NCBI RefSeq assembly: GCF_001190925.1
Contig: NZ_CP011072.1
Location: 2,294,001-2,358,000 of the forward strand
DNA length: 64,000 bases
DNA from: Azoarcus sp. CIB
Lineage (GTDB): Bacteria > Pseudomonadota > Gammaproteobacteria > Burkholderiales > Rhodocyclaceae
Direction: 5' to 3'
Shown: piece after piece, positions 1 through 64,000 of the stretch
Position numbering within the stretch: the first letter of the stretch is position 1
How the letters are laid out: the number at the start of each line of letters is the position of its first letter
Made by a program: the position numbers and the translations under genes
Notes under the pieces: generated by a model
Seen by the model: only the letters and a program-made list of their open reading frames with translations
The model's database searches: none
What the model was told of the DNA's origin: nothing

Positions 1-79
1 ACAGCAGGTCTAAGCTGGAATTGCTGCGTTCGCAGGCGCAGCGTGCTGTCCGTTCGACTCAAATCCCGGAGGACGATTC

Positions 80-520
80 ATGGCGATTACCTGGATTCTG
101 GTTGCCAATGCCAGCCTGGCCAAACTGTATGCGAACCTTGGTCCCAACAAGGGCCTGACGCTGGTTAAGGAGCTGATCCACCCCGAAAGTCGACAGAAAA
201 ATTCCGAACTCGTTACCGACCGCGCGGGCGCGTCGCCCTCGGCGGGCAACGCATCGGGTTCGAAGCAGGCGCAGACCCAGCCCAAGACTCACGAGGCCAA
301 GATATTTGCGCAGGAGATCGCACAGGAGCTATACAAAGGACGAGCCACGAACGCATTCGGCCGGGCCATCGTCTTTGCGCCACCGGCATTCATGGGAATG
401 CTCAACTCGGTGCTCGACACCCCGACCGCACAGCTGATCACGGATCGCTTCGAAAAGGACTACACCAAGGAACCCGAACCGGTGCTGCGCGAACGCCTAG
501 CGTCCTGCCTGTTCGTCTGA
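80..520 (+). CDS. Host attachment family protein
   Basis: This 146-residue protein matches the family annotated as 'protein required for attachment to host cells'. The N-terminus reads as a beta-strand followed by ANASLAKLY, typical of the family, and the C-terminal half carries the family's FAPPAFMGML and LRERL blocks. A central Ser/Gly/Lys/Gln-rich linker (about residues 50-70) is variable. No signal peptide or membrane segment is visible, so it is probably cytoplasmic. The start is supported by a GGAGG-type ribosome site 7-8 bases upstream. It stands alone, followed by tandem hairpins. The biochemical role is unknown; the name comes from a plant-associated homologue. Confidence 0.8.
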   Translation: MAITWILVANASLAKLYANLGPNKGLTLVKELIHPESRQKNSELVTDRAGASPSAGNASGSKQAQTQPKTHEAKIFAQEIAQELYKGRATNAFGRAIVFAPPAFMGMLNSVLDTPTAQLITDRFEKDYTKEPEPVLRERLASCLFV

Positions 521-539
521 TTCCGACCGATTCTTCGAG

Positions 540-617
540 CGTCTCTCATCAGGAGACGATGGGACCGTGAAGAGCGGTCCCGAAGAGCAGCGGGGCGCTT
601 GGCGCCCCGCTTTTTTT
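540..617 (+). terminator. Three tandem hairpins ending in a T-run
   Basis: Three inverted repeats follow the host-attachment gene: CGTCTC/GAGACG (540-558), GGGACCG/CGGTCCC (561-581) and GCGGGGCGC/GCGCCCCGC (590-610). The last is followed directly by seven to eight T residues, which makes it a strong intrinsic terminator for the plus strand. The deacylase gene converges on it from the right. Confidence 0.8.
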
Positions 618-635
618 CGTGCGCGCCGCGCCACG

Positions 636-1121
636 TCAGTGGCGCCAGTTGCCGCCGGTGAAGTGCACGCGTTGGGCATTCTCCATGTCCATCATCGTCA
701 TGAAGTCGCTGCGGCTCATCTGGATGATCTTCTCGTGATCGCCCGACTCGAAATAGATCTCGTCCTGATCGGCAATGCTCTCATCCACGATCATGCGCAT
801 GCCGTAGGCTGCCCCTAGCGGCGGCACCGCGCCGGCTTCGCAGTCACCGAACAGCTCCGACAGCTCGGACTCGCTCGCCAGCCGCAACTCGCGATGCATC
901 ACCCGGCTCAGGATGCCCAGTTGCACGTGCTGCGTCGACGGCAGCACGGCCATCAGGTAGCCGTGGTCGTCTTCGAGCACGACCGATTTCGCGAGGCTGC
1001 TCGCCGGAATGCGCGCAAGGTGCGCGGTATCCATGCTGCTGTGGGAATGGGGATGGCTCAGCACGTCGTAGCGCAGACCGTGCTCCATCATGAATTCGTG
1101 AACTCTCGACGGAATTGCCAT
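636..1121 (-). CDS. YbaK/EbsC-family aminoacyl-tRNA deacylase
   Basis: The 161-residue protein has the YbaK/ProX fold signature: an N-terminal helix, then SLAKSVVLED, in which the lysine is the conserved catalytic-region lysine, a VLPST segment, and a central GAVPPLG loop that closes the active site. Family members hydrolyse mischarged tRNAs (for example Cys- or Ala-tRNA(Pro)) in trans. Which tRNA this one edits cannot be read from the sequence. It is transcribed leftward on its own; a TAAAAT-like -10 lies about 110 bases upstream (1230-1235, minus strand). Confidence 0.85.
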   Translation of the reverse strand: MAIPSRVHEFMMEHGLRYDVLSHPHSHSSMDTAHLARIPASSLAKSVVLEDDHGYLMAVLPSTQHVQLGILSRVMHRELRLASESELSELFGDCEAGAVPPLGAAYGMRMIVDESIADQDEIYFESGDHEKIIQMSRSDFMTMMDMENAQRVHFTGGNWRH

Positions 1122-1284
1122 GGCAGTTCTCCTGATCTTCAGGTGCGGGCGACTCTTGTACGCCGCCCTTGGCGATATTGGGATCCGGAAACCCTCCCTG
1201 CGGCGCCCCTGTACGTTCGCCGACCATTCATTTTAGGACGCCGGCGGCGAGCTTGCAGGGATGCAGCGCCCCCTGCCCGCGGAC

Positions 1285-1857
1285 TCAGGCCTGCGCGCCG
1301 GCAGCACCTGGCCAGGATTCGAGCACGGTGTAGTGCGCCCCTTCGGGCTTGGGGTCGGACTCGACCAGCACGAATTCGCCCACCGGCCATTCGATCGGAG
1401 GATCGAGCGCCGTCGCGGAAAACTCACCACGTGCGTTGCGCAGCAGCGTGACGTGGGCGGCGAACTTGCGGTGTTCGACGGGGAAGCCGCCTTCGGCGAG
1501 CGCGGCGTTGAGCTGCGTCACGAGCGATTCCAGTTCCCCTGGCAATTCGCTCGCCCCCGCCCACACGATGTGGTTGTGGCGCCAGCCGGCGATGCGGTCG
1601 AGGCGGAGCGTGAACGGCGGGAACGCGACCTTGTGCGCCGCCGCGCGCAGCTCTTCGAGGCGCTCGCGCGGAATATCGCCGATAAATGCGAGCGTCAGGT
1701 GCAGGGTGTCGCGGCGCATGCGGCGACCACCGGTAAGTCCGTGTGCGCGCTCGCCCTCCTGGTGCAGCCTGCGCGCGATTGCCGGTGCCGGCCAGATGGC
1801 GAAGAACACCCGCACGCGCTGCCGTGCGCCGGGCGCAGGGTCAGGCGGCCGAGTCAT
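1285..1857 (-). CDS. thpR: RNA 2',3'-cyclic phosphodiesterase (2H family)
   Basis: The 190-residue protein carries the two HxTx motifs that define the 2H phosphoesterase family: HLTL at residues 53-56 and HVTL at 135-138. ThpR/LigT proteins open 2',3'-cyclic phosphates on RNA and have weak 2'-5' ligase activity. The gene overlaps the end of ispF by 17 bases, so it is translationally linked to the ispD-ispF pair although it has no known role in isoprenoid synthesis. The short proline-rich N-terminus before RVRVFFA may mean the true start is a few codons downstream. Confidence 0.9.
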
Positions 1858-2338
1858 CCTGCACGAGCAGGGCCACGACCTGGGAAGCGATGCCTTCGCC
1901 GCGACCGGTGAAGCCGAGCTTCTCGGTGGTCTTGCCCTTGATGTTCACCATCGCTTCCCCGATGCCGAGATCGGCCGCGATGTTCGCGACCATCGCCGGG
2001 GCATGCGGCAAGATCCGCGGCGCGCGGCAGATCACCGTGGCGTCGACATTGACGACCGCAAAACCAGCCTTGCGCACGGCGGCGTAGGCCTCGCGCAGCA
2101 GCACGCGGCTGTCCGCGCCGGCGTGCTGCGGGTCGGTATCGGGGAACAGGCGCCCGATGTCGCCCAGCCCCGCCGCACCGAGCAGCGCATCGGTCAGCGC
2201 GTGCAACAGCACGTCGGCGTCGGAATGGCCGAGCAGCCCACGCTCGTAAGGAATCGTGACGCCGCCTACGATCAGCGGGCGTCCCGGCACCAGGGCATGC
2301 ACGTCGAAGCCCTGGCCGATGCGGAAGGGTACTTTCAT
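1841..2338 (-). CDS. ispF: 2-C-methyl-D-erythritol 2,4-cyclodiphosphate synthase
   Basis: IspF converts CDP-methylerythritol 2-phosphate to the cyclic diphosphate with release of CMP, in the MEP isoprenoid pathway. Length (165 residues) is normal. The zinc ligands are visible as FDVH (Asp12, His14) and His46 in the [12 protein letters not shown] block, and the family motif [14 protein letters not shown] is near residues 132-145. Only one base separates it from the ispD stop codon. The homotrimeric enzyme acts in the cytoplasm. Confidence 0.97.
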
Positions 2339-2339
2339 G

Positions 2340-3044
2340 TCAGCGGGAATCCCTGTTCGTGAGGATCCACTCGGCCAGGTGCAGGTCGAGCGGATAGGTG
2401 ACCTTCAGGTTGGTGGCGTCGCCCTCGATCAGCCGGGGACGCAGGCCGGCGGCTTCGATCGCGCTGGCCTCGTCGGTGACGTTGTTCGCGGCCTCCAGCG
2501 CACGGCGCAGCATCACGTAGCGGAACATCTGCGGTGTCTGCGCCTGCCACAGGCTGTCGCGCGGTACGGTCTCGAGCACGTGGCGGTGCGCGTCGGCACG
2601 CTTGAGCGTATCGGCGACGGGAACGGCCAGAATGCCGCCGACCTCGTCGTGGGCGAGATCGCGGATGAGCTTCTCGATGTGCCAGCGGGCGAGACAGGGG
2701 CGCGCCGCATCATGCACGAGCACCCAGTCCGATTGCTCCGCCTCGCGCACGATCGAGCGCAAGCCGCCCAGCACGCTGTCGGCGCGCGTGGCACCGCCGC
2801 AGAACAACGGCACCAGCTTGGGACCGAGGCCGGACCAGTCGTGGCGCTTCCACTCCGCATCGCCGACCGACAGCACGACGAAGACCTTGTCGATCTCCGG
2901 CGTTGCGCACAGCACTTCGAGCGAATGGCGGATGAGCGGCTTGCCGAGGAGCTCGAGATACTGCTTCGGCTGTGATGCGCCCATGCGGCTACCGCTGCCG
3001 GCGGCCGGAACGATCGCGAAATGGCGGGGATGAAAGTTCTGCAT
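2340..3044 (-). CDS. ispD: 2-C-methyl-D-erythritol 4-phosphate cytidylyltransferase
   Basis: IspD joins CTP and MEP to give CDP-ME, the step two before IspF. The 234-residue protein opens with the nucleotide-binding loop [11 protein letters not shown] followed by the conserved KQY, and has the DAARP motif and the C-terminal [10 protein letters not shown] block. The open frame runs a further 127 codons upstream, but ATG 3044 gives the normal IspD length and N-terminus. It is first in an ispD-ispF-thpR operon, divergent from the DUF4010 gene. Confidence 0.97.
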
Positions 3045-3195
3045 GGCGCGGATTCTAACCGTGCCGCGCCAGACCGGGCGAAACTCCGCCCACCGCGTGC
3101 GCACCGGCGACGATTGGAATAAAGTTGCAAACGGGAATGAAAGAACGAGGCCGCCCCGCGAAACCAGTACGGAACGTGCGAAAGGAGAGCCCGCA

Positions 3196-4467
3196 GTGCC
3201 CTTTGCAAAACCGGTCGATTTTTCCCAGATCGAGGCTTTCCTGATCGCGATCGGCATCGGTCTGCTGATCGGTTTCGAGCGCGAGCGCGTCGCGTCGGCG
3301 CGGGCCGGCGTCCGCACCTTCGGCATCGTGGGCCTGCTGGGCGCCCTGACGGGCATGCTCGGCGAACACCTCGCCTCCATCGCGCCGGTGGTCGTCGGCA
3401 TGGCGATCATCGGCGCAATGATCATCGCCGCCTACCTGCGCCATCCGGACCCGGTCGATCCGGGGACCACCTCCGTGGCCGCCCTGCTCGTGTGCTACTG
3501 CCTGGGGGTCGCCGTATGGCTGGGCCATGCGATGGTGGCGGTGATCCTATCGGTCGCGACGACGATCCTGCTCTACTTCAAGACCGAACTGCGGGGCGTC
3601 GCGACGCGGCTGGAGGCAAAGGAATGGATCTCGATCTTCCAGTTCGCCGTCCTGTCGCTGGTCATCCTGCCCTTCCTCCCGAACGAAACCCTGGACCCGT
3701 ACAACGCGATCAACCCGCGCCAGGTGTGGTGGATGGTGGTCCTGATCTCGGGCCTGAGCCTTGCGGGCTACGCGACGCTGCGCCTGGTGGGGGCGCGCTA
3801 CGGTGCGGCGCTCGTCGGCATTGCCGGAGGGCTCGCATCGAGCACGGCCACGACGCTGATCTATGCACGCAATGCGCGCGAGGCGCCGCCCTCCGCCCCG
3901 GTGGCCGCGCTCGTGATCGTGCTCGCGAATCTGGTGATGATGGTCCGCGTCACCGTGATCGCCGCGCTGGTGGCGCCGGGCGTCGTGAAATCGCTGGCGA
4001 TTGCGGTGGCCCCCGCCCTGCTCCTCGGCGCGCTCAGCCTGTTCTGGTACTGGCGGGAGCAGACGAGCGTCCAGGCCTTCATGCCCGAGACGCGCAACCC
4101 GACCGAACTGCGCGCCGCGCTCGGCTTCGGTGCGGTGTATGCCGTGGTGCTCTTCATCTCGGCCTGGCTCTCCGACATCGCCGGCAATCAGGGGATGTAC
4201 GTTCTCGCGCTGGTGTCCGGCCTCACCGACCTGGATGCCATCGCACTGTCGAGCATGCGCCTCTTCAACCTTGGGAAGCTCGCGCTCGACGTCACGGTGA
4301 TCGCCATCGGCCTGGCGATGATCGCGAATCTCGTGTTCAAGACCGGCATTGCCCTCGTCGTGGGCGGACGGCCGCTGGGCATGAAGATTCTCGGCGGCAT
4401 GGGCGCGGTTGCGGCCGGCCTGGGCGGCGGGATCGCCTGGCTCGCAATGTTTCCGGGAAGCCTATAA
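3196..4467 (+). CDS. MgtC/DUF4010 family membrane protein
   Basis: The protein has about 423 residues and roughly eleven hydrophobic segments. The N-terminal third carries the MgtC-like GIGLLIGFERER motif; the remainder matches DUF4010, including the GGLASSTATT and ALVSGLTDLDAIALS blocks. I chose the GTG at 3196 because AAGGAGAG lies about 9 bases upstream and the longer frame (from 3043) would add a non-conserved, Arg/Thr-rich stretch. Transport or regulatory function is unknown; MgtC itself modulates Mg2+ or ATPase homeostasis. The gene is divergent from ispD. Confidence 0.85.
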   Translation: MPFAKPVDFSQIEAFLIAIGIGLLIGFERERVASARAGVRTFGIVGLLGALTGMLGEHLASIAPVVVGMAIIGAMIIAAYLRHPDPVDPGTTSVAALLVCYCLGVAVWLGHAMVAVILSVATTILLYFKTELRGVATRLEAKEWISIFQFAVLSLVILPFLPNETLDPYNAINPRQVWWMVVLISGLSLAGYATLRLVGARYGAALVGIAGGLASSTATTLIYARNAREAPPSAPVAALVIVLANLVMMVRVTVIAALVAPGVVKSLAIAVAPALLLGALSLFWYWREQTSVQAFMPETRNPTELRAALGFGAVYAVVLFISAWLSDIAGNQGMYVLALVSGLTDLDAIALSSMRLFNLGKLALDVTVIAIGLAMIANLVFKTGIALVVGGRPLGMKILGGMGAVAAGLGGGIAWLAMFPGSL

Positions 4468-4468
4468 T
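4463..4468 (+). promoter_or_regulatory. -10 element (TATAAT)
   Basis: A perfect TATAAT overlaps the last codons of the DUF4010 gene, 55 bases before the AmmeMemoRadiSam operon. No good -35 is visible at 16-18 bases, so an activator or a weak -35 is likely. Confidence 0.45.
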
Positions 4469-4522
4469 TAGCAAAAGCTGAACCACGCGTTCGGCCCAGC
4501 CATCTCACCCGAAAGGAATTCC

Positions 4523-5350
4523 ATGGCCACTGCCTCCATTCGCCCCGCTGCGGTCGCCGGCTACTTCTATCCCGACGATCCGCAGGTGCTGCAGGCCCAG
4601 ATCGGTGAAATGCTGTCGACTGCCGTGCCGCTGGAAACGGTGTCCGCGCCGAAGGCGCTCATCGTGCCGCATGCAGGCTACGTCTACTCCGGTCCGGTTG
4701 CGGCCAGCGCCTACGCCGCGGCCGCCGGGCTGCGCGACGTGGTGCGGCGTGTGGTGCTGCTGGGGCCCGCCCACCGCGTGCCGGTGGCATCCTTCGCACT
4801 GCCCGCGGCGCAGGTGTTTTCGACGCCGCTCGGGCCCGTGCCCATCAGCCGCAAGGACTGGCTCGCGCTGCAGCAGCGTGCCGATGTCGTCGTCGACGAT
4901 CGGCCGCACGCACTCGAGCATTGCCTGGAGGTTCAGCTTCCCTTCCTGCAGACCATCCTCGACGCCTTCGAACTCGTCCCGCTGCTGGTGGGCGGCGCCA
5001 CCGGCGATCAGGTGGCGGATATCCTCGACGCGCTGTGGGGCGGGCCGGAAACGCTGATCGTCATCAGCTCGGACCTCTCGCACTATCAACCCTATGCGCA
5101 GGCCTGCTGCACCGACCGCAGCTCGGTCGACCAGATCCTCAAGCTGCGCACCGGTCTCGACCACGACCAAGCCTGCGGCGCGACACCGATCAACGGACTG
5201 CTGCGCGTCGCGGCGCGTCACGGCCTCGAACCCCATCTCCTCGATCTGCGCAATTCCGGCGACACGGCCGGGGACCGTGCGCGGGTCGTCGGCTACACCA
5301 GCATTGCCTTCTGCGAATCGTCTCGCCATGCCGCTTCCGCCCGACACTGA
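4523..5350 (+). CDS. amrB: AmmeMemoRadiSam system protein B (MEMO family)
   Basis: This 275-residue protein belongs to the MEMO1 family, related to class III extradiol dioxygenases. Metal-site signatures are visible: VPHAGYVYSGPVA near residue 50, LGPAHR near 80, a His in LEHCLEVQLPF, and ISSDLSHY near 185. An AAGGA ribosome site precedes the ATG. It starts a three-gene set (MEMO, AMMECR1, radical SAM) that co-occurs widely in bacteria and archaea without an agreed function. It overlaps the next gene by 23 bases. Confidence 0.9.
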   Translation: MATASIRPAAVAGYFYPDDPQVLQAQIGEMLSTAVPLETVSAPKALIVPHAGYVYSGPVAASAYAAAAGLRDVVRRVVLLGPAHRVPVASFALPAAQVFSTPLGPVPISRKDWLALQQRADVVVDDRPHALEHCLEVQLPFLQTILDAFELVPLLVGGATGDQVADILDALWGGPETLIVISSDLSHYQPYAQACCTDRSSVDQILKLRTGLDHDQACGATPINGLLRVAARHGLEPHLLDLRNSGDTAGDRARVVGYTSIAFCESSRHAASARH

Positions 5351-5885
5351 ACTCGGCCACATCCTGCTTGCCCGCGCACGCCACGCGATCGCGCATGAAC
5401 TCGGTGCCGAGAAGGATCCGCCGGCCGGCGATCCGCGGCTCGACGAGCGCGGTGCGACTTTCGTGACGATCAAGCGCCGGGGGGAATTGCGTGGCTGCAT
5501 CGGCAGCGTCCGCCCGCAACGATCGCTCGGCGAAGATGTCGTAATCAATGCGGTGGGCGCCGCAACAAGGGATCCGCGATTTCCGCCCATGTCGCGTGAT
5601 GAGCTCGACAAGGTCGACATCGAGGTGTCGTTGCTCTCGTCACCCGAGTTCGTCGAGTTCTCGGGCGAGGACGACCTGATCGGCAAGCTGCGTCCCGGCG
5701 TCGATGGACTGTTGCTGTTCTCCGGCTGTCGCAGCGCGACCTTCCTGCCGCAGGTATGGGAGCAGCTCCCGGAACCACGCATGTTTCTCGCTGCGCTCAA
5801 GCAGAAGGCCGGCCTCGTACCGGATCGCCCCGCACCGGACCTGATGGCGGCGACCTACACGGTGCGGAAGTGGAAGGAGCCGTGA
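5328..5885 (+). CDS. amrA: AmmeMemoRadiSam system protein A (AMMECR1 domain)
   Basis: The 185-residue protein is a stand-alone AMMECR1 domain. The hallmark LRGCIGS hexapeptide region lies at about residues 50-56, followed by DPRFPP and the VDGLLL and LPQVWEQ blocks of the family. I placed the start at ATG 5328, inside the end of amrB, because the family N-terminus begins there. Biochemical function is unknown; the strict linkage with MEMO and the radical SAM gene implies a shared pathway or complex. Confidence 0.9.
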   Translation: MPLPPDTELGHILLARARHAIAHELGAEKDPPAGDPRLDERGATFVTIKRRGELRGCIGSVRPQRSLGEDVVINAVGAATRDPRFPPMSRDELDKVDIEVSLLSSPEFVEFSGEDDLIGKLRPGVDGLLLFSGCRSATFLPQVWEQLPEPRMFLAALKQKAGLVPDRPAPDLMAATYTVRKWKEP

Positions 5886-5886
5886 A

Positions 5887-6978
5887 ATGAACTACCCCGC
5901 GCGCTACTGGCATCATCTTGACGACGGTCGCATCCAGTGCGATCTGTGTCCGCGATACTGCCGGCTGCACGCGGACCAACGCGGAGCCTGCTTCGTGCGC
6001 ATGCGCGAGGGCGATACGATCGTCCTCACCACCTATGGGCGGAGTTCGGGCTTCTGCATCGATCCGATCGAGAAGAAACCGCTCAACCACTTCTACCCCG
6101 GCACCAGCGTGTTCTCGTTCGGCACGGCAGGCTGCAACCTCGCGTGCAAGTTCTGCCAGAACTGGGACATCTCCAAGTCCCGCGATATGGATCGCCTGAT
6201 GGACTCCGCTGCGCCGGAGGAGATCGCACGCACCGCCGCGGACAGGGGCTGCAGCAGCGTAGCGTTCACCTACAATGACCCGGTGATCTTCGCCGAATAC
6301 GCGATCGACACGGCCAAGGCATGCCATGCGCTGGGCCTGAAGACCGTGGCGGTGACGGCCGGCTACATCACCGACATCGCGCGCCCCGAGTTCTACGCCC
6401 ACATGGACGCCGCCAACGTCGACCTCAAGGCGTTCACGGACGAGTTCTACATCAAGGAATGCGGCGCGCACCTGCAGCCGGTGCTCGATACGCTCAAGTG
6501 GCTGGTGCACGAGAGCGACGTATGGGTCGAGATCACGACGCTGCTGATCCCGGGGCTCAACGACTCGGAGGACGAGGTCCGCGCGCTGTCGCAATGGGTC
6601 GCGAAGGAACTGGGCACCGAAGTTCCCCTGCACTTCACCGCCTTCCATCCCGACTTCAAGCTCACCGACCTTCCGCCGACGCCGCCGGCGACGCTGACAC
6701 GCTCGCGCCGCATCGCGCTCGCGGAAGGGCTGAAGCATGTCTACACCGGCAACGTGCATGACCGCGAAGGCGGCATCACGCGTTGCACGCACTGCGGCAC
6801 TGCGCTCATCGAACGCGACTGGTACGAAATCCTCGACTACGCGCTCGACGACACGGGCGCCTGCCGCAAGTGCGGCACGGCACTCGCCGGCCGCTTCGGC
6901 CATTTTTCCTCGCCCTTCGGTTCGCGCCGCATCCCGGTCGCCATCCATCGGCAGCCCGCCGTGCACGCGAAGCCCTGA
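5887..6978 (+). CDS. amrS: AmmeMemoRadiSam system radical SAM enzyme
   Basis: The 363-residue protein has the radical SAM cluster motif CNLACKFC (Cys83, Cys87, Cys90), which binds [4Fe-4S] and S-adenosylmethionine. An N-terminal CDLCPRYC group (Cys18, 21, 25) and a C-terminal pair of CxxC sites (CTHC and CRKC) look like extra metal sites. It resembles pyruvate formate-lyase activases in its core. A GGAAGGAG ribosome site overlaps the end of amrA, one base separates the genes, and the trio forms a clear operon. The substrate is unknown. Confidence 0.92.
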   Translation: MNYPARYWHHLDDGRIQCDLCPRYCRLHADQRGACFVRMREGDTIVLTTYGRSSGFCIDPIEKKPLNHFYPGTSVFSFGTAGCNLACKFCQNWDISKSRDMDRLMDSAAPEEIARTAADRGCSSVAFTYNDPVIFAEYAIDTAKACHALGLKTVAVTAGYITDIARPEFYAHMDAANVDLKAFTDEFYIKECGAHLQPVLDTLKWLVHESDVWVEITTLLIPGLNDSEDEVRALSQWVAKELGTEVPLHFTAFHPDFKLTDLPPTPPATLTRSRRIALAEGLKHVYTGNVHDREGGITRCTHCGTALIERDWYEILDYALDDTGACRKCGTALAGRFGHFSSPFGSRRIPVAIHRQPAVHAKP

Positions 6979-6995
6979 CCCGGAACCGCGCAATC

Positions 6996-7733
6996 GTGAA
7001 ACTGCGAACGACAGACATCAGCATTCCCTTCGAGCACATCTGGCTCAGCGGCGAGCTCGTCCACGCGCCCGACGTGAGTGGCCTTGCCGTGGTGCTGCGG
7101 CCGGCCGGCAGCCCGTTCGCACAGTCGCGCGACCTGCGCGTGGCGCGCGAACTGCAGCGTGCCGGCTTCGCGACGCTGCTGATCAACCTGCTCACCGCCT
7201 ATGAGGAAGCGCGCGACCCGGACGCCCGTTTCAACGTGCCGCAGATGGCGAACCGGGTCGTGGCCGTGCTCGACTGGGTCGGCCACCAGCCGCCGCTGGC
7301 CGGGCTCGGGGTGGGCCTGGTCTCCTCCGACACCTCAAGCGGCGCCGCGATCCGTGCCGGATGGAAGGCCGGCGACCGGCTCTCCGCAATCGTCTGCCGC
7401 GCCGGCCGGCCCGACCTCGCCGGCCTGACGCCGCTCAACACGCTTGCCGTTCCGCTGCGCATGGTAGTCGGCAGCGACGACCCGCAGGCCGGAATGATCC
7501 GCCAGGCCTGCGAACACCTGCGCTGCCCGCACGACTGGCACGTGCTCGCCGGCGCTTCGGACGAATTCCGCGAACCGGGCGTCATCGAACGCTTCGGCGA
7601 ACTCGCGGCGGCCTGGCTGCGTGAGAAGCTGCCCGCGCCCGGCCCCGCCGAGCAACGCATCCACGACGGCACCGCCGCCGGACCGGCACCCGGAGGAACT
7701 GCGGACCAATCGCCGCCGGCGCATCCCCTATAA
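6996..7733 (+). CDS. Alpha/beta hydrolase (dienelactone hydrolase-like)
   Basis: The frame from GTG 6996 gives a 245-residue protein of the small alpha/beta-hydrolase group often paired with phosphoribosyltransferase-like genes. The expected nucleophile elbow reads VSSDTSSGAA around residue 110, with PLRMVVGSDD as the likely acid-loop strand and a late GASDEF segment. It normally reads GASTGAA in relatives; here the motif is altered, so activity is uncertain. It follows amrS by 17 bases and is probably the fourth gene of that operon. The Pro/Ala-rich tail is not conserved. Confidence 0.65.
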   Translation: MKLRTTDISIPFEHIWLSGELVHAPDVSGLAVVLRPAGSPFAQSRDLRVARELQRAGFATLLINLLTAYEEARDPDARFNVPQMANRVVAVLDWVGHQPPLAGLGVGLVSSDTSSGAAIRAGWKAGDRLSAIVCRAGRPDLAGLTPLNTLAVPLRMVVGSDDPQAGMIRQACEHLRCPHDWHVLAGASDEFREPGVIERFGELAAAWLREKLPAPGPAEQRIHDGTAAGPAPGGTADQSPPAHPL

Positions 7734-7734
7734 T
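7729..7734 (+). promoter_or_regulatory. -10 element upstream of mfd (TATAAT)
   Basis: A perfect TATAAT overlaps the end of the hydrolase gene, 67 bases upstream of the mfd start. A convincing -35 is not seen at standard spacing. Confidence 0.45.
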
Positions 7735-7801
7735 TCGTTCCTCGCCTGCCTCCTGCCCCTTTCCCCCACACGTCCGTTAGCGGCCCGGCCGCAACAGCCC
7801 G

Positions 7802-10800
7802 ATGTCCCGACCGCTCGACACCCTGATTCCGCAACTCGCCTCCCTCGCCCTCCCGAAACCCGGAGCACGCCTCGACCTCCCCGCCCTCGCCGGCTCCGCC
7901 GATGCAGTCGCGGTCGCCCAGCTCGCGTCGCGCGGGCGCTGCCTCCTGCTGGTGACGGCCAACCCGCTCGACGCCCAGCGGCTGCAGGACGAAATCGCAT
8001 GGATCGCGCCGGGTCTGCGCTCCCACCTGCTGCCGGACTGGGAAACGCTGCCGTACGAGAGCTTCTCTCCGCACCAGGACCTGATCTCCGAGCGCCTGTC
8101 GACCCTGTACGCGGTGAGCCGTGGCGAGGCCGACATCGTCCTCGTGCCGGCCTCGACGGCGCTGTATCGCATGGCACCGCCCGCCTTCCTCGCGGCCTAC
8201 ACCTTCTTCCTGAAGCAGGGCACGAAGCTCGACGTCGACCAGCTGCGCAACCAGATGGCGGTCGCCGGTTACACCCACGTCACGCAGGTCGTCAGCCCCG
8301 GGGAGTTCTCGGTGCGCGGCGGCCTCGTCGACCTCTATCCGATGGGCGCGGCCCTGCCCTTCCGCATCGACCTCTTCGACGACGAGGTCGAAAGCATCAA
8401 GACCTTCGATCCGGACACGCAGCGCACCGTCTATCCGGTGCCGGAAATCCGCATGCTGCCGGCGCGCGAGTTCCCGATGGACGAGAAGGGCCGCACGCAC
8501 TTCCGCAGCCGCTTCCGCGAGACCTTCGAGGGCGATCCCTCGCGCGTGTCGCTGTACAAGGACGTATCGAACGGCATCGCCCCAGCGGGCATCGAGTACT
8601 TCCTGCCGCTGTTCTTCGACGACACCGCAACCCTGTTCGACTACCTGCCGGCCGACGCGGCGGTCGTGCTGCACCGTGACGTTCCGACCGCGATCGACGA
8701 GTTCTGGCGCGACACGCGCTCCCGTTACGACTTCCTCAAGGGCGACCGCACGCGCCCGGTACTGCCGCCGGAAGCGCTGTTTCTCGGTCAGGAATCCTTC
8801 TACGGCGCGCTGAAGGATCGCCCGCGCATCCACATCGCGGCACCGGATGCCGGCGCCGAAGCCGCCGCGGCGGCACAGCTCCCCGATCTGTCCGTGGAGC
8901 GCAAGGCGACCAATCCGCTGCATCGTTTCAAGGATTTCCTCGAAGGCGACTGGGCCAGGGCCGGTGGGCGGGTGCTGGTGCTCGCCGACGCGCCCGGCCG
9001 ACGCGAGACGATGTCGGAATTCTTCGTCGAGTACGGACTGAAACCCGCCGCGAGTGCGGACTTCGCGGGCTTTCTCGCGTCCGCCGAGCCCCTCGCGCTG
9101 GGCGTCGGCCCGCTCGCGACCGGCTTCCTGCTGCCCGACGCGAAGATCGCGATTGTCACCGAATCCGAGCTGTACGCTGCGACGACGCGCACGCGCGCCC
9201 GCCGCGACACACGCAAGGCAGCGACGATGGAGGGCTGGCTGCGCGACCTCTCCGAGCTGAAACCGGGCGATCCGGTCGTGCACGAATCGCACGGCATCGG
9301 CCGCTACCTCGGCCTGATCCACATGGACCTCGGCGAGGGGCAGACCGAGTTCCTTGACCTGGAATACGCCAACGGCGACAAGCTCTACGTGCCGGTCGCC
9401 CAGCTGCATGTGATCACGCGTTACGCCGGCGCCGACCCCGAGGCCGTCGAACTGCACCGCCTCGGCTCCGGCCAGTGGGACAAGGCGAAGCGCAAGGCCG
9501 CCATGCAGGTGCGCGACACCGCCGCCGAACTGCTGGCCCTGTACGCTCAGCGCGCGGCCCGCCCCGGCCACCGCTTCGATTTCAAGCAGCACGACCTCGA
9601 CGCGTTCGCCGAAGGCTTCGGCTTCGAGACCACGCCGGACCAGCAGGGCGCGATCGACGCCGTCGTCGCCGACATGAAATCCGGCCGGCCAATGGACCGC
9701 CTCGTGTGCGGCGACGTCGGTTTCGGCAAGACCGAGGTCGCGCTGCGCGCGGCCTTCATCGCGGTCGCCGACGGCAAGCAGGTCGTCGTCCTGACGCCGA
9801 CCACGCTGTTGGCCGAGCAGCACTACCAGACCTTCGCCGACCGCTTCGCCGACTTCCCGATCCGCATCGCCGAACTGTCGCGCTTCAAGAGCGCCAAGGA
9901 GCAGGCCGAGGCCCTGAAGCAGCTCGCCGAAGGCAAGGTCGACATCATCATCGGCACGCATCGCCTGCTGCAGAAGGACGTCGTCTTCAAGCGCCTGGGC
10001 CTCGTCATCATCGACGAGGAACACCGCTTCGGCGTGCGCCAGAAGGAGTCGCTGAAGGCGCTGAGGAGCGAAATCGACATCCTGACCCTCACCGCGACGC
10101 CGATCCCGCGCACGCTGGGCCTCGCGCTCGAAGGCCTGCGCGAATTCTCGGTGATCGCCACCGCGCCGCAGAAGCGCCTCGCGATCAAGACCTTCGTGCA
10201 GCGCCACAGCAAGGGCATCGTGCGCGAGGCGGTGCTGCGCGAGTTCAAGCGCGGCGGCCAGGTGTATTTCCTGCACAACGAAGTCGATACGATCGAAAAC
10301 GTGCGCAACGACCTCGCCGAACTGGTGCCCGAGGCACGCATCGTCGTCGGCCACGGCCAGCTACCGGAACGCGAGCTCGAACGCGTGATGCGCGACTTCA
10401 CATCGCAACGCGCGAACCTGCTGCTGTGCACGACCATCATCGAGACTGGCATCAACATCCCGACCGCCAACACCATCATCATCAACCGCGCCGACCGCTT
10501 CGGCCTCGCCCAGCTGCACCAGCTGCGCGGTCGCGTCGGCCGCAGCCACCATCAGGCCTACGCCTACCTGCTGACGGACGCCCATGCAAAGCCGACGCCA
10601 CTGGCGCAGAAACGCCTTGAGGCGATCACGGCGATGGAGGAGCTGGGTTCCGGCTTCTACCTCGCGATGCACGACCTGGAGATCCGCGGCGCAGGCGAGG
10701 TGCTCGGCGAAAACCAGTCCGGCGAGATCCAGCAGGTCGGCTTCAGCCTGTACACCGAGATGCTCAAGCGCGCCGTCCGCGACCTGCAGGCGGGCAAGGA

Positions 10801-11260
10801 GCCCGACCTCAGCCAGCCGCTGGAAGTCGTCTCCGAGATCAACCTGCACACGCCCGCCCTGCTGCCCAATGACTACTGCCCCGACGTGCAGGAGCGTCTG
10901 ACGCTCTACAAGCGCCTCGCGAACTGCGACGCGGACGACGAACTGCGCAGCCTGCAGGAAGAGCTGATCGACCGCTTCGGCGAGCTGCCGCCGCAGACCC
11001 AGGCCCTGATCGAATCGCACCGCCTGCGCCTGCTCGTGAAGCCCTACGGCGTCGCCAAGCTCGACGCCAGCGATGCGCAGATCAGCGTCCAGTTCGGCCC
11101 CAACCCGCCGATCGATCCGGTCAAGGTCATCATGCTGATCCAGAAGGACCGCAACACGAAGATGTCCGGCCCCGACCGGCTGATCCGCAAGGCCAGCCTG
11201 CCCAATCTGAAACAGCGCGTGCAGGGCGTCAGGGAGTTGCTCGACGCAGTCATGGCCTGA
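7802..11260 (+). CDS. mfd: Transcription-repair coupling factor Mfd
   Basis: Mfd removes RNA polymerase stalled at DNA lesions and recruits UvrA. The 1152-residue length is normal. Domains in order are a UvrB-like N-terminal module (about 1-350), the CarD-like RNA polymerase interaction domain starting at LKPGDPVVH (about 485), the RecG-like translocase with Walker A GDVGFGKT (about 637-644) and the DEEH box (about 737-740), helicase motif GRVGRS (about 905-915), and the C-terminal TRCF domain. It is a single uninterrupted housekeeping gene with its own -10 box. Confidence 0.98.
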   Translation: MSRPLDTLIPQLASLALPKPGARLDLPALAGSADAVAVAQLASRGRCLLLVTANPLDAQRLQDEIAWIAPGLRSHLLPDWETLPYESFSPHQDLISERLSTLYAVSRGEADIVLVPASTALYRMAPPAFLAAYTFFLKQGTKLDVDQLRNQMAVAGYTHVTQVVSPGEFSVRGGLVDLYPMGAALPFRIDLFDDEVESIKTFDPDTQRTVYPVPEIRMLPAREFPMDEKGRTHFRSRFRETFEGDPSRVSLYKDVSNGIAPAGIEYFLPLFFDDTATLFDYLPADAAVVLHRDVPTAIDEFWRDTRSRYDFLKGDRTRPVLPPEALFLGQESFYGALKDRPRIHIAAPDAGAEAAAAAQLPDLSVERKATNPLHRFKDFLEGDWARAGGRVLVLADAPGRRETMSEFFVEYGLKPAASADFAGFLASAEPLALGVGPLATGFLLPDAKIAIVTESELYAATTRTRARRDTRKAATMEGWLRDLSELKPGDPVVHESHGIGRYLGLIHMDLGEGQTEFLDLEYANGDKLYVPVAQLHVITRYAGADPEAVELHRLGSGQWDKAKRKAAMQVRDTAAELLALYAQRAARPGHRFDFKQHDLDAFAEGFGFETTPDQQGAIDAVVADMKSGRPMDRLVCGDVGFGKTEVALRAAFIAVADGKQVVVLTPTTLLAEQHYQTFADRFADFPIRIAELSRFKSAKEQAEALKQLAEGKVDIIIGTHRLLQKDVVFKRLGLVIIDEEHRFGVRQKESLKALRSEIDILTLTATPIPRTLGLALEGLREFSVIATAPQKRLAIKTFVQRHSKGIVREAVLREFKRGGQVYFLHNEVDTIENVRNDLAELVPEARIVVGHGQLPERELERVMRDFTSQRANLLLCTTIIETGINIPTANTIIINRADRFGLAQLHQLRGRVGRSHHQAYAYLLTDAHAKPTPLAQKRLEAITAMEELGSGFYLAMHDLEIRGAGEVLGENQSGEIQQVGFSLYTEMLKRAVRDLQAGKEPDLSQPLEVVSEINLHTPALLPNDYCPDVQERLTLYKRLANCDADDELRSLQEELIDRFGELPPQTQALIESHRLRLLVKPYGVAKLDASDAQISVQFGPNPPIDPVKVIMLIQKDRNTKMSGPDRLIRKASLPNLKQRVQGVRELLDAVMA

Positions 11261-11415
11261 CGGACCCGCCGCGCCGCCACGCCACGTCAGCGCTACGGCG
11301 GCACGGTCCGAGGCCCTATCGCGTCCGCCCAAGACCGTTCCGATCCTCTAACGAAACCGGCCCGTTGTTTGCGTGACAACGTGGCCCGTCCTCAAACTGA
11401 TCGGAATCGACACAT

Positions 11416-11550
11416 GACTCGACTGTTTCCCGACCGGGGGCAGCCTTCGACGGCAAGCACGGCTGGTACTGGCGTAACCGCTCGGGTGCCGAGGTCACCG
11501 TGACGCTGAAGACCAGTGGAGACTACGGGCAGATCGAGCGCGTGCTGTAA
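11416..11550 (+). pseudogene. Remnant of a metal-locus 'transmembrane anchor protein'
   Basis: In this otherwise empty 389-base gap, one frame reads a clean C-terminal tail (GKHGWYWRNRSG, then TVTLKTSGDYGQIERVL and a stop at 11548). I recognise it as the end of the small transmembrane anchor proteins that accompany heavy-metal resistance genes. The N-terminal membrane part and any start codon are missing. It implies deletion of an older metal-resistance gene next to chrBA. Recognition is from memory of the family and should be searched. Confidence 0.5.
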
Positions 11551-11598
11551 GTCCAGCGCTCCCCCTCTCCATTCGGGGGATGGGGGTAGCCGAAGCTC

Positions 11599-11649
11599 GC
11601 AGATTTGCAAATCTGCAACGTGCGCTACTTTATTGTAGAGTACGTTGCA
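11599..11649 (+). promoter_or_regulatory. Inverted-repeat operator and promoter of chrBA
   Basis: A perfect 18-base palindrome (11599-11616, centre TTTGCAAA) is followed by a second inverted repeat whose arms are TGCAACG (11614-11620) and CGTTGCA (11643-11649), the right arm running into the chrB ATG. Between them is CTAC-TTTATT-GTAG. TTGCAA at 11606 could be the -35 and the TTTATT region the -10. This arrangement would let a repressor block transcription and initiation. ChrB itself is the known chromate-responsive regulator in related loci. Confidence 0.55.
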
Positions 11650-12590
11650 TGACTCATTGGCTTTTCCTTGTCATCAGCCTTGCGACGGAGAACGCCAGCG
11701 CCCGGATGCGGGCATGGCGTGCGCTCAAGGGTTCCGGCGCAGCGGTATTGCGCGACGGCGTCTACCTGATGCCCGATCGAGACGCTTGTCACGCCACGCT
11801 CGAGCGGGTCGCTACCGATGTCCGTGCCGAGAGCGGCACGGCCTACGTGCTGCGCGCGCAGGAGCCGGACAATGCGTCTTTTGCCACGTTGTTTGACCGA
11901 AGCGAGGATTACGCGACGCTCCTCGCGGACGCGGCCAATGTGCGCACCGCGCTTACAGGCGAGACCGCGCCCGATGCGCTCAAGCAAGCCCGCAAACTGC
12001 GCAAGTCGTTCGCCAATCTGGCCGAAATCGACTTCTTCCCCGGTGCGGCGCGGCAGCAGGCCGACGCCGCACTGGAGGATCTCGAACTGACCGTCGCCCG
12101 GGCGCTCGCCCCCGGTGAACCGCACGCGGTTGCAGGGGCCATTCGTCGCCTGCAAGTCGCCGACTATCAGGGCCGAACGTGGGCCACCCGCCGTCGCCCC
12201 TGGGTCGATCGGCTGGCCTGTGCGTGGCTGATCCGACGCTTCGTTGATCCGCAAGCCCGTCTGCTGTGGCTGGCATCGCCCGCCGATTGCCCGCACGCCG
12301 CGCTCGGCTTCGACTTCGACGGAGCGACGTTCAGCCATATCGGTGCTCGCGTCACATTCGAAGTGCTGTTGTCGAGTTTCCGCCTCGAGCAGGCCGCACT
12401 CCAGCGGCTGGGCGCGCTTGTGCACTATCTCGATGTCGGCGGCGTGCAGCCGCCGGAGGCAAGCGGCGTCGAGTGTGTGCTCGCCGGCCTGCGCGAGGCA
12501 ATTACCGATGACGATCAGCTTGTGGCCGCAGCGAGCGGCGTGTTCGACGGTCTGCTGGCCGCCTTCGAAAAGGACCTTCGTCCCAAATGA
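11649..12590 (+). CDS. chrB: Chromate resistance regulator ChrB
   Basis: The 313-residue protein has the two ChrB parts: an N-terminal region opening with WLFLVISLATENAS and a C-terminal domain with the family motif RRPWVDRLACAWLIRRFVD. ChrB acts as a chromate-sensing regulator of chrA transcription. I start at ATG 11649 rather than the in-frame upstream codon at 11580 because the upstream residues are not conserved and would read through the operator. No clear Shine-Dalgarno site is present. Its stop overlaps the chrA start. Confidence 0.93.
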   Translation: MTHWLFLVISLATENASARMRAWRALKGSGAAVLRDGVYLMPDRDACHATLERVATDVRAESGTAYVLRAQEPDNASFATLFDRSEDYATLLADAANVRTALTGETAPDALKQARKLRKSFANLAEIDFFPGAARQQADAALEDLELTVARALAPGEPHAVAGAIRRLQVADYQGRTWATRRRPWVDRLACAWLIRRFVDPQARLLWLASPADCPHAALGFDFDGATFSHIGARVTFEVLLSSFRLEQAALQRLGALVHYLDVGGVQPPEASGVECVLAGLREAITDDDQLVAAASGVFDGLLAAFEKDLRPK

Positions 12591-13951
12591 ACGCCAACGC
12601 CCCCCCCTCGACAGAAAATGCGGCGCGCGCCGACTTCCCCGTTACCTTCTGGCAAGCCTTTCGCCTCTGGTTGAAACTCGGCTTCATCGGCTTCGGCGGA
12701 CCCGCCGGACAGATCGCGATCATGCACCGCGAATTGGTCGAAGAACGCCGCTGGATCAGCGAGCGGCGCTTTCTGCATGCACTCAACTACTGCATGCTGC
12801 TTCCCGGTCCGGAGGCACAGCAGCTCGCGACCTACATGGGCTGGCTCATGCACCGGACCTGGGGCGGCATCGCCGCGGGCGTCCTGTTCGTGTTGCCGTC
12901 GCTGTTCTTCCTGATCGCGCTGTCGTGGATCTACATTGCATTCGGCGACATGCCGCTCGTGGCCGGGCTGTTTTACGGCATCAAGCCTGCCGTCACGGCG
13001 GTCGTCGTGCAGGCCGTGCATCGCATCGGCTCGCGGGCACTCAGGAACGGGCTGATGTGGGCGATTGCCGCCGCGGCGTTTGTCGCGATCTTCGCGATGA
13101 ACGTGCCGTTTCCGGCCATCGTCGCAGTGGCCGCGCTGACCGGTTACGTCGGGGGGCGCGTCGCCCCGGACAAATTCAAGGTCGGCGGCGGGCATCGCGC
13201 GGCCGATAAGTCCTATGGCCCGGCGCTGATCGATGACGATACACCGACGCCCGAGCACGCGCTGTTCCGCTGGTCCGGTCTGCTGCGCGTTGCCGCGGCG
13301 GGGGTCGTGCTGTGGTCGATTCCAATGGCACTTCTCCTCGGCCTTTACGGCTGGGAGCACACCCTGACGCAGATGGGCTGGTTCTTCACGAAGGCCGCGT
13401 TGCTGACCTTCGGCGGCGCCTATGCGGTATTGCCGTACATCTATCAGGGCGCGGTCGGGCATTACGGCTGGCTCACCCCCACACAGATGATCGACGGGCT
13501 GGCGCTCGGTGAGGCCAACCCGGGACCGCTGATCATGGTGGTTGCCTTCGTCGGCTTCGTCGGGGCGTATGTGCAGGCGCTGTTCGGCCCCGACATGCTG
13601 TTTGTCGCCGGCGCCGTCGCAGCCGCGCTGGTGACCTGGTTCACCTTCCTGCCGTCCTTCATTTTCATTCTCGCCGGGGGACCGTTCGTCGAGTCGACGC
13701 ACGGGAATCTCCGATTCACCGCGCCGCTGACTGCGATCACGGCGGCGGTAGTTGGTGTGATCCTGAACCTGGCCGTGTTCTTCGCCTACCACGTCCTCTG
13801 GCCGGACGGACTAGGCGGGCGATTCGATTGGGTGTCGGCACTGATCGCCGCCGGCGCAGCGGTGGCCCTGTTCCGCTACAAGCGCAACGTCATTCACGTC
13901 ATTGCGGCGTGCGCGGTGCTAGGCTTGATCGTGAAGACCTTGATCCTGTGA
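12587..13951 (+). CDS. chrA: Chromate efflux transporter ChrA (two-domain)
   Basis: The 454-residue membrane protein holds two homologous CHR domains, each with about six hydrophobic segments. Signatures include LKLGFIGFGGPAGQIA near residue 25, LPGPEAQQ near 70, and in the second half TFGGAYAVLPY and GEANPGPLI. ChrA exports chromate across the inner membrane driven by the proton motive force. An ATGA overlap joins it to chrB, so the two are co-translated. Confidence 0.95.
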   Translation: MNANAPPSTENAARADFPVTFWQAFRLWLKLGFIGFGGPAGQIAIMHRELVEERRWISERRFLHALNYCMLLPGPEAQQLATYMGWLMHRTWGGIAAGVLFVLPSLFFLIALSWIYIAFGDMPLVAGLFYGIKPAVTAVVVQAVHRIGSRALRNGLMWAIAAAAFVAIFAMNVPFPAIVAVAALTGYVGGRVAPDKFKVGGGHRAADKSYGPALIDDDTPTPEHALFRWSGLLRVAAAGVVLWSIPMALLLGLYGWEHTLTQMGWFFTKAALLTFGGAYAVLPYIYQGAVGHYGWLTPTQMIDGLALGEANPGPLIMVVAFVGFVGAYVQALFGPDMLFVAGAVAAALVTWFTFLPSFIFILAGGPFVESTHGNLRFTAPLTAITAAVVGVILNLAVFFAYHVLWPDGLGGRFDWVSALIAAGAAVALFRYKRNVIHVIAACAVLGLIVKTLIL

Positions 13952-14026
13952 AATGAGGCGCGTGGCTGGCCGCCGAAACTGTAAGGGGCATAAGTCTGCC
14001 GATGAGATCTACCGGTTATCGAAACG

Positions 14027-15067
14027 ATGCATAGCGCCGTCGTCTATGCGCTGCTGGCTGCAGCCCTGTTCGGCGCAAGCACGCCATTCGCCAAGTTGCT
14101 GGTCGGCGAGTTTCCGCCCATCTTGCTTGCGGGCCTGCTTTATTTGGGCAGCGGAACCGGCCTCCTGCTTATCCGCCTCGTCCGGGATAGGGGCTGGAAG
14201 CCCTCCGGCCTTGCCTCCTCGGAATGGCCCTGGCTCTTGGGTGCCATCCTCTTTGGCGGCGTGCTTGGTCCGGTGGCCCTGCTGTTTGGTCTGACCTCGA
14301 CGAGCGGTTCGGCCGCTTCCCTGCTGCTGAATCTGGAAGCAGTGCTCACCGCGGTTATCGCCTGGGTCGTGTTCACGGAAAACGCCGACCGCCGCATTGT
14401 GCTGGGCATGCTCGCCATCGTTGCAGGAGGCGTCGTACTGTCGTGGCCGACTGGAGATGGAGGCATGACCGGTTGGATTGGCCCCCTCGCGATTGCGGGT
14501 GCCTGCCTGTGCTGGGCGATCGACAACAATCTGACCCGCAAGGTCTCGGCTTCGGATGCCTTGTTCATTGCGGGAAGCAAAGGGATGATTGCCGGCGCGG
14601 TGAACACTTCGCTGGCGCTGTCGCTTGGGGCCGCGGTGCCGGACGCGGCCATCGGGTTTGCGACGATGGGCGTCGGGCTCCTTGGTTATGGCGTCAGCCT
14701 CGTAATGTTTGTGCTGGCCCTGCGGGGGCTCGGCACCGCGCGGACGGGGGCCTACTTTTCCACTGCGCCATTCATTGGCGCCGCGGTGGCGCTGGTCTTT
14801 CTCGGTGAATCGACTTATCCGGCGTTCTGGTTGGCGGCCGGCCTGATGGGCTGCGGGGTGTGGCTGCACCTGACGGAACACCACGAACACGAACACGCGC
14901 ACGAACCACTCGAGCACAGCCATCGTCATGTGCATGACGAACACCACCAGCATGACCACGATTTCGAGTGGAAAAGCAGCGAACCGCATGAACATTGGCA
15001 CCGTCACACGGCCATGAGCCACAAGCACCCGCATTTCCCCGATATTCATCACCGACACGCGCATTGA
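14027..15067 (+). CDS. DMT/EamA exporter with histidine-rich C-terminal tail
   Basis: The first 280 residues form a ten-helix drug/metabolite transporter with two EamA repeats. The last 60-odd residues are a hydrophilic tail dense in His and Glu (more than twenty His), ending in HHRHAH. His-rich tails of this kind bind transition metals, so I infer a metal-linked exporter or sensor. It lies 76 bases after chrA and may be part of the same metal-resistance block. The substrate is not known, and no strong ribosome site is seen. Confidence 0.8.
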   Translation: MHSAVVYALLAAALFGASTPFAKLLVGEFPPILLAGLLYLGSGTGLLLIRLVRDRGWKPSGLASSEWPWLLGAILFGGVLGPVALLFGLTSTSGSAASLLLNLEAVLTAVIAWVVFTENADRRIVLGMLAIVAGGVVLSWPTGDGGMTGWIGPLAIAGACLCWAIDNNLTRKVSASDALFIAGSKGMIAGAVNTSLALSLGAAVPDAAIGFATMGVGLLGYGVSLVMFVLALRGLGTARTGAYFSTAPFIGAAVALVFLGESTYPAFWLAAGLMGCGVWLHLTEHHEHEHAHEPLEHSHRHVHDEHHQHDHDFEWKSSEPHEHWHRHTAMSHKHPHFPDIHHRHAH

Positions 15068-15220
15068 CGTGTCGCTGGCGGTGGCTGTTCCACATTGGGG
15101 CCATTTCCCGCCCGCCCCAGCCGAGTCCCCAAAACGAGCTCGATCATGCAAGAATAGGAATCGTTTACGAAATAACGGGTGCGCCGTTCCGGCGTTCGCC
15201 CGACGACTGGAATCACATCG

Positions 15221-16003
15221 ATGAAGCACCCTCTCTTCGAGTGCCTTGGCGACAAGTATCCGATCCATCTCGAAGAAAAATTCGACCGCATCCTCACGCG
15301 CATCGAGTTCCTGTGGGACACGCCCGAGATCCACGACTACTTCAGCGATCTCCTCATCGACAAGCGCGGCGGCCGGCAGGGTTTCCCACCCCTGGTACTG
15401 GCGGACATCATCACGCTGCGCGAATTTCGCGAACTGGAGACCTTCCGCCAGGCCGAGCGGCGCGAACATGCGGTCCGCGAACTCGCGGACCGCGGCATCA
15501 CGGTCGACCGCGAGGCATTCCTCGCCGCGTTGCGCGCCGGCAATCGTGAACTCGTCGATCTCTTCGTGCGTGCCCGATTCAGCATCCACGGCATCGACGT
15601 CGACGGCACGCCGCCGCTGCTCTTCGCGCTGAAGAGCGGCTTCACCGTGATCGCCAGCATCCTAGTGAACGCCGGCGCGGACGTGAACGCGCGCGACCGC
15701 CTGGGCCTCACCCCCCTCCTCGTCGCCTGCGGCAAACCGACCGAGGGCTACCGCAGCATTGCCGAGGCGCTCATCATCCGCGGCGCGCAGGTCAACGTGC
15801 GCGATCCGCTGGGCAACACGCCACTCCTGCTGTCGCTGTCGGGCGGAGTCGCGGACATCGCCCGGCTGCTGGTCGAACACGGGGCGGACGTCCTTACAAG
15901 CACCCGCAAAGGCGAAAGCGCACTCGCGCTCGCGAGCAGGCTCGACACCGCGGAAGGCAAGCACGTCGCCGAACTGATCCGCGACAAGGGCGCCACACGC
16001 TGA
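15221..16003 (+). CDS. Ankyrin-repeat protein
   Basis: The 260-residue protein has about 115 N-terminal residues without recognised domain (charged, helical) followed by four ankyrin repeats, with typical GADVNARDRLGLTPLLVA and GNTPLLLSL units. No signal peptide is seen. ATG 15221 is preferred over the longer frame from 15179 because MKHPLF starts the conserved part. Ankyrin repeats mediate protein contacts; the partner is unknown. Confidence 0.8.
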   Translation: MKHPLFECLGDKYPIHLEEKFDRILTRIEFLWDTPEIHDYFSDLLIDKRGGRQGFPPLVLADIITLREFRELETFRQAERREHAVRELADRGITVDREAFLAALRAGNRELVDLFVRARFSIHGIDVDGTPPLLFALKSGFTVIASILVNAGADVNARDRLGLTPLLVACGKPTEGYRSIAEALIIRGAQVNVRDPLGNTPLLLSLSGGVADIARLLVEHGADVLTSTRKGESALALASRLDTAEGKHVAELIRDKGATR

Positions 16004-16044
16004 TCCTCCGCCCGGTCGCGCCGCGAAAACAGCAGGAGGGAACA

Positions 16045-16467
16045 ATGAAACCCAGACTCACAGTCCTGACCCTCGCAGTGGACGACCTCGAACGCGCCGT
16101 GCACTTCTACCGCGACGGGCTCGGCCTTCCGACGCAAGGCATCATCGGTGCCGAGTTCGAACACGGTGCCGTCGCGTTCTTCGACCTCCAGCACGGCCTC
16201 AAGCTGGCGCTCTGGCCACGGAACAGTCTCGCGCACGATACGGGATTGGCACGCGGCACACCCTCCTCGACGGAGTGCTCACTGGGGCACAACGTTGCGT
16301 CGAAGCAGGATGTCGATGCTGTCATGGAGCAGGCCCGGCAGGCCGGCGCGCGCATCGTCAAGCCGGCCGGCGATACCTTCTGGGGCGGTTACGCCGGCTA
16401 TTTCGCCGATCCGGACGGCCACCTGTGGGAAGTGGTGTGGAATCCCCAGTTCGATCTCGCCGATTAG
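16045..16467 (+). CDS. VOC-family (glyoxalase-like) protein
   Basis: The 140-residue protein is a single vicinal-oxygen-chelate domain pair. It opens with LTLAVDDLERAVHFYRDGLG and ends with the family block GYFADPDGHLWEVVWNP, whose final Glu is the usual metal ligand. The start follows a GGAGGGA ribosome site. Members include glyoxalases, dioxygenases and antibiotic-resistance proteins; the substrate cannot be assigned. Confidence 0.88.
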   Translation: MKPRLTVLTLAVDDLERAVHFYRDGLGLPTQGIIGAEFEHGAVAFFDLQHGLKLALWPRNSLAHDTGLARGTPSSTECSLGHNVASKQDVDAVMEQARQAGARIVKPAGDTFWGGYAGYFADPDGHLWEVVWNPQFDLAD

Positions 16468-16513
16468 CAGCCGATTCCGCTATCTTGGTGCCCATGACCT
16501 GGGCACCGATTCG

Positions 16514-17446
16514 ATGAACGACTATCTGGGCCTGCTCGCGGGCGTCGTTGCCGCGGGCATCGGCGGAGAGCTTTTCGTCCGCGGAGCCGTGGGCCTCGCG
16601 CACTGGGCGCGCATCTCGCCCGGCATCATCGGTGCGACCGTGGCGGCGTTTGCCACGTCCAGCCCGGAACTGTCGGTGTCGGTGAACTCGGCGCTCGACG
16701 GAACACCCGAGATCGCGCTCGGCGACGCACTGGGTAGCAACGTCGTGAACGTCGCGCTGGTACTCGCGCTGGCGCTGGTGATCGCCGGCATCCAGAGTCC
16801 CCGCGACAGCATCAAGCGCGACTTTCCCGTCGCGCTGCTCGTCCCCGTGATCACCGGCGTGCTATTTCTCGACGGCGTACTGTCTCGGGTCGACGGCGTG
16901 CTGCTGCTGGCGCTCTTTGCCGCCTGGCTGACTGCGGCCGTGGTGGAAGCGCGACGCCAGCGCAGCGCGGCCGAGGCGGTGCTGGGCACCCCGCGTGTCG
17001 GGGCGGCGCTCGCATTCGGCGTCGTCGGCCTGGGATTCCTGGTCCTGGCGGGGAATTTCATCGTGGTCGCCGCGAAAGGCATCGCGGCCACCTATGGCAT
17101 CGACGAATTCATCATCGGGGCGACACTGGTCGCCATCGGCACGTCCACGCCGGAACTCGCGACCACCGTCATCGCCAAACTGCGCGGCCACGATGAAGTG
17201 AGCCTGGGCACGATTCTAGGCAGCAACATCTTCAACGGACTGCTCATCGTCGCGGTCGCGGCGATCATTCACCCGATCCATGCCGACTGGCGCGAGGTCG
17301 CCGTCGCGCTCGTCTGCGGCCTGATCGCCCTCGGCGTCATATGGCCGCCCCGCAACGGCTTCATCAGCCGGCGACGGGGCGTCGTGCTGCTCGCGCTGTA
17401 CGCGGTATATATCGTCGCCATCGCTCAGGGGGCGACAAGCTATTAA
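16514..17446 (+). CDS. Sodium/calcium antiporter (CaCA family)
   Basis: The 310-residue membrane protein has the two inverted alpha-repeats of the CaCA family: GATVAAFATSSPEL with GSNVVNV (about residues 38-80) and GATLVAIGTSTPEL with GSNIFNG (about 195-240). The acidic residue in each SPEL/TPEL motif binds the cation. The first ATG of the family N-terminus is 16514; the longer frame upstream is the shadow of the VOC gene. Exchange of Na+ or H+ for Ca2+ is the family role. Confidence 0.92.
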   Translation: MNDYLGLLAGVVAAGIGGELFVRGAVGLAHWARISPGIIGATVAAFATSSPELSVSVNSALDGTPEIALGDALGSNVVNVALVLALALVIAGIQSPRDSIKRDFPVALLVPVITGVLFLDGVLSRVDGVLLLALFAAWLTAAVVEARRQRSAAEAVLGTPRVGAALAFGVVGLGFLVLAGNFIVVAAKGIAATYGIDEFIIGATLVAIGTSTPELATTVIAKLRGHDEVSLGTILGSNIFNGLLIVAVAAIIHPIHADWREVAVALVCGLIALGVIWPPRNGFISRRRGVVLLALYAVYIVAIAQGATSY

Positions 17447-17516
17447 GGCCGCAAATCGAATACAAGCGTTCGCCCTGAGCTTGTCTTCGTGAGTACCAGG
17501 CGCCAATGAGCAGGTT

Positions 17517-17587
17517 CCTTCCCCTTCAAGGGGAAGGACAGGATGGGGATGGGTTGCTTCCCGGCGCGTTGGCGTCCACCCATCCCC
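17517..17587. repeat. Nested inverted repeats between convergent genes
   Basis: CCTTCCCCTT-C-AAGGGGAAGG (17517-17537) is a perfect 10-base hairpin with one-base loop. It is followed by GGGGATGGG (17545-17553) pairing with CCCATCCCC (17579-17587). The C/G-rich composition is typical of dispersed intergenic elements in betaproteobacteria. It may serve as a bidirectional terminator between the antiporter and cysA. Confidence 0.6.
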
Positions 17588-17612
17588 ACCCCAACCCTCC
17601 CCTGCGCGGCGA

Positions 17613-18676
<1,064 letters not shown>

Positions 18677-18680
<4 letters not shown>

Positions 18681-19573
18681 GGGCGTTCCGTGGCCACGGT
18701 CGGGGGCAGTTCGGTTTTCTCGGGCGGCAGATCGGCGGTCAGCATTTCGGTTTCCTTGCGCATGCGCCACTCGACAATGGTCTTCGCGACCAGCGTCACG
18801 AGGCCGAGGAAGGCGAGCACGGTCGCCGCGGCGAAAGCGCCGATCTGGTTGTATTCGTTGTAGAGGATCTCGACGTGCAGCGGCAGCGTGTTGGTCTCGC
18901 CGCGGATGTGGCCGGAGACGACGCTGACGGCACCGAACTCGCCCATCGCGCGCGCATTCGCGAGGATCACGCCGTACATCAGGCCCCATTTGATGTTCGG
19001 CACCGTCACGCGCCAGAACATCTGCCAGCCCGAGGCGCCGAGCGAGATCGCTGCCTCTTCCTCGTCGCGCCCCTGCGCCTGCATCAACGGGATCAGTTCG
19101 CGCGCGACGAAGGGGAAGGTCACGAACAGCGTCGCGAGCACCATGCCCGGCAGCGCGAAGATGATCTTGATGTCGTTCGCGACGAGCCAGGAGCCGAAGA
19201 AGCCTTGCGCGCCGAACAGGATGATGAAGATCAGGCCGGCGACGACCGGCGACACCGCGAACGGCAAGTCGATCAGGGTCGTGAGCAGGCTCTTGCCGCG
19301 GAACTCGAACTTCGCGATCGCCCACGCGGCAGCGACGCCGAAGGCGATGTTGAAGGGCAGCACGAACGCGGCGATGGTCAGCGTCAGCAGCATCGCCGAC
19401 CGCGCCTCGGAATCCTTCAGCGCCTCCCAGTAGGCCTGCGCGCCGTGCGCGAAGGCTTCCCAGAACACCGCGATCAGCGGCAGGACGAGGAACAGGAACA
19501 GGAAGCCGAGGGCGACGCCCGTGAGCAGCAGGCGGACCCAGCGCGGCTCCGCGGTGGCACGGCGTACAGTCAT
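18677..19573 (-). CDS. cysW: Sulfate ABC transporter permease CysW
   Basis: The 298-residue inner-membrane permease has about six helices and the EAA-type loop [17 protein letters not shown] that docks the ATPase. The [21 protein letters not shown] block is specific to CysW. Start and stop overlap the neighbouring genes by four bases, so the operon is translationally coupled. Confidence 0.96.
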
Positions 19574-20466
19574 GGCCGCGCCTCCACCAGCGCGCCAGGC
19601 GCGAGCGCCTCGGCCGGTTCGGCATCGCTGCCCTTCGCGTGACGGTTGGCCGCCCACCACTGCAGCAGGTTGATCACCAGCAGCATCGCGAACGAGATCA
19701 CCAGCATCACGACCGCAAGCGCCGTCGCGCCGATCAGGTCGTACTGCTCGAGCTTGGAGATGATCAGCAAGGGCGTGATCTCGGAGATCAGCGGCATGTT
19801 GCCGGCGATGAAGATCACCGAACCGAACTCGCCGATCGCGCGCGAGAACGCGAGCGTGAAGCCCGTGAGCCAGGCCGGGAAGATGCCCGGCAGCAGCACC
19901 CGCACGAAAGTCTGCCAGCGCGTCGCGCCGAGTGAAGCGGCGGCCTCCTCGACCTCCGCCTCGATGTCCTCGATCACGGGTTGCAGCGTACGGACGACGA
20001 AGGGCAGCGTCACGAAGATCAGCGCGACGACGATGCCCAGCGGCGTGAAGGCGACCTTGATGCCGAACTTGGCGAGGAACTGTCCGACCCAGCCGTTCTC
20101 CGCGTACAGCGTGGCGAGCGTGATGCCGGCCACTGCGGTCGGCAGCGCGAAGGGCAGATCGACGAGCGCATCGACGAAGCGCTTGCCGGGAAACGGGTAG
20201 CGCACCAGCACCCATGCGACGATCAGCCCGAACACGGCATTCACGATCGCCGCGAAGAGCGATGCGCCGAAGGTGACCCGGTACGAGGCCAGCGCACGCT
20301 CCGTGGTCGCGATGTCCCAGAAAGCGGCCCACGTCAGCTTGCCGGTCATGAGGATCATGCCGCCGAGCGGGATCAGCACCAGCAGGGTCAGGTAGGTCAG
20401 CGTATAGCCCAGCCCCAGGCGGAAGCCGGGCAAGACGCCATCCCGTTTGGCGGGAGCGGGAAACAT
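19570..20466 (-). CDS. cysT: Sulfate ABC transporter permease CysT (CysU)
   Basis: The 298-residue permease begins with the family-typical [15 protein letters not shown] and carries the coupling loop [19 protein letters not shown] start at ATG 20466; the frame stays open upstream into the intergenic hairpin, but that part is not conserved. No good ribosome site is visible before this ATG, which may limit expression relative to sbp. Confidence 0.95.
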
Positions 20467-20502
20467 GTCGAAAGGAGAACCGTCTGTCGTGGAAATCGAA
20501 AT

Positions 20503-20531
20503 GCGAAGCGGCCCGCGAGGGGCCGCTTCGC
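20503..20531 (-). terminator. Hairpin between sbp and cysT (possible attenuator)
   Basis: GCGAAGCGGCC (20503-20513) pairs perfectly with GGCCGCTTCGC (20521-20531) over a seven-base loop. It has no following T-run on the minus strand, so it is more likely an RNA-stabilising or partial termination element that keeps binding protein levels above the membrane subunits. Confidence 0.5.
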
Positions 20532-20548
20532 GCGAAAAGCCCGGAATT

Positions 20549-21544
20549 TTACTTCTGAACGTAGATCTGGTCGAAGCTGCCGCCGTCCTTGAAGTGCGCG
20601 GATGCTGCCTTGCTCCAACCGCCGAACACCTCATCTACGGTAAAGGTCTTGATCGGCGGGAACTGCGCCGCATGCTTCTTCAGCACTTCGGCATCACGCG
20701 GGCGCAGGTAGTTCGCCGCGGCGTTCTCCTGCCCTTCCTTCGACCACAGATATTCGAGGTAGGCCTGCGCGACCTTGCGCGTGCCCTTCTTGTCGACGAC
20801 CTTGTCGACGATCGCGACCGGGAATTCGGCGAGGATGGACAGGCTGGGGTAGACCACCTCGAACTCACCGCGCCCGAACTCCTTCGCGATCAGCTCGGCC
20901 TCGGACTCGAAAGTGACCAGCACGTCGCCCATCTTGCGCTGCATGAAGGTGGTCGTCGCATCCCGGCCGCCCGAGCCGAACAGCGGCGCGTTCTTGAGCA
21001 ACTGGCCGACGAAGTCCTGCGCGCTCTTGTCGCTGCCGCCGGGCTGCTTCAGCGCGTACCCCCAAGCGGCGAGATACGAATAACGGCCGTTACCGGTGTT
21101 CTTCGGATGCGGGATGATGAGCTGGATGCCCGGCTTGGCGATGTCGTTCCAGTCCTTGATCGCCTTCGGGTTGCCCTTGCGCACGATGAACACCATCGTC
21201 GAGGTGTAGGGCGAGGCGTTGTCGGGGAATTTCTTCGGATAATCCTTCGCGACGAGGCCCTTCTCGGCGAGGAAATCGACGTCGGTGGCCTGGTTCATCG
21301 TCACGACGTCGGCCTCGAGGCCGTCCGCCACCGCGCGCGCCTGCTTGGACGAACCGCCGTGCGACTGGCGCAACTCGACGGTTTCGCCGGTTTTCTCCTT
21401 CCAGTGCTTCTGGAACAGGGGATTGAAATCCTTGTAGACATCGCGCGCCACGTCGTAGGAGACGTTGAGCAGATTGGACTGGGCAAATGCTCCGCTTGCG
21501 AACGCGAGTCCGGCTGCGAGCAACAGGCTGGTCAGTTTTTTCAT
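20549..21544 (-). CDS. sbp: Periplasmic sulfate-binding protein
   Basis: The 331-residue protein has a clear Sec signal peptide (cleavage after AFA, about residue 21). It then follows the sulfate-binding family: NVSYDVARDVYKDFN, SHGGSSKQARAV, PHPKNTGNGRYSYLAAWGYAL and FPPIKTF. It delivers sulfate or thiosulfate to CysTW. It is first in the operon, with a promoter 40-65 bases upstream. Confidence 0.97.
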   Translation of the reverse strand: MKKLTSLLLAAGLAFASGAFAQSNLLNVSYDVARDVYKDFNPLFQKHWKEKTGETVELRQSHGGSSKQARAVADGLEADVVTMNQATDVDFLAEKGLVAKDYPKKFPDNASPYTSTMVFIVRKGNPKAIKDWNDIAKPGIQLIIPHPKNTGNGRYSYLAAWGYALKQPGGSDKSAQDFVGQLLKNAPLFGSGGRDATTTFMQRKMGDVLVTFESEAELIAKEFGRGEFEVVYPSLSILAEFPVAIVDKVVDKKGTRKVAQAYLEYLWSKEGQENAAANYLRPRDAEVLKKHAAQFPPIKTFTVDEVFGGWSKAASAHFKDGGSFDQIYVQK

Positions 21545-21583
21545 GCGGAATCCGATAGCGGGCGATAAACAGGAGAGGCCTTG

Positions 21584-21655
21584 ACGATAGCCGATGGTCG
21601 GATGCGTGACAACGCATAAAACCTTATTTCAATATAACAAGATCCACTATGAAGC
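21584..21655 (-). promoter_or_regulatory. Promoter of the sulfate-transport operon
   Basis: On the minus strand, TTGTCA (21607-21612) and TATCGT (21584-21589) are separated by exactly 17 bases and form a good sigma-70 promoter. Just upstream (21613-21655) is an AT-rich stretch unlike the surrounding GC-rich DNA, in the place where a CysB-type activator binds in other sulfate genes. The CysB assignment is inference. Confidence 0.55.
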
Positions 21656-21773
21656 CGACACCCAACCGCGCAGTTTCACCATAAGCGCGCCTGGCGCAAG
21701 GCATCGTGCAGCGCCCGGCTGCCCGGTCACGCACGCGGTGGAAACGGAACCAAAGGCGCCCTTATGACTCGGA

Positions 21774-21779
21774 TATAAT
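21774..21779 (+). promoter_or_regulatory. -10 element (TATAAT) of the DUF1330-dsb operon
   Basis: A perfect TATAAT lies 84 bases before the DUF1330 gene; the -35 region is poor. The 318-base gap between sbp and this gene therefore holds two divergent promoters and no further gene that I can see. Confidence 0.5.
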
Positions 21780-21862
21780 CCGCGCCTTTCCGCCGGAAGA
21801 TTCCGATCCGGCGAAGCACTGCCGCGCGGCGGCCCCTCGTTCTCCCGCTTCCAGGACACCTG

Positions 21863-22159
21863 ATGAGACAGAAAGCCCCGGCCTACGTCATCGGCCACAT
21901 CACGATCAAGGATCCCGCCAAATGGGACCAATACCGCTCCCGCGTGCCCGGCACGCTGGAGGGCTGGGGCGGAGAACTGGTGTTGCGCGGCAAGCGCGTA
22001 ACCGTGCTGGGCGGCGAGCATGCGCACACGGACACCGTGGTGCTGCGCTTTCCCGACATCGATTCGCTCAACGGCTGGTTCAACTCGCCCGTCTATCAGG
22101 CCCTGATCCCGCTGCGCGAACAGGCCGCTGACGTCGTCCTGATCTCGTATGAAAGCTGA
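21863..22159 (+). CDS. DUF1330 family protein
   Basis: The 98-residue protein matches DUF1330, a dimeric ferredoxin-like alpha/beta-barrel domain related to antibiotic-biosynthesis monooxygenases. It begins AYVIGHITIKDP, and VVLRFPDIDSLNGWFNSPVYQAL is the family core. No enzymatic activity is established for the family. AGGA lies at good spacing before the ATG, and the gene overlaps the DsbB-like gene by 11 bases. Confidence 0.88.
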   Translation: MRQKAPAYVIGHITIKDPAKWDQYRSRVPGTLEGWGGELVLRGKRVTVLGGEHAHTDTVVLRFPDIDSLNGWFNSPVYQALIPLREQAADVVLISYES

Positions 22160-22589
22160 ACCCGTCGCAGCCTCCCCGGCCGGCTGGACGCCGCTGTTCG
22201 GGGCGTGGCTCATCGCTGCCTCGTCCCTGCTCGGCGCACTCTTCCTCGGCGAAGTCATGGAACTGCCGCCCTGCGTGCTGTGCTGGTGGCAGCGGATCGC
22301 GATGTTCCCGCTCGTGCTGATCCTGCCCGCAGGAATGTTTCCCCTCGATCGCAGCGTGATCCGCTACGCGCTGCCGCTGACGCTAGCCGGGTGGCTGGTC
22401 GCGGTTTTCCACGTGCTGCTCGTCGCGGGCGTGATTCCCGAGCGCATCCAGCCGTGCTCGCGCGGCGTCTCGTGCAAGGAGATCCAGATCGAATGGTTCG
22501 GTTTCCTGACCATTCCGATGCTGTCGCTGTTCGCCTTCACGCTGATCGCCGGATTGCTCCTTTTTGCCCACCACAGGATGTCCAGATGA
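22149..22589 (+). CDS. DsbB-like disulfide bond formation protein
   Basis: The 146-residue protein has four hydrophobic segments and two cysteine pairs: PCVLCWWQR (Cys42, Cys45) in the first periplasmic loop and PCSRGVSC (Cys103, Cys109) in the second. This is the BdbC/DsbB pattern for reoxidising a thioredoxin-like partner by passing electrons to quinone. An ATGA overlap with the next gene makes a dedicated DsbB-DsbA pair. Confidence 0.9.
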   Translation: MKAEPVAASPAGWTPLFGAWLIAASSLLGALFLGEVMELPPCVLCWWQRIAMFPLVLILPAGMFPLDRSVIRYALPLTLAGWLVAVFHVLLVAGVIPERIQPCSRGVSCKEIQIEWFGFLTIPMLSLFAFTLIAGLLLFAHHRMSR

Positions 22590-23236
22590 ACCAGAAGTAC
22601 ATTTTCGGAATCGCCGTCGCGCTGATGGTCGGGGTATTCGCCACCGCGACGCTCGTCCATGATTCGGACAAGGGCGCCCGCCGCGACGAGGTCGCCGAAC
22701 AGAACCGCTCCGTCCTCGTGCGCGAACATTCGCCGACCCTGGGCGAAGCCGAAGCGCGCGTGCACATCGTCGAATTCCTCGATCCGGCCTGCGAGACCTG
22801 CCGCGATTTCTACCCGTACGTGAAGCAGCTGATGGCCGCCTCGCCCGGGCGCATTCGCGTCAGCGTGCGCTACGCGCCGTTCCACGACGGCTCGGAGCAG
22901 GTCGTGAAGCTGCTGGCCGCGGCGAAGCTCCAGGGCAAGTTTTGGGAAACGCTCGAAGCGCTGTTCGCGGCGCAGCCGAACTGGGCCTCGCACCACAACC
23001 CGCAGCCCGACATGGTGTGGAACTTCATCAACGGCATCGGCCTGGACATTGCAAAACTGAAAGCAGACATGGCCAACCCGGCAATCGACGCGATCGTCAG
23101 GCAGGATCTGGCCGACGCGCGGGCGCTCAACGTGACGAAGACGCCGGAATTCTTCGTCAATGGTCGTCCGATGCCCAGCTTCGGCTACGAGCAGCTCAAA
23201 CAGCTCGTCGCCGAAGAGTTGAATAGCCAGTACTGA
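22586..23236 (+). CDS. DsbA-like thiol oxidase (thioredoxin fold, membrane-anchored)
   Basis: The 216-residue protein starts with an uncleaved-looking membrane anchor (about residues 5-24), then a thioredoxin-fold domain with the active site CETC (Cys69, Cys72) in EFLDPACETCRDFYP and a cis-proline loop at VTKTPEFFVNG. It resembles BdbD/DsbA-type oxidases acting in the periplasm with the adjacent DsbB-like protein. The client proteins are not known. Confidence 0.9.
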   Translation: MNQKYIFGIAVALMVGVFATATLVHDSDKGARRDEVAEQNRSVLVREHSPTLGEAEARVHIVEFLDPACETCRDFYPYVKQLMAASPGRIRVSVRYAPFHDGSEQVVKLLAAAKLQGKFWETLEALFAAQPNWASHHNPQPDMVWNFINGIGLDIAKLKADMANPAIDAIVRQDLADARALNVTKTPEFFVNGRPMPSFGYEQLKQLVAEELNSQY

Positions 23237-23273
23237 GTATTACATCCGCGGGGCCACGGCCGTAGCCCGCAGA

Positions 23274-23351
23274 AAAAACTTCGGCCCTGCCGGATGGCAG
23301 GGCCGAACGTGGTGCCGAATCCAAACAGTGCGGCCTTTCGGGGCCGCACTG
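23274..23351 (-). terminator. Tandem hairpins terminating yceI
   Basis: TTCGGCCCTGCC (23280-23291) pairs with GGCAGGGCCGAA (23296-23307), and on the minus strand is followed by a run of T (complement of AAAAAA at 23272-23278). A second perfect 10-base hairpin, CAGTGCGGCC/GGCCGCACTG, lies at 23326-23351. The first is a classic intrinsic terminator for the leftward yceI gene and may also stop the dsb operon. Confidence 0.8.
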
Positions 23352-23362
23352 GCGGCGGATGC

Positions 23363-24022
23363 TTACTGGCGGATGCCTTCGATCGACAGCGCGATCTCGA
23401 CCGTATCGCCGACGACACGCGGTAGGCCATAGGTCATGCCGAAGTCGCTACGCTTGACCGTGGTGGTGCTTTCGAATCCGGCACGCGTGTCGCCGCGCGG
23501 CCCCTTCCCCGCACCCGTCAGCTTCAGGTCGAAATCGACCGGCTTGGTGACGCCACGGATCGTCAGGTTGCCCGACAGAACGCCTTCGCCGCGGGCGTTC
23601 CAGCGCACGCGCGTCGACTCGAAGGTCATGGTCGGGAACTGGGCAACATCGAAGAAATCGGGGCTCTTAAGGTGATCTTCGAGCTTCTGGTGCTTGGTAT
23701 TGACGCTGGACACCGTCACCGTCGCGCTGACGGCGCTCTCGGTCGGCTTCTGCCCGATCACGAAGGTACCCTTGATGTCGTCGAAGCGCCCCATGAAGCG
23801 GCTCACGCCGAGGTGCGAAATGAAGAAATAGACGTGCGAGTGAGCCACGTCGATCACGTAATCCCCGGCGACGAGATCGTCCGCAGCGGGCTTGGCGGCG
23901 GCGGTACGTGCGGCCGCCTTGGTCGCGACGGCGCCTGAAGCCGACTGCTGCGCGTGAGCAGGCAGCGCCAGGGCGGTTCCCAGGGTCAGGGCGAGGAGCA
24001 GCGGGCGGAGAGCGATACGCAT
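23363..24022 (-). CDS. YceI-family periplasmic protein
   Basis: The 219-residue protein has a signal peptide (cleavage after PAHA, about residue 24) and a lipocalin-like YceI domain: YVIDVAHSHVYFFISHLGVSRFMGRFD, then FPTMTFESTRV and the GNLTIRGVTKPV block. YceI proteins bind isoprenoid-like lipids, including ubiquinone-8 in some members. AGGA precedes ATG 24022, supporting that start over the codon six residues upstream. A Lys/Ala-rich linker follows the signal peptide. Confidence 0.92.
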   Translation of the reverse strand: MRIALRPLLLALTLGTALALPAHAQQSASGAVATKAAARTAAAKPAADDLVAGDYVIDVAHSHVYFFISHLGVSRFMGRFDDIKGTFVIGQKPTESAVSATVTVSSVNTKHQKLEDHLKSPDFFDVAQFPTMTFESTRVRWNARGEGVLSGNLTIRGVTKPVDFDLKLTGAGKGPRGDTRAGFESTTTVKRSDFGMTYGLPRVVGDTVEIALSIEGIRQ

Positions 24023-24083
24023 GGGAGTTCCTTGTCTCAAGAATTACCGGATAAAACGGAGTTGTGCGGTGGGGCGTCGGTTC

Positions 24084-24947
24084 TCAGCGGGAACGCGCCT
24101 TGAGTCGGACGATCATGGCTTCCATCGTCACGCGCATGCGTTCGAGCGATGCGGCAAGCCGCTCGAAGTCCTTGACGCCGCCGGCCTCGAACTTCTTGCC
24201 AAGGTCACCCAGACTCATCTTGTCGGCCGATTCGATCAGCGAGTCGAGCGGCCGGGTAATCGACGCGGGGATGGTCGCCAGCAGCGCACCGGCGAGCAGC
24301 AGGCCGGCCACGGCAAAGCCGATGTTCACATAGTCGACCACCTCGAAGTTGCTGCGGATGCGCTGATAGGCCTGAGCCGATTCTTCGGCGCGCGCGCGCG
24401 CCAACTTCGTTGCGCCCTCGATCAGGACGGCGTTGAAGCGATCGACCACCGGACGCAGCTCCTCGTTGGCACGCACTGCCTTGTTGTAGGCCCGCGAACC
24501 GCCTCCCGTTTCGCCTTCGTCGAGCATCGAAACGTCGTAGCTGAAGCCTTCGACGATGCGGGCGAATTCCTTCTGGTAGTCGTCCAGCGCGCCCTTCCAT
24601 TGCGTGAACGCGGAGCTGTCGGCGGGCAGGTAGATGCCTTTGCTGTTGGCGACCATCGCTTCGAGCTGACCGAGGATGCGCGCGTGCGTGGCATTCCAGT
24701 CCTTGAGCACGGCGTTGCGGCCATCGACGTTGCCGACGTAGATCAGGTATTCCTTTTCCTGGCGCCGCAGCTGCTGCGCCGAGGCGAGGAGATCGGTGAC
24801 CTCCGTCGCCGCGATGAAGTTCCGGTTCACGGCCGTGTCCACGAGGCCCTGCGTGCGCGAACCGTAGAAGAAGCTGGCAGCACCCTGCACGAGGATGAAC
24901 GCGAGCAGCACGGAGAAACCGAGGATCAGCTTGTTTCGGATGGTCAT
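24084..24947 (-). CDS. Chemoreceptor-like sensor lacking the signalling domain
   Basis: The 287-residue protein has an N-terminal transmembrane helix (about 5-27), a four-helix-bundle periplasmic domain of about 170 residues with the RRQEKEYLIY motif common in receptor ligand domains, a second helix (about 207-229) and a HAMP domain up to the C-terminus. The methyl-accepting cytoplasmic domain is absent and the gene ends normally. It may signal by association with another protein, perhaps the divergent kinase. Confidence 0.8.
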   Translation of the reverse strand: MTIRNKLILGFSVLLAFILVQGAASFFYGSRTQGLVDTAVNRNFIAATEVTDLLASAQQLRRQEKEYLIYVGNVDGRNAVLKDWNATHARILGQLEAMVANSKGIYLPADSSAFTQWKGALDDYQKEFARIVEGFSYDVSMLDEGETGGGSRAYNKAVRANEELRPVVDRFNAVLIEGATKLARARAEESAQAYQRIRSNFEVVDYVNIGFAVAGLLLAGALLATIPASITRPLDSLIESADKMSLGDLGKKFEAGGVKDFERLAASLERMRVTMEAMIVRLKARSR

Positions 24948-24952
24948 GGCGG

Positions 24953-25195
24953 TCAGGAGTTTGGAGTTGAGAGGAGTCCGGCGACCAATTCCTGGATGAT
25001 CGCTTCGCGATCGAGGGTTTCGGGGAGCTCGCGCTGCAGCCGGGCAAGGAAGGTCATAAGCTGACGGGGTGGCAGCTCGCCGTCCTCGAATCCGAGATCG
25101 AACAGGACATCATCGACGATGATTTCGCCCAAGACGCCGATTTCTCGTGCCAGACGCTCGACGGTAAACTGCTTCCAGGACGGATTTGCGGACAT
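24953..25195 (-). CDS. Small acidic hypothetical protein next to the sensor
   Basis: An 80-residue soluble, acidic protein with no recognised domain. Hydrophobic and acidic residues alternate (GEIIVDDVLFDLGFEDGELP), suggesting a small helical adaptor. Five bases separate it from the receptor-like gene, so the two are probably co-transcribed. Coding status is supported by GC-rich third positions and tight spacing, but I could not assign a family. Confidence 0.55.
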   Translation of the reverse strand: MSANPSWKQFTVERLAREIGVLGEIIVDDVLFDLGFEDGELPPRQLMTFLARLQRELPETLDREAIIQELVAGLLSTPNS

Positions 25196-25446
25196 CGGAT
25201 TTTTCGCCGTATGTCGATGACAGCGGCAAACTGCCGCATCGACTGTGGAACTTGTAAGTGGATATTACCGGGATACTGCGGAATGCATCAACCATAAACA
25301 CGGGCGTCCGGCCATAAAATCTTTCACGCTCCGGATGAATTTCTTTCCAAACCTAGCATTCCCGCACCGTCCGCAACGCTGACGCAAAAATGTAACAACG
25401 GAGCGGTAGCCTCCGCGGCCTCTGTCCCACTCCTCGGTCGCCCCGG

Positions 25447-27507
25447 ATGCCCCTGCTGCACACCTTATTTCGCGGCAAATACCGCGTGCTCGTGTATACC
25501 GTCGCCGCCTTCTTCGTCGTGAGCGTCGGTGTCTATACGCTCAACTTCATACAGCTGCAGAACGTCGAGCGCGACGCAAAGAGCATCAACGAGGGCGGCA
25601 AGCTGCGCGGTTACTCGCAGCAGATTGCCAAGGCAGTGCTCACTCTAGCGCATGAATCGGCGGCGGACGAACCGTTACAGACGAGCCAGGCGCAGATCTC
25701 GGAGGCCTACCAGGCCTTCGACCTGGCGCTCGCCGAGGTGCAGGCGTTCGCGGCGGCCTCGCAGGACGGCCCCGCGCTCGAACTTGCGGACAAGCTCGAT
25801 CGGCAGTGGCAGCCCCTGCGGGATGCGGCGATCACCCTGCTCGCCTCCGCCACGCCGGACCGCTCCGCAATCGAGGCTGCGGTCACGCTGAGCAACACGC
25901 GCAACGTGCGCCTGTTGCAGCTCGCCGACGACCTGACGCGCGAACAGGAACGCCTGGCGGGGGATCGTGCGCGCGCTATGCGGGTGCTGCAGTCCGGTGC
26001 GATCGCCGTCGCACTGCTGATGTTCGTCTTCATCGTGGTGCACGTCGCGCGCCGCCTGAACCGGAGCGACAGCGAAGCCGAGCAGGCGCGGCGCGAGACG
26101 ACGGACATCCTGCGCACGGTGCGCGAAGGCCTGTTCCTGATCGACCGCAACGGCACGATCGGCACGCAGCGCTCGGAACACCTCGCCAGGGTGTTCCCCC
26201 GTCCGCTCGCGCCGGGCGACAACTTCCTCGTCACGCTGACCGCCCTCGTGACGCCGGACACGATGGATTCCGCCCGGCAGTACATCGGGCTGCTGCTTAA
26301 CGAACGTGTGAAGCCCGCGCTGCTGGCCGACCTCAATCCGCTGCAGCGGGTGCAGCTCGCGCAACCCGGCGGGTCGCGCCCGAAATATCTCAGCTTCAGC
26401 TTCCAGCCCGTGCGCGGCGGCGCGCGGACCGGCATTACGGGGATGCTGGTCGCGGTGGCCGACGTGAGCCAGGAGGTCAGGCTCGAACGCGAACTCGCGG
26501 ATGCCGAAGAACGTGCCCGCAGCGAGGTCGCCCTGTTGCTCGACGTGCTCGACAAGGATCCGGCGGACGTGCGCCGCTTCCTCGTCGACGCCCGGGCGAA
26601 ACTCGACGGCCTGAACGCCGCCCTGCGCGACGTCACGCCGGACGCGCGTGCCTACCTGGCGACGGTGACGAAGGTGTTCCGCGAGGTGCACTCGATCAAG
26701 GGCGAAGCGGCGGCGCTCGCGATCGGCGCGGTCGCTGCACAGGCCCATCGCTTCGAAGACGAACTGGGCGCACTGCGCCAGCGCCGGACGCTGACAGGGG
26801 ACGACCTCATCCCGGTGGCCACCGGGATCGGCCGCATGCTGCAGGAGCTGGCGAAAATCGACGCCGTGATCTCGCGCCTGACGGCCTTCGCGCCGCCTGC
26901 TGCCGACGCCGGCCCGCAGGGCAGTGAGATGCCGCCCGGCGAGGACGGCGTCCTCCAGTCGTTGCAGCGGATCCAGCGGCTCGCGCTGGCGGTGGCCGCC
27001 GACCTCGACAAGAAGCTGCGCGTGGAAACCTCGCTCCCCCACGTCGGCGCGATTCCCGAGCCGGTGCACCGCCTGCTGCGCGAAGGGCTGCCCCAACTGG
27101 TCCGCAACGCGGTCGTGCATGGCATCGAAGCTGCGGCGGAACGGCGACACGCGGGCAAGCACGAGGAAGGCCGCCTGCGCATCGAACTGGCACGTTCGGC
27201 CGACGGCGGCCTCGAACTCACCGTCGCCGACGACGGCCGCGGCATCGACGTGCACGCCCTGCGCCGCCGACTGACGGAAGACGGACACCGGCCCGCCGAA
27301 CAGGTCGCCGCGATGAGCGACCGCGACGTGGTCGCGACGCTCTTCGAACCGGGCGTATCCACCGCCGCCGCGGTCAGCGAGCACGCCGGCCGCGGCATGG
27401 GCCTCGACGTCGTCGGGGCGCTGGCGCGCGAGACCGGCGCCCGCTTGAGGCTCGCGTCCGCCCCGCGCGCCTATACGCGCTTCACCCTGCAATGGAGTCC
27501 CGCATGA
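25447..27507 (+). CDS. Membrane hybrid Hpt/histidine kinase (CheA-like, no CheW domain)
   Basis: The 686-residue protein has two membrane helices (about 13-35 and 180-202) flanking a PilJ-type periplasmic domain (GGKLRGYSQQIAKA), a PAS-like region, an Hpt domain with HSIKGEAAA (phosphorylatable His415), and a CheA-type ATPase domain with NAVVHGIE and DDGRGID. The CheA receptor-coupling (CheW-like) domain is missing. It is fused in operon with a CheY-like regulator and a CheX-like phosphatase. A membrane-anchored CheA-like kinase sensing its own signal is the likely role. Confidence 0.85.
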   Translation: MPLLHTLFRGKYRVLVYTVAAFFVVSVGVYTLNFIQLQNVERDAKSINEGGKLRGYSQQIAKAVLTLAHESAADEPLQTSQAQISEAYQAFDLALAEVQAFAAASQDGPALELADKLDRQWQPLRDAAITLLASATPDRSAIEAAVTLSNTRNVRLLQLADDLTREQERLAGDRARAMRVLQSGAIAVALLMFVFIVVHVARRLNRSDSEAEQARRETTDILRTVREGLFLIDRNGTIGTQRSEHLARVFPRPLAPGDNFLVTLTALVTPDTMDSARQYIGLLLNERVKPALLADLNPLQRVQLAQPGGSRPKYLSFSFQPVRGGARTGITGMLVAVADVSQEVRLERELADAEERARSEVALLLDVLDKDPADVRRFLVDARAKLDGLNAALRDVTPDARAYLATVTKVFREVHSIKGEAAALAIGAVAAQAHRFEDELGALRQRRTLTGDDLIPVATGIGRMLQELAKIDAVISRLTAFAPPAADAGPQGSEMPPGEDGVLQSLQRIQRLALAVAADLDKKLRVETSLPHVGAIPEPVHRLLREGLPQLVRNAVVHGIEAAAERRHAGKHEEGRLRIELARSADGGLELTVADDGRGIDVHALRRRLTEDGHRPAEQVAAMSDRDVVATLFEPGVSTAAAVSEHAGRGMGLDVVGALARETGARLRLASAPRAYTRFTLQWSPA

Positions 27508-27875
27508 AGGCAAGACTTCTGATCGTCGACGACTCGATGGTCATCCGCAACCTGATCGCACGCCAGATGCTCGACGAGCGGCTGCCGGCGATCGACCTGG
27601 TCGGCCTTGCCGGCGACGGCGAACAGGCGCTGGCCATCGCGATGTCGAGGAAGCCCGACTTCATCACGATGGACCTGACCATGCCCAACATGGACGGCGA
27701 GGCCTGCATCGAACGGCTCGCCGAGGTACTGCCGGGCGCCCGCATCATGGTGGTATCGGCCCTGAGCGACAAGGCCACGGCGCTGCGCGCCATCAGCAAG
27801 GGCGCCCACGGCTTCCTGCACAAGCCCTTTTCCGAAGAACAACTGGTTGCCGCCCTGCTGGAGCTGATGAGTTGA
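27504..27875 (+). CDS. CheY-like response regulator
   Basis: The 123-residue single receiver domain has the acidic pair Asp9/Asp10, phospho-acceptor Asp57 (FITMDLTMPNMDG), the conserved Ser in VVSALSD and the Lys in LHKPF. No output domain follows. ATG 27504 overlaps the kinase stop (ATGA), so it is almost certainly that kinase's phosphate acceptor. Confidence 0.93.
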   Translation: MKARLLIVDDSMVIRNLIARQMLDERLPAIDLVGLAGDGEQALAIAMSRKPDFITMDLTMPNMDGEACIERLAEVLPGARIMVVSALSDKATALRAISKGAHGFLHKPFSEEQLVAALLELMS

Positions 27876-28345
27876 ATTACCGCGCGTTGAACCACGAAGA
27901 CATCGAAGTCTTTTCCGAAGCGATCTCGGCCTTCTTCCTCAACATGACGCACGAACCGGCCGTCGTGCGCACCGCCTACCTGCTCGACGGCACGGCTTCG
28001 CCGCTGTGGGGCGATTTCAACGGGGTGATCGACGTGTCCGGGGGTTTCCGCGGAAGCATCACCTTCTCGGCAGCGCACGGCATGCTGTCGCAGGTGCTGC
28101 AGGCGATCGGCGAACGCGAGCATTCGGAGGATCGCTGCCTCGACGTCGTCGGCGAGATCGCCAACATGATGTCGGGCCGCGCACGACGCCATTTCGGCGA
28201 AGAACTGACGATCTCGCCGCCTTCCGCCCGCCTGCGCACGATGCCGCCGGCCGCCGCACGCGCCACGGGCGTGCCCTTCGCGATCCCGTTGCGCTGGCGC
28301 GCGCACGAGGCGAACCTGGTCGTGCACCTCGACATCCGCCGCTGA
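27872..28345 (+). CDS. CheX-like phosphatase domain protein
   Basis: The 157-residue protein resembles CheX, which dephosphorylates CheY-P. The catalytic Glu-x-x-Asn motif appears as GEIANMMSG (Glu95, Asn98). The start is a TTG overlapping the regulator's TGA, giving translational coupling. Kinase, regulator and phosphatase thus form one compact circuit. Confidence 0.85.
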   Translation: MNYRALNHEDIEVFSEAISAFFLNMTHEPAVVRTAYLLDGTASPLWGDFNGVIDVSGGFRGSITFSAAHGMLSQVLQAIGEREHSEDRCLDVVGEIANMMSGRARRHFGEELTISPPSARLRTMPPAAARATGVPFAIPLRWRAHEANLVVHLDIRR

Positions 28346-28522
28346 AGCGGAAGGACTACGGAACCGCAGCCGGCCTTGCCGGCGTGCACTCCCCCGCCCC
28401 ATTTCCCGCCACATTCCCCGCCCCACTCACCGGCCATTACGCATAACATGCGCGCTTCCGGTTCGGCGTGCGGGAAGCGCGTCCCGCGCGGCCGGCCAAC
28501 CCCGAGCACGAGATTGAGTCCC

Positions 28523-29950
28523 ATGAGCCACCATTCAGCAAGATTCCCCGTCGTCGACGCCCAGGTTTCGCCCACCGGGCGCATGGAGGTGTTGTCGCGC
28601 ACCGAAGCCGCCCGCCTCTCCAGCCAGGGCCAGGGCGGACTGAAGGACACCTTCCGCAATTGCGCCCTCGCGGTGCTCAATTGCGGCAACCCGCTCGACG
28701 ACGGCAAGGAGCTCCTCGCGCGCTACCCCGACTTCGACATCGAGATCATCCAGCGCTCGCGCGGCATCAAGCTGGACATCCGCAACGCGCCGGCGAGCGC
28801 CTTCGTCGACGGCCAAATGATCCGCGGCATCCAGGAACACCTGTTCGCCGTGCTGCGCGACGTGGTGTATGCGAACGGCGACACCGGCGGGGCCGGCGGC
28901 GCGGCCCTTGGGCGATTCGACCTCGGCAGCTCGGAAGGCATCACCGATGCCGTGTTCCACATCCTGCGCAACGCCGGGATCGTGCAGCCGGTGATCCAGC
29001 CCAGCGTCGCGGTGTGCTGGGGCGGGCACTCGATCAGCCGCGCGGAGTACGACTACACCAAGCGCGTCGGCTACGAGATGGGTCTGCGCGGGCTGGACAT
29101 CTGCACCGGCTGCGGCCCGGGTGCGATGAAGGGTCCGATGAAGGGCGCGGCGATCGGACATGCCAAGCAGCGCATCGGCAAGCCGCGCTATCTGGGCTTC
29201 ACCGAGCCGGGGATCATCGCCGCCGAGTCGCCCAATCCCATCGTCAATGACCTGGTGATCCTGCCCGACGTCGAAAAGCGCCTGGAGGCCTTCGTCCGCG
29301 CGGGCCACGGCTTCGTGGTGTTCCCCGGCGGCGTCGGCACCGCCGAGGAGATCCTCTACGTGCTGGGCATCCTGCTGCATCCGGCCAATGCCGCGCAGCC
29401 TTTCCCGCTGGTTTTCACCGGGCCTAAGAGCGCCGAGGACTACTTCCGCCGCATCGACAGCTTCATCGGCGAGACGCTCGGCGACGAGGCGCGCAGCCGT
29501 TACCGCATCATCATCGACGACCCGGCCGCGGTCGCGCGCGAGATCCACGGCGGCATCATGAGGGTGCGGGCCTTCCGCAAGGAACAGCGCGACGCCTATT
29601 ACTTCAACTGGCTGCTGCGCATCGAAAACGAGTTCCAGCAGCCCTTCCGGCCGACGCACGCGAACATGCGGCGGCTCAAGCTCCACCGCGGCGAGCCGAA
29701 GCACCTGCTCGCGGCCGATCTGCGGCGCGCGTTCTCCGGCGTGGTTGCAGGCAACGTCAAGAACGAGGGCATCCGCGAGATCGAGCAGCACGGTCCGTTC
29801 GAGATCCACGGCGATCCCGAGATCATGGGGCCAATGGACGCGCTGCTCGCCTCCTTCGTCGCGCAGGGGCGGATGAAACTGCCCGGGACGACCTACAACC
29901 CGTGTTATCGCGTCGTACCCCGCGCACGCGCGGCGGCGCCCTCCGCCTGA
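28523..29950 (+). CDS. ppnN: Pyrimidine/purine nucleotide 5'-monophosphate nucleosidase (LOG family)
   Basis: The 475-residue protein matches PpnN (YgdH), which splits nucleoside monophosphates into base and ribose 5-phosphate and is controlled by (p)ppGpp in Escherichia coli. The LOG motif is FPGGVGTAEE (about residue 270) with the Arg-containing GPGAMKGPMKGA block upstream, and the flanking N- and C-terminal domains are present. ATG 28523 is used because MSHH precedes the conserved PVVDAQVSPTG. Confidence 0.92.
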   Translation: MSHHSARFPVVDAQVSPTGRMEVLSRTEAARLSSQGQGGLKDTFRNCALAVLNCGNPLDDGKELLARYPDFDIEIIQRSRGIKLDIRNAPASAFVDGQMIRGIQEHLFAVLRDVVYANGDTGGAGGAALGRFDLGSSEGITDAVFHILRNAGIVQPVIQPSVAVCWGGHSISRAEYDYTKRVGYEMGLRGLDICTGCGPGAMKGPMKGAAIGHAKQRIGKPRYLGFTEPGIIAAESPNPIVNDLVILPDVEKRLEAFVRAGHGFVVFPGGVGTAEEILYVLGILLHPANAAQPFPLVFTGPKSAEDYFRRIDSFIGETLGDEARSRYRIIIDDPAAVAREIHGGIMRVRAFRKEQRDAYYFNWLLRIENEFQQPFRPTHANMRRLKLHRGEPKHLLAADLRRAFSGVVAGNVKNEGIREIEQHGPFEIHGDPEIMGPMDALLASFVAQGRMKLPGTTYNPCYRVVPRARAAAPSA

Positions 29951-30038
29951 GCGGGCGACGCGCGGCCCGCGGCGGCGGGCATGTTGCGTGAATGCCATGA
30001 TCGCCCGGCGGCATATGCTGCCGGGGAACACGTCTGGA

Positions 30039-30095
30039 AATATGTCCGTAACGTTTGATGGGTACAATTCCCCAAAAAACAAAACCAGACATATT
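30039..30095 (+). promoter_or_regulatory. Promoter flanked by an inverted repeat
   Basis: AATATGTC (30039-30046) and GACATATT (30088-30095) form a perfect inverted repeat on either side of a TACAAT -10-like box (30063-30068). Each arm is extended by a GTCTGG/CCAGAC element. It precedes the 89-residue hypothetical gene and is a plausible operator pair. Confidence 0.4.
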
Positions 30096-30111
30096 CAAAC
30101 CACCGACGATC

Positions 30112-30381
30112 ATGAAAAGCCACACCAAAGAAAACTTCCTTCCGGCCGATCCGGGCTTCCACCGCGAGCGCGACGACGGCCTCTACGATCCCGTCCGCTT
30201 CGTCTTTGTAAACGACCGCATGCGCGAGCACATCCTGATCGAGCGCCGCGCGATTCTGGACGCGCTGCCGCCGTTCAACCGCGTGCGCCAGGAGAAGATC
30301 TTCAGCAAGTACGATCCGGACGAACGTCATCGCAGCTTCCAGAACATCCTGCGGATGTACGGCCGCCCGGCGAACGCATAG
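30112..30381 (+). CDS. Hypothetical protein, 89 residues
   Basis: A charged, Arg/Asp-rich soluble protein (FHRERDDGLYDPVRFVFVNDRMREH, with DERHRSFQNILRMYG near the end). I recognise no family. Coding is supported by codon usage like its neighbours, an own promoter-like region and a strong terminator just after the stop. The start could be the in-frame ATG at 30055, but MKSHTKENF begins the part with normal composition. Confidence 0.6.
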   Translation: MKSHTKENFLPADPGFHRERDDGLYDPVRFVFVNDRMREHILIERRAILDALPPFNRVRQEKIFSKYDPDERHRSFQNILRMYGRPANA

Positions 30382-30417
30382 CGAAAGGCGTCGTCCGGCA
30401 CGCGCCGGACAGTGCAA

Positions 30418-30450
30418 CGAAAAACGCGGCTTGATGCCGCGTTTTTCGTT
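30418..30450. terminator. Bidirectional intrinsic terminator
   Basis: A-rich/GC stem CGAAAAAACGCGGC pairs with GCCGCGTTTTTCG around a TTGAT loop. T-runs occur on both strands, so it can stop both the hypothetical gene and the convergent PhoX gene. Confidence 0.85.
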
Positions 30451-30489
30451 TGTAGCGCGGGCGTCGGCGACGCCCGCATGTACCCAGCC

Positions 30490-32679
30490 TCAGACGCCGA
30501 TGCGGCCGCCGTCCGTGCGCGTGATGACGATGGTCGCCGAGCGCGGACGCGACAGCCCGCCGTCCGGCCAGTGGCTGCCGAAGGTGCCCGTGGCGAAGTC
30601 GGGACGGGTGTCTTCGCCCGGATGCTGGATGTTCACGAACAGCGCCTTGCCGTCCGGCGTTTCCGCGACCCCGGTGATCTCGCACTCCTTCGGGCCGACG
30701 AGGAAGCGCCGCAGGTTTTCCTCGCCGGGCGGCTTGCCGACGTAGGTATCGACCGCGCGCGTGCTCGTGCCGTCGCTGCTCACGATGGTCCGCGGACCGC
30801 CGTCGCCGACCTCGCCCGGCACCGCTGCGAGCAGCATGCAGTTCGTGACGTCGGCGTAGGCGCCGTCGTCGGTCTCGATCCACAGCACGCCGGTCGCCTG
30901 GCTGAACCAGAGACCGTCGGGGCTGGAGAAATCGTTGGCATCGGTCAGACCCGAGACGTTCACGTTCGCCGCGTCCGCGGTCGCACGCGCGCCGAACAGG
31001 AACACGTCCCACTTGAACGAGGTTGCGGCAACGTCGCCGCCGGCTTCGGCGAAGCGGATGATGTGGCCGTTGGGGTTGCCGCGCTGGTCCTGGCCCGTGG
31101 TTTTGCGATCGTTGTAGAAGCGCGGGTTGGCGGCGTCGAGGCGGGAAAGCGGACGGCTCGCGGCATTGGTGTTGGTGAGGGCCATGTAGACCTCGCCGTT
31201 GCGCGGATTCACGGCGCCCCATTCGGGGCGGTCCATCTTCGTCGCGCCGGCTGCGTCCGCCGCGAGGCGCGCATGCACGATGACGTCGGCCTGGTCGGCG
31301 AACGCATAGGCGGGGTTCGCAGGCGACACGTTGCCGACGCCGAAGCTCAGCTCGACCCAGCGGCCGGTGCCGTCGGCATCGAAGCGTGCGACGTAGAGCT
31401 TGCCGTCGTCGAGGTACTTGTCGCCGGCCGCCATGCCGCCGTTGGCGTCGTCCGGGTGCCACACGGCATTCGAGACGTACTTGTAGATGTACTCGTTGCG
31501 CGAGTCGCAGCCCATGTACCACACCAGCGGGTGGCCGACGCGAACGGGGCCGAGCCACGCGCCTTCGTGCGCGAAGCGGCCCAGCGCGGTGCGCTTCTTC
31601 GGCGTCGCGTGCGGGTCGAACGGGTCGATCTCGACGACCCAGCCGTAGGTGTTGGGCGCGTTGCGGTAGTCGTCGCTGCCGTCGGTCGAGCTGCCGAGTT
31701 TCATCGCGTTCCAGCGGCCGTAGAGGTCGTCCGGCGTATCGGGGGTGACGGTCGCCCACAGTTCGCGCCCGTTGCCGGCCACGCCGTAGCGGGCGAGAGC
31801 CGCCAGTTCCCTGGCGCTGCGCTTGGGGTTGTCGATCGCGGTGATGCGGCGGAAATACCCGGCCCAGTTTTCCTCGCACGTGAGATAGGTGCCCCACGGC
31901 GTGCTGCCGCTGGCACAGTTGTTGACGGTGCCGCGCGTGCGGCTGCCGTCCTGCGAGTACTTCGTGACCATGTAGGGGGTCTTGCCGGCCGGGCCGGACA
32001 GCTCCATTTCGGTCAGGGTGTGAACGCGGCGGTTGAAGTGCGAGTCGCGCTGATAGCGCCATTCGCCGCCTGCGCGCGCGGTCTCGACCACGCTCACGCC
32101 GTGCACGTAGAACTCGCGCAGTACCTCTTCCGCCACCGTGCGCACACCACCGACCACCGTAGCGCCGTTCGGATGCAGGAAGGCGGGGGTGATCGCCTCG
32201 TGGTTCAGGCACAGCAGGCCACGGTCGGACTCGTTCTTGTGGTGCTTGCCGTTGGGGCCGAGGCCGAAGTAGTGCATGCCGTCGTGATGGTCGCCGGCGC
32301 GCAGCGCGAAGCTCTCGGCCGGGTCGGTGCCGTCGTTCAGGTATTCGCCCACGCTGCCGTCGATCGGGTCGCCCAGGCGGTAGAGGACCGTGTAGCGATA
32401 GCCGTCCGGCACCGCCACCGCGTCGGCGAGGCTCTTCGCCACGGGGTTGAAGGCGAGTTTCGGCAGCTTGCGGCCAGGAGCGGCAGCGCCCTGTGCGGAC
32501 GCAGCCGCAAAGGCCGGCGACACGCCGCCGGCCATCGCCAGCGTGGCGGCGCCCATGCCGCCGCCAAGGAGCTGGCGCCGTGACAGACGCGCCTGCAGGA
32601 TGGTGTCGAAGCTCGGATTAGCCGAGGTATTGGTGGATTCGTCGTCGCTATCGGGGCGCAGGAATTGCAGATCGTTCAT
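30490..32679 (-). CDS. PhoX-family alkaline phosphatase (DUF839)
   Basis: The 729-residue protein has a twin-arginine signal (SRRQLLGG at residues 33-40 followed by a hydrophobic stretch and PAFA). The mature part matches the PhoX/DUF839 family, including the blocks LLCLNHEAITP, TCEENWAGYF and GEVYMALTN. PhoX enzymes are Ca/Fe-dependent periplasmic phosphomonoesterases. AGGA precedes ATG 32679, which fixes the start; the frame is open 38 codons further. A Pho-box was not recognised. Confidence 0.9.
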   Translation of the reverse strand: MNDLQFLRPDSDDESTNTSANPSFDTILQARLSRRQLLGGGMGAATLAMAGGVSPAFAAASAQGAAAPGRKLPKLAFNPVAKSLADAVAVPDGYRYTVLYRLGDPIDGSVGEYLNDGTDPAESFALRAGDHHDGMHYFGLGPNGKHHKNESDRGLLCLNHEAITPAFLHPNGATVVGGVRTVAEEVLREFYVHGVSVVETARAGGEWRYQRDSHFNRRVHTLTEMELSGPAGKTPYMVTKYSQDGSRTRGTVNNCASGSTPWGTYLTCEENWAGYFRRITAIDNPKRSARELAALARYGVAGNGRELWATVTPDTPDDLYGRWNAMKLGSSTDGSDDYRNAPNTYGWVVEIDPFDPHATPKKRTALGRFAHEGAWLGPVRVGHPLVWYMGCDSRNEYIYKYVSNAVWHPDDANGGMAAGDKYLDDGKLYVARFDADGTGRWVELSFGVGNVSPANPAYAFADQADVIVHARLAADAAGATKMDRPEWGAVNPRNGEVYMALTNTNAASRPLSRLDAANPRFYNDRKTTGQDQRGNPNGHIIRFAEAGGDVAATSFKWDVFLFGARATADAANVNVSGLTDANDFSSPDGLWFSQATGVLWIETDDGAYADVTNCMLLAAVPGEVGDGGPRTIVSSDGTSTRAVDTYVGKPPGEENLRRFLVGPKECEITGVAETPDGKALFVNIQHPGEDTRPDFATGTFGSHWPDGGLSRPRSATIVITRTDGGRIGV

Positions 32680-32861
32680 TGGGAGTTCCTCTGTGGGATT
32701 ACGCGATGCCGCTTGCGTGCACGCACGGTAATCCGCACAGGTTAAGAACTCATGACAGGGCAATCGCGACGAATCCGGCGACGCGGCGGGCACCGCAAGG
32801 CGGCGTCAATCCGCCGCGGAGACTTCGACCAGGCGCTGGGTTGATCCGATCGCCACCCGGC

Positions 32862-33620
32862 TCAACCGGGCTCGTCCGGAAACACCGTCCGGTATAGGCA
32901 TTCGGTCGCGAAAGCGGCGACGGGCAGCGTGACCATCAGTAGCAGCGGCACGATGATCGACACGATGATCGTGCTGCCGAGCACGAGGCTCCATATCAGG
33001 TTCGCCGGTAGGCTGCGAAAGATCGCACGAACGCTCGCACTGACGGCGACGACCAGGCTGGCGCGCCGCTCGATGAGCAGGGGAACGGCATAGGCGGTGA
33101 TGCTGAACGCGATCAGCGCGAATAGTCCGCCCGCAACGATTGCCCCCAGGTGGAAGCGCAGGAGCTCTGCCGACAGGGGAAACAGCATCTTCCAGCCGGT
33201 GTAGCTGCGCCCCACCATGAAGCTGTAGAGGATGCCGGCGTCGGTCATCCAGATCACGAAGAGAAACAGGCAGACGAGCACGAGGCCCCAGAGCGAGGGG
33301 GGCGATCGCAGGAAGCCCCCGCCGACATCCCGCCACGTCGGTTTGCGGCCGTCGCGCCGCGCCGCCGACATGGCGAAGAAGCCCGCCAGCAAGGCCGGCG
33401 CCACGATCAGGAAACCGCCCACCAGCGGCAATGCCATCGGCGCCAGTCCGACAGTGGCGAGCAGGGTGATGAGCCCCACGCCGAACACGGCGAAACCTCC
33501 GGCATACAGCAGCGAAAGGGGCGCGGTGTCGGCGAAGACGTGCAGCCCGGAGGCTACGGCTGCGATGACCTGTGCGGGGCGGATTTGCTTCGGCTCGGGG
33601 CGATTGGCATTCATCGACAT
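32862..33620 (-). CDS. DUF2189 family membrane protein
   Basis: The 252-residue protein has six to seven hydrophobic segments and the DUF2189 pattern: an N-terminal block QIRPAQVIAAVASGLHVFADT, then paired helices and FSITAYAVPLL. GAGGTG precedes ATG 33620. No function is known for the family. Confidence 0.85.
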   Translation of the reverse strand: MSMNANRPEPKQIRPAQVIAAVASGLHVFADTAPLSLLYAGGFAVFGVGLITLLATVGLAPMALPLVGGFLIVAPALLAGFFAMSAARRDGRKPTWRDVGGGFLRSPPSLWGLVLVCLFLFVIWMTDAGILYSFMVGRSYTGWKMLFPLSAELLRFHLGAIVAGGLFALIAFSITAYAVPLLIERRASLVVAVSASVRAIFRSLPANLIWSLVLGSTIIVSIIVPLLLMVTLPVAAFATECLYRTVFPDEPG

Positions 33621-33763
33621 GGGGCACCTCGAAGAAGAACGCACGTTCCATCCTAGCCCGAATCCGCCAGAAGCCGCCATGTTGCCCGGCAGCGCGGGCG
33701 GTCGGTTGCCCGAGATTGCGGTGTCCGACCGGGACGCAGCCCCCCGGCCCTTCCCCCGCCCGA

Positions 33764-35095
33764 TTACATCGCCTGAACGGATCTGTTCCGTTTGTCCGCG
33801 TACATCGCGGCGTCGGCGTGCTGCAGGATCCGCTCGACTTCCTGCCCGTGTTCGGGATAGACCGCGATGCCGATGCTTGCCTGTGTGCGCAGGACGCACG
33901 TGTCGAGGTCGATCGGGTGACTCACGGCTTCGCGGATCTTGTCCGCGACGTTGCGGGCATCCTCGGGCGTGTGCACGTCCTCGAGCAGCACGACGAATTC
34001 GTCGCCGCCGAGGCGGGCCACCGTGTCGGTCGCGCGCACGCATCGCTGCAGCCGGCGCGCAACCTCCTGCAGCAGCAGATCGCCGTTTGCGTGTCCCAGC
34101 GAGTCATTGACCTGTTTGAAATCGTCGAGGTCGATGTACAGCAGCGCCATGCGGGACTGATTGCGGACGCATCGGGCGACGACCGACTGAATGCGGTCGT
34201 TGAACAGGCGCCGGTTCGGTAGTCCGGTCAGCTCGTCATGGCGGGCCGCGCGCAGCAGGTCGGCCTTGAGCTGGGCGCGGTCGATGGCGATCGCGACCTG
34301 CTCGGAGACGAAATGCAGTAGCTCCTTGTCCTTGTCCGAGTAATGGATCCCCGGATCGTTTTTCAGCACCAGGGCACCGATCGTCTCGTGCTGCGCGATC
34401 AGCGGCATGGCGAGCCAGGATCCGTTTTCTCCGGACGGCGCTGCGTCACCGGACAGCGCTGCACCGCGCAAGTGCAGCGGACGGCCGCCGCAGATCGCCT
34501 GGGCGCAGAAGTCGCATGCGACAGGTTCGTGCAGGGCCATCGGATTGCCGTGGCAGTCCCGCTGGTAGGAGAAGCTGAGCTTCCTGGTCCGCCGGTCACA
34601 GGTCGCAAGGGCAAGGCCCGCCACCGGCACCAGGCTCGCGATGATGCGGTGGATCTCGCGCAACAGGACGTCGAGATCCTCGGCTTCGTGTGCCGCTTCC
34701 GAGATCGCGTAGGTGGCACGCTGAATGGCCTCGGCGTGCTTGAGTTCGGTGACGTCGCGCGCGACGCCTATGCGCAGCCGATCCCTTTCGGACCAGCGCG
34801 CCGACCACATGAGGTGGACGTGACTCCCGTCCTTGTGGACATAGCGGTTCTCGAAACCGATCCGCGAGCGTCCCGCGATGACTTCACCGGCCTCTTCGGC
34901 GCTCCGCACCCGATCTTCGGGGACGAGAAACTCGAAAAGCTCCCGGCCGATCAATTCCTGCTGCGTGTAACCGAGCATGCGTTCGCAGGCGGCGCTGACG
35001 TGGACGATGCGTCCGCCAGCGTCGACGAGAAAGACAGCGTCGAGCAGCAGATCGACAAAACTGGGCAGGCGGTCGTCGTGGGCAGTCGTAACCAT
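33764..35095 (-). CDS. PAS-GAF-GGDEF diguanylate cyclase
   Basis: The 443-residue protein has a PAS domain (about 10-130), a GAF domain (about 145-275) containing several Cys (CDFCAQAICGG) that could hold a ligand or cofactor, and a GGDEF domain with intact GGDEF (363-367). The inhibitory I-site RATD (354-357) is five residues upstream, so c-di-GMP feedback is expected. There are no membrane helices, so it senses a cytoplasmic signal. It stands alone. Confidence 0.92.
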   Translation of the reverse strand: MVTTAHDDRLPSFVDLLLDAVFLVDAGGRIVHVSAACERMLGYTQQELIGRELFEFLVPEDRVRSAEEAGEVIAGRSRIGFENRYVHKDGSHVHLMWSARWSERDRLRIGVARDVTELKHAEAIQRATYAISEAAHEAEDLDVLLREIHRIIASLVPVAGLALATCDRRTRKLSFSYQRDCHGNPMALHEPVACDFCAQAICGGRPLHLRGAALSGDAAPSGENGSWLAMPLIAQHETIGALVLKNDPGIHYSDKDKELLHFVSEQVAIAIDRAQLKADLLRAARHDELTGLPNRRLFNDRIQSVVARCVRNQSRMALLYIDLDDFKQVNDSLGHANGDLLLQEVARRLQRCVRATDTVARLGGDEFVVLLEDVHTPEDARNVADKIREAVSHPIDLDTCVLRTQASIGIAVYPEHGQEVERILQHADAAMYADKRNRSVQAM

Positions 35096-35159
35096 TTGAA
35101 TAGATTACTAGCATTCCGGCGGGCCGTGACAGGTCACCTGACACGAATCCTCGACCGGA

Positions 35160-35918
35160 CTACCTGCGTTTCTTCTCGCGTTCGCCGCGGACGGCGTTCT
35201 TGCGTGGCGTGCTGTTGCGTCCGGGATTGCGGCTGCTGTCGGCCTGATCGAGCCACAGCAGGGCGTCGACGTAGGACATGAACTGCCTGAGGTATTCGGG
35301 GGAGATGTCGCGCATTTGCCCGAGTGCCTGCAGCACGAGGTGATGCGAGTTGAGCGGGCCGGCGTTTTCGGGGGCCTGGGCGAAGGCGTCAGAGAGCTGC
35401 CGGTCGAGGCTGAGGCGGGACCAGGTGCTGCGGAAATAGCTCAGGGACTTGAGTTCCGGCTGCGCGGGGAAAGCTGCCCCGCCGCCGTGGTCGCCGTAGC
35501 CGGAGCTGCCGGCCGCCCCCTCGGGCGCGTGGCGGCCGATGTGGGCGAGCAGGCCGCTCAGGGGAGATTGGCCGCCCTGCCCCGCCAGCCGCGCGAGCAG
35601 GCGCTGCAGGCCGGCGAGGTCGCCGGCTTCCCGGTACTGCAGCAAGGTGTCGACGGATTCGGGGAAGCGCGTGATCCCGTGGGCGAGCGCATCGCCCGCC
35701 GTGCGCCCGGCGGCATCGAGACGCTCGCGGCAGTCGGACACGGCTTTCGCCAGCCGGCGTTCGAGCACGCCTCGGACCGCGTCGCCGCGGGCTGCCGCGC
35801 GGCGCGCGAGAGCCTCGATGAAGCGGAAACCTACCGGATCGCAGCGCTCGGCGTTCTGCGCGCGCAGGGCTTCGATCCGTGCCGCGGTATCGGCGCCGGT
35901 CGGGCCCGCGTCAGCCAT
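35160..35918 (-). CDS. DUF2894 protein of the motor operon
   Basis: The 252-residue protein matches DUF2894, with the conserved C-terminal core GPLNSHHLVLQALGQMRDISPEYLRQFMSYVDALLWLDQ (about 185-225). The tail is highly basic. It overlaps the OmpA-like gene by eight bases and is the last gene of the DUF3348-DUF802-OmpA-DUF2894 operon. The function is unknown; it is soluble. Confidence 0.85.
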   Translation of the reverse strand: MADAGPTGADTAARIEALRAQNAERCDPVGFRFIEALARRAAARGDAVRGVLERRLAKAVSDCRERLDAAGRTAGDALAHGITRFPESVDTLLQYREAGDLAGLQRLLARLAGQGGQSPLSGLLAHIGRHAPEGAAGSSGYGDHGGGAAFPAQPELKSLSYFRSTWSRLSLDRQLSDAFAQAPENAGPLNSHHLVLQALGQMRDISPEYLRQFMSYVDALLWLDQADSSRNPGRNSTPRKNAVRGEREKKRR

Positions 35919-36555
35919 TGCCCCCCGCGCCCGCCTTGCCCGACTTCGGAACCGGCGCCATCTCGACGCGCCGGTTGCGCGAGCGTCCTTCCGCGTCGGC
36001 GTTGGACGCCACCGGCTGCTCCTGGCCGAAGGCGGCGGCGAACACCGACGAGGACGGGACGCCTTCTTCGACCAGCGCCCGCGTCACGGTCAGCGCCCGC
36101 TGCGCGGAAAGTTCGAGGTTGTCGGCGAATTTCCGGTTGCTGTCGCGCACCGGCCGGTCGTCCGTGAAACCGCTCACCATCAGCATTTCGCCGTTGACGG
36201 AAAGAAAGGCGGCCAGCGGCGGCGCGAGGCTCTTCAGCAGCTGGCGGCCATCCGGCTGCAGCTCGTCCGAATTGAGCGCGAACAGCACGCTGCCGCTGAT
36301 GCCGATGCGGCCGTCGTTGAGGGTGACGCGCCCCGCGGCGAGCGGCACGGCGAGGGCCTTTTCCAGCGCCTCGCGCCGCTGCTCCTCGATGCGGCGCTTC
36401 TGCACTTCCGCTTCCAGGCTGGTCACCAGATCGAGCTGTACGCCGAGGACGCCGACGAGGATCAGCACGAAGGCTCCCAGCAGGCCCGACATCAGATCGC
36501 CGAATACCGCCCAGACCGGTGTCGAGTGATCGATGGCGCCGTCGAACTCGTCCAT
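35911..36555 (-). CDS. MotB/ZorB-like OmpA-family protein
   Basis: The 214-residue protein has one N-terminal membrane helix containing Asp20 (FGDLMSGLLGAF), matching the ion-carrying Asp of MotB/TolR/ZorB, then a helical linker and an OmpA-like peptidoglycan-binding domain ending SRNRRVE. ATG 36555 follows the DUF802 stop by two bases. With the upstream MotA-like gene it should form a proton- or sodium-driven motor anchored to the cell wall. Confidence 0.88.
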   Translation of the reverse strand: MDEFDGAIDHSTPVWAVFGDLMSGLLGAFVLILVGVLGVQLDLVTSLEAEVQKRRIEEQRREALEKALAVPLAAGRVTLNDGRIGISGSVLFALNSDELQPDGRQLLKSLAPPLAAFLSVNGEMLMVSGFTDDRPVRDSNRKFADNLELSAQRALTVTRALVEEGVPSSSVFAAAFGQEQPVASNADAEGRSRNRRVEMAPVPKSGKAGAGGNG

Positions 36556-36557
36556 CG

Positions 36558-38768
36558 TCACACCTCGCCGGCGAGCGCTGCCTGCCGGCCGGGCAGCTGC
36601 TGCAGGTCTTCGACGATCTGCCGTTGCGACATGATCGACAAGTCGATGATCTCGCGCGCCTGCGCGACGTAGTAGGCGAGCTGCTCGTCGCTGCGCGTCA
36701 GGGACTTTTCGAGCGCACCTTCGATGCGCGCAAGCGTCGCCATCATCCGGTCGTTGGACTCGGCGAAGAGCTGCACGGCGAAACCAAAGGCCTCGCTCAG
36801 GCTGGCCACCTCGGCGGCGCCGCCGGTGATCTCGCCCGCCACGCCGGCGATCCGCGCCGATTCCGTCTCGATGCTGGCGGAGAACCGCGTCCCCGCACGC
36901 TCCAGCAGTTCGGTCGCCGAGGCCACCAGCGAGTCGATCGCCGAACGCTGCTCGGTCGAGGCGTGATTGATCGCGGACAGCAGCGTCCCCAGCGTTTCCA
37001 TGATGCGGCTGCGCTCCTCGAGGAGCCCGTTGTCGCGCGCGATGCTGGCGGAGAGTTCCTGTCGCAGCTGGCCGATGACCTCGGCCGCGGCGCGCGGCGC
37101 TTCGGCTGCCGTGTGCATGAGGCGGGCCACTTCGTCGATGGTGCCGCTGGCCTGTGCCTGTGCCGAGGCGGCGATCTCGTGCGCCGTCTCGCCCAGGGTC
37201 CTGCAGATCTGCTCCTGCCGCGCGAGGGTCTGCGCGCCGGCTTCGTGCCATTCCAGCTGCAGCGAGGCTGCCATCGACTCCAGCGTCCGGGTGTGCGCGG
37301 CGAGCCGCGCCTCGTCCGTCGCGGCCTGCTGCGCCTGCTGGGCAGCCGTCGTTTCGCCGATCGTGGCGAGCAGCGTGGCGGAGCGCTGCGCGAAGGTCTC
37401 GGCGAAGGCGTCGAGCGATTTGTGCAGTTCCGCGCCGAGGTGTTCGCTCGTGCGCTCGTGGCTCGCGAGCGCTGCTGTCCAGGTATCGGCCACGGCGGTG
37501 ACCGCCCCGCCGAAACGGTCGGCGACGCCGTCGAGCTGCCGTTCCACAGTGTCGGCGAGGCGCGTATGCAGCGCGGTCGTCTCCTGCGCCAGCCCGGTCG
37601 TCGTGGCGGCGAGATCCGCGCGCAGGCCTGCGTGCGCCTCTTCCACGGAAGTCAGCAGCGCACCCGAGCGCCGTTCGAAGGTTTCGGCAAAGGCGCCCAG
37701 CGCATCCTGCGTCTGCCGGCTGAGGTGCTCGCTGGTGCGCTCGTGCGTCGCGAGCGCCGCGCTCCAGGTCTCCGCGACCCGGGTGACGCTGCTGTCGAAG
37801 CGCGCTGCGATGCCGTCGAGCTGGGTCTGCACCGCGTCGGCCACGTGCGCCTGCAGCGCGCTCGTCTCGCGGGCGATGCCTTCCATCGTCGCAGCGACCA
37901 CGGGCCGGATCGTTTCGCCGGCGAGCCGGGCGCTTTCGGTCAGGCTGAGCTTGAGGGAGTTGTCCACCGAGGCGGCCAGTTGCGCGTACGTCTCGCGCGC
38001 GTCGCCGTGGAAGCGTTCCTGCCCGGACACGAGGCGCTCATTCAGTTCCCTGCCCTGCCGGTCCATCTGCTCCATCATCGCCTGCAGCTTGTCGACCAGT
38101 TCGGGCAACACCCGCGCCTGCAGCTGCAGCGCCTTAAAGGTTTCCTGGCGCTGATGCGCGAGCGAGAAGCCGCGCAGCGAGGTGCCGATCCGGGTGTCGA
38201 GCACTTGCGCGACCTGCATGCGCTCGCGCCGGCAGACGGCCGAGATCAGGCCCAGCATCGCGGACGCCGCCACGCCTGCCACGGAGGTGCCGAACGCGAC
38301 CCCCAGGCCGCGCACCGGGGCCGCGAGCGAAGCGCGGATCGCCTCCAGGTTGGTGGTGCTTTCCAGCGCGATGACGGCGCCATTGAGCGTCACGACCATG
38401 CCGAGGAAGGTGCCGAGCATGCCCAGCAGCACCAGCAGGCCGACGAGGTAGGGCGTCATCGCCGGGCCGGGCAGCCCGGCGCGCTCGCCTTCGATGCGCA
38501 GGCGCACCGGGTTCTGCACGGACGGCGGCAGCTGACGCAGCCATTCGCCCGGGTGCGACAGATCCTCGGGGACCCCGTCCAGCGCGCGCGCCAGGGCAGC
38601 CGTGGTGCGGTGGAAACGCAGCAATTCCACCGCGCCCGTCACATAGACCGCGCCGATGATCGCCGTCATGGCCAGCGCCAGCGCGCTGGAGCCGACATAT
38701 CCGGCGCCGACCCAGAACACGGCGACCAGGCCTACGAGGAAGGCCGCCATACAGATGGTTCTATTCAT
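36558..38768 (-). CDS. MotA/ExbB-like protein with long coiled-coil tail (DUF802)
   Basis: The 736-residue protein has four membrane helices (about 5-24, 28-48, 107-130, 155-178). The last two carry the MotA/ExbB core: LGMLGTFLGMVVTLNGA and GLGVAFGTSVAGVAASAMLGL. A cytoplasmic tail of about 550 residues follows, predicted helical and coiled-coil and containing DUF802. It includes two 95-residue tandem repeats. The plan is that of ZorA. ATGA overlaps link it to DUF3348. Confidence 0.88.
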   Translation of the reverse strand: MNRTICMAAFLVGLVAVFWVGAGYVGSSALALAMTAIIGAVYVTGAVELLRFHRTTAALARALDGVPEDLSHPGEWLRQLPPSVQNPVRLRIEGERAGLPGPAMTPYLVGLLVLLGMLGTFLGMVVTLNGAVIALESTTNLEAIRASLAAPVRGLGVAFGTSVAGVAASAMLGLISAVCRRERMQVAQVLDTRIGTSLRGFSLAHQRQETFKALQLQARVLPELVDKLQAMMEQMDRQGRELNERLVSGQERFHGDARETYAQLAASVDNSLKLSLTESARLAGETIRPVVAATMEGIARETSALQAHVADAVQTQLDGIAARFDSSVTRVAETWSAALATHERTSEHLSRQTQDALGAFAETFERRSGALLTSVEEAHAGLRADLAATTTGLAQETTALHTRLADTVERQLDGVADRFGGAVTAVADTWTAALASHERTSEHLGAELHKSLDAFAETFAQRSATLLATIGETTAAQQAQQAATDEARLAAHTRTLESMAASLQLEWHEAGAQTLARQEQICRTLGETAHEIAASAQAQASGTIDEVARLMHTAAEAPRAAAEVIGQLRQELSASIARDNGLLEERSRIMETLGTLLSAINHASTEQRSAIDSLVASATELLERAGTRFSASIETESARIAGVAGEITGGAAEVASLSEAFGFAVQLFAESNDRMMATLARIEGALEKSLTRSDEQLAYYVAQAREIIDLSIMSQRQIVEDLQQLPGRQAALAGEV
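37329..37868 (-). repeat. Two 95-residue tandem repeats in the motor tail
   Basis: Residues 301-395 and 396-480 of the DUF802 protein are near copies: both begin ET(S/T)AL and share QLDG(I/V)A, the ETW/DTW-(S/T)AALA-HERTSEHL block, and AFAETF-RS. The repeat unit is about 285 bases at DNA level. Duplication lengthens the coiled tail that, in ZorA, couples the motor to cytoplasmic effectors. Confidence 0.8.
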
Positions 38769-39538
38769 TGCTTCCTTGTCATCTCGTCGTCGAGAGCTGC
38801 GATCAGCCCTGCGATCGGCTGCAGCCGAAGATCCAGCTCCGCCAGCAGCACGGACTGCAGCTCCCGGCAGAACTCCGCCAGCCACCCGCCCGGCTGCATC
38901 CACCGGACCACATCATCCGCCGTCTGCGTTTCGGCCAGCGTCGCGCAGTGCGCGTCGTAGCGTTGCTCGAAACGCCGGCCGAGGAATGCCGGCACGCTCG
39001 CCAGCAAGTCGCGCTCCCGCGCGGCCAGTGCCTGATCCATCACCGCGTCGAGCGCGGCGAGCCGCCCGAGGGAGGCCGCCCGCCCCTGCAGCGCCGCGCG
39101 TACCGTCCCCCGCAGCGGGCCGATGCGCACTGCCATGTCCCGCTGGTGCGCGAGATAGTAGCGATGGTAGGGCGCGAAGTCGGCCGCCTTTTCCACTGGC
39201 GTCTGCGGGTCGGGAGTCGGCAGTTCGATCCGCGCCGGGCCGGGCCTGAACACACCGTCGTTCGTGATCGACTCCGTCAGCGCGTCGCGCGCGCGCGCCA
39301 TCGCCTGCCGCAGCGCCGCCGCGTCCTGCGACACCGCGGTAGCGGCAGCCGCCGCGCCGCCCGAGTTCCCGGCATTGAGCGCGGAATACAGCGTGAGCGC
39401 GTCCGCGAAGCCGAGCCATTGGCCGAGCCGGTCGGCAAAGGACTGCTTCGACGCCGGCACGTCGGCGGCCGTCAGCCCGCCGAGCGCGCGGACCAGCCCG
39501 GAACCGTTGATATGCGTACGCGACAAGCCTTGCGCCAT
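38765..39538 (-). CDS. DUF3348 protein, first gene of the motor operon
   Basis: The 257-residue soluble protein matches DUF3348: N-terminal THINGSGLVRALGGL, then FADRLGQWLGFADALTLYSAL, a middle PYHRYYLAHQRDM block and the C-terminal SVLLAELDLRLQPI. ATG 39538 is chosen because conserved sequence begins there. It overlaps the MotA-like gene by four bases. The function is unknown and the family is found mainly beside DUF802 genes. Confidence 0.85.
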   Translation of the reverse strand: MAQGLSRTHINGSGLVRALGGLTAADVPASKQSFADRLGQWLGFADALTLYSALNAGNSGGAAAAATAVSQDAAALRQAMARARDALTESITNDGVFRPGPARIELPTPDPQTPVEKAADFAPYHRYYLAHQRDMAVRIGPLRGTVRAALQGRAASLGRLAALDAVMDQALAARERDLLASVPAFLGRRFEQRYDAHCATLAETQTADDVVRWMQPGGWLAEFCRELQSVLLAELDLRLQPIAGLIAALDDEMTRKQ

Positions 39539-39950
39539 CCGAAAAACCGACGCCCGAGGGGCGGAAAAATGCGCAAGGCTACTACAAAGCGGGGGGCAGG
39601 TCAGCGTTGCCCGACCGGTTTGCGACATGCGCGTCGGGATGGTCGCGGATGGCGCCAAGGACTTGCGCGCCGACGCGGGCGAGCCGCTTTTCCCTGCGGG
39701 GGCGGCTCTCCGGGCGGGATGCAGGCCGGGCCTTCATGGCCGGGCGCCCGGTGGCACGACGCACGGATCGAACATGCTGAACAATTGTTTCAATTCGGCG
39801 GTTTCTCCGCCGATTTCCGCATGTATCCGTTAATGCTAAGCAATGCAGGCTGCGGTGTATATGCAAAGCAGAAATTCTTGGTTTTTCCTTCGCGCTCCGA
39901 TTCTTAGCATCTGCCATGTATTCAACGCAGACCGCGCAAGAGGAAAATCC
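39539..39950. other. Intergenic region with two divergent promoters
   Basis: This 412-base gap separates the motor operon from the ABC/AprAB-like operon. It holds a small hairpin (TCGGCGG/CCGCCGA, 39795-39813), an inverted repeat ATGCTAAG (39833-39840) and CTTAGCAT (39903-39910), and the shared 28-base motif listed separately. I see no convincing gene in it. Confidence 0.6.
39853..39880 (+). promoter_or_regulatory. Shared 28-base motif, copy A
   Basis: This segment matches 21 of 28 positions with 47378-47405; the shared core is CGGTG-ATAT followed by A-AGCAGAAA-TC. It lies 71 bases before the ABC binding-protein gene and is AT-rich in GC-rich surroundings, consistent with a LysR-type activator site. 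That assignment is inference. Confidence 0.45.
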
Positions 39951-41372
39951 ATGAAACGCCGTTCGATCATTGCCGGCCTCGGCCTCCTGCTCCTGTTCGG
40001 GAGCGCACAAGCGGAAACCATCCGCGTCGCCATCGGCACGCAGGATCCGACCATCAACACCGCCACCGGCGGCCTGATCATCCGCGAGCTGAAGTTGCTG
40101 GAAAAGTACCTGCCCAAAGAGGGCAAGTACAAGGATGCGCAGTGGGACATCCAGTGGAAGAGCTTCACCTCCGGCCCTCCGCTGACCAACGAACAGGTCG
40201 CGGGCAAGCTCGACATCGGCTCGATGGCGGACTTCCCCGCCGTGCTGAACTACGCCGCCCACCTCAAGGCCGGCAAGAAGACGCTGTTCATCACGGCGCT
40301 GTCGGGCAGCACCACGGGCAGCGGCAACGGCATCGTCGTCCCGGCGAACTCGCCGGTGCATAGTCTCGCGGATCTCAAGGGCAAGCAGATCTCGGTGCCC
40401 TTCGGTTCGACCGCCCACAATCTGCTGCTGCGGGCGATCACCGCGCAAGGTTGGGATCCGGAAAAGGACGTCAATCTCGTGTCGCAGGCGCCGGACGTGG
40501 GCGGCAGCGCGCTGCAGGCCAACAAGATCGACGCGCACGCCGACTTCGTGCCCTTTGCCGAGCTGCTTCCATACCGCGGTTTCGCACGCAAGATCTACGA
40601 CGGTGCTCAGGCGAAGAACCCGACCTTCCATGGCACGCTCGTCGATGCGGAGTACGCGGCGAAGTATCCGGAGGTCGTCGTCGCCTACCTGCGCGCTTCC
40701 ATCGAGGCCGACCAGCTGGTCGCCGCCGAGCCGGAAAAATTCAGCGAGCTGATCGAGAAGATCACCGGCATCGAGGCCGAGGTGAACTACCTGTTCCACG
40801 GCCCCCTGGGCATCCAGACCCGCGACCAGACGTGGAAGCCCGAGTACCGGGCGGCGACGAAGACCGCCGCGGCGACGCTGAAGCTGCTCAAGCGCACCGA
40901 CACCGATCTCGACATCGACGCGTTCATCGACGACCGCTTCATCCGCGCCGCCTACCAGCAGGCCGGGCTCGACTACGAGGCGAGGCTCAAGGACTACGGC
41001 AGGTCGCCGCTGAAGGCCAAGGACGCCAAGACCGGCGAGACCATCTCCGATCCGCAGCAGGTGGCCCAGGTGTGGATCGCCGGCGAGCCGCAGGTGCGGC
41101 ACTACGCCTCGCCGCGCAACGCGCTGGAGGCGGCCAAGGCGGCGGAGGCCGCGGGCAAGAAAGTGCGCGTGCTGTATGCCCACGATCGCAACACCGGCAT
41201 CAAGATCTTGGCCAACCAGGCATGGTTTGCCCGTGACACCAAGGGCAGCCTGTCGGCCTTCCTGCTGAAGGAGGACGCCGAGGCCTGGAGCAAGGCCAAG
41301 GGCGGCACCGTGCTCGACTATGCTGCCGCTTCGGCCGGCGTCGCGTCCGCGGCCGTCGCCTCGGCGAAGTGA
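39951..41372 (+). CDS. ABC substrate-binding protein with NosL-like C-terminal domain
   Basis: The 473-residue protein has a Sec signal peptide (cleavage after AQA, about 22), a NitT/TauT-type binding domain (about 23-345: GSMADFPAVLNYAAHL, SVPFGSTAHNLLLRA, ALQANKIDAHADFVPF), and an extra domain of about 110 residues that resembles NosL (ending LSAFLLKEDAEAWSKAKGGTVLDY). NosL proteins handle copper for nitrous oxide reductase. The fusion suggests a sulfonate- or nitrate-like ligand with a metal or redox function. AGAGGA precedes the ATG. Confidence 0.8.
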   Translation: MKRRSIIAGLGLLLLFGSAQAETIRVAIGTQDPTINTATGGLIIRELKLLEKYLPKEGKYKDAQWDIQWKSFTSGPPLTNEQVAGKLDIGSMADFPAVLNYAAHLKAGKKTLFITALSGSTTGSGNGIVVPANSPVHSLADLKGKQISVPFGSTAHNLLLRAITAQGWDPEKDVNLVSQAPDVGGSALQANKIDAHADFVPFAELLPYRGFARKIYDGAQAKNPTFHGTLVDAEYAAKYPEVVVAYLRASIEADQLVAAEPEKFSELIEKITGIEAEVNYLFHGPLGIQTRDQTWKPEYRAATKTAAATLKLLKRTDTDLDIDAFIDDRFIRAAYQQAGLDYEARLKDYGRSPLKAKDAKTGETISDPQQVAQVWIAGEPQVRHYASPRNALEAAKAAEAAGKKVRVLYAHDRNTGIKILANQAWFARDTKGSLSAFLLKEDAEAWSKAKGGTVLDYAAASAGVASAAVASAK

Positions 41373-42268
41373 GCGATCCGGCCATGTCCGCCAGCGCCAT
41401 CGCACTTTCACCTGCAGCGGCATCAGCGACGGCACCTGCCACGCCGGAAATCTCCGCCGGGGGTTTCCTAGCGGGCTGGTGGGCGGGCTTGCGCCTCGAT
41501 CGGATTGCGCTGCGCGTGCTGGCCCTGATCCTGTGCGTCGCCTTCTGGCAGGCAGCCTCGGTGCATCACCTCGACCTCGGCGTCGTCACCTTCCGCTTCG
41601 TGCCGGCACCGACCGAGGTCGCGGCCGCCGCCTGGGGCCTGTTCCAGTCGCCCAAGCTGTTCGCCCATGTCACCAACAGCCTGATCCGCGTCTTCGCCGG
41701 CTTCGGCGTGGCCGCGCTGCTGGGGATCGCGCTGGGCCTCGTCATAGGACGCTCGCGCTGGCTGGAGGACACGCTGTTGCCGCCGCTCGAGGTGATGCGG
41801 CCGATTCCGGGCGTGGCGTGGATTCCGCTCGCGATCCTGATGTTTCCGTCGTCGGAGCTGAGCATGGTCTTCATCACCTTCATGGGCGCGCTGTTTCCGG
41901 TGCTGCTCAACACCATCCACGGCGTCGAGGCCATCGACCGGCGCCTGGTCGCGTCGTCGCGCAGCCTGGGCGCCGGGCGCTGGTCGGTGTTCGCCGAAGT
42001 GGTGCTGCCGGGCGCGCTGCCCAGCATCGTCACCGGCCTTGCTATCGGCATGGGCACGTCGTGGTTCTGCCTGGTCACGGCGGAGATGATCGCCGGCCAG
42101 TACGGCATCGGCTACTACACCTGGGAGTCCTACACCTTGCAGAACTATGCGGACATCGTCGTCGGCATGCTGTTCATCGGCGCCTTCGGCATGGCCAGCA
42201 GCGGCCTGATCAAGCTGCTCGGGCGGCTGCTGATGCCGTGGTACCGCATCCAGGAGCGCCACGCATGA
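41369..42268 (+). CDS. ABC transporter permease (NitT/TauT type)
   Basis: The 299-residue permease has an Ala/Pro-rich N-terminus, six helices, and the coupling loop SLGAGRWSVFAEVVLPGALP. Family members import nitrate, taurine, sulfonates or aromatics. The GTG start overlaps the binding-protein stop (GTGA); ATG 41384 is an alternative. It is co-translated with its ATPase. Confidence 0.92.
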   Translation: MSDPAMSASAIALSPAAASATAPATPEISAGGFLAGWWAGLRLDRIALRVLALILCVAFWQAASVHHLDLGVVTFRFVPAPTEVAAAAWGLFQSPKLFAHVTNSLIRVFAGFGVAALLGIALGLVIGRSRWLEDTLLPPLEVMRPIPGVAWIPLAILMFPSSELSMVFITFMGALFPVLLNTIHGVEAIDRRLVASSRSLGAGRWSVFAEVVLPGALPSIVTGLAIGMGTSWFCLVTAEMIAGQYGIGYYTWESYTLQNYADIVVGMLFIGAFGMASSGLIKLLGRLLMPWYRIQERHA

Positions 42269-43104
42269 GCACCGCCGTTTCCACGCCGAAGGCCGGGCGC
42301 ATCGAACTGGACGACATCGCCATCCACCTGCCCGGCAAGGTGCGCTTCGAGGCCGTGCGCAACATCACGACGACGATCGCCGGCGGCGAGTTCGTCAGCA
42401 TCATCGGGCCGTCCGGCTGCGGCAAATCCACGCTGCTCAACGCGGTGGCCGGTTACCTGCAGCCGAGCAGCGGACACCTGCGCGTCGATGGCGAAGCGGT
42501 GTCGGGTCCGGGCTCGGATCGCGGCATGGTGTTCCAGCACCATTCGCTGCTGCCATGGCGCACGGCGCTGGACAACGTCGCCTTCGGCCTGAAGATGAGC
42601 GGCGTCGGCCGGCGCGAACGCCGCGAGCGGGCGGAGGAATTCCTGCAACTGGTGGGCCTCAGGGGGTTCTCCGATCGCTATCCGGCACAGCTCTCGGGCG
42701 GCATGCAGCAGCGGGTGGAAATTGCGCGCGTGCTGATAAACAACCCGCGCGTGGTGCTGATGGACGAGCCCTTCGGCGCGCTCGACGCGCAAACGCGCGA
42801 GCGCATGCAGCAGCTGCTGCTGGACATCTGGGGCCGCCTGCAGCCGACGGTGCTGTTCGTCACCCACGACATCGACGAAGCGCTGGTGCTTTCGGACCGC
42901 GTGCTGGTGATGACGCACCGGCCGGGGCGAATACGCGAGGAGATCGCCGTCGATCTGCCGCGCCGGCGCCCCGAGGACATCACCGTGTCGCCGGAATTCA
43001 TCGCCCTGAAGAAGCGCTGTCTCGCGCTCGTGCAGGACGAAGTTCGCCGTTCGCTCGTCGGCGGCCTCGAGGCCCCGCGCATCGAGCTTCCGGTCGAAGC
43101 CTAA
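42265..43104 (+). CDS. ABC transporter ATPase (NitT/TauT type)
   Basis: The 279-residue ATPase shows Walker A GPSGCGKS (48-55), Q-loop VFQHHSLLPW, signature LSGGMQQR, Walker [13 protein letters not shown] and the H-loop THDIDEAL, all as in SsuB/TauB/NrtD. It overlaps the permease by four bases. Confidence 0.95.
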   Translation: MSTAVSTPKAGRIELDDIAIHLPGKVRFEAVRNITTTIAGGEFVSIIGPSGCGKSTLLNAVAGYLQPSSGHLRVDGEAVSGPGSDRGMVFQHHSLLPWRTALDNVAFGLKMSGVGRRERRERAEEFLQLVGLRGFSDRYPAQLSGGMQQRVEIARVLINNPRVVLMDEPFGALDAQTRERMQQLLLDIWGRLQPTVLFVTHDIDEALVLSDRVLVMTHRPGRIREEIAVDLPRRRPEDITVSPEFIALKKRCLALVQDEVRRSLVGGLEAPRIELPVEA

Positions 43105-43168
43105 AAGCCGCCTCACTCTGCTTGGCGCCGATTGGCGCCGCATTTCGAACATCCAAGGAAGAAGCACC

Positions 43169-44896
43169 ATGAGCACAAAAGAACTCACCGTCGACATCCT
43201 CGTCATCGGCGGCGGCACGGCCGGCCCCATCGCGGCGATCAAGGCGAAAGCGAAGGCGCCGCACCTGAAGGTGCTGCTGCTGGACAAGGCCAACGTCAAG
43301 CGCGCCGGCGCGATCGCCGAGGGCATGGACAGCGTGAACAACGCCGTCATCCCCGGCCACGCGACGCCCGAGCAGTACGTCAAGGAGATCACCATCGCCA
43401 ACGACGGCATCGTGAACCAGGCGGCGATCAATGCCTACGCCGTGCGCAGTCACGACATGATCCGCGAGCTCGACTCCTGGGGCGTGAAGTTCGAAAAGGA
43501 CGAGACGGGCGACTACGCGGTCAAGAAGGTGCATCACCTGGGCGCCTACGTGCTGCCCATGCCCGAGGGCTACAACGTCAAGAAGGTGATCTTCAAGCAG
43601 TTGCGCAAGCAGGGCGTGGCGGTCAGCAACCGGCTGACCACGACGCGCCTGCTGGTCGGCAGCGATGGCCGCATCGCGGGCGCGATGGCGCTCGATTCGC
43701 GCAGCGGCGAGTTCGTCGTCATCCGCGCCAAGGCGGTGGTGCTGTGTACCGGCGCCGCCGGCCGCCTGGGCCTGCCTTCCTCCGGCTACCTGTTCGGCAC
43801 CTACGAGAACCCGACCAACGCCGGCGACGGCTACAGCATGGCCTATCACGCCGGGGCCGAACTGTCGGGCCTCGAATGCTTCCAGATCAATCCGCTGATC
43901 AAGGACTACAACGGCCCCGCCTGCGCTTACGTCACCGGCCCCTTCGGCGGCTACACCGTCAATGCCAAGGGCGAGCGCTTCATCAAGAGCGATTACTGGA
44001 GCGGCCAGATGATGCTGGAGTTCTGGCGCGAACTCGAAGGCGGCAACGGCCCGGTGTTCCTCAAGCTCGACCACCTCGCCGACGAGACGGTGACGAAGAT
44101 CGAGAACGTCCTGCACATCACCGAGCGCCCGACGCGCGGCCTGTTCCACGAGGGACGCGGCACGGACTACCGCACAGACCTGGTGGAGATGCATATCTCG
44201 GAGATCGGCCTGTGCGGCGGGCACAGCGCCTCCGGCGTGTGGGTAGACGAACATGCGCGCACGACGGTGCCCGGCCTATATGCCGCCGGCGACCTGTGCA
44301 ACGTGGCGCACAACTACATGCTGGGCGCGATGGTCTTCGGCCAGATCGCGGGCGAGGACGCGGTGGACTTCATCGCCGACAAGGAACTGGCGGAGATCGA
44401 CGCAGCCGCCGTCGCGGCGGAGCGGGAACGCATCTTCGCCCCGCTGCTGCGCGAGGAAGGCATTCCGCCGACGCAGATCGAATACAAGCTGCGCCGCATG
44501 GTGAACGACTACCTGCAGCCGCCGAAAGTCACGCGCAAGATGCTGATCGGACTGCAGCGCTTCGCCGAGATCCGCGCCGACCTCGAGCACATCAAGGCGA
44601 ACAATCCCCACGAGCTGATGCGCGCGATGGAGGTGCATGCGATCCTCGACTGCGCCGAGTTGGCCGCTGCCGCTTCGCTCTACCGCACCGAGAGCCGCTG
44701 GGGTCTGTACCACTATCGCACCGACTACCCGGAGCGCAACGACGCCGAGTGGTTCCACTTCGTCGAGGTCAGGAAGGGCGCCGACGGCCGGCCGGAATGC
44801 TTCAAGCGCCCGGTGCCGCCTTATCTCTACCCCATCGACGCCGACGAGCGCGATGCCTACGACCAGCTGCGGGTCGACGACCCCGTGGCCGCCTGA
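43169..44896 (+). CDS. AprA-like flavoprotein (fumarate/APS reductase family)
   Basis: The 575-residue FAD protein has the dinucleotide fold VIGGGTAGPIAAIKA (about 13-27) and, just after, DKANVKRAGAIAEGMDSVNN, which closely follows adenylylsulfate reductase AprA. A second FAD block is PGLYAAGDLCNVAHNYMLGAMVFG (about 368-391). It is shorter than true AprA. With the next gene it forms an AprAB-like pair, but no sat, dsr or other sulfur-oxidation genes are near. It may reduce or oxidise the imported ligand. A good AGGAAG site precedes the ATG. Confidence 0.85.
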   Translation: MSTKELTVDILVIGGGTAGPIAAIKAKAKAPHLKVLLLDKANVKRAGAIAEGMDSVNNAVIPGHATPEQYVKEITIANDGIVNQAAINAYAVRSHDMIRELDSWGVKFEKDETGDYAVKKVHHLGAYVLPMPEGYNVKKVIFKQLRKQGVAVSNRLTTTRLLVGSDGRIAGAMALDSRSGEFVVIRAKAVVLCTGAAGRLGLPSSGYLFGTYENPTNAGDGYSMAYHAGAELSGLECFQINPLIKDYNGPACAYVTGPFGGYTVNAKGERFIKSDYWSGQMMLEFWRELEGGNGPVFLKLDHLADETVTKIENVLHITERPTRGLFHEGRGTDYRTDLVEMHISEIGLCGGHSASGVWVDEHARTTVPGLYAAGDLCNVAHNYMLGAMVFGQIAGEDAVDFIADKELAEIDAAAVAAERERIFAPLLREEGIPPTQIEYKLRRMVNDYLQPPKVTRKMLIGLQRFAEIRADLEHIKANNPHELMRAMEVHAILDCAELAAAASLYRTESRWGLYHYRTDYPERNDAEWFHFVEVRKGADGRPECFKRPVPPYLYPIDADERDAYDQLRVDDPVAA

Positions 44897-44906
44897 GGAA
44901 GACCCC

Positions 44907-45140
44907 ATGCCTACCATCGAAAACCGCGCCGTCGCCTCCGTCATCGTCGACCCGGACAAGTGCATCGCCGACAAGGGCTGCCGCGTCTGTATCGACGTCT
45001 GCCCCACCGACATCCTCGTGCTCGATCCGGCGCAGGGCAAGGTCCGCATGGCCTATGACGAGTGCTGGTACTGCCTGCCGTGCGAACACGATTGCCCGAC
45101 CAAGGCGATCCGGGTTGAAATCCCCTACCTGCTGCGCTGA
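44907..45140 (+). CDS. AprB-like two-cluster ferredoxin
   Basis: The 77-residue protein has eight cysteines in two groups (Cys19, 25, 28, 32 and Cys53, 56, 59, 63), enough for two [4Fe-4S] clusters. The spacing of the first group and the WYCLPC segment follow AprB, though the C-terminal tail of true AprB is lacking. It is the evident electron carrier of the flavoprotein 10 bases upstream. Confidence 0.88.
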   Translation: MPTIENRAVASVIVDPDKCIADKGCRVCIDVCPTDILVLDPAQGKVRMAYDECWYCLPCEHDCPTKAIRVEIPYLLR

Positions 45141-45146
45141 TGCCCT

Positions 45147-46097
45147 ATGAGTGACTACGATCCCGAAATCGCCGCCGTCCTGCCGCGCCTGACGGACGGC
45201 GACCCTGCCGTGCGGCACATCGCCCTGCGCGACATCGCCGACTTTGCCGACGACTACCCGGAACTGTTCAGCCGCGCGGCCCGCGACGCCGACGCCGGCG
45301 TGCGTCTCGAAGCCGCCCTCGCCCTGGAAGGCGCGACCGACGACGACGCGATCGATGCGCTGGTTGCGCTGCTCGGGGACGCCAACGGCGAGGTCGTCGC
45401 CGCGGCAAGCACGGCCCTCGCCGAAATCCTCGACCCGACCGCCGCGCCGGCATTGCTGCGCAACCTGCCCCGGGTGCAGGGCGAGGCCCGCGCCGCGGTG
45501 CTCGCCGGCCTGCGCCAGCTGCGCCATCCCGCCGCGCTGGCGCCGGCCCTGACGGCGCTCGACGACGCCCTGCCCGCCGTACGCCGTGCGGCCGTCGGCG
45601 TGCTGGCTTATCTGAAGAACGACACCGCGCTGCCGGCGCTCGAGCGGCGCATCATCGAAGATGACGACCCGGCGGTGCGCAAGGCCGCGGTCGCCGCCCT
45701 CACCTTCGCGCCGGTGGGCAGTCCCCTGCCTTCGCTGCTGCGCGCGCTGAAGGACACCGACTGGCAGGTGCGACACGAAGCCGCGATCACCCTCGGACGG
45801 ATACGCCCACCCGACGCCACCGATTCCTTGATCGCCGCACTCGCGGACTCGTCCTGGGAAGTGCGGCAGAAATCGGCCGCAGCACTCGGCGCCTATCGCG
45901 TGGCGCAGGCGATCCCCGCCCTCGGCGAGGCGCTCGACCACCCGATCAGCAACGTGCGCAAGGAAGCGGCCAGTGCCCTCGGTGCCATCGGCCATGCCGC
46001 GGCGATTCCGGCTCTGGAGCGGGCGACGGCGGACCCGGACGTCGAGGTGCGCAAGATCGCCGGACGTGCCCTCGCCCAACTGACCGCGAAGGCATGA
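45147..46097 (+). CDS. HEAT-repeat protein of the AprAB-like operon
   Basis: The 316-residue protein consists almost wholly of about nine to ten HEAT (phycobilisome-lyase-type) repeats, for example DPAVRKAAVAALTFAP and DWQVRHEAAITLGRIRPPDA. There is no signal peptide. Such solenoids act as scaffolds or assembly factors; here it may help assemble the redox pair or join it to the membrane protein. It overlaps the next gene by four bases. Confidence 0.85.
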   Translation: MSDYDPEIAAVLPRLTDGDPAVRHIALRDIADFADDYPELFSRAARDADAGVRLEAALALEGATDDDAIDALVALLGDANGEVVAAASTALAEILDPTAAPALLRNLPRVQGEARAAVLAGLRQLRHPAALAPALTALDDALPAVRRAAVGVLAYLKNDTALPALERRIIEDDDPAVRKAAVAALTFAPVGSPLPSLLRALKDTDWQVRHEAAITLGRIRPPDATDSLIAALADSSWEVRQKSAAALGAYRVAQAIPALGEALDHPISNVRKEAASALGAIGHAAAIPALERATADPDVEVRKIAGRALAQLTAKA

Positions 46098-47344
46098 ACC
46101 GCGCGACGCCCCTGCCCCGCCGCTTCGGTGACGCCCTGCGCGACAACCGGCCGGCGATTGCCGTGGTGCAGTGGGCGTTCGTCGTGCTCTACCTCGTGCT
46201 GCTGATCGCACCGGCGCTGGTATCGGCGGATGACGCGAATGCCGACGTCCTGCACAGCCTGGGCCGCTTCGCCGAGGCGCTGTTCTGGGGCGTGTGGTGG
46301 CCGGGCGTGATCCTGTCGGTAATGCTGATCGGCCAGTTCTGGTGCGGCCTGCTGTGCCCCGACGGCACGCTGACCGAATTCGCCAGCCGCCACGGCAGGG
46401 GCGGCAAGATTCCCGGCTGGCTGCGCTGGCCGTCGCTGCCGCTCGCAGCCTTCGCCGTCATCAGCGTGTTCGAGTACGCGTTGCAGGCGCACGATACGCC
46501 GCGCGGCACCCTGCTCGCGATCGGCACGATGACCGCTCTGGCGCTCGCCTGCGGGGTTTTCGTCGGTCGTGGCAAGCGCGTCTGGTGTCGCTACGCCTGC
46601 CCGGTGGGCGGCATCTTCTCGCTGCTCGCCCGCTGTGCCGTGCTGCACTTCCGGGTGGACCGCTCGGCGTGGGATGCCGCGCCGCGGCCGATCCCGAAGC
46701 CCGTGGACTGCCCCGCGCTGCTCGACATCCGGCGTCTCCGCAGCAACGAGAAGTGCAACATGTGCGCCCGCTGCAGCGGCCACCGCAACGCCGTGGCCAT
46801 GGCCTGGCGCGCGCCGGGCGAGGAGATCGCGGCGCTGCGCGAGGACGAGGCGCGGCCGTGGGAAGCGGCAGGCATCGTCTTCGTCCTCATCGGCCTGCTC
46901 TACGGCGCCCTGCACTGGCAGCACAGCCCCTGGCACCACGCACTGCTCGCCTGCGGCCTTCCCGCGATGCCCGCCGCGGTCGCCGCCGTCCTGCTGCCCG
47001 CACTCGTGCTCGGCTGCGGCACGGCCCTGCTGCTGGCCGTCGCCAGCGGCGGCCGGCGCCTCACCGCGACCCGCCTGGCCTACGCGCTGATTCCCCTCGG
47101 CGGTTTCGGACTGTTCCTCGGCGCCATGGAACATGCGCTGCACATCCTGCACGGCGAGGGCTTTGCCGTCGCCCCGCTGCTGCCCTGGCTGCGGGCCGCC
47201 GTGCTGCTGCCGGCCACGCTGTGGTCAGCCCGTGCCGGCTGCGTGATTCTCGGCAACGGCACTGCCGCACGGACGGGCTTCATTGCGGGAAGCGCCGTGC
47301 TCGCCCTCGCGTGGCAGTTCGCCCCCCACTCCTTCGCCGCCTGA
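46094..47344 (+). CDS. Membrane [4Fe-4S] protein (NapH/CcoG-like)
   Basis: The 416-residue protein has about ten helices. Paired motifs WCGLLCPDG (Cys84, 88) and WCRYACPVGG (Cys165, 169) are the NapH/NosR/CcoG quinol-dehydrogenase pattern. A third group, CNMCARC (Cys221, 224, 227), replaces the usual ferredoxin clusters and has only three Cys. It could carry electrons between the quinone pool and the AprAB-like pair. It is the last gene of the operon. Confidence 0.82.
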   Translation: MNRATPLPRRFGDALRDNRPAIAVVQWAFVVLYLVLLIAPALVSADDANADVLHSLGRFAEALFWGVWWPGVILSVMLIGQFWCGLLCPDGTLTEFASRHGRGGKIPGWLRWPSLPLAAFAVISVFEYALQAHDTPRGTLLAIGTMTALALACGVFVGRGKRVWCRYACPVGGIFSLLARCAVLHFRVDRSAWDAAPRPIPKPVDCPALLDIRRLRSNEKCNMCARCSGHRNAVAMAWRAPGEEIAALREDEARPWEAAGIVFVLIGLLYGALHWQHSPWHHALLACGLPAMPAAVAAVLLPALVLGCGTALLLAVASGGRRLTATRLAYALIPLGGFGLFLGAMEHALHILHGEGFAVAPLLPWLRAAVLLPATLWSARAGCVILGNGTAARTGFIAGSAVLALAWQFAPHSFAA

Positions 47345-47377
47345 AGAGCGCCAGCACACGCGGGCTCAGCGCGCCCG

Positions 47378-47405
47378 CGGTGCATATAGATAGCAGAAAG
47401 TCATA
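47378..47405 (+). promoter_or_regulatory. Shared 28-base motif, copy B
   Basis: This copy sits 139 bases before the phasin gene and matches copy A at 39853-39880 in 21 of 28 positions. It is also 34 bases after the end of the AprAB-like operon, so it could serve either gene set. Confidence 0.45.
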
Positions 47406-47543
47406 TTTCCCAAGCTCCCGGCGCACAACCATACTGGACTCGTATGCTGCACCGCACGAACGGATCCTCAGTCCGATCGTGACGGCAAGGTTCGGCAGAC
47501 GGCATACCCGCACTCAATTCAACACGCACCCGGAGCCAGTCAA

Positions 47544-48104
47544 ATGACCTACAGCAACAAATACCTCGGCACCCTCGCCAAACACTCGCTGGACGGCGCA
47601 CACGCCATTGCGAATTCGACCTTTACCGCTGTGGAGCAGGCTGCCGCACTGAACCTGCAAACCGCTCGCAGCACGCTCGAACACGGACTCTCGCGCGTCG
47701 GGGCCCTGTCCGAGGCGAAGGAACCGCAGGAAGTCTGGGCGCTGGGCGGCGCGATCTCCCAGCCCGGCATCGAGCAGGCCATTGCATGGTCGCGCGGACT
47801 GTACGACATCGTCTCCCGTACGCAGCACGAAATCGGCCAGCGGGGCGAGACGCTGATCAGCGACTTCACCAAGTCGCTCACCGAACTGCTCGACGACGTT
47901 GCGAAGAACGCGCCCAGCGGTTCGGAGCCGGGCATCGCGGCGGTGAAATCGGCCCTCTCTGTCACCCGATCCACCCTCGACAACATCAGCCACACGAGCC
48001 GCAAGGTCGCCGAACTTGCAGACGCCAACGTCGCTGCAGCCGGCGCGGCGATCAAGAGCGCCTCGTCGAAGCAATCCTCGCACGCCGCGAGCAAGGCCGC
48101 CTGA
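47544..48104 (+). CDS. Phasin-family protein
   Basis: The 186-residue protein is mainly amphipathic helix, with phasin-like segments (AAALNLQTARSTLEHGL, then a second helical block) and an Ala/Lys/Ser-rich tail similar to PhaP C-termini. Phasins coat polyhydroxyalkanoate granules and control their number and size. CGGAG precedes the ATG. No PHA synthase gene is in the window. Confidence 0.85.
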   Translation: MTYSNKYLGTLAKHSLDGAHAIANSTFTAVEQAAALNLQTARSTLEHGLSRVGALSEAKEPQEVWALGGAISQPGIEQAIAWSRGLYDIVSRTQHEIGQRGETLISDFTKSLTELLDDVAKNAPSGSEPGIAAVKSALSVTRSTLDNISHTSRKVAELADANVAAAGAAIKSASSKQSSHAASKAA

Positions 48105-48129
48105 GGCGATCCGTCCTCAACCGGTTACA

Positions 48130-49731
48130 CTAGGCCCGCTGCGCCGCGTCCTGCAGCACCAGATCCGCCGCCCGTTCGGCGATCATGATCGTCGGTGCGT
48201 TCGTGTTGCCGGACACCAGCAGCGGCATCACCGACGCATCGACCACCCGCAGGCCGTCGAGCCCATGCACGCGCAGGCGGGCATCGACGACCGCGTCGCC
48301 GCCCGTCCCCATCGCGCAGGTTCCCACGGGGTGATACAGCGTCTTGCCGGTCTCGCGCGCAAACGCGAGCCAGTCGTCGTCGCTCGCGACATGCCGTCCC
48401 GGCAGTAGTTCGCGGCGCACATAGGGCGCGATGGCGGCCTGCTCCCCGATCGTGCGCGCCTGTCGCAAGCCTGCCAGCAGCGTCTGCCGATCGCGTTCCG
48501 CGCTCAGATAGCCCGGACGGATCTTCGGCGGCGCCAGCGCATCGGCATTGTCGATGAAGATCTCGCCCCGGCTCTCGGGGCGCAACTGGCACACCCCGCA
48601 GGTCAGACCGGGCTCGCGCTCGGTCTTGCCGGTCGCGAAATCGAAGGTCGCCGGCATGACATGAAGCTGGATGTCGGGCCGGCCGACCGGAGTCCCTGTG
48701 CTCAGGAACGCGTTGACGTGGGCAGCGCTCGTCGCCAGCAGGCCGCGACGCCGCCAGCCGTAGTGCGCGATTTCGCGCAGCAGACGCCAGCCGCGCGTCG
48801 CCTCGTTGATCGTCTCCACACCCCCGACCCGGTAAGTCAGGCTCACCATGTAATGATCCTGCAGATTCGCGCCGACCCCCGGCAAATGCGCGACGACCGG
48901 GATGCCCAGTTCCTGCAGGCGCGTGCCGCTGCCGACGCCCGACCGTTGCAGCAGGGCCGGCGACTGCACCGCCCCGGCACTCAGGATCACTTCGCGCGCC
49001 GCCTTCAGTACGATGTCGCGTCCGCCGACCCGCAGGCGGACACCCGTCGCGCGGCGGCCTTCAAACAGCACGTGGGTCACCTGCGCGTTCGTCACCACGC
49101 GCAGGTTGCTGCGCTTGAGTGCCGGACGCAGATAGGCATTCGCGGTGCTGCTGCGGATCCCTTTGCGCACCGTCATCTGGAAATAGCCCACCCCCTCCTG
49201 CAAGTCGCCGTTGAAATCTTCGCGCAGCGGCAGGCCGGACGCACGCGCCGCCGCGATGTAGGCCTCCGCCAGCGGATGACGCACGGACACGTCGCTCACC
49301 CCGAGCGGCCCGCCCACGCCGTGGAACGCGTCGGCGCCGCGCACCTGGTCCTCCGAGCGGCGGAAATACGGCAGCACGTCGGACCAACCCCAGCCCGGAT
49401 TGCCGAGATCGCGCCAGGCGTCGTAATCCTGTGGCTGACCGCGAACGTAGAGCAGGCCGTTGATGGCCGAGGAGCCACCCAGCACCTTGCCGCGCGGCCA
49501 GAGGATGGCCCGGTTGCCGCTGGAGGGTTCCGGCTCGCTGTGGAACAACCAGTTGCCGCGCGGATGGGCGCGATTCCACACGTAGCCGACGGGGATGTGG
49601 AAGGACGGATGACGGCCGGCCCCGCCCGCCTCGATCAGGGCGACCCGATGGCGGCCGTCGGCGCTCAGCCGGTTCGCGAGCACGCAGCCCGCACTGCCGC
49701 CACCGACGATGATGTAGTCGTGATCGGACAT
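48130..49731 (-). CDS. GMC-family flavin alcohol dehydrogenase
   Basis: The 533-residue protein is a glucose-methanol-choline oxidoreductase: FAD motif VGGGSAGCVLANRL (about 7-20), GMC signature 1 PRGKVLGGSSAINGL (about 80-94), signature 2 SAGAVQSPALLQRSG, and the C-terminal active-site YHPVGTCAMG. It oxidises an alcohol, possibly alkane- or choline-like; the substrate is unknown. It lies directly downstream of a broken ABC binding-protein gene. Confidence 0.93.
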   Translation of the reverse strand: MSDHDYIIVGGGSAGCVLANRLSADGRHRVALIEAGGAGRHPSFHIPVGYVWNRAHPRGNWLFHSEPEPSSGNRAILWPRGKVLGGSSAINGLLYVRGQPQDYDAWRDLGNPGWGWSDVLPYFRRSEDQVRGADAFHGVGGPLGVSDVSVRHPLAEAYIAAARASGLPLREDFNGDLQEGVGYFQMTVRKGIRSSTANAYLRPALKRSNLRVVTNAQVTHVLFEGRRATGVRLRVGGRDIVLKAAREVILSAGAVQSPALLQRSGVGSGTRLQELGIPVVAHLPGVGANLQDHYMVSLTYRVGGVETINEATRGWRLLREIAHYGWRRRGLLATSAAHVNAFLSTGTPVGRPDIQLHVMPATFDFATGKTEREPGLTCGVCQLRPESRGEIFIDNADALAPPKIRPGYLSAERDRQTLLAGLRQARTIGEQAAIAPYVRRELLPGRHVASDDDWLAFARETGKTLYHPVGTCAMGTGGDAVVDARLRVHGLDGLRVVDASVMPLLVSGNTNAPTIMIAERAADLVLQDAAQRA

Positions 49732-49743
49732 GGGATCGCCGCC

Positions 49744-50154
49744 TCAGGCCGGGTTCTTGGACTTGAAGTCCGCGATGAGCGTCTGCCAGAAGGGATCGCT
49801 GGGATTCTCGCGCGCCAGTCCGGTGAGTGCCCGTTCATACAGCCCGAGGTCCACGGCGCCATCCACGCTGCGCCCCTTGCCTTCGAGGAAGCCGCTGTCC
49901 TCCATCACCGTCCAGAACTGGCGCAGCCCTTTCAGGTACGGGTCGCTGCTGTTGTCCTTGTAGGGATCGTAGAAATCCTTCTCCAGCACGTCGCGGTCGA
50001 TGCGCACGTACTTGGCGAGGATGTCGATCGTCTCCTTGCGGTGCTCCACGGCGTACTTCTCGGCGCGCAGGATGGCCCGCAGGAAAATGCTTTCGATATT
50101 CATTCGTCGGCCGACCTGCGCCATCCGACCGGCAGCAGCGAATATGCAATCCAT
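49744..50154 (-). pseudogene. C-terminal remnant of a NitT/TauT binding protein
   Basis: The 136-residue frame reads as the last third of an ABC substrate-binding protein (RAILRAEKYAVEHRKETIDILAKYV, then DPYLKGLRQFWTVMEDSGFL). The signal peptide and first lobe are missing. From about 50104 upstream the conserved sequence stops. I treat it as truncated by deletion. It points to a lost ABC importer that fed the GMC oxidoreductase. Confidence 0.7.
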
Positions 50155-50229
50155 GTTTTCTTATTTCCCCGTTTGCGCCGCCATCCATAAAGTCGGGGTT
50201 CATCCCGCATCCATTGTGAATTGGCAAAC

Positions 50230-51234
50230 ATGTCGCGCAACAAACTCATCTCGCTGTCGGAGGCGGTCCGCCGCTACACCTGGGACGGCATGCAATACGC
50301 CAGCGGCGCCGCCCTGCCGGTAGGCTCGGACGCCATCGTTTTCGGCCGCGAACTGCTGCGCCAGAAACGGCGCAATCTGCATTCGATCTTTCACTGCAAC
50401 ACCCAGCAGCTCAACCTGCTTGCCGCCGCCGGCGCAACGACGCACGCCGAATGCGGCTTCACCGGATTGGAGGTCTTCGGCTTTGCCAACGGCCTGCGCC
50501 GAGCCGTGGAGAGCGGCGATCTCGCGCTCGAAGACTATTCCAACCTCGCGATGGCGCTGCGCCTCCTCGGCGGTGCCCTGCGCCTGCCCTTCGTACCCGC
50601 GACGGTGAATATCGGTTCCGACCTGCAGCACCGCAGCGCCTTCGCGCCCGACGAATATCCCGCAGCGGACAAGATCCCCGCCGTCACCGATCCCTTCTCC
50701 GGCCGCACCGTCGGCGCCCTCCGGCCGCTCGAACCGGACCTCGCCGCGATTCACGTCACCCTCGCCGATCCCGCGGGCAACGCGATCATGCTCGGCACCG
50801 AGTGGAGCCGCTACGAGCTGTCGCGCGCCGCAAAGCGCGTCGTGCTGATCGCCGATGCGATCGTCGACGACGCCTGCATCCGCCAGTATCCGAACCTCGT
50901 GCGCATCCCGGACATCATCGTCGAAGCCGTCGTCTACTGGCCCTTCGGCGCCTGGCCGCAGGGCTCGCCGGGGATGTACGACGTCGACGAAGAACACATG
51001 AAGGCGATGAACACCGCCCTCGCGACCGTCGCAGGGACGGAGGCCTACATCGAGTCCTTCGTCGAGCCCTACGCCGACATCGACGCCTACCTCGACCTGA
51101 TCGGGCGCGACAAGATCGCGGCCCTCTCGCAGACCTCGACCGGGTTCCTGCTCGACCCCTATCGCCAATGGATCAAGCCGCACGCCGAAGTGCTGTCCCT
51201 GATCGCCGAAAGCACGCTGGAGACCACGCAATGA
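50230..51234 (+). CDS. CoA-transferase subunit A (glutaconate/IpdA-like)
   Basis: The 334-residue protein is a class I CoA-transferase alpha subunit, with an N-terminal segment LSEAVRRYTWDGMQYASGAALPVG and the block ALRPLEPDLAAIHVTLADPAGNA. Related proteins include glutaconate CoA-transferase and the IpdAB steroid ring hydrolase. ATG 50230 is preferred to TTG 50221. It overlaps subunit B by four bases. Confidence 0.85.
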   Translation: MSRNKLISLSEAVRRYTWDGMQYASGAALPVGSDAIVFGRELLRQKRRNLHSIFHCNTQQLNLLAAAGATTHAECGFTGLEVFGFANGLRRAVESGDLALEDYSNLAMALRLLGGALRLPFVPATVNIGSDLQHRSAFAPDEYPAADKIPAVTDPFSGRTVGALRPLEPDLAAIHVTLADPAGNAIMLGTEWSRYELSRAAKRVVLIADAIVDDACIRQYPNLVRIPDIIVEAVVYWPFGAWPQGSPGMYDVDEEHMKAMNTALATVAGTEAYIESFVEPYADIDAYLDLIGRDKIAALSQTSTGFLLDPYRQWIKPHAEVLSLIAESTLETTQ

Positions 51235-52040
51235 GCGTCGCACAAACCCTGCCCTGCACGCGCCAGGAGATGATGGCCATCGCGACGGGGCGCGAGATCC
51301 GCGACGGCGAACTCGCGATCTTCGGCGTCGGCCTGTCGATGCTTGCCGGCTACTTCGCGCAGGCCCATCACGCGCCCAACGTCAGGGCCATGACCGAAGG
51401 CGGGATCTACGGCGCCGAACCGGTGGGCGGCCTGCCGTGGGGAATCGAGTGCAACCGCATCTCGAGCAATGCCACGAGCTTCACCAGCTGCCTCGACGCG
51501 CTCGGCTGCCTCGTCGCCTCCGGGCGCTGCGACGTCGGGATCATCGGCGCCGCGCAGGTCGACCGCTTCGGCAACGTCAACACCACCGGGATCTGGGACG
51601 GCGAGGACGGACATATCGGCGACAGCTACCGCCTGCCGAAGACGCGGCTGACCGGCGCAGGCGGCGCCAACGACATCGCCTGCGGCGCGAAGCGCTACGT
51701 GATCATGCTCAACCACGAACCCAAGCGCTTCGTGAACAAGGTCAGCTACGTCACCTCGCCCGGCTACCTCGACGGCGGCGACGCGCGCGACCGCCACGGC
51801 TTCGTCGGCGGCGGGCCGGCCGCGATCATCACCACGCTGGGCATCCTGCGTCCGGATCCGGTCACGCGCGAGTTCCGGCTGGACGCCTGGTTCCCCTTCT
51901 CCGGGGTCGACGAGATCCTCGGGAATACCGGATGGGACCTGAAGGTCTCGCCGGACGCGCACGTCGTGCCCGAACCGACCCCATCCGAACTCGCCGCCCT
52001 GCGCCGCGTCGATGCAACCGGGATGCTGCGCCGATCCTGA
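51231..52040 (+). CDS. CoA-transferase subunit B (glutaconate/IpdB-like)
   Basis: The 269-residue beta subunit has the probable catalytic glutamate in AMTEGGIYG (about residue 57), the class motif CDVGIIGAAQVDRFGNVN, and the glycine-rich GGGPAAIIT loop. With subunit A it would move CoA between acids or hydrolyse a cyclic acyl-CoA. The substrate is unknown. An ATGA overlap couples it to subunit A. Confidence 0.85.
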   Translation: MSVAQTLPCTRQEMMAIATGREIRDGELAIFGVGLSMLAGYFAQAHHAPNVRAMTEGGIYGAEPVGGLPWGIECNRISSNATSFTSCLDALGCLVASGRCDVGIIGAAQVDRFGNVNTTGIWDGEDGHIGDSYRLPKTRLTGAGGANDIACGAKRYVIMLNHEPKRFVNKVSYVTSPGYLDGGDARDRHGFVGGGPAAIITTLGILRPDPVTREFRLDAWFPFSGVDEILGNTGWDLKVSPDAHVVPEPTPSELAALRRVDATGMLRRS

Positions 52041-52104
52041 CGCGGGCAACGCGGCAGCACAACCTGCCGGTTCAATCCTTCAATACTTCGGAGTCCTACC
52101 CACC

Positions 52105-52503
52105 ATGGAACTGAAACTCGGCTACCAGGCCCTGCTGGCGGAAGCGAACGCCCTGGTCGAAGCCATCCCGCGCGACGAGGCCGCCCGCCTCCTCGACGAC
52201 CCGGACGTGCTGTTCGTCGATATTCGCGACGTGCGCGAACTGCAGCGCGACGGGATGATCCCCGGCGCCCTCCACGCCCCGCGCGGCATGCTGGAATTCT
52301 GGGTCGATCCCGACAGCCCGTACCACAAGGAAGTGTTCGCCTCTGGCCGGCGCTTCATCCTGTATTGCGCCAGCGCCTGGCGCTCGGCCCTCGCCACCGC
52401 GCAGCTCGCGCGCATGGGCCTGCCGCGCGTGAGTCACCTCGAAGATGGGTTTTCGGCGTGGAAGAAGGCGCAGCTTCCGGTGGCATTTCCGCAGGGGAAA
52501 TGA
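52105..52503 (+). CDS. Single-domain rhodanese
   Basis: The 132-residue protein is one rhodanese domain with FVDIRDVRELQRDGMIPGALHAPRG and the active-site loop YCASAWRSA (Cys88). It would carry a persulfide in sulfur transfer. ATG 52105 is chosen over the upstream frame, which lies in the CoA-transferase spacer. Confidence 0.92.
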   Translation: MELKLGYQALLAEANALVEAIPRDEAARLLDDPDVLFVDIRDVRELQRDGMIPGALHAPRGMLEFWVDPDSPYHKEVFASGRRFILYCASAWRSALATAQLARMGLPRVSHLEDGFSAWKKAQLPVAFPQGK

Positions 52504-52695
52504 GCTGTTCCTGACGATTGCGGTCGAAAAGTCGATCGCTTCACGAAAAAGCGCCCGGCTTGCCGCGTCTGGCCGACGGCCCCTTGCATGCCCGCGCGAC
52601 GTAGCCTATACGTACCTCTTGCACTACCCGCCTGCTTTGGCCTGATCGCAAGGCTCCCCGACCCACAACGCGGCGCGCACGCACGACAAGGACCC

Positions 52696-53316
52696 ATGGA
52701 TAAACTCAAGCTTACCTACTTCGACTTTTCCGGCGGACGGGCGGAGCCTGCGCGGCTGGCCCTGCACATCGGCGGAATTCCGTTCGAGGACAATCGTTTC
52801 GCGCCTGGCGATTTTCCAGAGGTCCGCAAGACCGCTCCGCTGAACCAGGTGCCGACTCTTCACATCAATGACGTGCAGGTCACCCAAAGCGACGCGATTA
52901 CGCGCTATGCCGGGAAACTTGCCGGGCTTTACCCCGAAGACGACCTTCAGGCGCTGTACTGCGATGAAGTGATGGGCGCGCTGGAAGACATCAACACAAA
53001 GCTCGGGGCGACCTTTGGAATGACCGGGGATGTGCTGAAAAACGCCCGCGAGGCCCTGGTAGCGGATGCGTTGCCACGTTATTTGCGATGGCTGCAGAAC
53101 CAGCTCGAAGACCACGGTGGCGAGTTTTTTGCGGACCATCGCCTGACCGTGGCCGACCTCAAGGCCTTCGTCATCCTACGCTGGCTTGGCTCCGGCAAGC
53201 TGGACCACATTCCAGCCGACCTGATCGAGACCGTGACGCCAAAACTCGTGGCCTTCATGGACCGGATCGCCGGGATGCCTGCCATCGCGCATTATTACGA
53301 GACGCACGGGTCGTAG
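52696..53316 (+). CDS. Glutathione S-transferase (sigma-like)
   Basis: The 206-residue protein has the GST N-domain opening KLTYFDFSGGRAEPARL (catalytic Tyr8), the glutathione-binding NQVPTL and QSDAITRY loops, and an all-helical C-domain. The sigma/alpha-like pattern is uncommon in bacteria but known. AAGGA precedes the ATG. It is the last intact GC-rich gene before the island. Confidence 0.9.
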   Translation: MDKLKLTYFDFSGGRAEPARLALHIGGIPFEDNRFAPGDFPEVRKTAPLNQVPTLHINDVQVTQSDAITRYAGKLAGLYPEDDLQALYCDEVMGALEDINTKLGATFGMTGDVLKNAREALVADALPRYLRWLQNQLEDHGGEFFADHRLTVADLKAFVILRWLGSGKLDHIPADLIETVTPKLVAFMDRIAGMPAIAHYYETHGS

Positions 53317-53324
53317 TGATGTAA

Positions 53325-53475
53325 GCGACCGGGGAACGCATCTTGACGGAGCGCAAGCGCCATGAGGGGATTTCCTCGTACTTCCACCAGCACGGCTACA
53401 CCCGCATTCCGGACGGTCATCTGCCGCCTCCGGGCGAGTGCCGTGTCTGGTATCCGGACAGGCCGGCAGGTATGG
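53325..53475 (+). pseudogene. Remnant of a host gene at the left island edge
   Basis: One frame reads ERKRHEGISSYF, HGYTRIPDGHLPPPGECRVWYPDRPAG, a conserved segment I know from small proline-rich (lipo)proteins of Betaproteobacteria. The upstream part lacks a start, and after PDRPAG the sequence switches to AT-rich DNA and stops at 53493. The gene appears cut by the insertion that brought in the island. Confidence 0.5.
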
Positions 53476-53584
53476 CAGGTGATATATCTATTTAATTCAA
53501 TAATTTTCGCGCGATATATATTGCTGCGTTTGACTGTGCTGCGACTGAAATGATGATCAATTTAAAGCTTATTTGGGCCTTGCT

Positions 53585-54061
53585 ATGAATGGTGAGATAA
53601 ATTATGAAAACAACCCCTTGCATGGTGTTAGTTTAAAAAAGTTGTTAACTGAAATCGTTGATCACTATGGCTTTGAAATTTTATTTGCCTATTTAAACAT
53701 CAATTGTTTTAATAGCAATCCAAGTATAGAGTCCAGTGAAAAATTCCTTAGAAAGACGGATTGGGCGCGTGAGAAAGTTGAAGCGTTTTATTTATATCAA
53801 TTTATGAATTTACCTCGCGCGTCGGCCGATCAATTTGAATTACCCCCCAGAGATCGCGTTATTCCACAGGGTCAAACGCCGGGCAAGCCGGCTGAATTGA
53901 GTCTGGAAGACGCTGAGCGGTTACGCGAAAAGCGCGCCAAAAAAACGGCTATGCGAGGCCCGGATGCAGGCCGCCGTGCCAACTCGGATAAGAGTATGTC
54001 AAATTATTCAAGGGCCTCCATTTATCGTACTTCCGATCCAATGGAGAAGTATAAAAAATAA
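53585..54061 (+). CDS. VF530-family DNA-binding protein with extended tail
   Basis: The first 70 residues match the VF530/DUF2132 domain: [27 protein letters not shown]-like [27 protein letters not shown]. The remaining 80 residues are a basic, Arg/Lys/Ser-rich tail without recognised domain. Codon use is AT-rich, unlike the flanking host genes. ATG 53585 is favoured over TTG 53573. VF530 proteins are thought to bind DNA; the partner is unknown. Confidence 0.75.
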
Positions 54062-54130
54062 ATCTGCTTTCAGAATATTCAAAGGCAAGGCGTCGAAGGT
54101 TTTTTAGAATTATTTTGTACCATTCAAAAT

Positions 54131-54456
54131 GGATCATGGGGTCGCTCCAAATACGCACCGACCTACCACAAGAAGATCGGAGGCATCAGCGACTGCGCGA
54201 TGCAGGCGCTGCTCGCGCAAGACTGGCCCGGCAACGTGCGCGAACTGGAAAACCTCATCGAACGCGGCGTGCTGCTCGCGCAACCGGGGGGTCAGATTGA
54301 ACTGCAGCATTTGTTCGCGGCCGGTCCCCCGACCCGCAGAACGACGTCGAGATCGGACGGGAGAACGGCAATCTGACCCACACGGCGCGCCTTCTCGGCA
54401 TCATGCGACGCCAGCTTACGTATCGGTTGAAGCAGGACGCGAACGCCACCGAATAG
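54131..54456 (+). pseudogene. Broken sigma-54-dependent activator (C-terminal part)
   Basis: A GC-rich patch inside AT-rich DNA reads the end of an NtrC-type AAA+ domain (LLAQDWPGNVRELENLIERGVLLA), then, in another frame, a Fis-type helix-turn-helix (GNLTHTARLLGIMRRQLTYRLKQ) with a stop at 54454. The frame shifts between about 54300 and 54366 and the N-terminal domains are missing. It is a dead fragment. Confidence 0.75.
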
Positions 54457-54834
54457 GCCATTCTCGCAGACCGTGGGCTGCCGTTCCTTTGGCGGTCGGC
54501 AGTTCGGCCGTAGCCGTCATTGGCGAAAGGAGATTCTAGTGGCTGGAATCGCGCGCTTACCGGTCGGCGGCCACAAACCCCGGCCCCAAAGCATTTTCTT
54601 AGATACACGAATCGTCCCTTTTGACTAACGCCATCGTAAGGAGTAAAGGCCCCTAAGCAGCGCAGAGGAAGAGCTTCGTCATGTGAAAGCTTCGTCGGCC
54701 GCTTACTAGCAATCGATATTGAATGACGGCACAATTTACATGCTATGCATGCAAGACTGAAGCTTACCTAAGTTGGTTTTACACTTGCACACCTTGTTCT
54801 TCCAGCGAAAGATAATCTTTGGACAGACCGACGC
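54457..54834. other. Intergenic, no gene seen
   Basis: This stretch has no open frame with family similarity. It includes the probable promoter region of the pentapeptide gene (AT-rich, 54770-54820), where I could not fix a -35/-10 pair. Confidence 0.5.
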
Positions 54835-56059
54835 ATGAGAAAAGAGCATCAAGATAAACTGCTTTACGGCGTAAGACATTGGAACCAGTGGCGCAATGGC
54901 CATCATTGGTTTACCTCCATCGATCTGTCGCAAGTAATCGTCCGAACTGATATTCCCGGCATCGACTTGAGAGACGCCAATTTGGCTGGCGCCAATTTTC
55001 GCGGCATTTCTCTAAATAACGCCGATCTCAGGGACGCATGCCTGGAAGGCGCAAACTTTGAGGGGGCGTGTCTTGTCGGTTGTGATCTAAGGGGGGCCTT
55101 ATTAGATGGTGCAAATTTCAAAAAAGCAGACTTGCAAGGAGCTCGGCTCGGCCTTCCGGATTTATTGGATACAACACTAAAACGTGCAGACCGCTATTCG
55201 TCGCCTCGAACCCAAAATACCTGCCTAAGAAAAGCCAACTTTGCGGGCGCAAACCTGCAAGCTATAACAGCAGAGAAAATTCTTGCAGAGATGAGTAATT
55301 TTGCAGGAGCTGAATTTCAGCAACGCCGATTTAACATCGGCGAATTTTCGCGGCGCAAACCTAAATGGAGCGAATTGCGTTGAGAGCAACCTTCAAGGGG
55401 CTATATTGGATCATGCAACGCTGGTCAAGACGGATTTGTCACGTGCCAATATTTCTAATTGCTCAGTATATGGAATCTCGGCTTGGGATATCGTAGTTGT
55501 GGAGGCTAATCAAGACAACCTCGCCATTACGCCTCGCGGGAGCGATCCAATAGTAACTGACAATATTGAGCTTGCACAATTCATGTACCTATTGCTCAAC
55601 AACAAGAAGGTACGTGGCGTCATTGACACCATTAGCACGAAGCTAGTATTGATATTGGGAAGGTTCACGGAAGAGCGTATGTCCATTCTTAATGAATTGC
55701 GGACATATATTAGATCGACCGGGTGCATACCGGTGTTGTGCGATTTTGAGAAGCCCGGCAACCGCGATCTGACTGAAACCATCGTAACGCTAGCTCATCT
55801 TTCTAGAGCTGTAATCGCAGACCTAACAGAAGCGAGAGCCGTGGCTCACGAGCTTTCCGCAACGATTCCTAATTTGCCATCTGTCCGATTCCAGCCGATC
55901 TGTGCGTCTTCTGACATCGAGTACGCAATGTTCGAGCACTTTCGAAAATATCAGTGGGTATTACCTACCCTCTGCTACGATTCGTTGTCACAATTAAAAG
56001 CACAACTCGCGGAATCCGGTCTGTTCGTTCAATTCAATGCGAAAAGCGTCACGTCATAG
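54835..56059 (+). pseudogene. Pentapeptide-repeat protein with TIR-like C-terminal domain, frameshifted
   Basis: Two overlapping frames make one protein of about 407 residues. The first holds about 17 pentapeptide repeats of the A(N/D)LxX type; the second continues them (LNFSNADLTSANFRGANLNG) and adds a Rossmann-type domain, KLVLILGRFTEERMSILNEL, FEKPGNRDLTETI, VIADLTEARAVAHEL. The join is at 55309-55313: deleting the G at 55312 restores one frame (GAN-FSNAD). That C-domain resembles TIR or deoxyribosyltransferase folds. As written the gene is disrupted; a sequencing error or programmed shift is possible. Confidence 0.75.
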
Positions 56060-56208
56060 ACAGCATGAGACGAGTTTTTACGCTGATCGGTCCCGAGATT
56101 TATAAGAAGCGGCAGGTTAATGTTGCGAGTTCGTAGAGGAATTGATCACTACCTGCTCTCGGTAGCTGCATGCCTCGGGTCGGAATCGAATCAATCAGGC
56201 CATTAACC

Positions 56209-57300
56209 CTACCCTGGCGGCGCCGTTACTAAGCCTTGGCCGATGTCTGTTTCGTTACTGTTGTCGGCGAACACGTCCTTACGTGCATGTGCCAGCAATC
56301 TCGCCGTCACATTCTTGGCGTTTGGTCTCGCGCCGGAGCGACGCAGGAATTCCCACCAGAGTGCTGCGACGCCCGCGACATGCGGACAGGCCATGCTGGT
56401 CCCACTAATGGTATGCAGTCCGCCGCCCAGCCATGCCGACGTGATGTCCACGCCCGGACCGGCGATGTTTGCGAGGCTATTGGAAAAATCCGCTACAGCG
56501 TACCGCTCGGCGGCGCGACCTACAGCTGCCACGGAGATTACATCATCGGCCGCAGCAGGCAGAGAAGCAGCAATCCGGTATTCGCGGTTCACTGAGCGCC
56601 GACTCTCATTGCCGGCGGCAGCGACAATCAGCGGGGAGATGCCAAATGCAGCCTGCGCTTTAACAACGCCCATGATCGCATCGAACATGCGTAGGTTCCC
56701 GCGGTATGCCTCCAGCGCATTCGACGTAGCGAGGTCAATCGGCCAGCCATCCCGAGTCAATCCAGCCACCATTCCGGGAAAATCGAAGCCCAGTGACATG
56801 GAGATGATGTCAGCGCGCTCCTGCATTGCCCAAGTTAGTGCGTTGAAAATCATATCGGACTGACCTGATCCATCGTCTCCGAGAACCTTGCCAATCAGTG
56901 CTCGATCCACACCGCGAGCAACGCCGATGCGCTTCCCCACGTCCCGTCCAAAAATGGTCCCAGCACAATGCGTCCCATGGCCTTGTCGGTCTCCATCGCC
57001 ATGACCGCTGAAATCCTTTTCGACCAAGGTGACACCGTTGAATGCGGGATGAGCGCGATCAATACCGGTATCTAGTACGGCTACCGTTACCCCTGCGCCC
57101 GAGCACCGGCTTTGGTCAGCTCTGACAGCTTCGACGCCCCAGTTCGCGTCCGAATGCCCCGGGATGGGGGCCTCGCAAGATAGGGGGGCAATCAAGCGAA
57201 TCGGCATCACGGGCGCAACGAGTTCCACCCGGGGATCGGCGAGCAATTCGGCGATGGCTTGATCCGGGATCCTTTCGGTGGATAAGGCGGGTATCGCCAT
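56209..57300 (-). CDS. S8 subtilisin-like protease of the TIR-caspase operon
   Basis: From ATG 57300 the 363-residue protein has the complete triad: Asp77 (AVLDTGID), His108 (GHGTHCAG) and Ser302 (GTSMACPHVAG), plus the oxyanion Asn231 (AAAGNES). No signal peptide is seen, so it is probably cytoplasmic. Conserved-looking sequence extends upstream to ATC at 57379-57381, which has GGAG six bases before it. An ATC start (27 extra residues) or a mutated ATG is likely. The spacing of 39 bases from the caspase stop to that ATC supports one operon. Confidence 0.88.
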   Translation of the reverse strand: MAIPALSTERIPDQAIAELLADPRVELVAPVMPIRLIAPLSCEAPIPGHSDANWGVEAVRADQSRCSGAGVTVAVLDTGIDRAHPAFNGVTLVEKDFSGHGDGDRQGHGTHCAGTIFGRDVGKRIGVARGVDRALIGKVLGDDGSGQSDMIFNALTWAMQERADIISMSLGFDFPGMVAGLTRDGWPIDLATSNALEAYRGNLRMFDAIMGVVKAQAAFGISPLIVAAAGNESRRSVNREYRIAASLPAAADDVISVAAVGRAAERYAVADFSNSLANIAGPGVDITSAWLGGGLHTISGTSMACPHVAGVAALWWEFLRRSGARPNAKNVTARLLAHARKDVFADNSNETDIGQGLVTAPPG

Positions 57301-57420
57301 GTGCGCGGCAACTAATGTGTCCGAGCCACGGCCTCGCGTTTGGTGCGCCGAGTTTCGTTGAAGGATGATGTAGGGTTTGATGGCCGACTCCTAAGTAGTG
57401 AATTCGTAGGCAGTACGCTG

Positions 57421-58413
57421 TCAGAGGCGCTTCAGTTCCGCAAGCTTGCGGTAATGTGCACCAAGCGCGGTGAGCCTGCAGCCTTTTGAATGGATCGCCG
57501 CGTAGTACATGTGCTCGGAGTCCACCGGCACCACCAGACCGTGTCTGTTGCAATTTTGAAGTTCTTTAAAGATTCGAACGTTACTTTCATTGACTGGAAC
57601 AGTCTTGAACTCGTCTGGCACATTTTCGCGGTCCGGTTCGAACGACGGGTCAAGTGGAAATATATGCGCTTGGTCGGGAAAGTACGACGGAAGTCGGCGA
57701 AGTACATCGAATGGAATCTTGGGTTCGACTTGGCGAAGCGTCACAAAACTCTGAACGTTTGCCTTGTAAATCGGGCGCTGTTCCCAAGCGCCGAGCGTCT
57801 GGTCGACATGAGAATAGAGTGAGGCCGGTGTGATATTGCCGCGTATGTCCGCGCAGCCACCTTGAAGTCCGTCGAGCAGAATGTCGGTAAAGAGTCCATG
57901 GCGCTGGCCGTCTTCAGCCGCCCCGTCGCGGTGACTTGCAGTTAGGATGGTGACGCCCACGCCAATTGCCGACGGGCTGCCGGCAGGCAATCCTGCAACT
58001 TCTCCTGCATAGCCGGAATGACAGCAATCTAGGATGACGATACTCGACCGAATCTTTGGGTGCGCACTATTTGCGAGTCCAAGGATTTCAGACAGGGACA
58101 TCCCCCAAGCACCACGACGACCATCGCTACCGACGATGTAACCAGCATCCGTCTCGGGATTTAGAATCCCGTGTCCGGCGAAATAAAGTAGCACGGTCTC
58201 GGCCTCGCCACCTCTGAACAGTTCGGAAACCGCTTGTTGAACAGCCGCATTTCCGACGTCGTCATCATTGCTGGTTAGCGTCCGAACGGAGAAGTTCGGT
58301 GAACCGTCCCCATTAGTTTGAAGCAGCTGTGAAACAGCAATGGCATCGTTAACGCATCCGCGCAAAGGACTGTTTGAATAGTCATCGATCCCGATGACGA
58401 GCGCTCGCTTCAT
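57421..58413 (-). CDS. Caspase-like protease (C14 family)
   Basis: The 330-residue protein opens RALVIGIDDYSNSPLRGCVNDA, typical of prokaryotic caspases. The catalytic dyad is His81 (YFAGHG) and Cys131 (ILDCCHSG). After about residue 230 comes a C-terminal domain ending in VPVDSEHMYYAAIHSKGCRLTALGAHYRKLAEL, which I cannot assign and which may be the activation or signal-binding part. ATG 58413 overlaps the TIR gene stop by one base (TGATG). The upstream alternative start (58458) lies inside the TIR gene. Confidence 0.92.
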   Translation of the reverse strand: MKRALVIGIDDYSNSPLRGCVNDAIAVSQLLQTNGDGSPNFSVRTLTSNDDDVGNAAVQQAVSELFRGGEAETVLLYFAGHGILNPETDAGYIVGSDGRRGAWGMSLSEILGLANSAHPKIRSSIVILDCCHSGYAGEVAGLPAGSPSAIGVGVTILTASHRDGAAEDGQRHGLFTDILLDGLQGGCADIRGNITPASLYSHVDQTLGAWEQRPIYKANVQSFVTLRQVEPKIPFDVLRRLPSYFPDQAHIFPLDPSFEPDRENVPDEFKTVPVNESNVRIFKELQNCNRHGLVVPVDSEHMYYAAIHSKGCRLTALGAHYRKLAELKRL

Positions 58414-58802
58414 CAGCGACCTCCACCGACTAGATTCTTGAGATTTTCCCAAGTCCACTTATACAGCTTGTCGGCGTCCTTGGCTGCCCTAGGCTTCTTG
58501 CACGTCTTTTCTGCATAGCCCTTGAGCAGAAAGTACGAGACGCCTTCTTCTTGCGCGATCTTAAGCTCTGCGCTTACGCCAGTAGCCGTGTCAGTGTGCT
58601 CTCCGCAGATGACACAGACAACGTCAACAGCCTTGATACGCGTCCGGGCCTTGGCTTTCCAGTTGTCGTCGATGTGTTCCTTGATCGACCAATCGGCGAG
58701 TTCGAAGGGGCTGCCTTCATTCTTTGCTTGACCGACAAGGAACGTCTTGAGCGTTTCGTCGTAATCGTAGTCGAAACTGATAAAAACCCGTATCTTGGCC
58801 AT
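58413..58802 (-). CDS. TIR-like protein (ThsB/MTH538 type)
   Basis: The 129-residue stand-alone domain matches the TIR-like MTH538/DUF1863 family that includes Thoeris ThsB. Landmarks are KIRVFISFDYDYDE, LVGQAKNEGSPFELADWSIKE, VVCVICGEHT and the helix SAELKIAQ, whose Glu79 is the expected catalytic glutamate. Such proteins make NAD-derived cyclic signals that switch on a partner effector. It is the first gene of the operon with the caspase and S8 protease. AAGGA precedes the ATG by about nine bases. Confidence 0.9.
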   Translation of the reverse strand: MAKIRVFISFDYDYDETLKTFLVGQAKNEGSPFELADWSIKEHIDDNWKAKARTRIKAVDVVCVICGEHTDTATGVSAELKIAQEEGVSYFLLKGYAEKTCKKPRAAKDADKLYKWTWENLKNLVGGGR

Positions 58803-59442
58803 TAAGCGTTCCTTTTTCGATGATTTAAGACCTGCTTATTTTTATTTGATCAAGATATCGGATCGATATCTTCAGCGGTCATAAGCGTCGTGGTAAGCCC
58901 ACGAATGGCTAATAAATAGGTTATAGGAGTTCGCCACGGCGCCACGCAGAAATTTCCGTTTTTCGTTCGCGCCTGCGGAATTTCGTGAAATCGGAATTTA
59001 TCCGATTAGCGCGCTATATGCCGTTGGCGATGTATGTTGCAAGAAATGAAATGTTACCGCAAGAGGACGGCGGTGGAAATCACAACATCGCATTTGGCTA
59101 ACCCTTTTAGACCATGAGCGATTAACTAACGGGTAGCGGGTCCGCCGCTTGTCGTAGTGGTTCGCTATACGCGAGGCCTGCGGCCCCTATCGGTAGGGAC
59201 CGGATATAGGGAGAACTGCGAAGCAATATTCAAGGCCGGCTTGCGGCCTCCAACTGCTGACGCATACATTGCGGTCGTAGTTGGCACAGCTTTGCCGACG
59301 GCCGGTCAGGCCGAGGACTTGCCGGTCGTCAGCCCAACGGTGCTACATGATTGCCCGGGGGTGCGAGCGACGGCACAATGCCGTCGGTATTATCCGACCA
59401 TCCTTTATTTCCGCACTCCCTGTTGAGCCCCTGAAGGATCCG
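58803..59442. other. Right part of island, no gene supported
   Basis: About 640 bases with the TIR promoter at the left. Three AAATTTCCG/CGGAATTT copies cluster at 58950-58999. The only open frame (59157-59426) has no family signal and odd composition, so I do not call it. Confidence 0.5.
58848..58872 (-). promoter_or_regulatory. Palindromic operator and -35 region of the TIR operon
   Basis: AAGATATCG-GAT-CGATATCTT (58852-58872) is a perfect 9-base inverted repeat. It abuts TTGATC (58848-58853 on the minus strand), a possible -35 with a weak TCTTAA -10 17 bases on. A repressor bound here would block the operon. Confidence 0.45.
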
Positions 59443-59994
59443 ATGCAGTTGGTACACTCTCGGCGATTCATTTCCGCCTTCCTTGCGGCCTGCTGCGGCC
59501 TGTTGGCCGCGGCGGCGGGCTTCGCTCTCGTCCGCGCCGGAGGTTCATTGCCGGCGCCGGTGAGCGGCTTCGCCTGGCTGATGGTGATACTGATGGTCGT
59601 GGGACTGCTGATCGGGCTGCGAGATACCTGGCGACCGCCGCTCATGTATCGCGCCGACGAGCGCGGCGTAACGATCTTCTACCAGGCCGACCGGCGCCGT
59701 TTCGCGGGACCGGGCGTTTTCCTGCCGTGGGACTCGGTGACGAAACTGACCTTGGAAAAGCGTATTTGCAGGGGCCACACCGCAAGGAAAGTGAATATCT
59801 GGGTGGTGGTCTGCGCCCTGGACCGCGAGGCGCCGTTCCCGGTCGCGCAGCATAGTTCGGCATGTGAAGACGAGGACCATCTGGTGTGCCTCGATGCCGT
59901 GTCGGGGACTCCCTCCGGTGAAGAGATGCTCGCGCGACTGCGAAATTTGTGGGCGCGCGGCAAGCGCCGAAGAAGGGGCGCGAAGTCTCCATGA
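59443..59994 (+). CDS. Small membrane protein with PH-like cytoplasmic domain
   Basis: The 183-residue protein has two membrane helices (about 10-30 and 42-60) and then a soluble segment with RADERGVTIFYQAD and FLPWDSVTKLTLEKR, which looks like a bacterial PH-type fold. The tail is very basic. AAGGA precedes ATG 59443. No function is known. It overlaps the next gene by four bases. Confidence 0.65.
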   Translation: MQLVHSRRFISAFLAACCGLLAAAAGFALVRAGGSLPAPVSGFAWLMVILMVVGLLIGLRDTWRPPLMYRADERGVTIFYQADRRRFAGPGVFLPWDSVTKLTLEKRICRGHTARKVNIWVVVCALDREAPFPVAQHSSACEDEDHLVCLDAVSGTPSGEEMLARLRNLWARGKRRRRGAKSP

Positions 59995-60452
59995 CGAACG
60001 AACGGAAAGTCCCACGCTGGCTTCCGCTGTTCTTCGTGGTGATCGGCGTCTACGTGGTGCTCCTGTCGCTCGGCGTCATCCCGGATCTTCCCCATTCGAA
60101 GAAACAGGGGCTTTTCGCGACGCCGCATCACTGGCAGATCACCAGTTTCGGTGTCGCCTTCCTTTGCGCCGGCGTCTCGGCGGCCTTCCCGGACCGGCGT
60201 CATTGGCTGCTGTTCCTCAATCACACGGTTCTTCTCGTTGCCTTCCTGGCGCCGACGACCTGGGTGCTGTTCTTCTCCGGCGCCGTTAGCCGGCCGATGC
60301 AGATTTTCGGCGGCATCCCGCTCGTCATCGGCGGACTGCTGGGTCTGTGGCGGTTTGCACGGTTCAACTCACGCGTGGATCAGATCACCCGGAAGCCGTG
60401 CGTGCCGTCGCGGGCGAGCTGCGCGACGAGGCCGAATTCCCAGTCGAGATAG
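59991..60452 (+). CDS. Hypothetical four-helix membrane protein
   Basis: The 153-residue protein has about four hydrophobic segments (PLFFVVIGVYVVLLSLGVIP to IPLVIGGLLGLWRF). Start ATG 59991 overlaps the preceding stop (ATGA). The last 24 codons run antisense over the end of the rhodanese gene, an unusual convergent overlap of 73 bases. The conserved part probably ends near LWRFARF. Confidence 0.6.
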   Translation: MTNERKVPRWLPLFFVVIGVYVVLLSLGVIPDLPHSKKQGLFATPHHWQITSFGVAFLCAGVSAAFPDRRHWLLFLNHTVLLVAFLAPTTWVLFFSGAVSRPMQIFGGIPLVIGGLLGLWRFARFNSRVDQITRKPCVPSRASCATRPNSQSR

Positions 60453-61969
60453 CCCTGCATCGCCTCGCGGGGGTTGTCGGGGCCCTCGTAGGGGCGGCGA
60501 TAACGGTCGATCGGCGGCGATGCGAGCCGGGTCTCGCCCGATTCCAGCGGCAGTGCCGCCGCTGACCATGCGCGGTTGCCACCGTCGAGCAGCCACACGC
60601 CCGCATCGACAAGGGCGTCCAGCTCCGGCGCCGCAAAGCTCGCAAGCAGGCCGTCGTCGCACGTGAGGATGTAATGCTGGTGACGCGGGAGTGCCTGCAG
60701 CGCATCGGCGAGCTGTGAGCGCAGGACGAAGTACGCGCCGGGTATGTGGCCCTGGCGGTACTGGGCGCTGGGGCTGAAGTCGAGCACGGCAACGTCCTCA
60801 CCCGCGACCTGCCAGCGGGCGAGCGTTTCGGGCAGGATGCGGCGGATGCGCGGCAGGGACGGTAGCGGCGCACGCCACGCGCCCTGCTCACGAAAATCGA
60901 CCGCGGGGACGTCGTCGATGACGTGGACGTCCCAGCCCATTTGCGCGAGCCACGAGGCGGTCATGTTGGCGCGTACCCGGTCGTTGTCGACCAGCACGAT
61001 GCGCGCGCCGCGCACCGGGGCCACCATTTCCGTCTCCTGCACGAGCTGGCCGCCCGCCACCGGACGGAATCCCGGCAGATGGCCGGACTCGTATTCCTCG
61101 GGCGTGCGCACGTCGAAGAAATAGGTGCTGCGGCCCTGCTGCGAGCGCCAGCGATCGACGTCGGCGAGCGTGGCACGCTGCACGCCGGCGCGTTCGGCGA
61201 GCGCACGGGCTGCCTGTGCGGCGCGCGCGCGGTTGGCCTCGGAGACTTCGCTGAAACGACGCTCCTGCCCGCGTTCGAGGGCCAGCCCCGCAAGGGTCCA
61301 GCCGATCGTGCCGTTGCGCAGCGCCGCGACGGGGTTGGGGATGCCCGCGTTCACGAGCGACTGCGTGCCGATGATGCTGCGCGTGCGTCCGGCGCAATTG
61401 ACGATTACCTGCGTCGCCGGATCCGGTGCGAGTTCGGCGATGCGCAGCACCAGCTCCGCGCCCGGCACGCTGGTCGCGGTCGGGATGCTCATGGTGTGGT
61501 ATTCGTCGAAGCGCCGCGCGTCGACGATGACGATGTCGGCATTGCGGTCGAGCAGCGCCCTGACCTCCTCCGCCGCGAGCGACGGCGTGTGCCGTTCGGC
61601 CTCGACGAGCTCACCGAAGGCCTTGCTCGGCACGTTCACGTCACGGAACAGCTCGCCACCCGCTTCCCGCCAGCCGGCCACTCCACCCGCAAGCACGGTC
61701 ACGTCGGTGTAGCCGAGGGCGGCGAGGCGCGCGGCGGCGGTTTCGGCGAGACCTTCGCCGTCATCGAGCACCACGATGGGCACGTCTCGCCGCGGGAGTT
61801 TCGCGTATGCATCGAGTTCGATGCGCCCGAGCGGGAAGTTCGCCGCGAACAGAGGATGGGCCTGTGCGTGCGGGTCTTCTTCGCGCACGTCGAGCAGCGC
61901 GATTTCGCGGTGTTCGAGCAGGGCGGCGCGAACATCGGCGTAGGTGCGTGTTGCGATCTTTCCGGGCAT
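60380..61969 (-). CDS. Four-domain rhodanese sulfurtransferase
   Basis: The 529-residue protein holds four rhodanese-like domains: about 5-105, 128-235, 265-365 and 385-470. Only domain 2 (NCAGRTRS, Cys192) and domain 4 (LTCDDGLLAS, Cys437) have the active-site cysteine; domains 1 and 3 have Asp in its place (VVLDDGEG, VLVDND). The tail after 470 is unassigned. The alternation suggests scaffold plus catalysis in persulfide transfer. GGAG precedes the ATG by eight bases. It is downstream of the TTT binding proteins. Confidence 0.9.
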   Translation of the reverse strand: MPGKIATRTYADVRAALLEHREIALLDVREEDPHAQAHPLFAANFPLGRIELDAYAKLPRRDVPIVVLDDGEGLAETAAARLAALGYTDVTVLAGGVAGWREAGGELFRDVNVPSKAFGELVEAERHTPSLAAEEVRALLDRNADIVIVDARRFDEYHTMSIPTATSVPGAELVLRIAELAPDPATQVIVNCAGRTRSIIGTQSLVNAGIPNPVAALRNGTIGWTLAGLALERGQERRFSEVSEANRARAAQAARALAERAGVQRATLADVDRWRSQQGRSTYFFDVRTPEEYESGHLPGFRPVAGGQLVQETEMVAPVRGARIVLVDNDRVRANMTASWLAQMGWDVHVIDDVPAVDFREQGAWRAPLPSLPRIRRILPETLARWQVAGEDVAVLDFSPSAQYRQGHIPGAYFVLRSQLADALQALPRHQHYILTCDDGLLASFAAPELDALVDAGVWLLDGGNRAWSAAALPLESGETRLASPPIDRYRRPYEGPDNPREAMQGYLDWEFGLVAQLARDGTHGFRVI

Positions 61970-61973
61970 CGGA

Positions 61974-62075
61974 TCAGCTCCAGAGGTTGGGACCGACGTC
62001 GCTGGCGTAGCCGGAGACGAGGGGTTTCGCGAAGCCGGTCTGCGGGTCGAACACGTCGCGCGCGCTCGTCCTCAT
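61974..62075 (-). CDS. 33-residue ORF in the rhodanese operon
   Basis: A short frame overlaps the preceding binding-protein stop (ATGA) and ends five bases before the rhodanese start. It reads ARDVFDPQTGFAKPLVSGYASDVGPNLWS, which has gene-like composition. It may be a small protein, a coupling leader, or the tail of a deleted gene. No family was recognised. Confidence 0.4.
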   Translation of the reverse strand: MRTSARDVFDPQTGFAKPLVSGYASDVGPNLWS

Positions 62076-63067
62076 TCGATGCGCGCCCCCGATTCGGCGA
62101 TGACCTTGGCCCATTTCGCGCTGTCCTCGCGGATCACGCGCGCAAACTCGCCCGGCGTGCTGGTCTCGACGTCGAGGCCCTGCTCGGCCAGCCGCGCCCG
62201 CGTCGCCGGCAGGCTGGCGATACGCGCGAACTCGGCGTGCAGGCGCTCAACCACCGGCTTGGGTGTCGCGGCCGGAACGACGATGCCGAACCACGACGCC
62301 ACCTCGAAGCCCTTCAGCCCCGCTTCGGCGGCGGTCGGCACGTCGGGCAGCACGGGCGAGCGCTTCGCGCTGCTGATCGCGAGGCCCTTGACCTTGCCGG
62401 CCTTGACCTGCGGCGCGAGGACGGCGAGCGTGTCGAAGGCGAGATTGACCTCGCCGCCGAGCAGCGCGGTGACCGCGGGCGCACTGCCCTTGTAAGGCAC
62501 GTGCAGCAGATCGACGCCGGTGAGACTCTTGAAGAGTTCCCCCGAGAGGTGGCACAGGGTGCCGTTGCCGCATGACGAGTAGCTGATCTTGCCCGGCTGC
62601 GCCTTCGCGGTGCCGACGAGTTCCTGCAGGGAATTGGCGCTGACCGTGCCGTTCGCGGCGACGACGTAGGGCACGGACGCGACGATCGCGACCGGCGCGA
62701 AGTCCTTGACCGGGTCGTAGCGCAGGTCCTTGGCGAGAGTCGGCAGGATCGTCAGCTGTCCGGCCGGGGCCAGCGACAGGGTGTAGCCGTCGGGAGCCGA
62801 CTTCGCCGCGGCTTCCGCCGCGATGGCGGTGCCGGCACCCGGCTTGTTCTCGACGACAACGGGCTGGCCGAGCGCTGTCGACAGCTGTTCCGCATAGAAG
62901 CGGCCGACGATGTCGGATGCGCCTCCGGGCGGGAACGCGACGATGAGCTTCAGCGGCTTGCTGGGATAGACGTCGGCATGCGCGCCGATCGACAGCAGCG
63001 AGACGACGCCGGCTGCGACGACACGGACGAGTCCGGCGCGGATATTGGTTTTCTTGTGTGCAGGCAT
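62072..63067 (-). CDS. Tripartite tricarboxylate transporter binding protein (Bug family)
   Basis: The 331-residue protein has a signal peptide (cleavage after GAHA, about 30) and the Bug/TctC fold: KLIVAFPPGGASDIVGR, VVVENKPGAGTAIAAEA, and FKSLTGVDLLHVPYKGSAPAVTALLGGEV. Bug proteins bind carboxylates or similar small anions. GGAG lies eight bases before ATG 63067. No tctA/tctB membrane genes are in the window, as is usual for orphan Bug proteins. Confidence 0.92.
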   Translation of the reverse strand: MPAHKKTNIRAGLVRVVAAGVVSLLSIGAHADVYPSKPLKLIVAFPPGGASDIVGRFYAEQLSTALGQPVVVENKPGAGTAIAAEAAAKSAPDGYTLSLAPAGQLTILPTLAKDLRYDPVKDFAPVAIVASVPYVVAANGTVSANSLQELVGTAKAQPGKISYSSCGNGTLCHLSGELFKSLTGVDLLHVPYKGSAPAVTALLGGEVNLAFDTLAVLAPQVKAGKVKGLAISSAKRSPVLPDVPTAAEAGLKGFEVASWFGIVVPAATPKPVVERLHAEFARIASLPATRARLAEQGLDVETSTPGEFARVIREDSAKWAKVIAESGARIE

Positions 63068-63095
63068 GGATGGCTCCAAGGGATATGAATCGGGA

Positions 63096-64000
63096 TCAGT
63101 CGAAACGGATGGCGGCCTCGCGCACGACGCGGCCGTACTTGGCGTGGTCGTTGCGGATCAGCTCGGCGAACTTCTCGGGGCTGGATGAGCGCGCCTCCAG
63201 CCCCTGGGCCGCGAGCTTTTTGCGCACGGAGGGCTGGGCGGCGGCGCGCGCAATCTCCGAACTGAGGCGGGCGACGATCTCGGGCGGGGTGGCGGCGGGG
63301 ACCGCGAGGCCAAACCAGGAGGTGACTTCGAAATCCGGGTAGCCGGCTTCGGCGACGGTCGGCACCTCGGGCAGCAGGGGCGAACGCTCGCGCGACGCGA
63401 TCGCGAGCCCGCGCAGCTTGCCGCCGCGGATCTGCGGGGCGAGCACCGTCAGCGTGTCGACTGCGAGGTTCACTTCGCCGCCGAGCACCGCCGTGACCGC
63501 GGGGGCGCTGCCCTTGAACGGCACGTGCAAGATGTCGGCGCCCGTTGCGAGCCCGAACGATGCGCCGGCAAGATGGGTGATCGTGCCGCTGCCGCTCGAC
63601 GAATAGGACAGCTTGCCCGGCTGTGCTTTCGCCTGCGTCACGAGCTCCGTGAGGTTTTTCGCCCGCACGGAATCGTTCGCCGCGATGACGAGGCCGGTAA
63701 AGGCCAGCGTCGACACCGGAGCGAAGCTGCGCAAGGGGTCGAACTTGAGGTTCTTCGCGATGTGCGGCAGCACCGTCAGCTGCCCGGTCGGCACCAGCGA
63801 CAAGGTATGGCCGTCGGCCGGGCCATTGGCCACCGCTTCGGCGGCGATCGCGGTTCCGGCGCCCGGCTTGTTCTCGACGACGACCGCCTGCTTGAGCGAT
63901 TCACCGAGCGCGTCGGCATAGATGCGGGCCACCGAGTCGGCGGCGCCCCCCGGCGGGTAGGGCACGATCAGCCTCAGCGGGCGCGCGGGCCAGGTCTCGG
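63096..64000 (-). CDS. Bug-family binding protein, tandem paralogue (5' end beyond window)
   Basis: The same fold as its neighbour, with near-identical blocks (VVVENKPGAGTAIAAEA, HVPFKGSAPAVTAVLGGEVNLA, RSPLLPEVPTVAEAG). It reads open to the window edge, so the signal peptide and start are not seen. The 28-base gap to the next gene suggests one operon and a tandem gene duplication. Confidence 0.92.
   Translation of the reverse strand, partial: ETWPARPLRLIVPYPPGGAADSVARIYADALGESLKQAVVVENKPGAGTAIAAEAVANGPADGHTLSLVPTGQLTVLPHIAKNLKFDPLRSFAPVSTLAFTGLVIAANDSVRAKNLTELVTQAKAQPGKLSYSSSGSGTITHLAGASFGLATGADILHVPFKGSAPAVTAVLGGEVNLAVDTLTVLAPQIRGGKLRGLAIASRERSPLLPEVPTVAEAGYPDFEVTSWFGLAVPAATPPEIVARLSSEIARAAAQPSVRKKLAAQGLEARSSSPEKFAELIRNDHAKYGRVVREAAIRFD

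Follow-up and report, generated by a model that had tools for sequence, protein, structure and literature searches.

The 64 000-nucleotide stretch of the Azoarcus sp. CIB genome analyzed here (hereinafter, the window) contains three consecutive open frames on the minus strand that encode, in this order, a ThsB-type TIR protein, a caspase-like protease and a subtilisin-like protease of the S8 family. The TIR gene (58413..58802, 129 amino acids) and the caspase gene (57421..58413, 330 amino acids) overlap by one base, within TGATG, and 39 bp separate the caspase stop codon from the putative ATC start of the S8 gene (56209..57381, 390 codons). Each of the three genes is preceded by a Shine-Dalgarno-like sequence (AAAGGA before the ATG of the TIR gene). 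The gene identities proposed in the original prediction, along with the one-base overlap, are borne out by the open frames and by the Pfam matches, all above the respective cut-offs: ThsB_TIR for the TIR protein (PF08937, 28.8 bits with a cut-off of 21.2), Peptidase_C14 for the caspase (PF00656, 69 bits with a cut-off of 21.4) and Peptidase_S8 for the third protein (PF00082, 126.4 bits with a cut-off of 21.8). Rfam detected no RNA element at the locus, and a simple scan detected no sigma-70 promoter.

The GC content around the operon, between 53 and 59.5 kb (53000-59500), is ∼0.47-0.61, compared with 0.64-0.70 on both flanks; this low-GC stretch, which also carries a gene for a VF530-type DNA-binding protein (53573-54061), resembles an acquired island. 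On the plus strand (54835-56059), pentapeptide repeats occur in each of two overlapping frames, which look like a single gene broken by a frameshift and converging on the S8 gene; Pfam has no match for the C-terminal part of this gene. The same genome also carries, at C1:1151352-1152116 (locus L001), another gene with a caspase domain (93.8 bits), beside a hydrolase-like frame.

The active sites of all three proteins are intact, as originally noted. In the TIR protein, a predicted NAD-consuming signal maker, Glu79 is kept in the eight true TIR rows of the alignment, a count made without the non-TIR row L006:4374-4778; a PDB sequence search with this protein produced no match. In the caspase, the His81/Cys131 dyad is invariant across 58 aligned sequences, and so are Asp23 and Asp129, a predicted acidic S1 pocket, which we take to be the counterpart of the one in metacaspases. 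Metacaspases cut after Arg or Lys, and the paracaspase MALT1 cuts after Arg. The AlphaFold2 model of the caspase (pLDDT 91.5) consists of the peptidase domain and a separate, confidently folded C-terminal domain (approximately residues 227-330; 57424..57735, minus strand) that, judging from the model and from its conserved positions, which include E259, P296, M302 and G318 in the 58 sequences, is a candidate ligand sensor. In a Foldseek search with this model, ranks 1-19 are all MALT1; in the PDB sequence search, the sole match is a yeast metacaspase.

The S8 protein contains all motifs of the Asp/His/Ser triad and adopts the subtilase fold in its AlphaFold2 model (pLDDT 91.2). The original prediction placed this gene close behind the caspase gene, which is indeed the case, with an ATG start at 57300 (57300-56209, minus strand); the start, however, appears to lie further upstream. 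The frame extends 27 codons beyond this ATG, to the ATC at 57381, six bases past AGGAG (57388..57392), a putative ribosome binding site, and contains no ATG, GTG or TTG before 57300. The homologue from Sphingomonas aligns from its first residue, 27 codons upstream of the ATG in the window, and the first residues of another homologue, from the genome G894, likewise match the window frame upstream of the ATG. The original prediction has all three proteins without signal peptides; with the extension, the S8 model starts with a beta strand (residues 2-8), as does the caspase model, followed by a low-confidence loop (14-26), a beta-alpha-beta-beta unit (32-63) and a weak linker (71-80). The top 17 ranks of the Foldseek search are pro-form or unprocessed subtilisins; Pfam reports no propeptide family in this protein. 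Judging by the model, the S8 protein is probably a pro-subtilisin zymogen with its own propeptide, predicted to span approximately residues 1-66 (57184..57381, minus strand).

According to the passages on type IV Thoeris in two recent articles (PMC12847820, PMC13373217), both of which credit this system to Rousset et al. 2025 (Science), its operon likewise consists of a TIR gene followed by a gene for a caspase-like protease, which is switched on by N7-cADPR and which, on its own, reportedly carries out broad protein degradation. As originally proposed, the pair in the window fits type IV Thoeris by gene content and by the intact TIR Glu and caspase His/Cys, the published system being compared by description only. 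Because a caspase-like protease switched by a TIR signal is already part of type IV Thoeris as described in these passages, the possible new Thoeris-type system of the original prediction is better regarded as a known system with an added gene, that for the S8 pro-subtilisin. As for the third gene, for which the original prediction knew of no described system, no account of an S8 protease in conjunction with a TIR-caspase pair or with Thoeris was found among the papers listed in searches of the literature outside of subscription papers.

TIR-caspase pairs are widespread, and the gene that follows them differs between loci. Among the best 80 of 486 caspase relatives in the genome collection, which come from many phyla including archaea, a TIR gene recognizable by tblastn is located directly upstream of the caspase gene in 68 and only downstream in 6, with none detected by tblastn in the remaining 6 of these 80 loci; one of these 6 begins close to the end of a contig. 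The pair is also found on plasmids and in viral contigs; of the plasmid matches, 20 of 98 records were listed for the caspase, 20 of 52 for the TIR protein and 30 of 213 for the S8 protein, with 6 caspase, 2 TIR and 6 S8 loci analyzed and the Sphingomonas S8 gene reached via its caspase match. Genes in the loci of relatives were called by simple ORF scripts, and the third gene was defined as the nearest ORF of 85 or more amino acids within 160 bp behind the caspase gene, yielding 67 loci besides the window, 66 of which (all except L011) were scanned against Pfam. In this set of 66, the third gene matches ThsB_TIR in 20 cases and TIR_2 in 15 (overlapping sets), RyR in 5 (with one match at 17.8 bits, under the Pfam cut-off of 27.4) and Peptidase_S8 in 2, the remainder being assorted single families or proteins without a match; a metallophosphatase occupies this slot in one plasmid locus. 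When the 3 kb behind each caspase gene were scanned for a pair of S8 motifs in a single frame, none of the best 80 of 486 loci had one; 6 of these loci have fewer than 700 bases left there. This result rules out the S8 gene as an invariable third component of type IV Thoeris and implies that the system can generally do without it.

Two kinds of neighbors recur in these loci. A second TIR gene lies behind the caspase gene in 10 of the best 80 of 486 genome loci (L018, L020, L021, L024, L025, L035, L059, L064, L070 and L090, by tblastn). The weak RyR matches (5 of the 66 third genes) are small proteins with an EHxRW motif that are encoded behind the caspase in L077, L080, L082, L084 and L233, and upstream, on the other strand, in L109. 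Phage RyR proteins are reported to degrade ADPR-type signals, so that the EHxRW proteins may be modulators of the system.

The search for the three-gene arrangement across genomes, as suggested in the original prediction, yielded two further TIR-caspase-S8 operons, one on a 385-kb plasmid of Sphingomonas parapaucimobilis and the other in G894, a gammaproteobacterial genome from the same class as the window but from another order, so that, with the window, there are three such operons, in hosts of different orders; no match to the DNA of the three genes was found in E. coli genomes. The caspase and S8 genes are separated by 16 bp in Sphingomonas, where a CHAT-like gene (26.8 bits with a cut-off of 24) and then a second TIR gene follow, and by 8 bp in G894, where a second TIR gene is located upstream. 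The identity to the window proteins in these two operons is 67-72% for the TIR protein, 67-68% for the caspase and 59-61% for the S8 protease. In the caspase tree (108 sequences), the three that are linked to S8 form a single clade (100/92) nested within a clade of 21 members, the others of which are accompanied by other third genes or none; this topology argues for a single origin of the caspase lineage with the S8 gene, followed by spread between orders. The window's caspase family is represented in only 3 of 297 genomes of the window's taxonomic family, including its own, and yet the three-gene order recurs in two distant bacteria, which is beyond chance expectation. Thus, the arrangement is rare (none of the best 80 of 486 loci), but the two further operons and the caspase clade, in sequence comparison, support a linkage of the S8 gene to the TIR-caspase pair that goes beyond a chance neighborhood, the outcome that would have spoken against the original prediction.

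In separate genome searches with cut-offs of 1e-50 to 1e-60, the S8 family was detected in 3 of 399, 3 of 398 (both counts including the own genome), 15 of 390, 1 of 197, 4 of 150 and 2 of 147 genomes; at 1e-30, it was detected in none of 14 genomes with close caspases and in none of 1 genome in another search, the cut-offs in the whole series of searches thus varying from 1e-30 to 1e-60. Besides the window's own, 24 different genomes encode members of the family, and the gene in front of the S8 gene is a caspase in 1 (G894), a pfkB-like gene in 13 and some other gene in 8, with the locus cut off in 2. The 13 pfkB-side genes share one housekeeping chromosomal site. Because only 1 of the 24 genes is located behind a caspase and 13 are found at this shared site, the S8 family is not a defense family as such. 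The 13 loci (L110, L125-L130, L132-L136 and L138) are of one alphaproteobacterial-type order, and the catalytic Asp and Ser motifs are gone from the S8 copy in L110. No close S8 relative emerged in phages: those found are all below 60% identity, and one of the 31 records spans 80% of the query. In the 80 S8 loci from viral contigs, the identity is at most 38%.

Other S8 relatives are associated with different proteases. On plasmids of A. tumefaciens and S. meliloti, they are encoded directly behind CHAT proteases (96 and 61.9 bits, respectively), and four near-identical records of A. tumefaciens contain a CHAT-S8-second TIR operon. In one of the loci, on an A. tumefaciens Ti plasmid (L011, 3380-12378), this operon is located ∼3 kb from an inverted TIR-caspase operon and includes a remnant of a SLOG gene, 25 residues long, between the S8 and TIR genes. 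On a Bradyrhizobium plasmid (L096, 7213-9770; the locus on which the Trypsin_2 profile was run) and in the genome G1151 (L137), the S8 gene is directly followed by a trypsin-like gene, in what may be one more pairing of two proteases.

The S8 tree does not mirror the caspase tree. In the best tree, the three caspase-linked S8 proteases do not form a clade; they come together in 34% of the bootstraps, and the nearest relative of the window protein is the unlinked L259; the AU test does not reject the clade (p 0.113). Co-inheritance of the S8 protease and the caspase, sought as matching trees, is accordingly not supported, and the pattern could reflect either repeated recruitment or loss of signal.

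Taken together, these observations suggest, with about an even chance of being correct, that the operon is a rare variant of type IV Thoeris in which a signal-gated caspase frees the pro-S8 protease in a two-step proteolytic cascade. Upon infection, the TIR protein would convert NAD into a signal, which is N7-cADPR in the published system, and this signal would switch on the caspase. The active caspase is predicted, from its acidic specificity pocket, to cut after Arg or Lys. The S8 protease would be made as an inactive pro-subtilisin, with the propeptide, as modeled, serving as a clamp, and the caspase might cut the exposed loop or linker of the propeptide or simply destroy this inhibitory domain. 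The freed subtilisin would then add further broad proteolysis, and the infected cell would be stopped.

A precedent for such activation comes from the Canu caspase-nuclease systems, in which, according to passages in PMC12799240, a bacterial caspase is likewise co-encoded with a proenzyme-like partner and activates it; that partner is a pro-nuclease, accompanied by Ig-like domains, whereas the operon in the window combines a subtilisin as the partner with a TIR protein as the gate. Conflict systems also pair a caspase gene with a second, constant gene for a hydrolase, for example, the alpha/beta-hydrolase of VMAP systems, but have other core genes (MoxR-vWA, EACC1), and the TIR-caspase-S8 triad is not among the systems described in the relevant part of PMC7159879. 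S8 proteases also appear in a defense setting in IetAS-type systems, and the S8 models of this type in PADLOC and NCBIfam weakly match the window protein, which is, however, far under the NCBIfam cut-off (20.1 bits versus 900). In IetAS, the partner of the S8 protease is an ATPase.

Support for the cascade comes from the three operons and the caspase clade, the S8 genes behind CHAT proteases, the CHAT-like gene that follows S8 in Sphingomonas, the proximity of the A. tumefaciens CHAT-S8-TIR operon to a TIR-caspase pair, the pro-subtilisin model, the invariant Asp23 and Asp129, the match to MALT1 and the Canu precedent. It is weakened by the absence of S8 genes from the best 80 of 486 loci, the single caspase-fronted gene among 24, the S8 tree, and the lack of a special basic site. 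Indeed, the two-step cascade proposed originally fits the predicted pro-subtilisin, but a cleavage site peculiar to caspase-linked proteases does not emerge: an alignment of 24 rows, two of them caspase-linked and the Sphingomonas row not among them, reveals no basic-residue signature, and the basic residues of the propeptide loop and the linker occur family-wide. Furthermore, subtilisins commonly process themselves, so that an activator of the S8 protease may be needless, and the broad proteolysis ascribed to the published caspase by itself weakens the case for a second protease.

Alternatively, the S8 protease could be an independent second effector or accessory of the operon, self-activated or held by another cue, that acts in parallel to the caspase rather than below it. 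The recurrence of the operon and the caspase clade apply equally to this scenario, self-processing is general among pro-subtilisins, and relatives without any caspase show that the enzyme can work without one. Conversely, a self-activating cytoplasmic subtilisin would damage the cell unless restrained, and the repeated occurrence of S8 genes downstream of a caspase or CHAT gene points to a connection with these proteases, which makes the parallel role rather unlikely. We assign a still lower probability to the possibility that the S8 gene is a passenger of a gene-exchange island that came to lie beside the pair by chance gene gain, as could be surmised from the rarity of the association (none of the best 80 of 486 loci), the relatives unlinked to caspases, the failure of the three caspase-linked proteases to group in the S8 tree, and the low-GC stretch around the locus, because the same order and strand are maintained in three bacteria with gaps of 39, 16 and 8 bp, all three caspases belong to one clade, and further S8 genes lie behind CHAT genes. 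Slightly less probable again is a role of the S8 protease as an off-switch or safety device, clearing away caspase or TIR protein that is spent or wrongly active: the operon position is all that speaks for it, with the 3′ location perhaps fitting later or lower expression, and most of the type IV Thoeris-like loci (best 80 of 486) lack an S8 gene, so that there is no general need for such a brake. Finally, it is highly improbable that the S8 protease of the window is poorly made or decaying through loss of its ATG start, leaving a plain two-gene type IV Thoeris, because, even if the homologous start position is ATC rather than ATG, GTG or TTG and a start at the first ATG would remove the first strand of the propeptide, the 390-codon frame is open and encodes the complete triad, and both the Shine-Dalgarno sequence and the 27 codons upstream have been preserved, with resemblance to the homologues.

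Under the two-step cascade, a broader scheme can be entertained, albeit tentatively and with somewhat less than even probability. The Thoeris caspase would act as the initiator and the S8 zymogen as the executioner, in a nucleotide-gated cascade parallel to that of initiator and executioner caspases; several caspase-clan operons, both type IV Thoeris and CHAT, would have recruited the same pro-subtilisin, and the slot behind the TIR-caspase pair would generally accommodate swappable partners. Caspase proteolysis alone reportedly enables type IV Thoeris to stop phage infection, and a pro-subtilisin would add an amplification step. The three-gene operon would make bacterial protease cascades directly testable, and the variable slot behind the TIR-caspase pair, filled by a second TIR, an RyR-like protein, a metallophosphatase or an S8 protease, is a place to seek modulators of the system.
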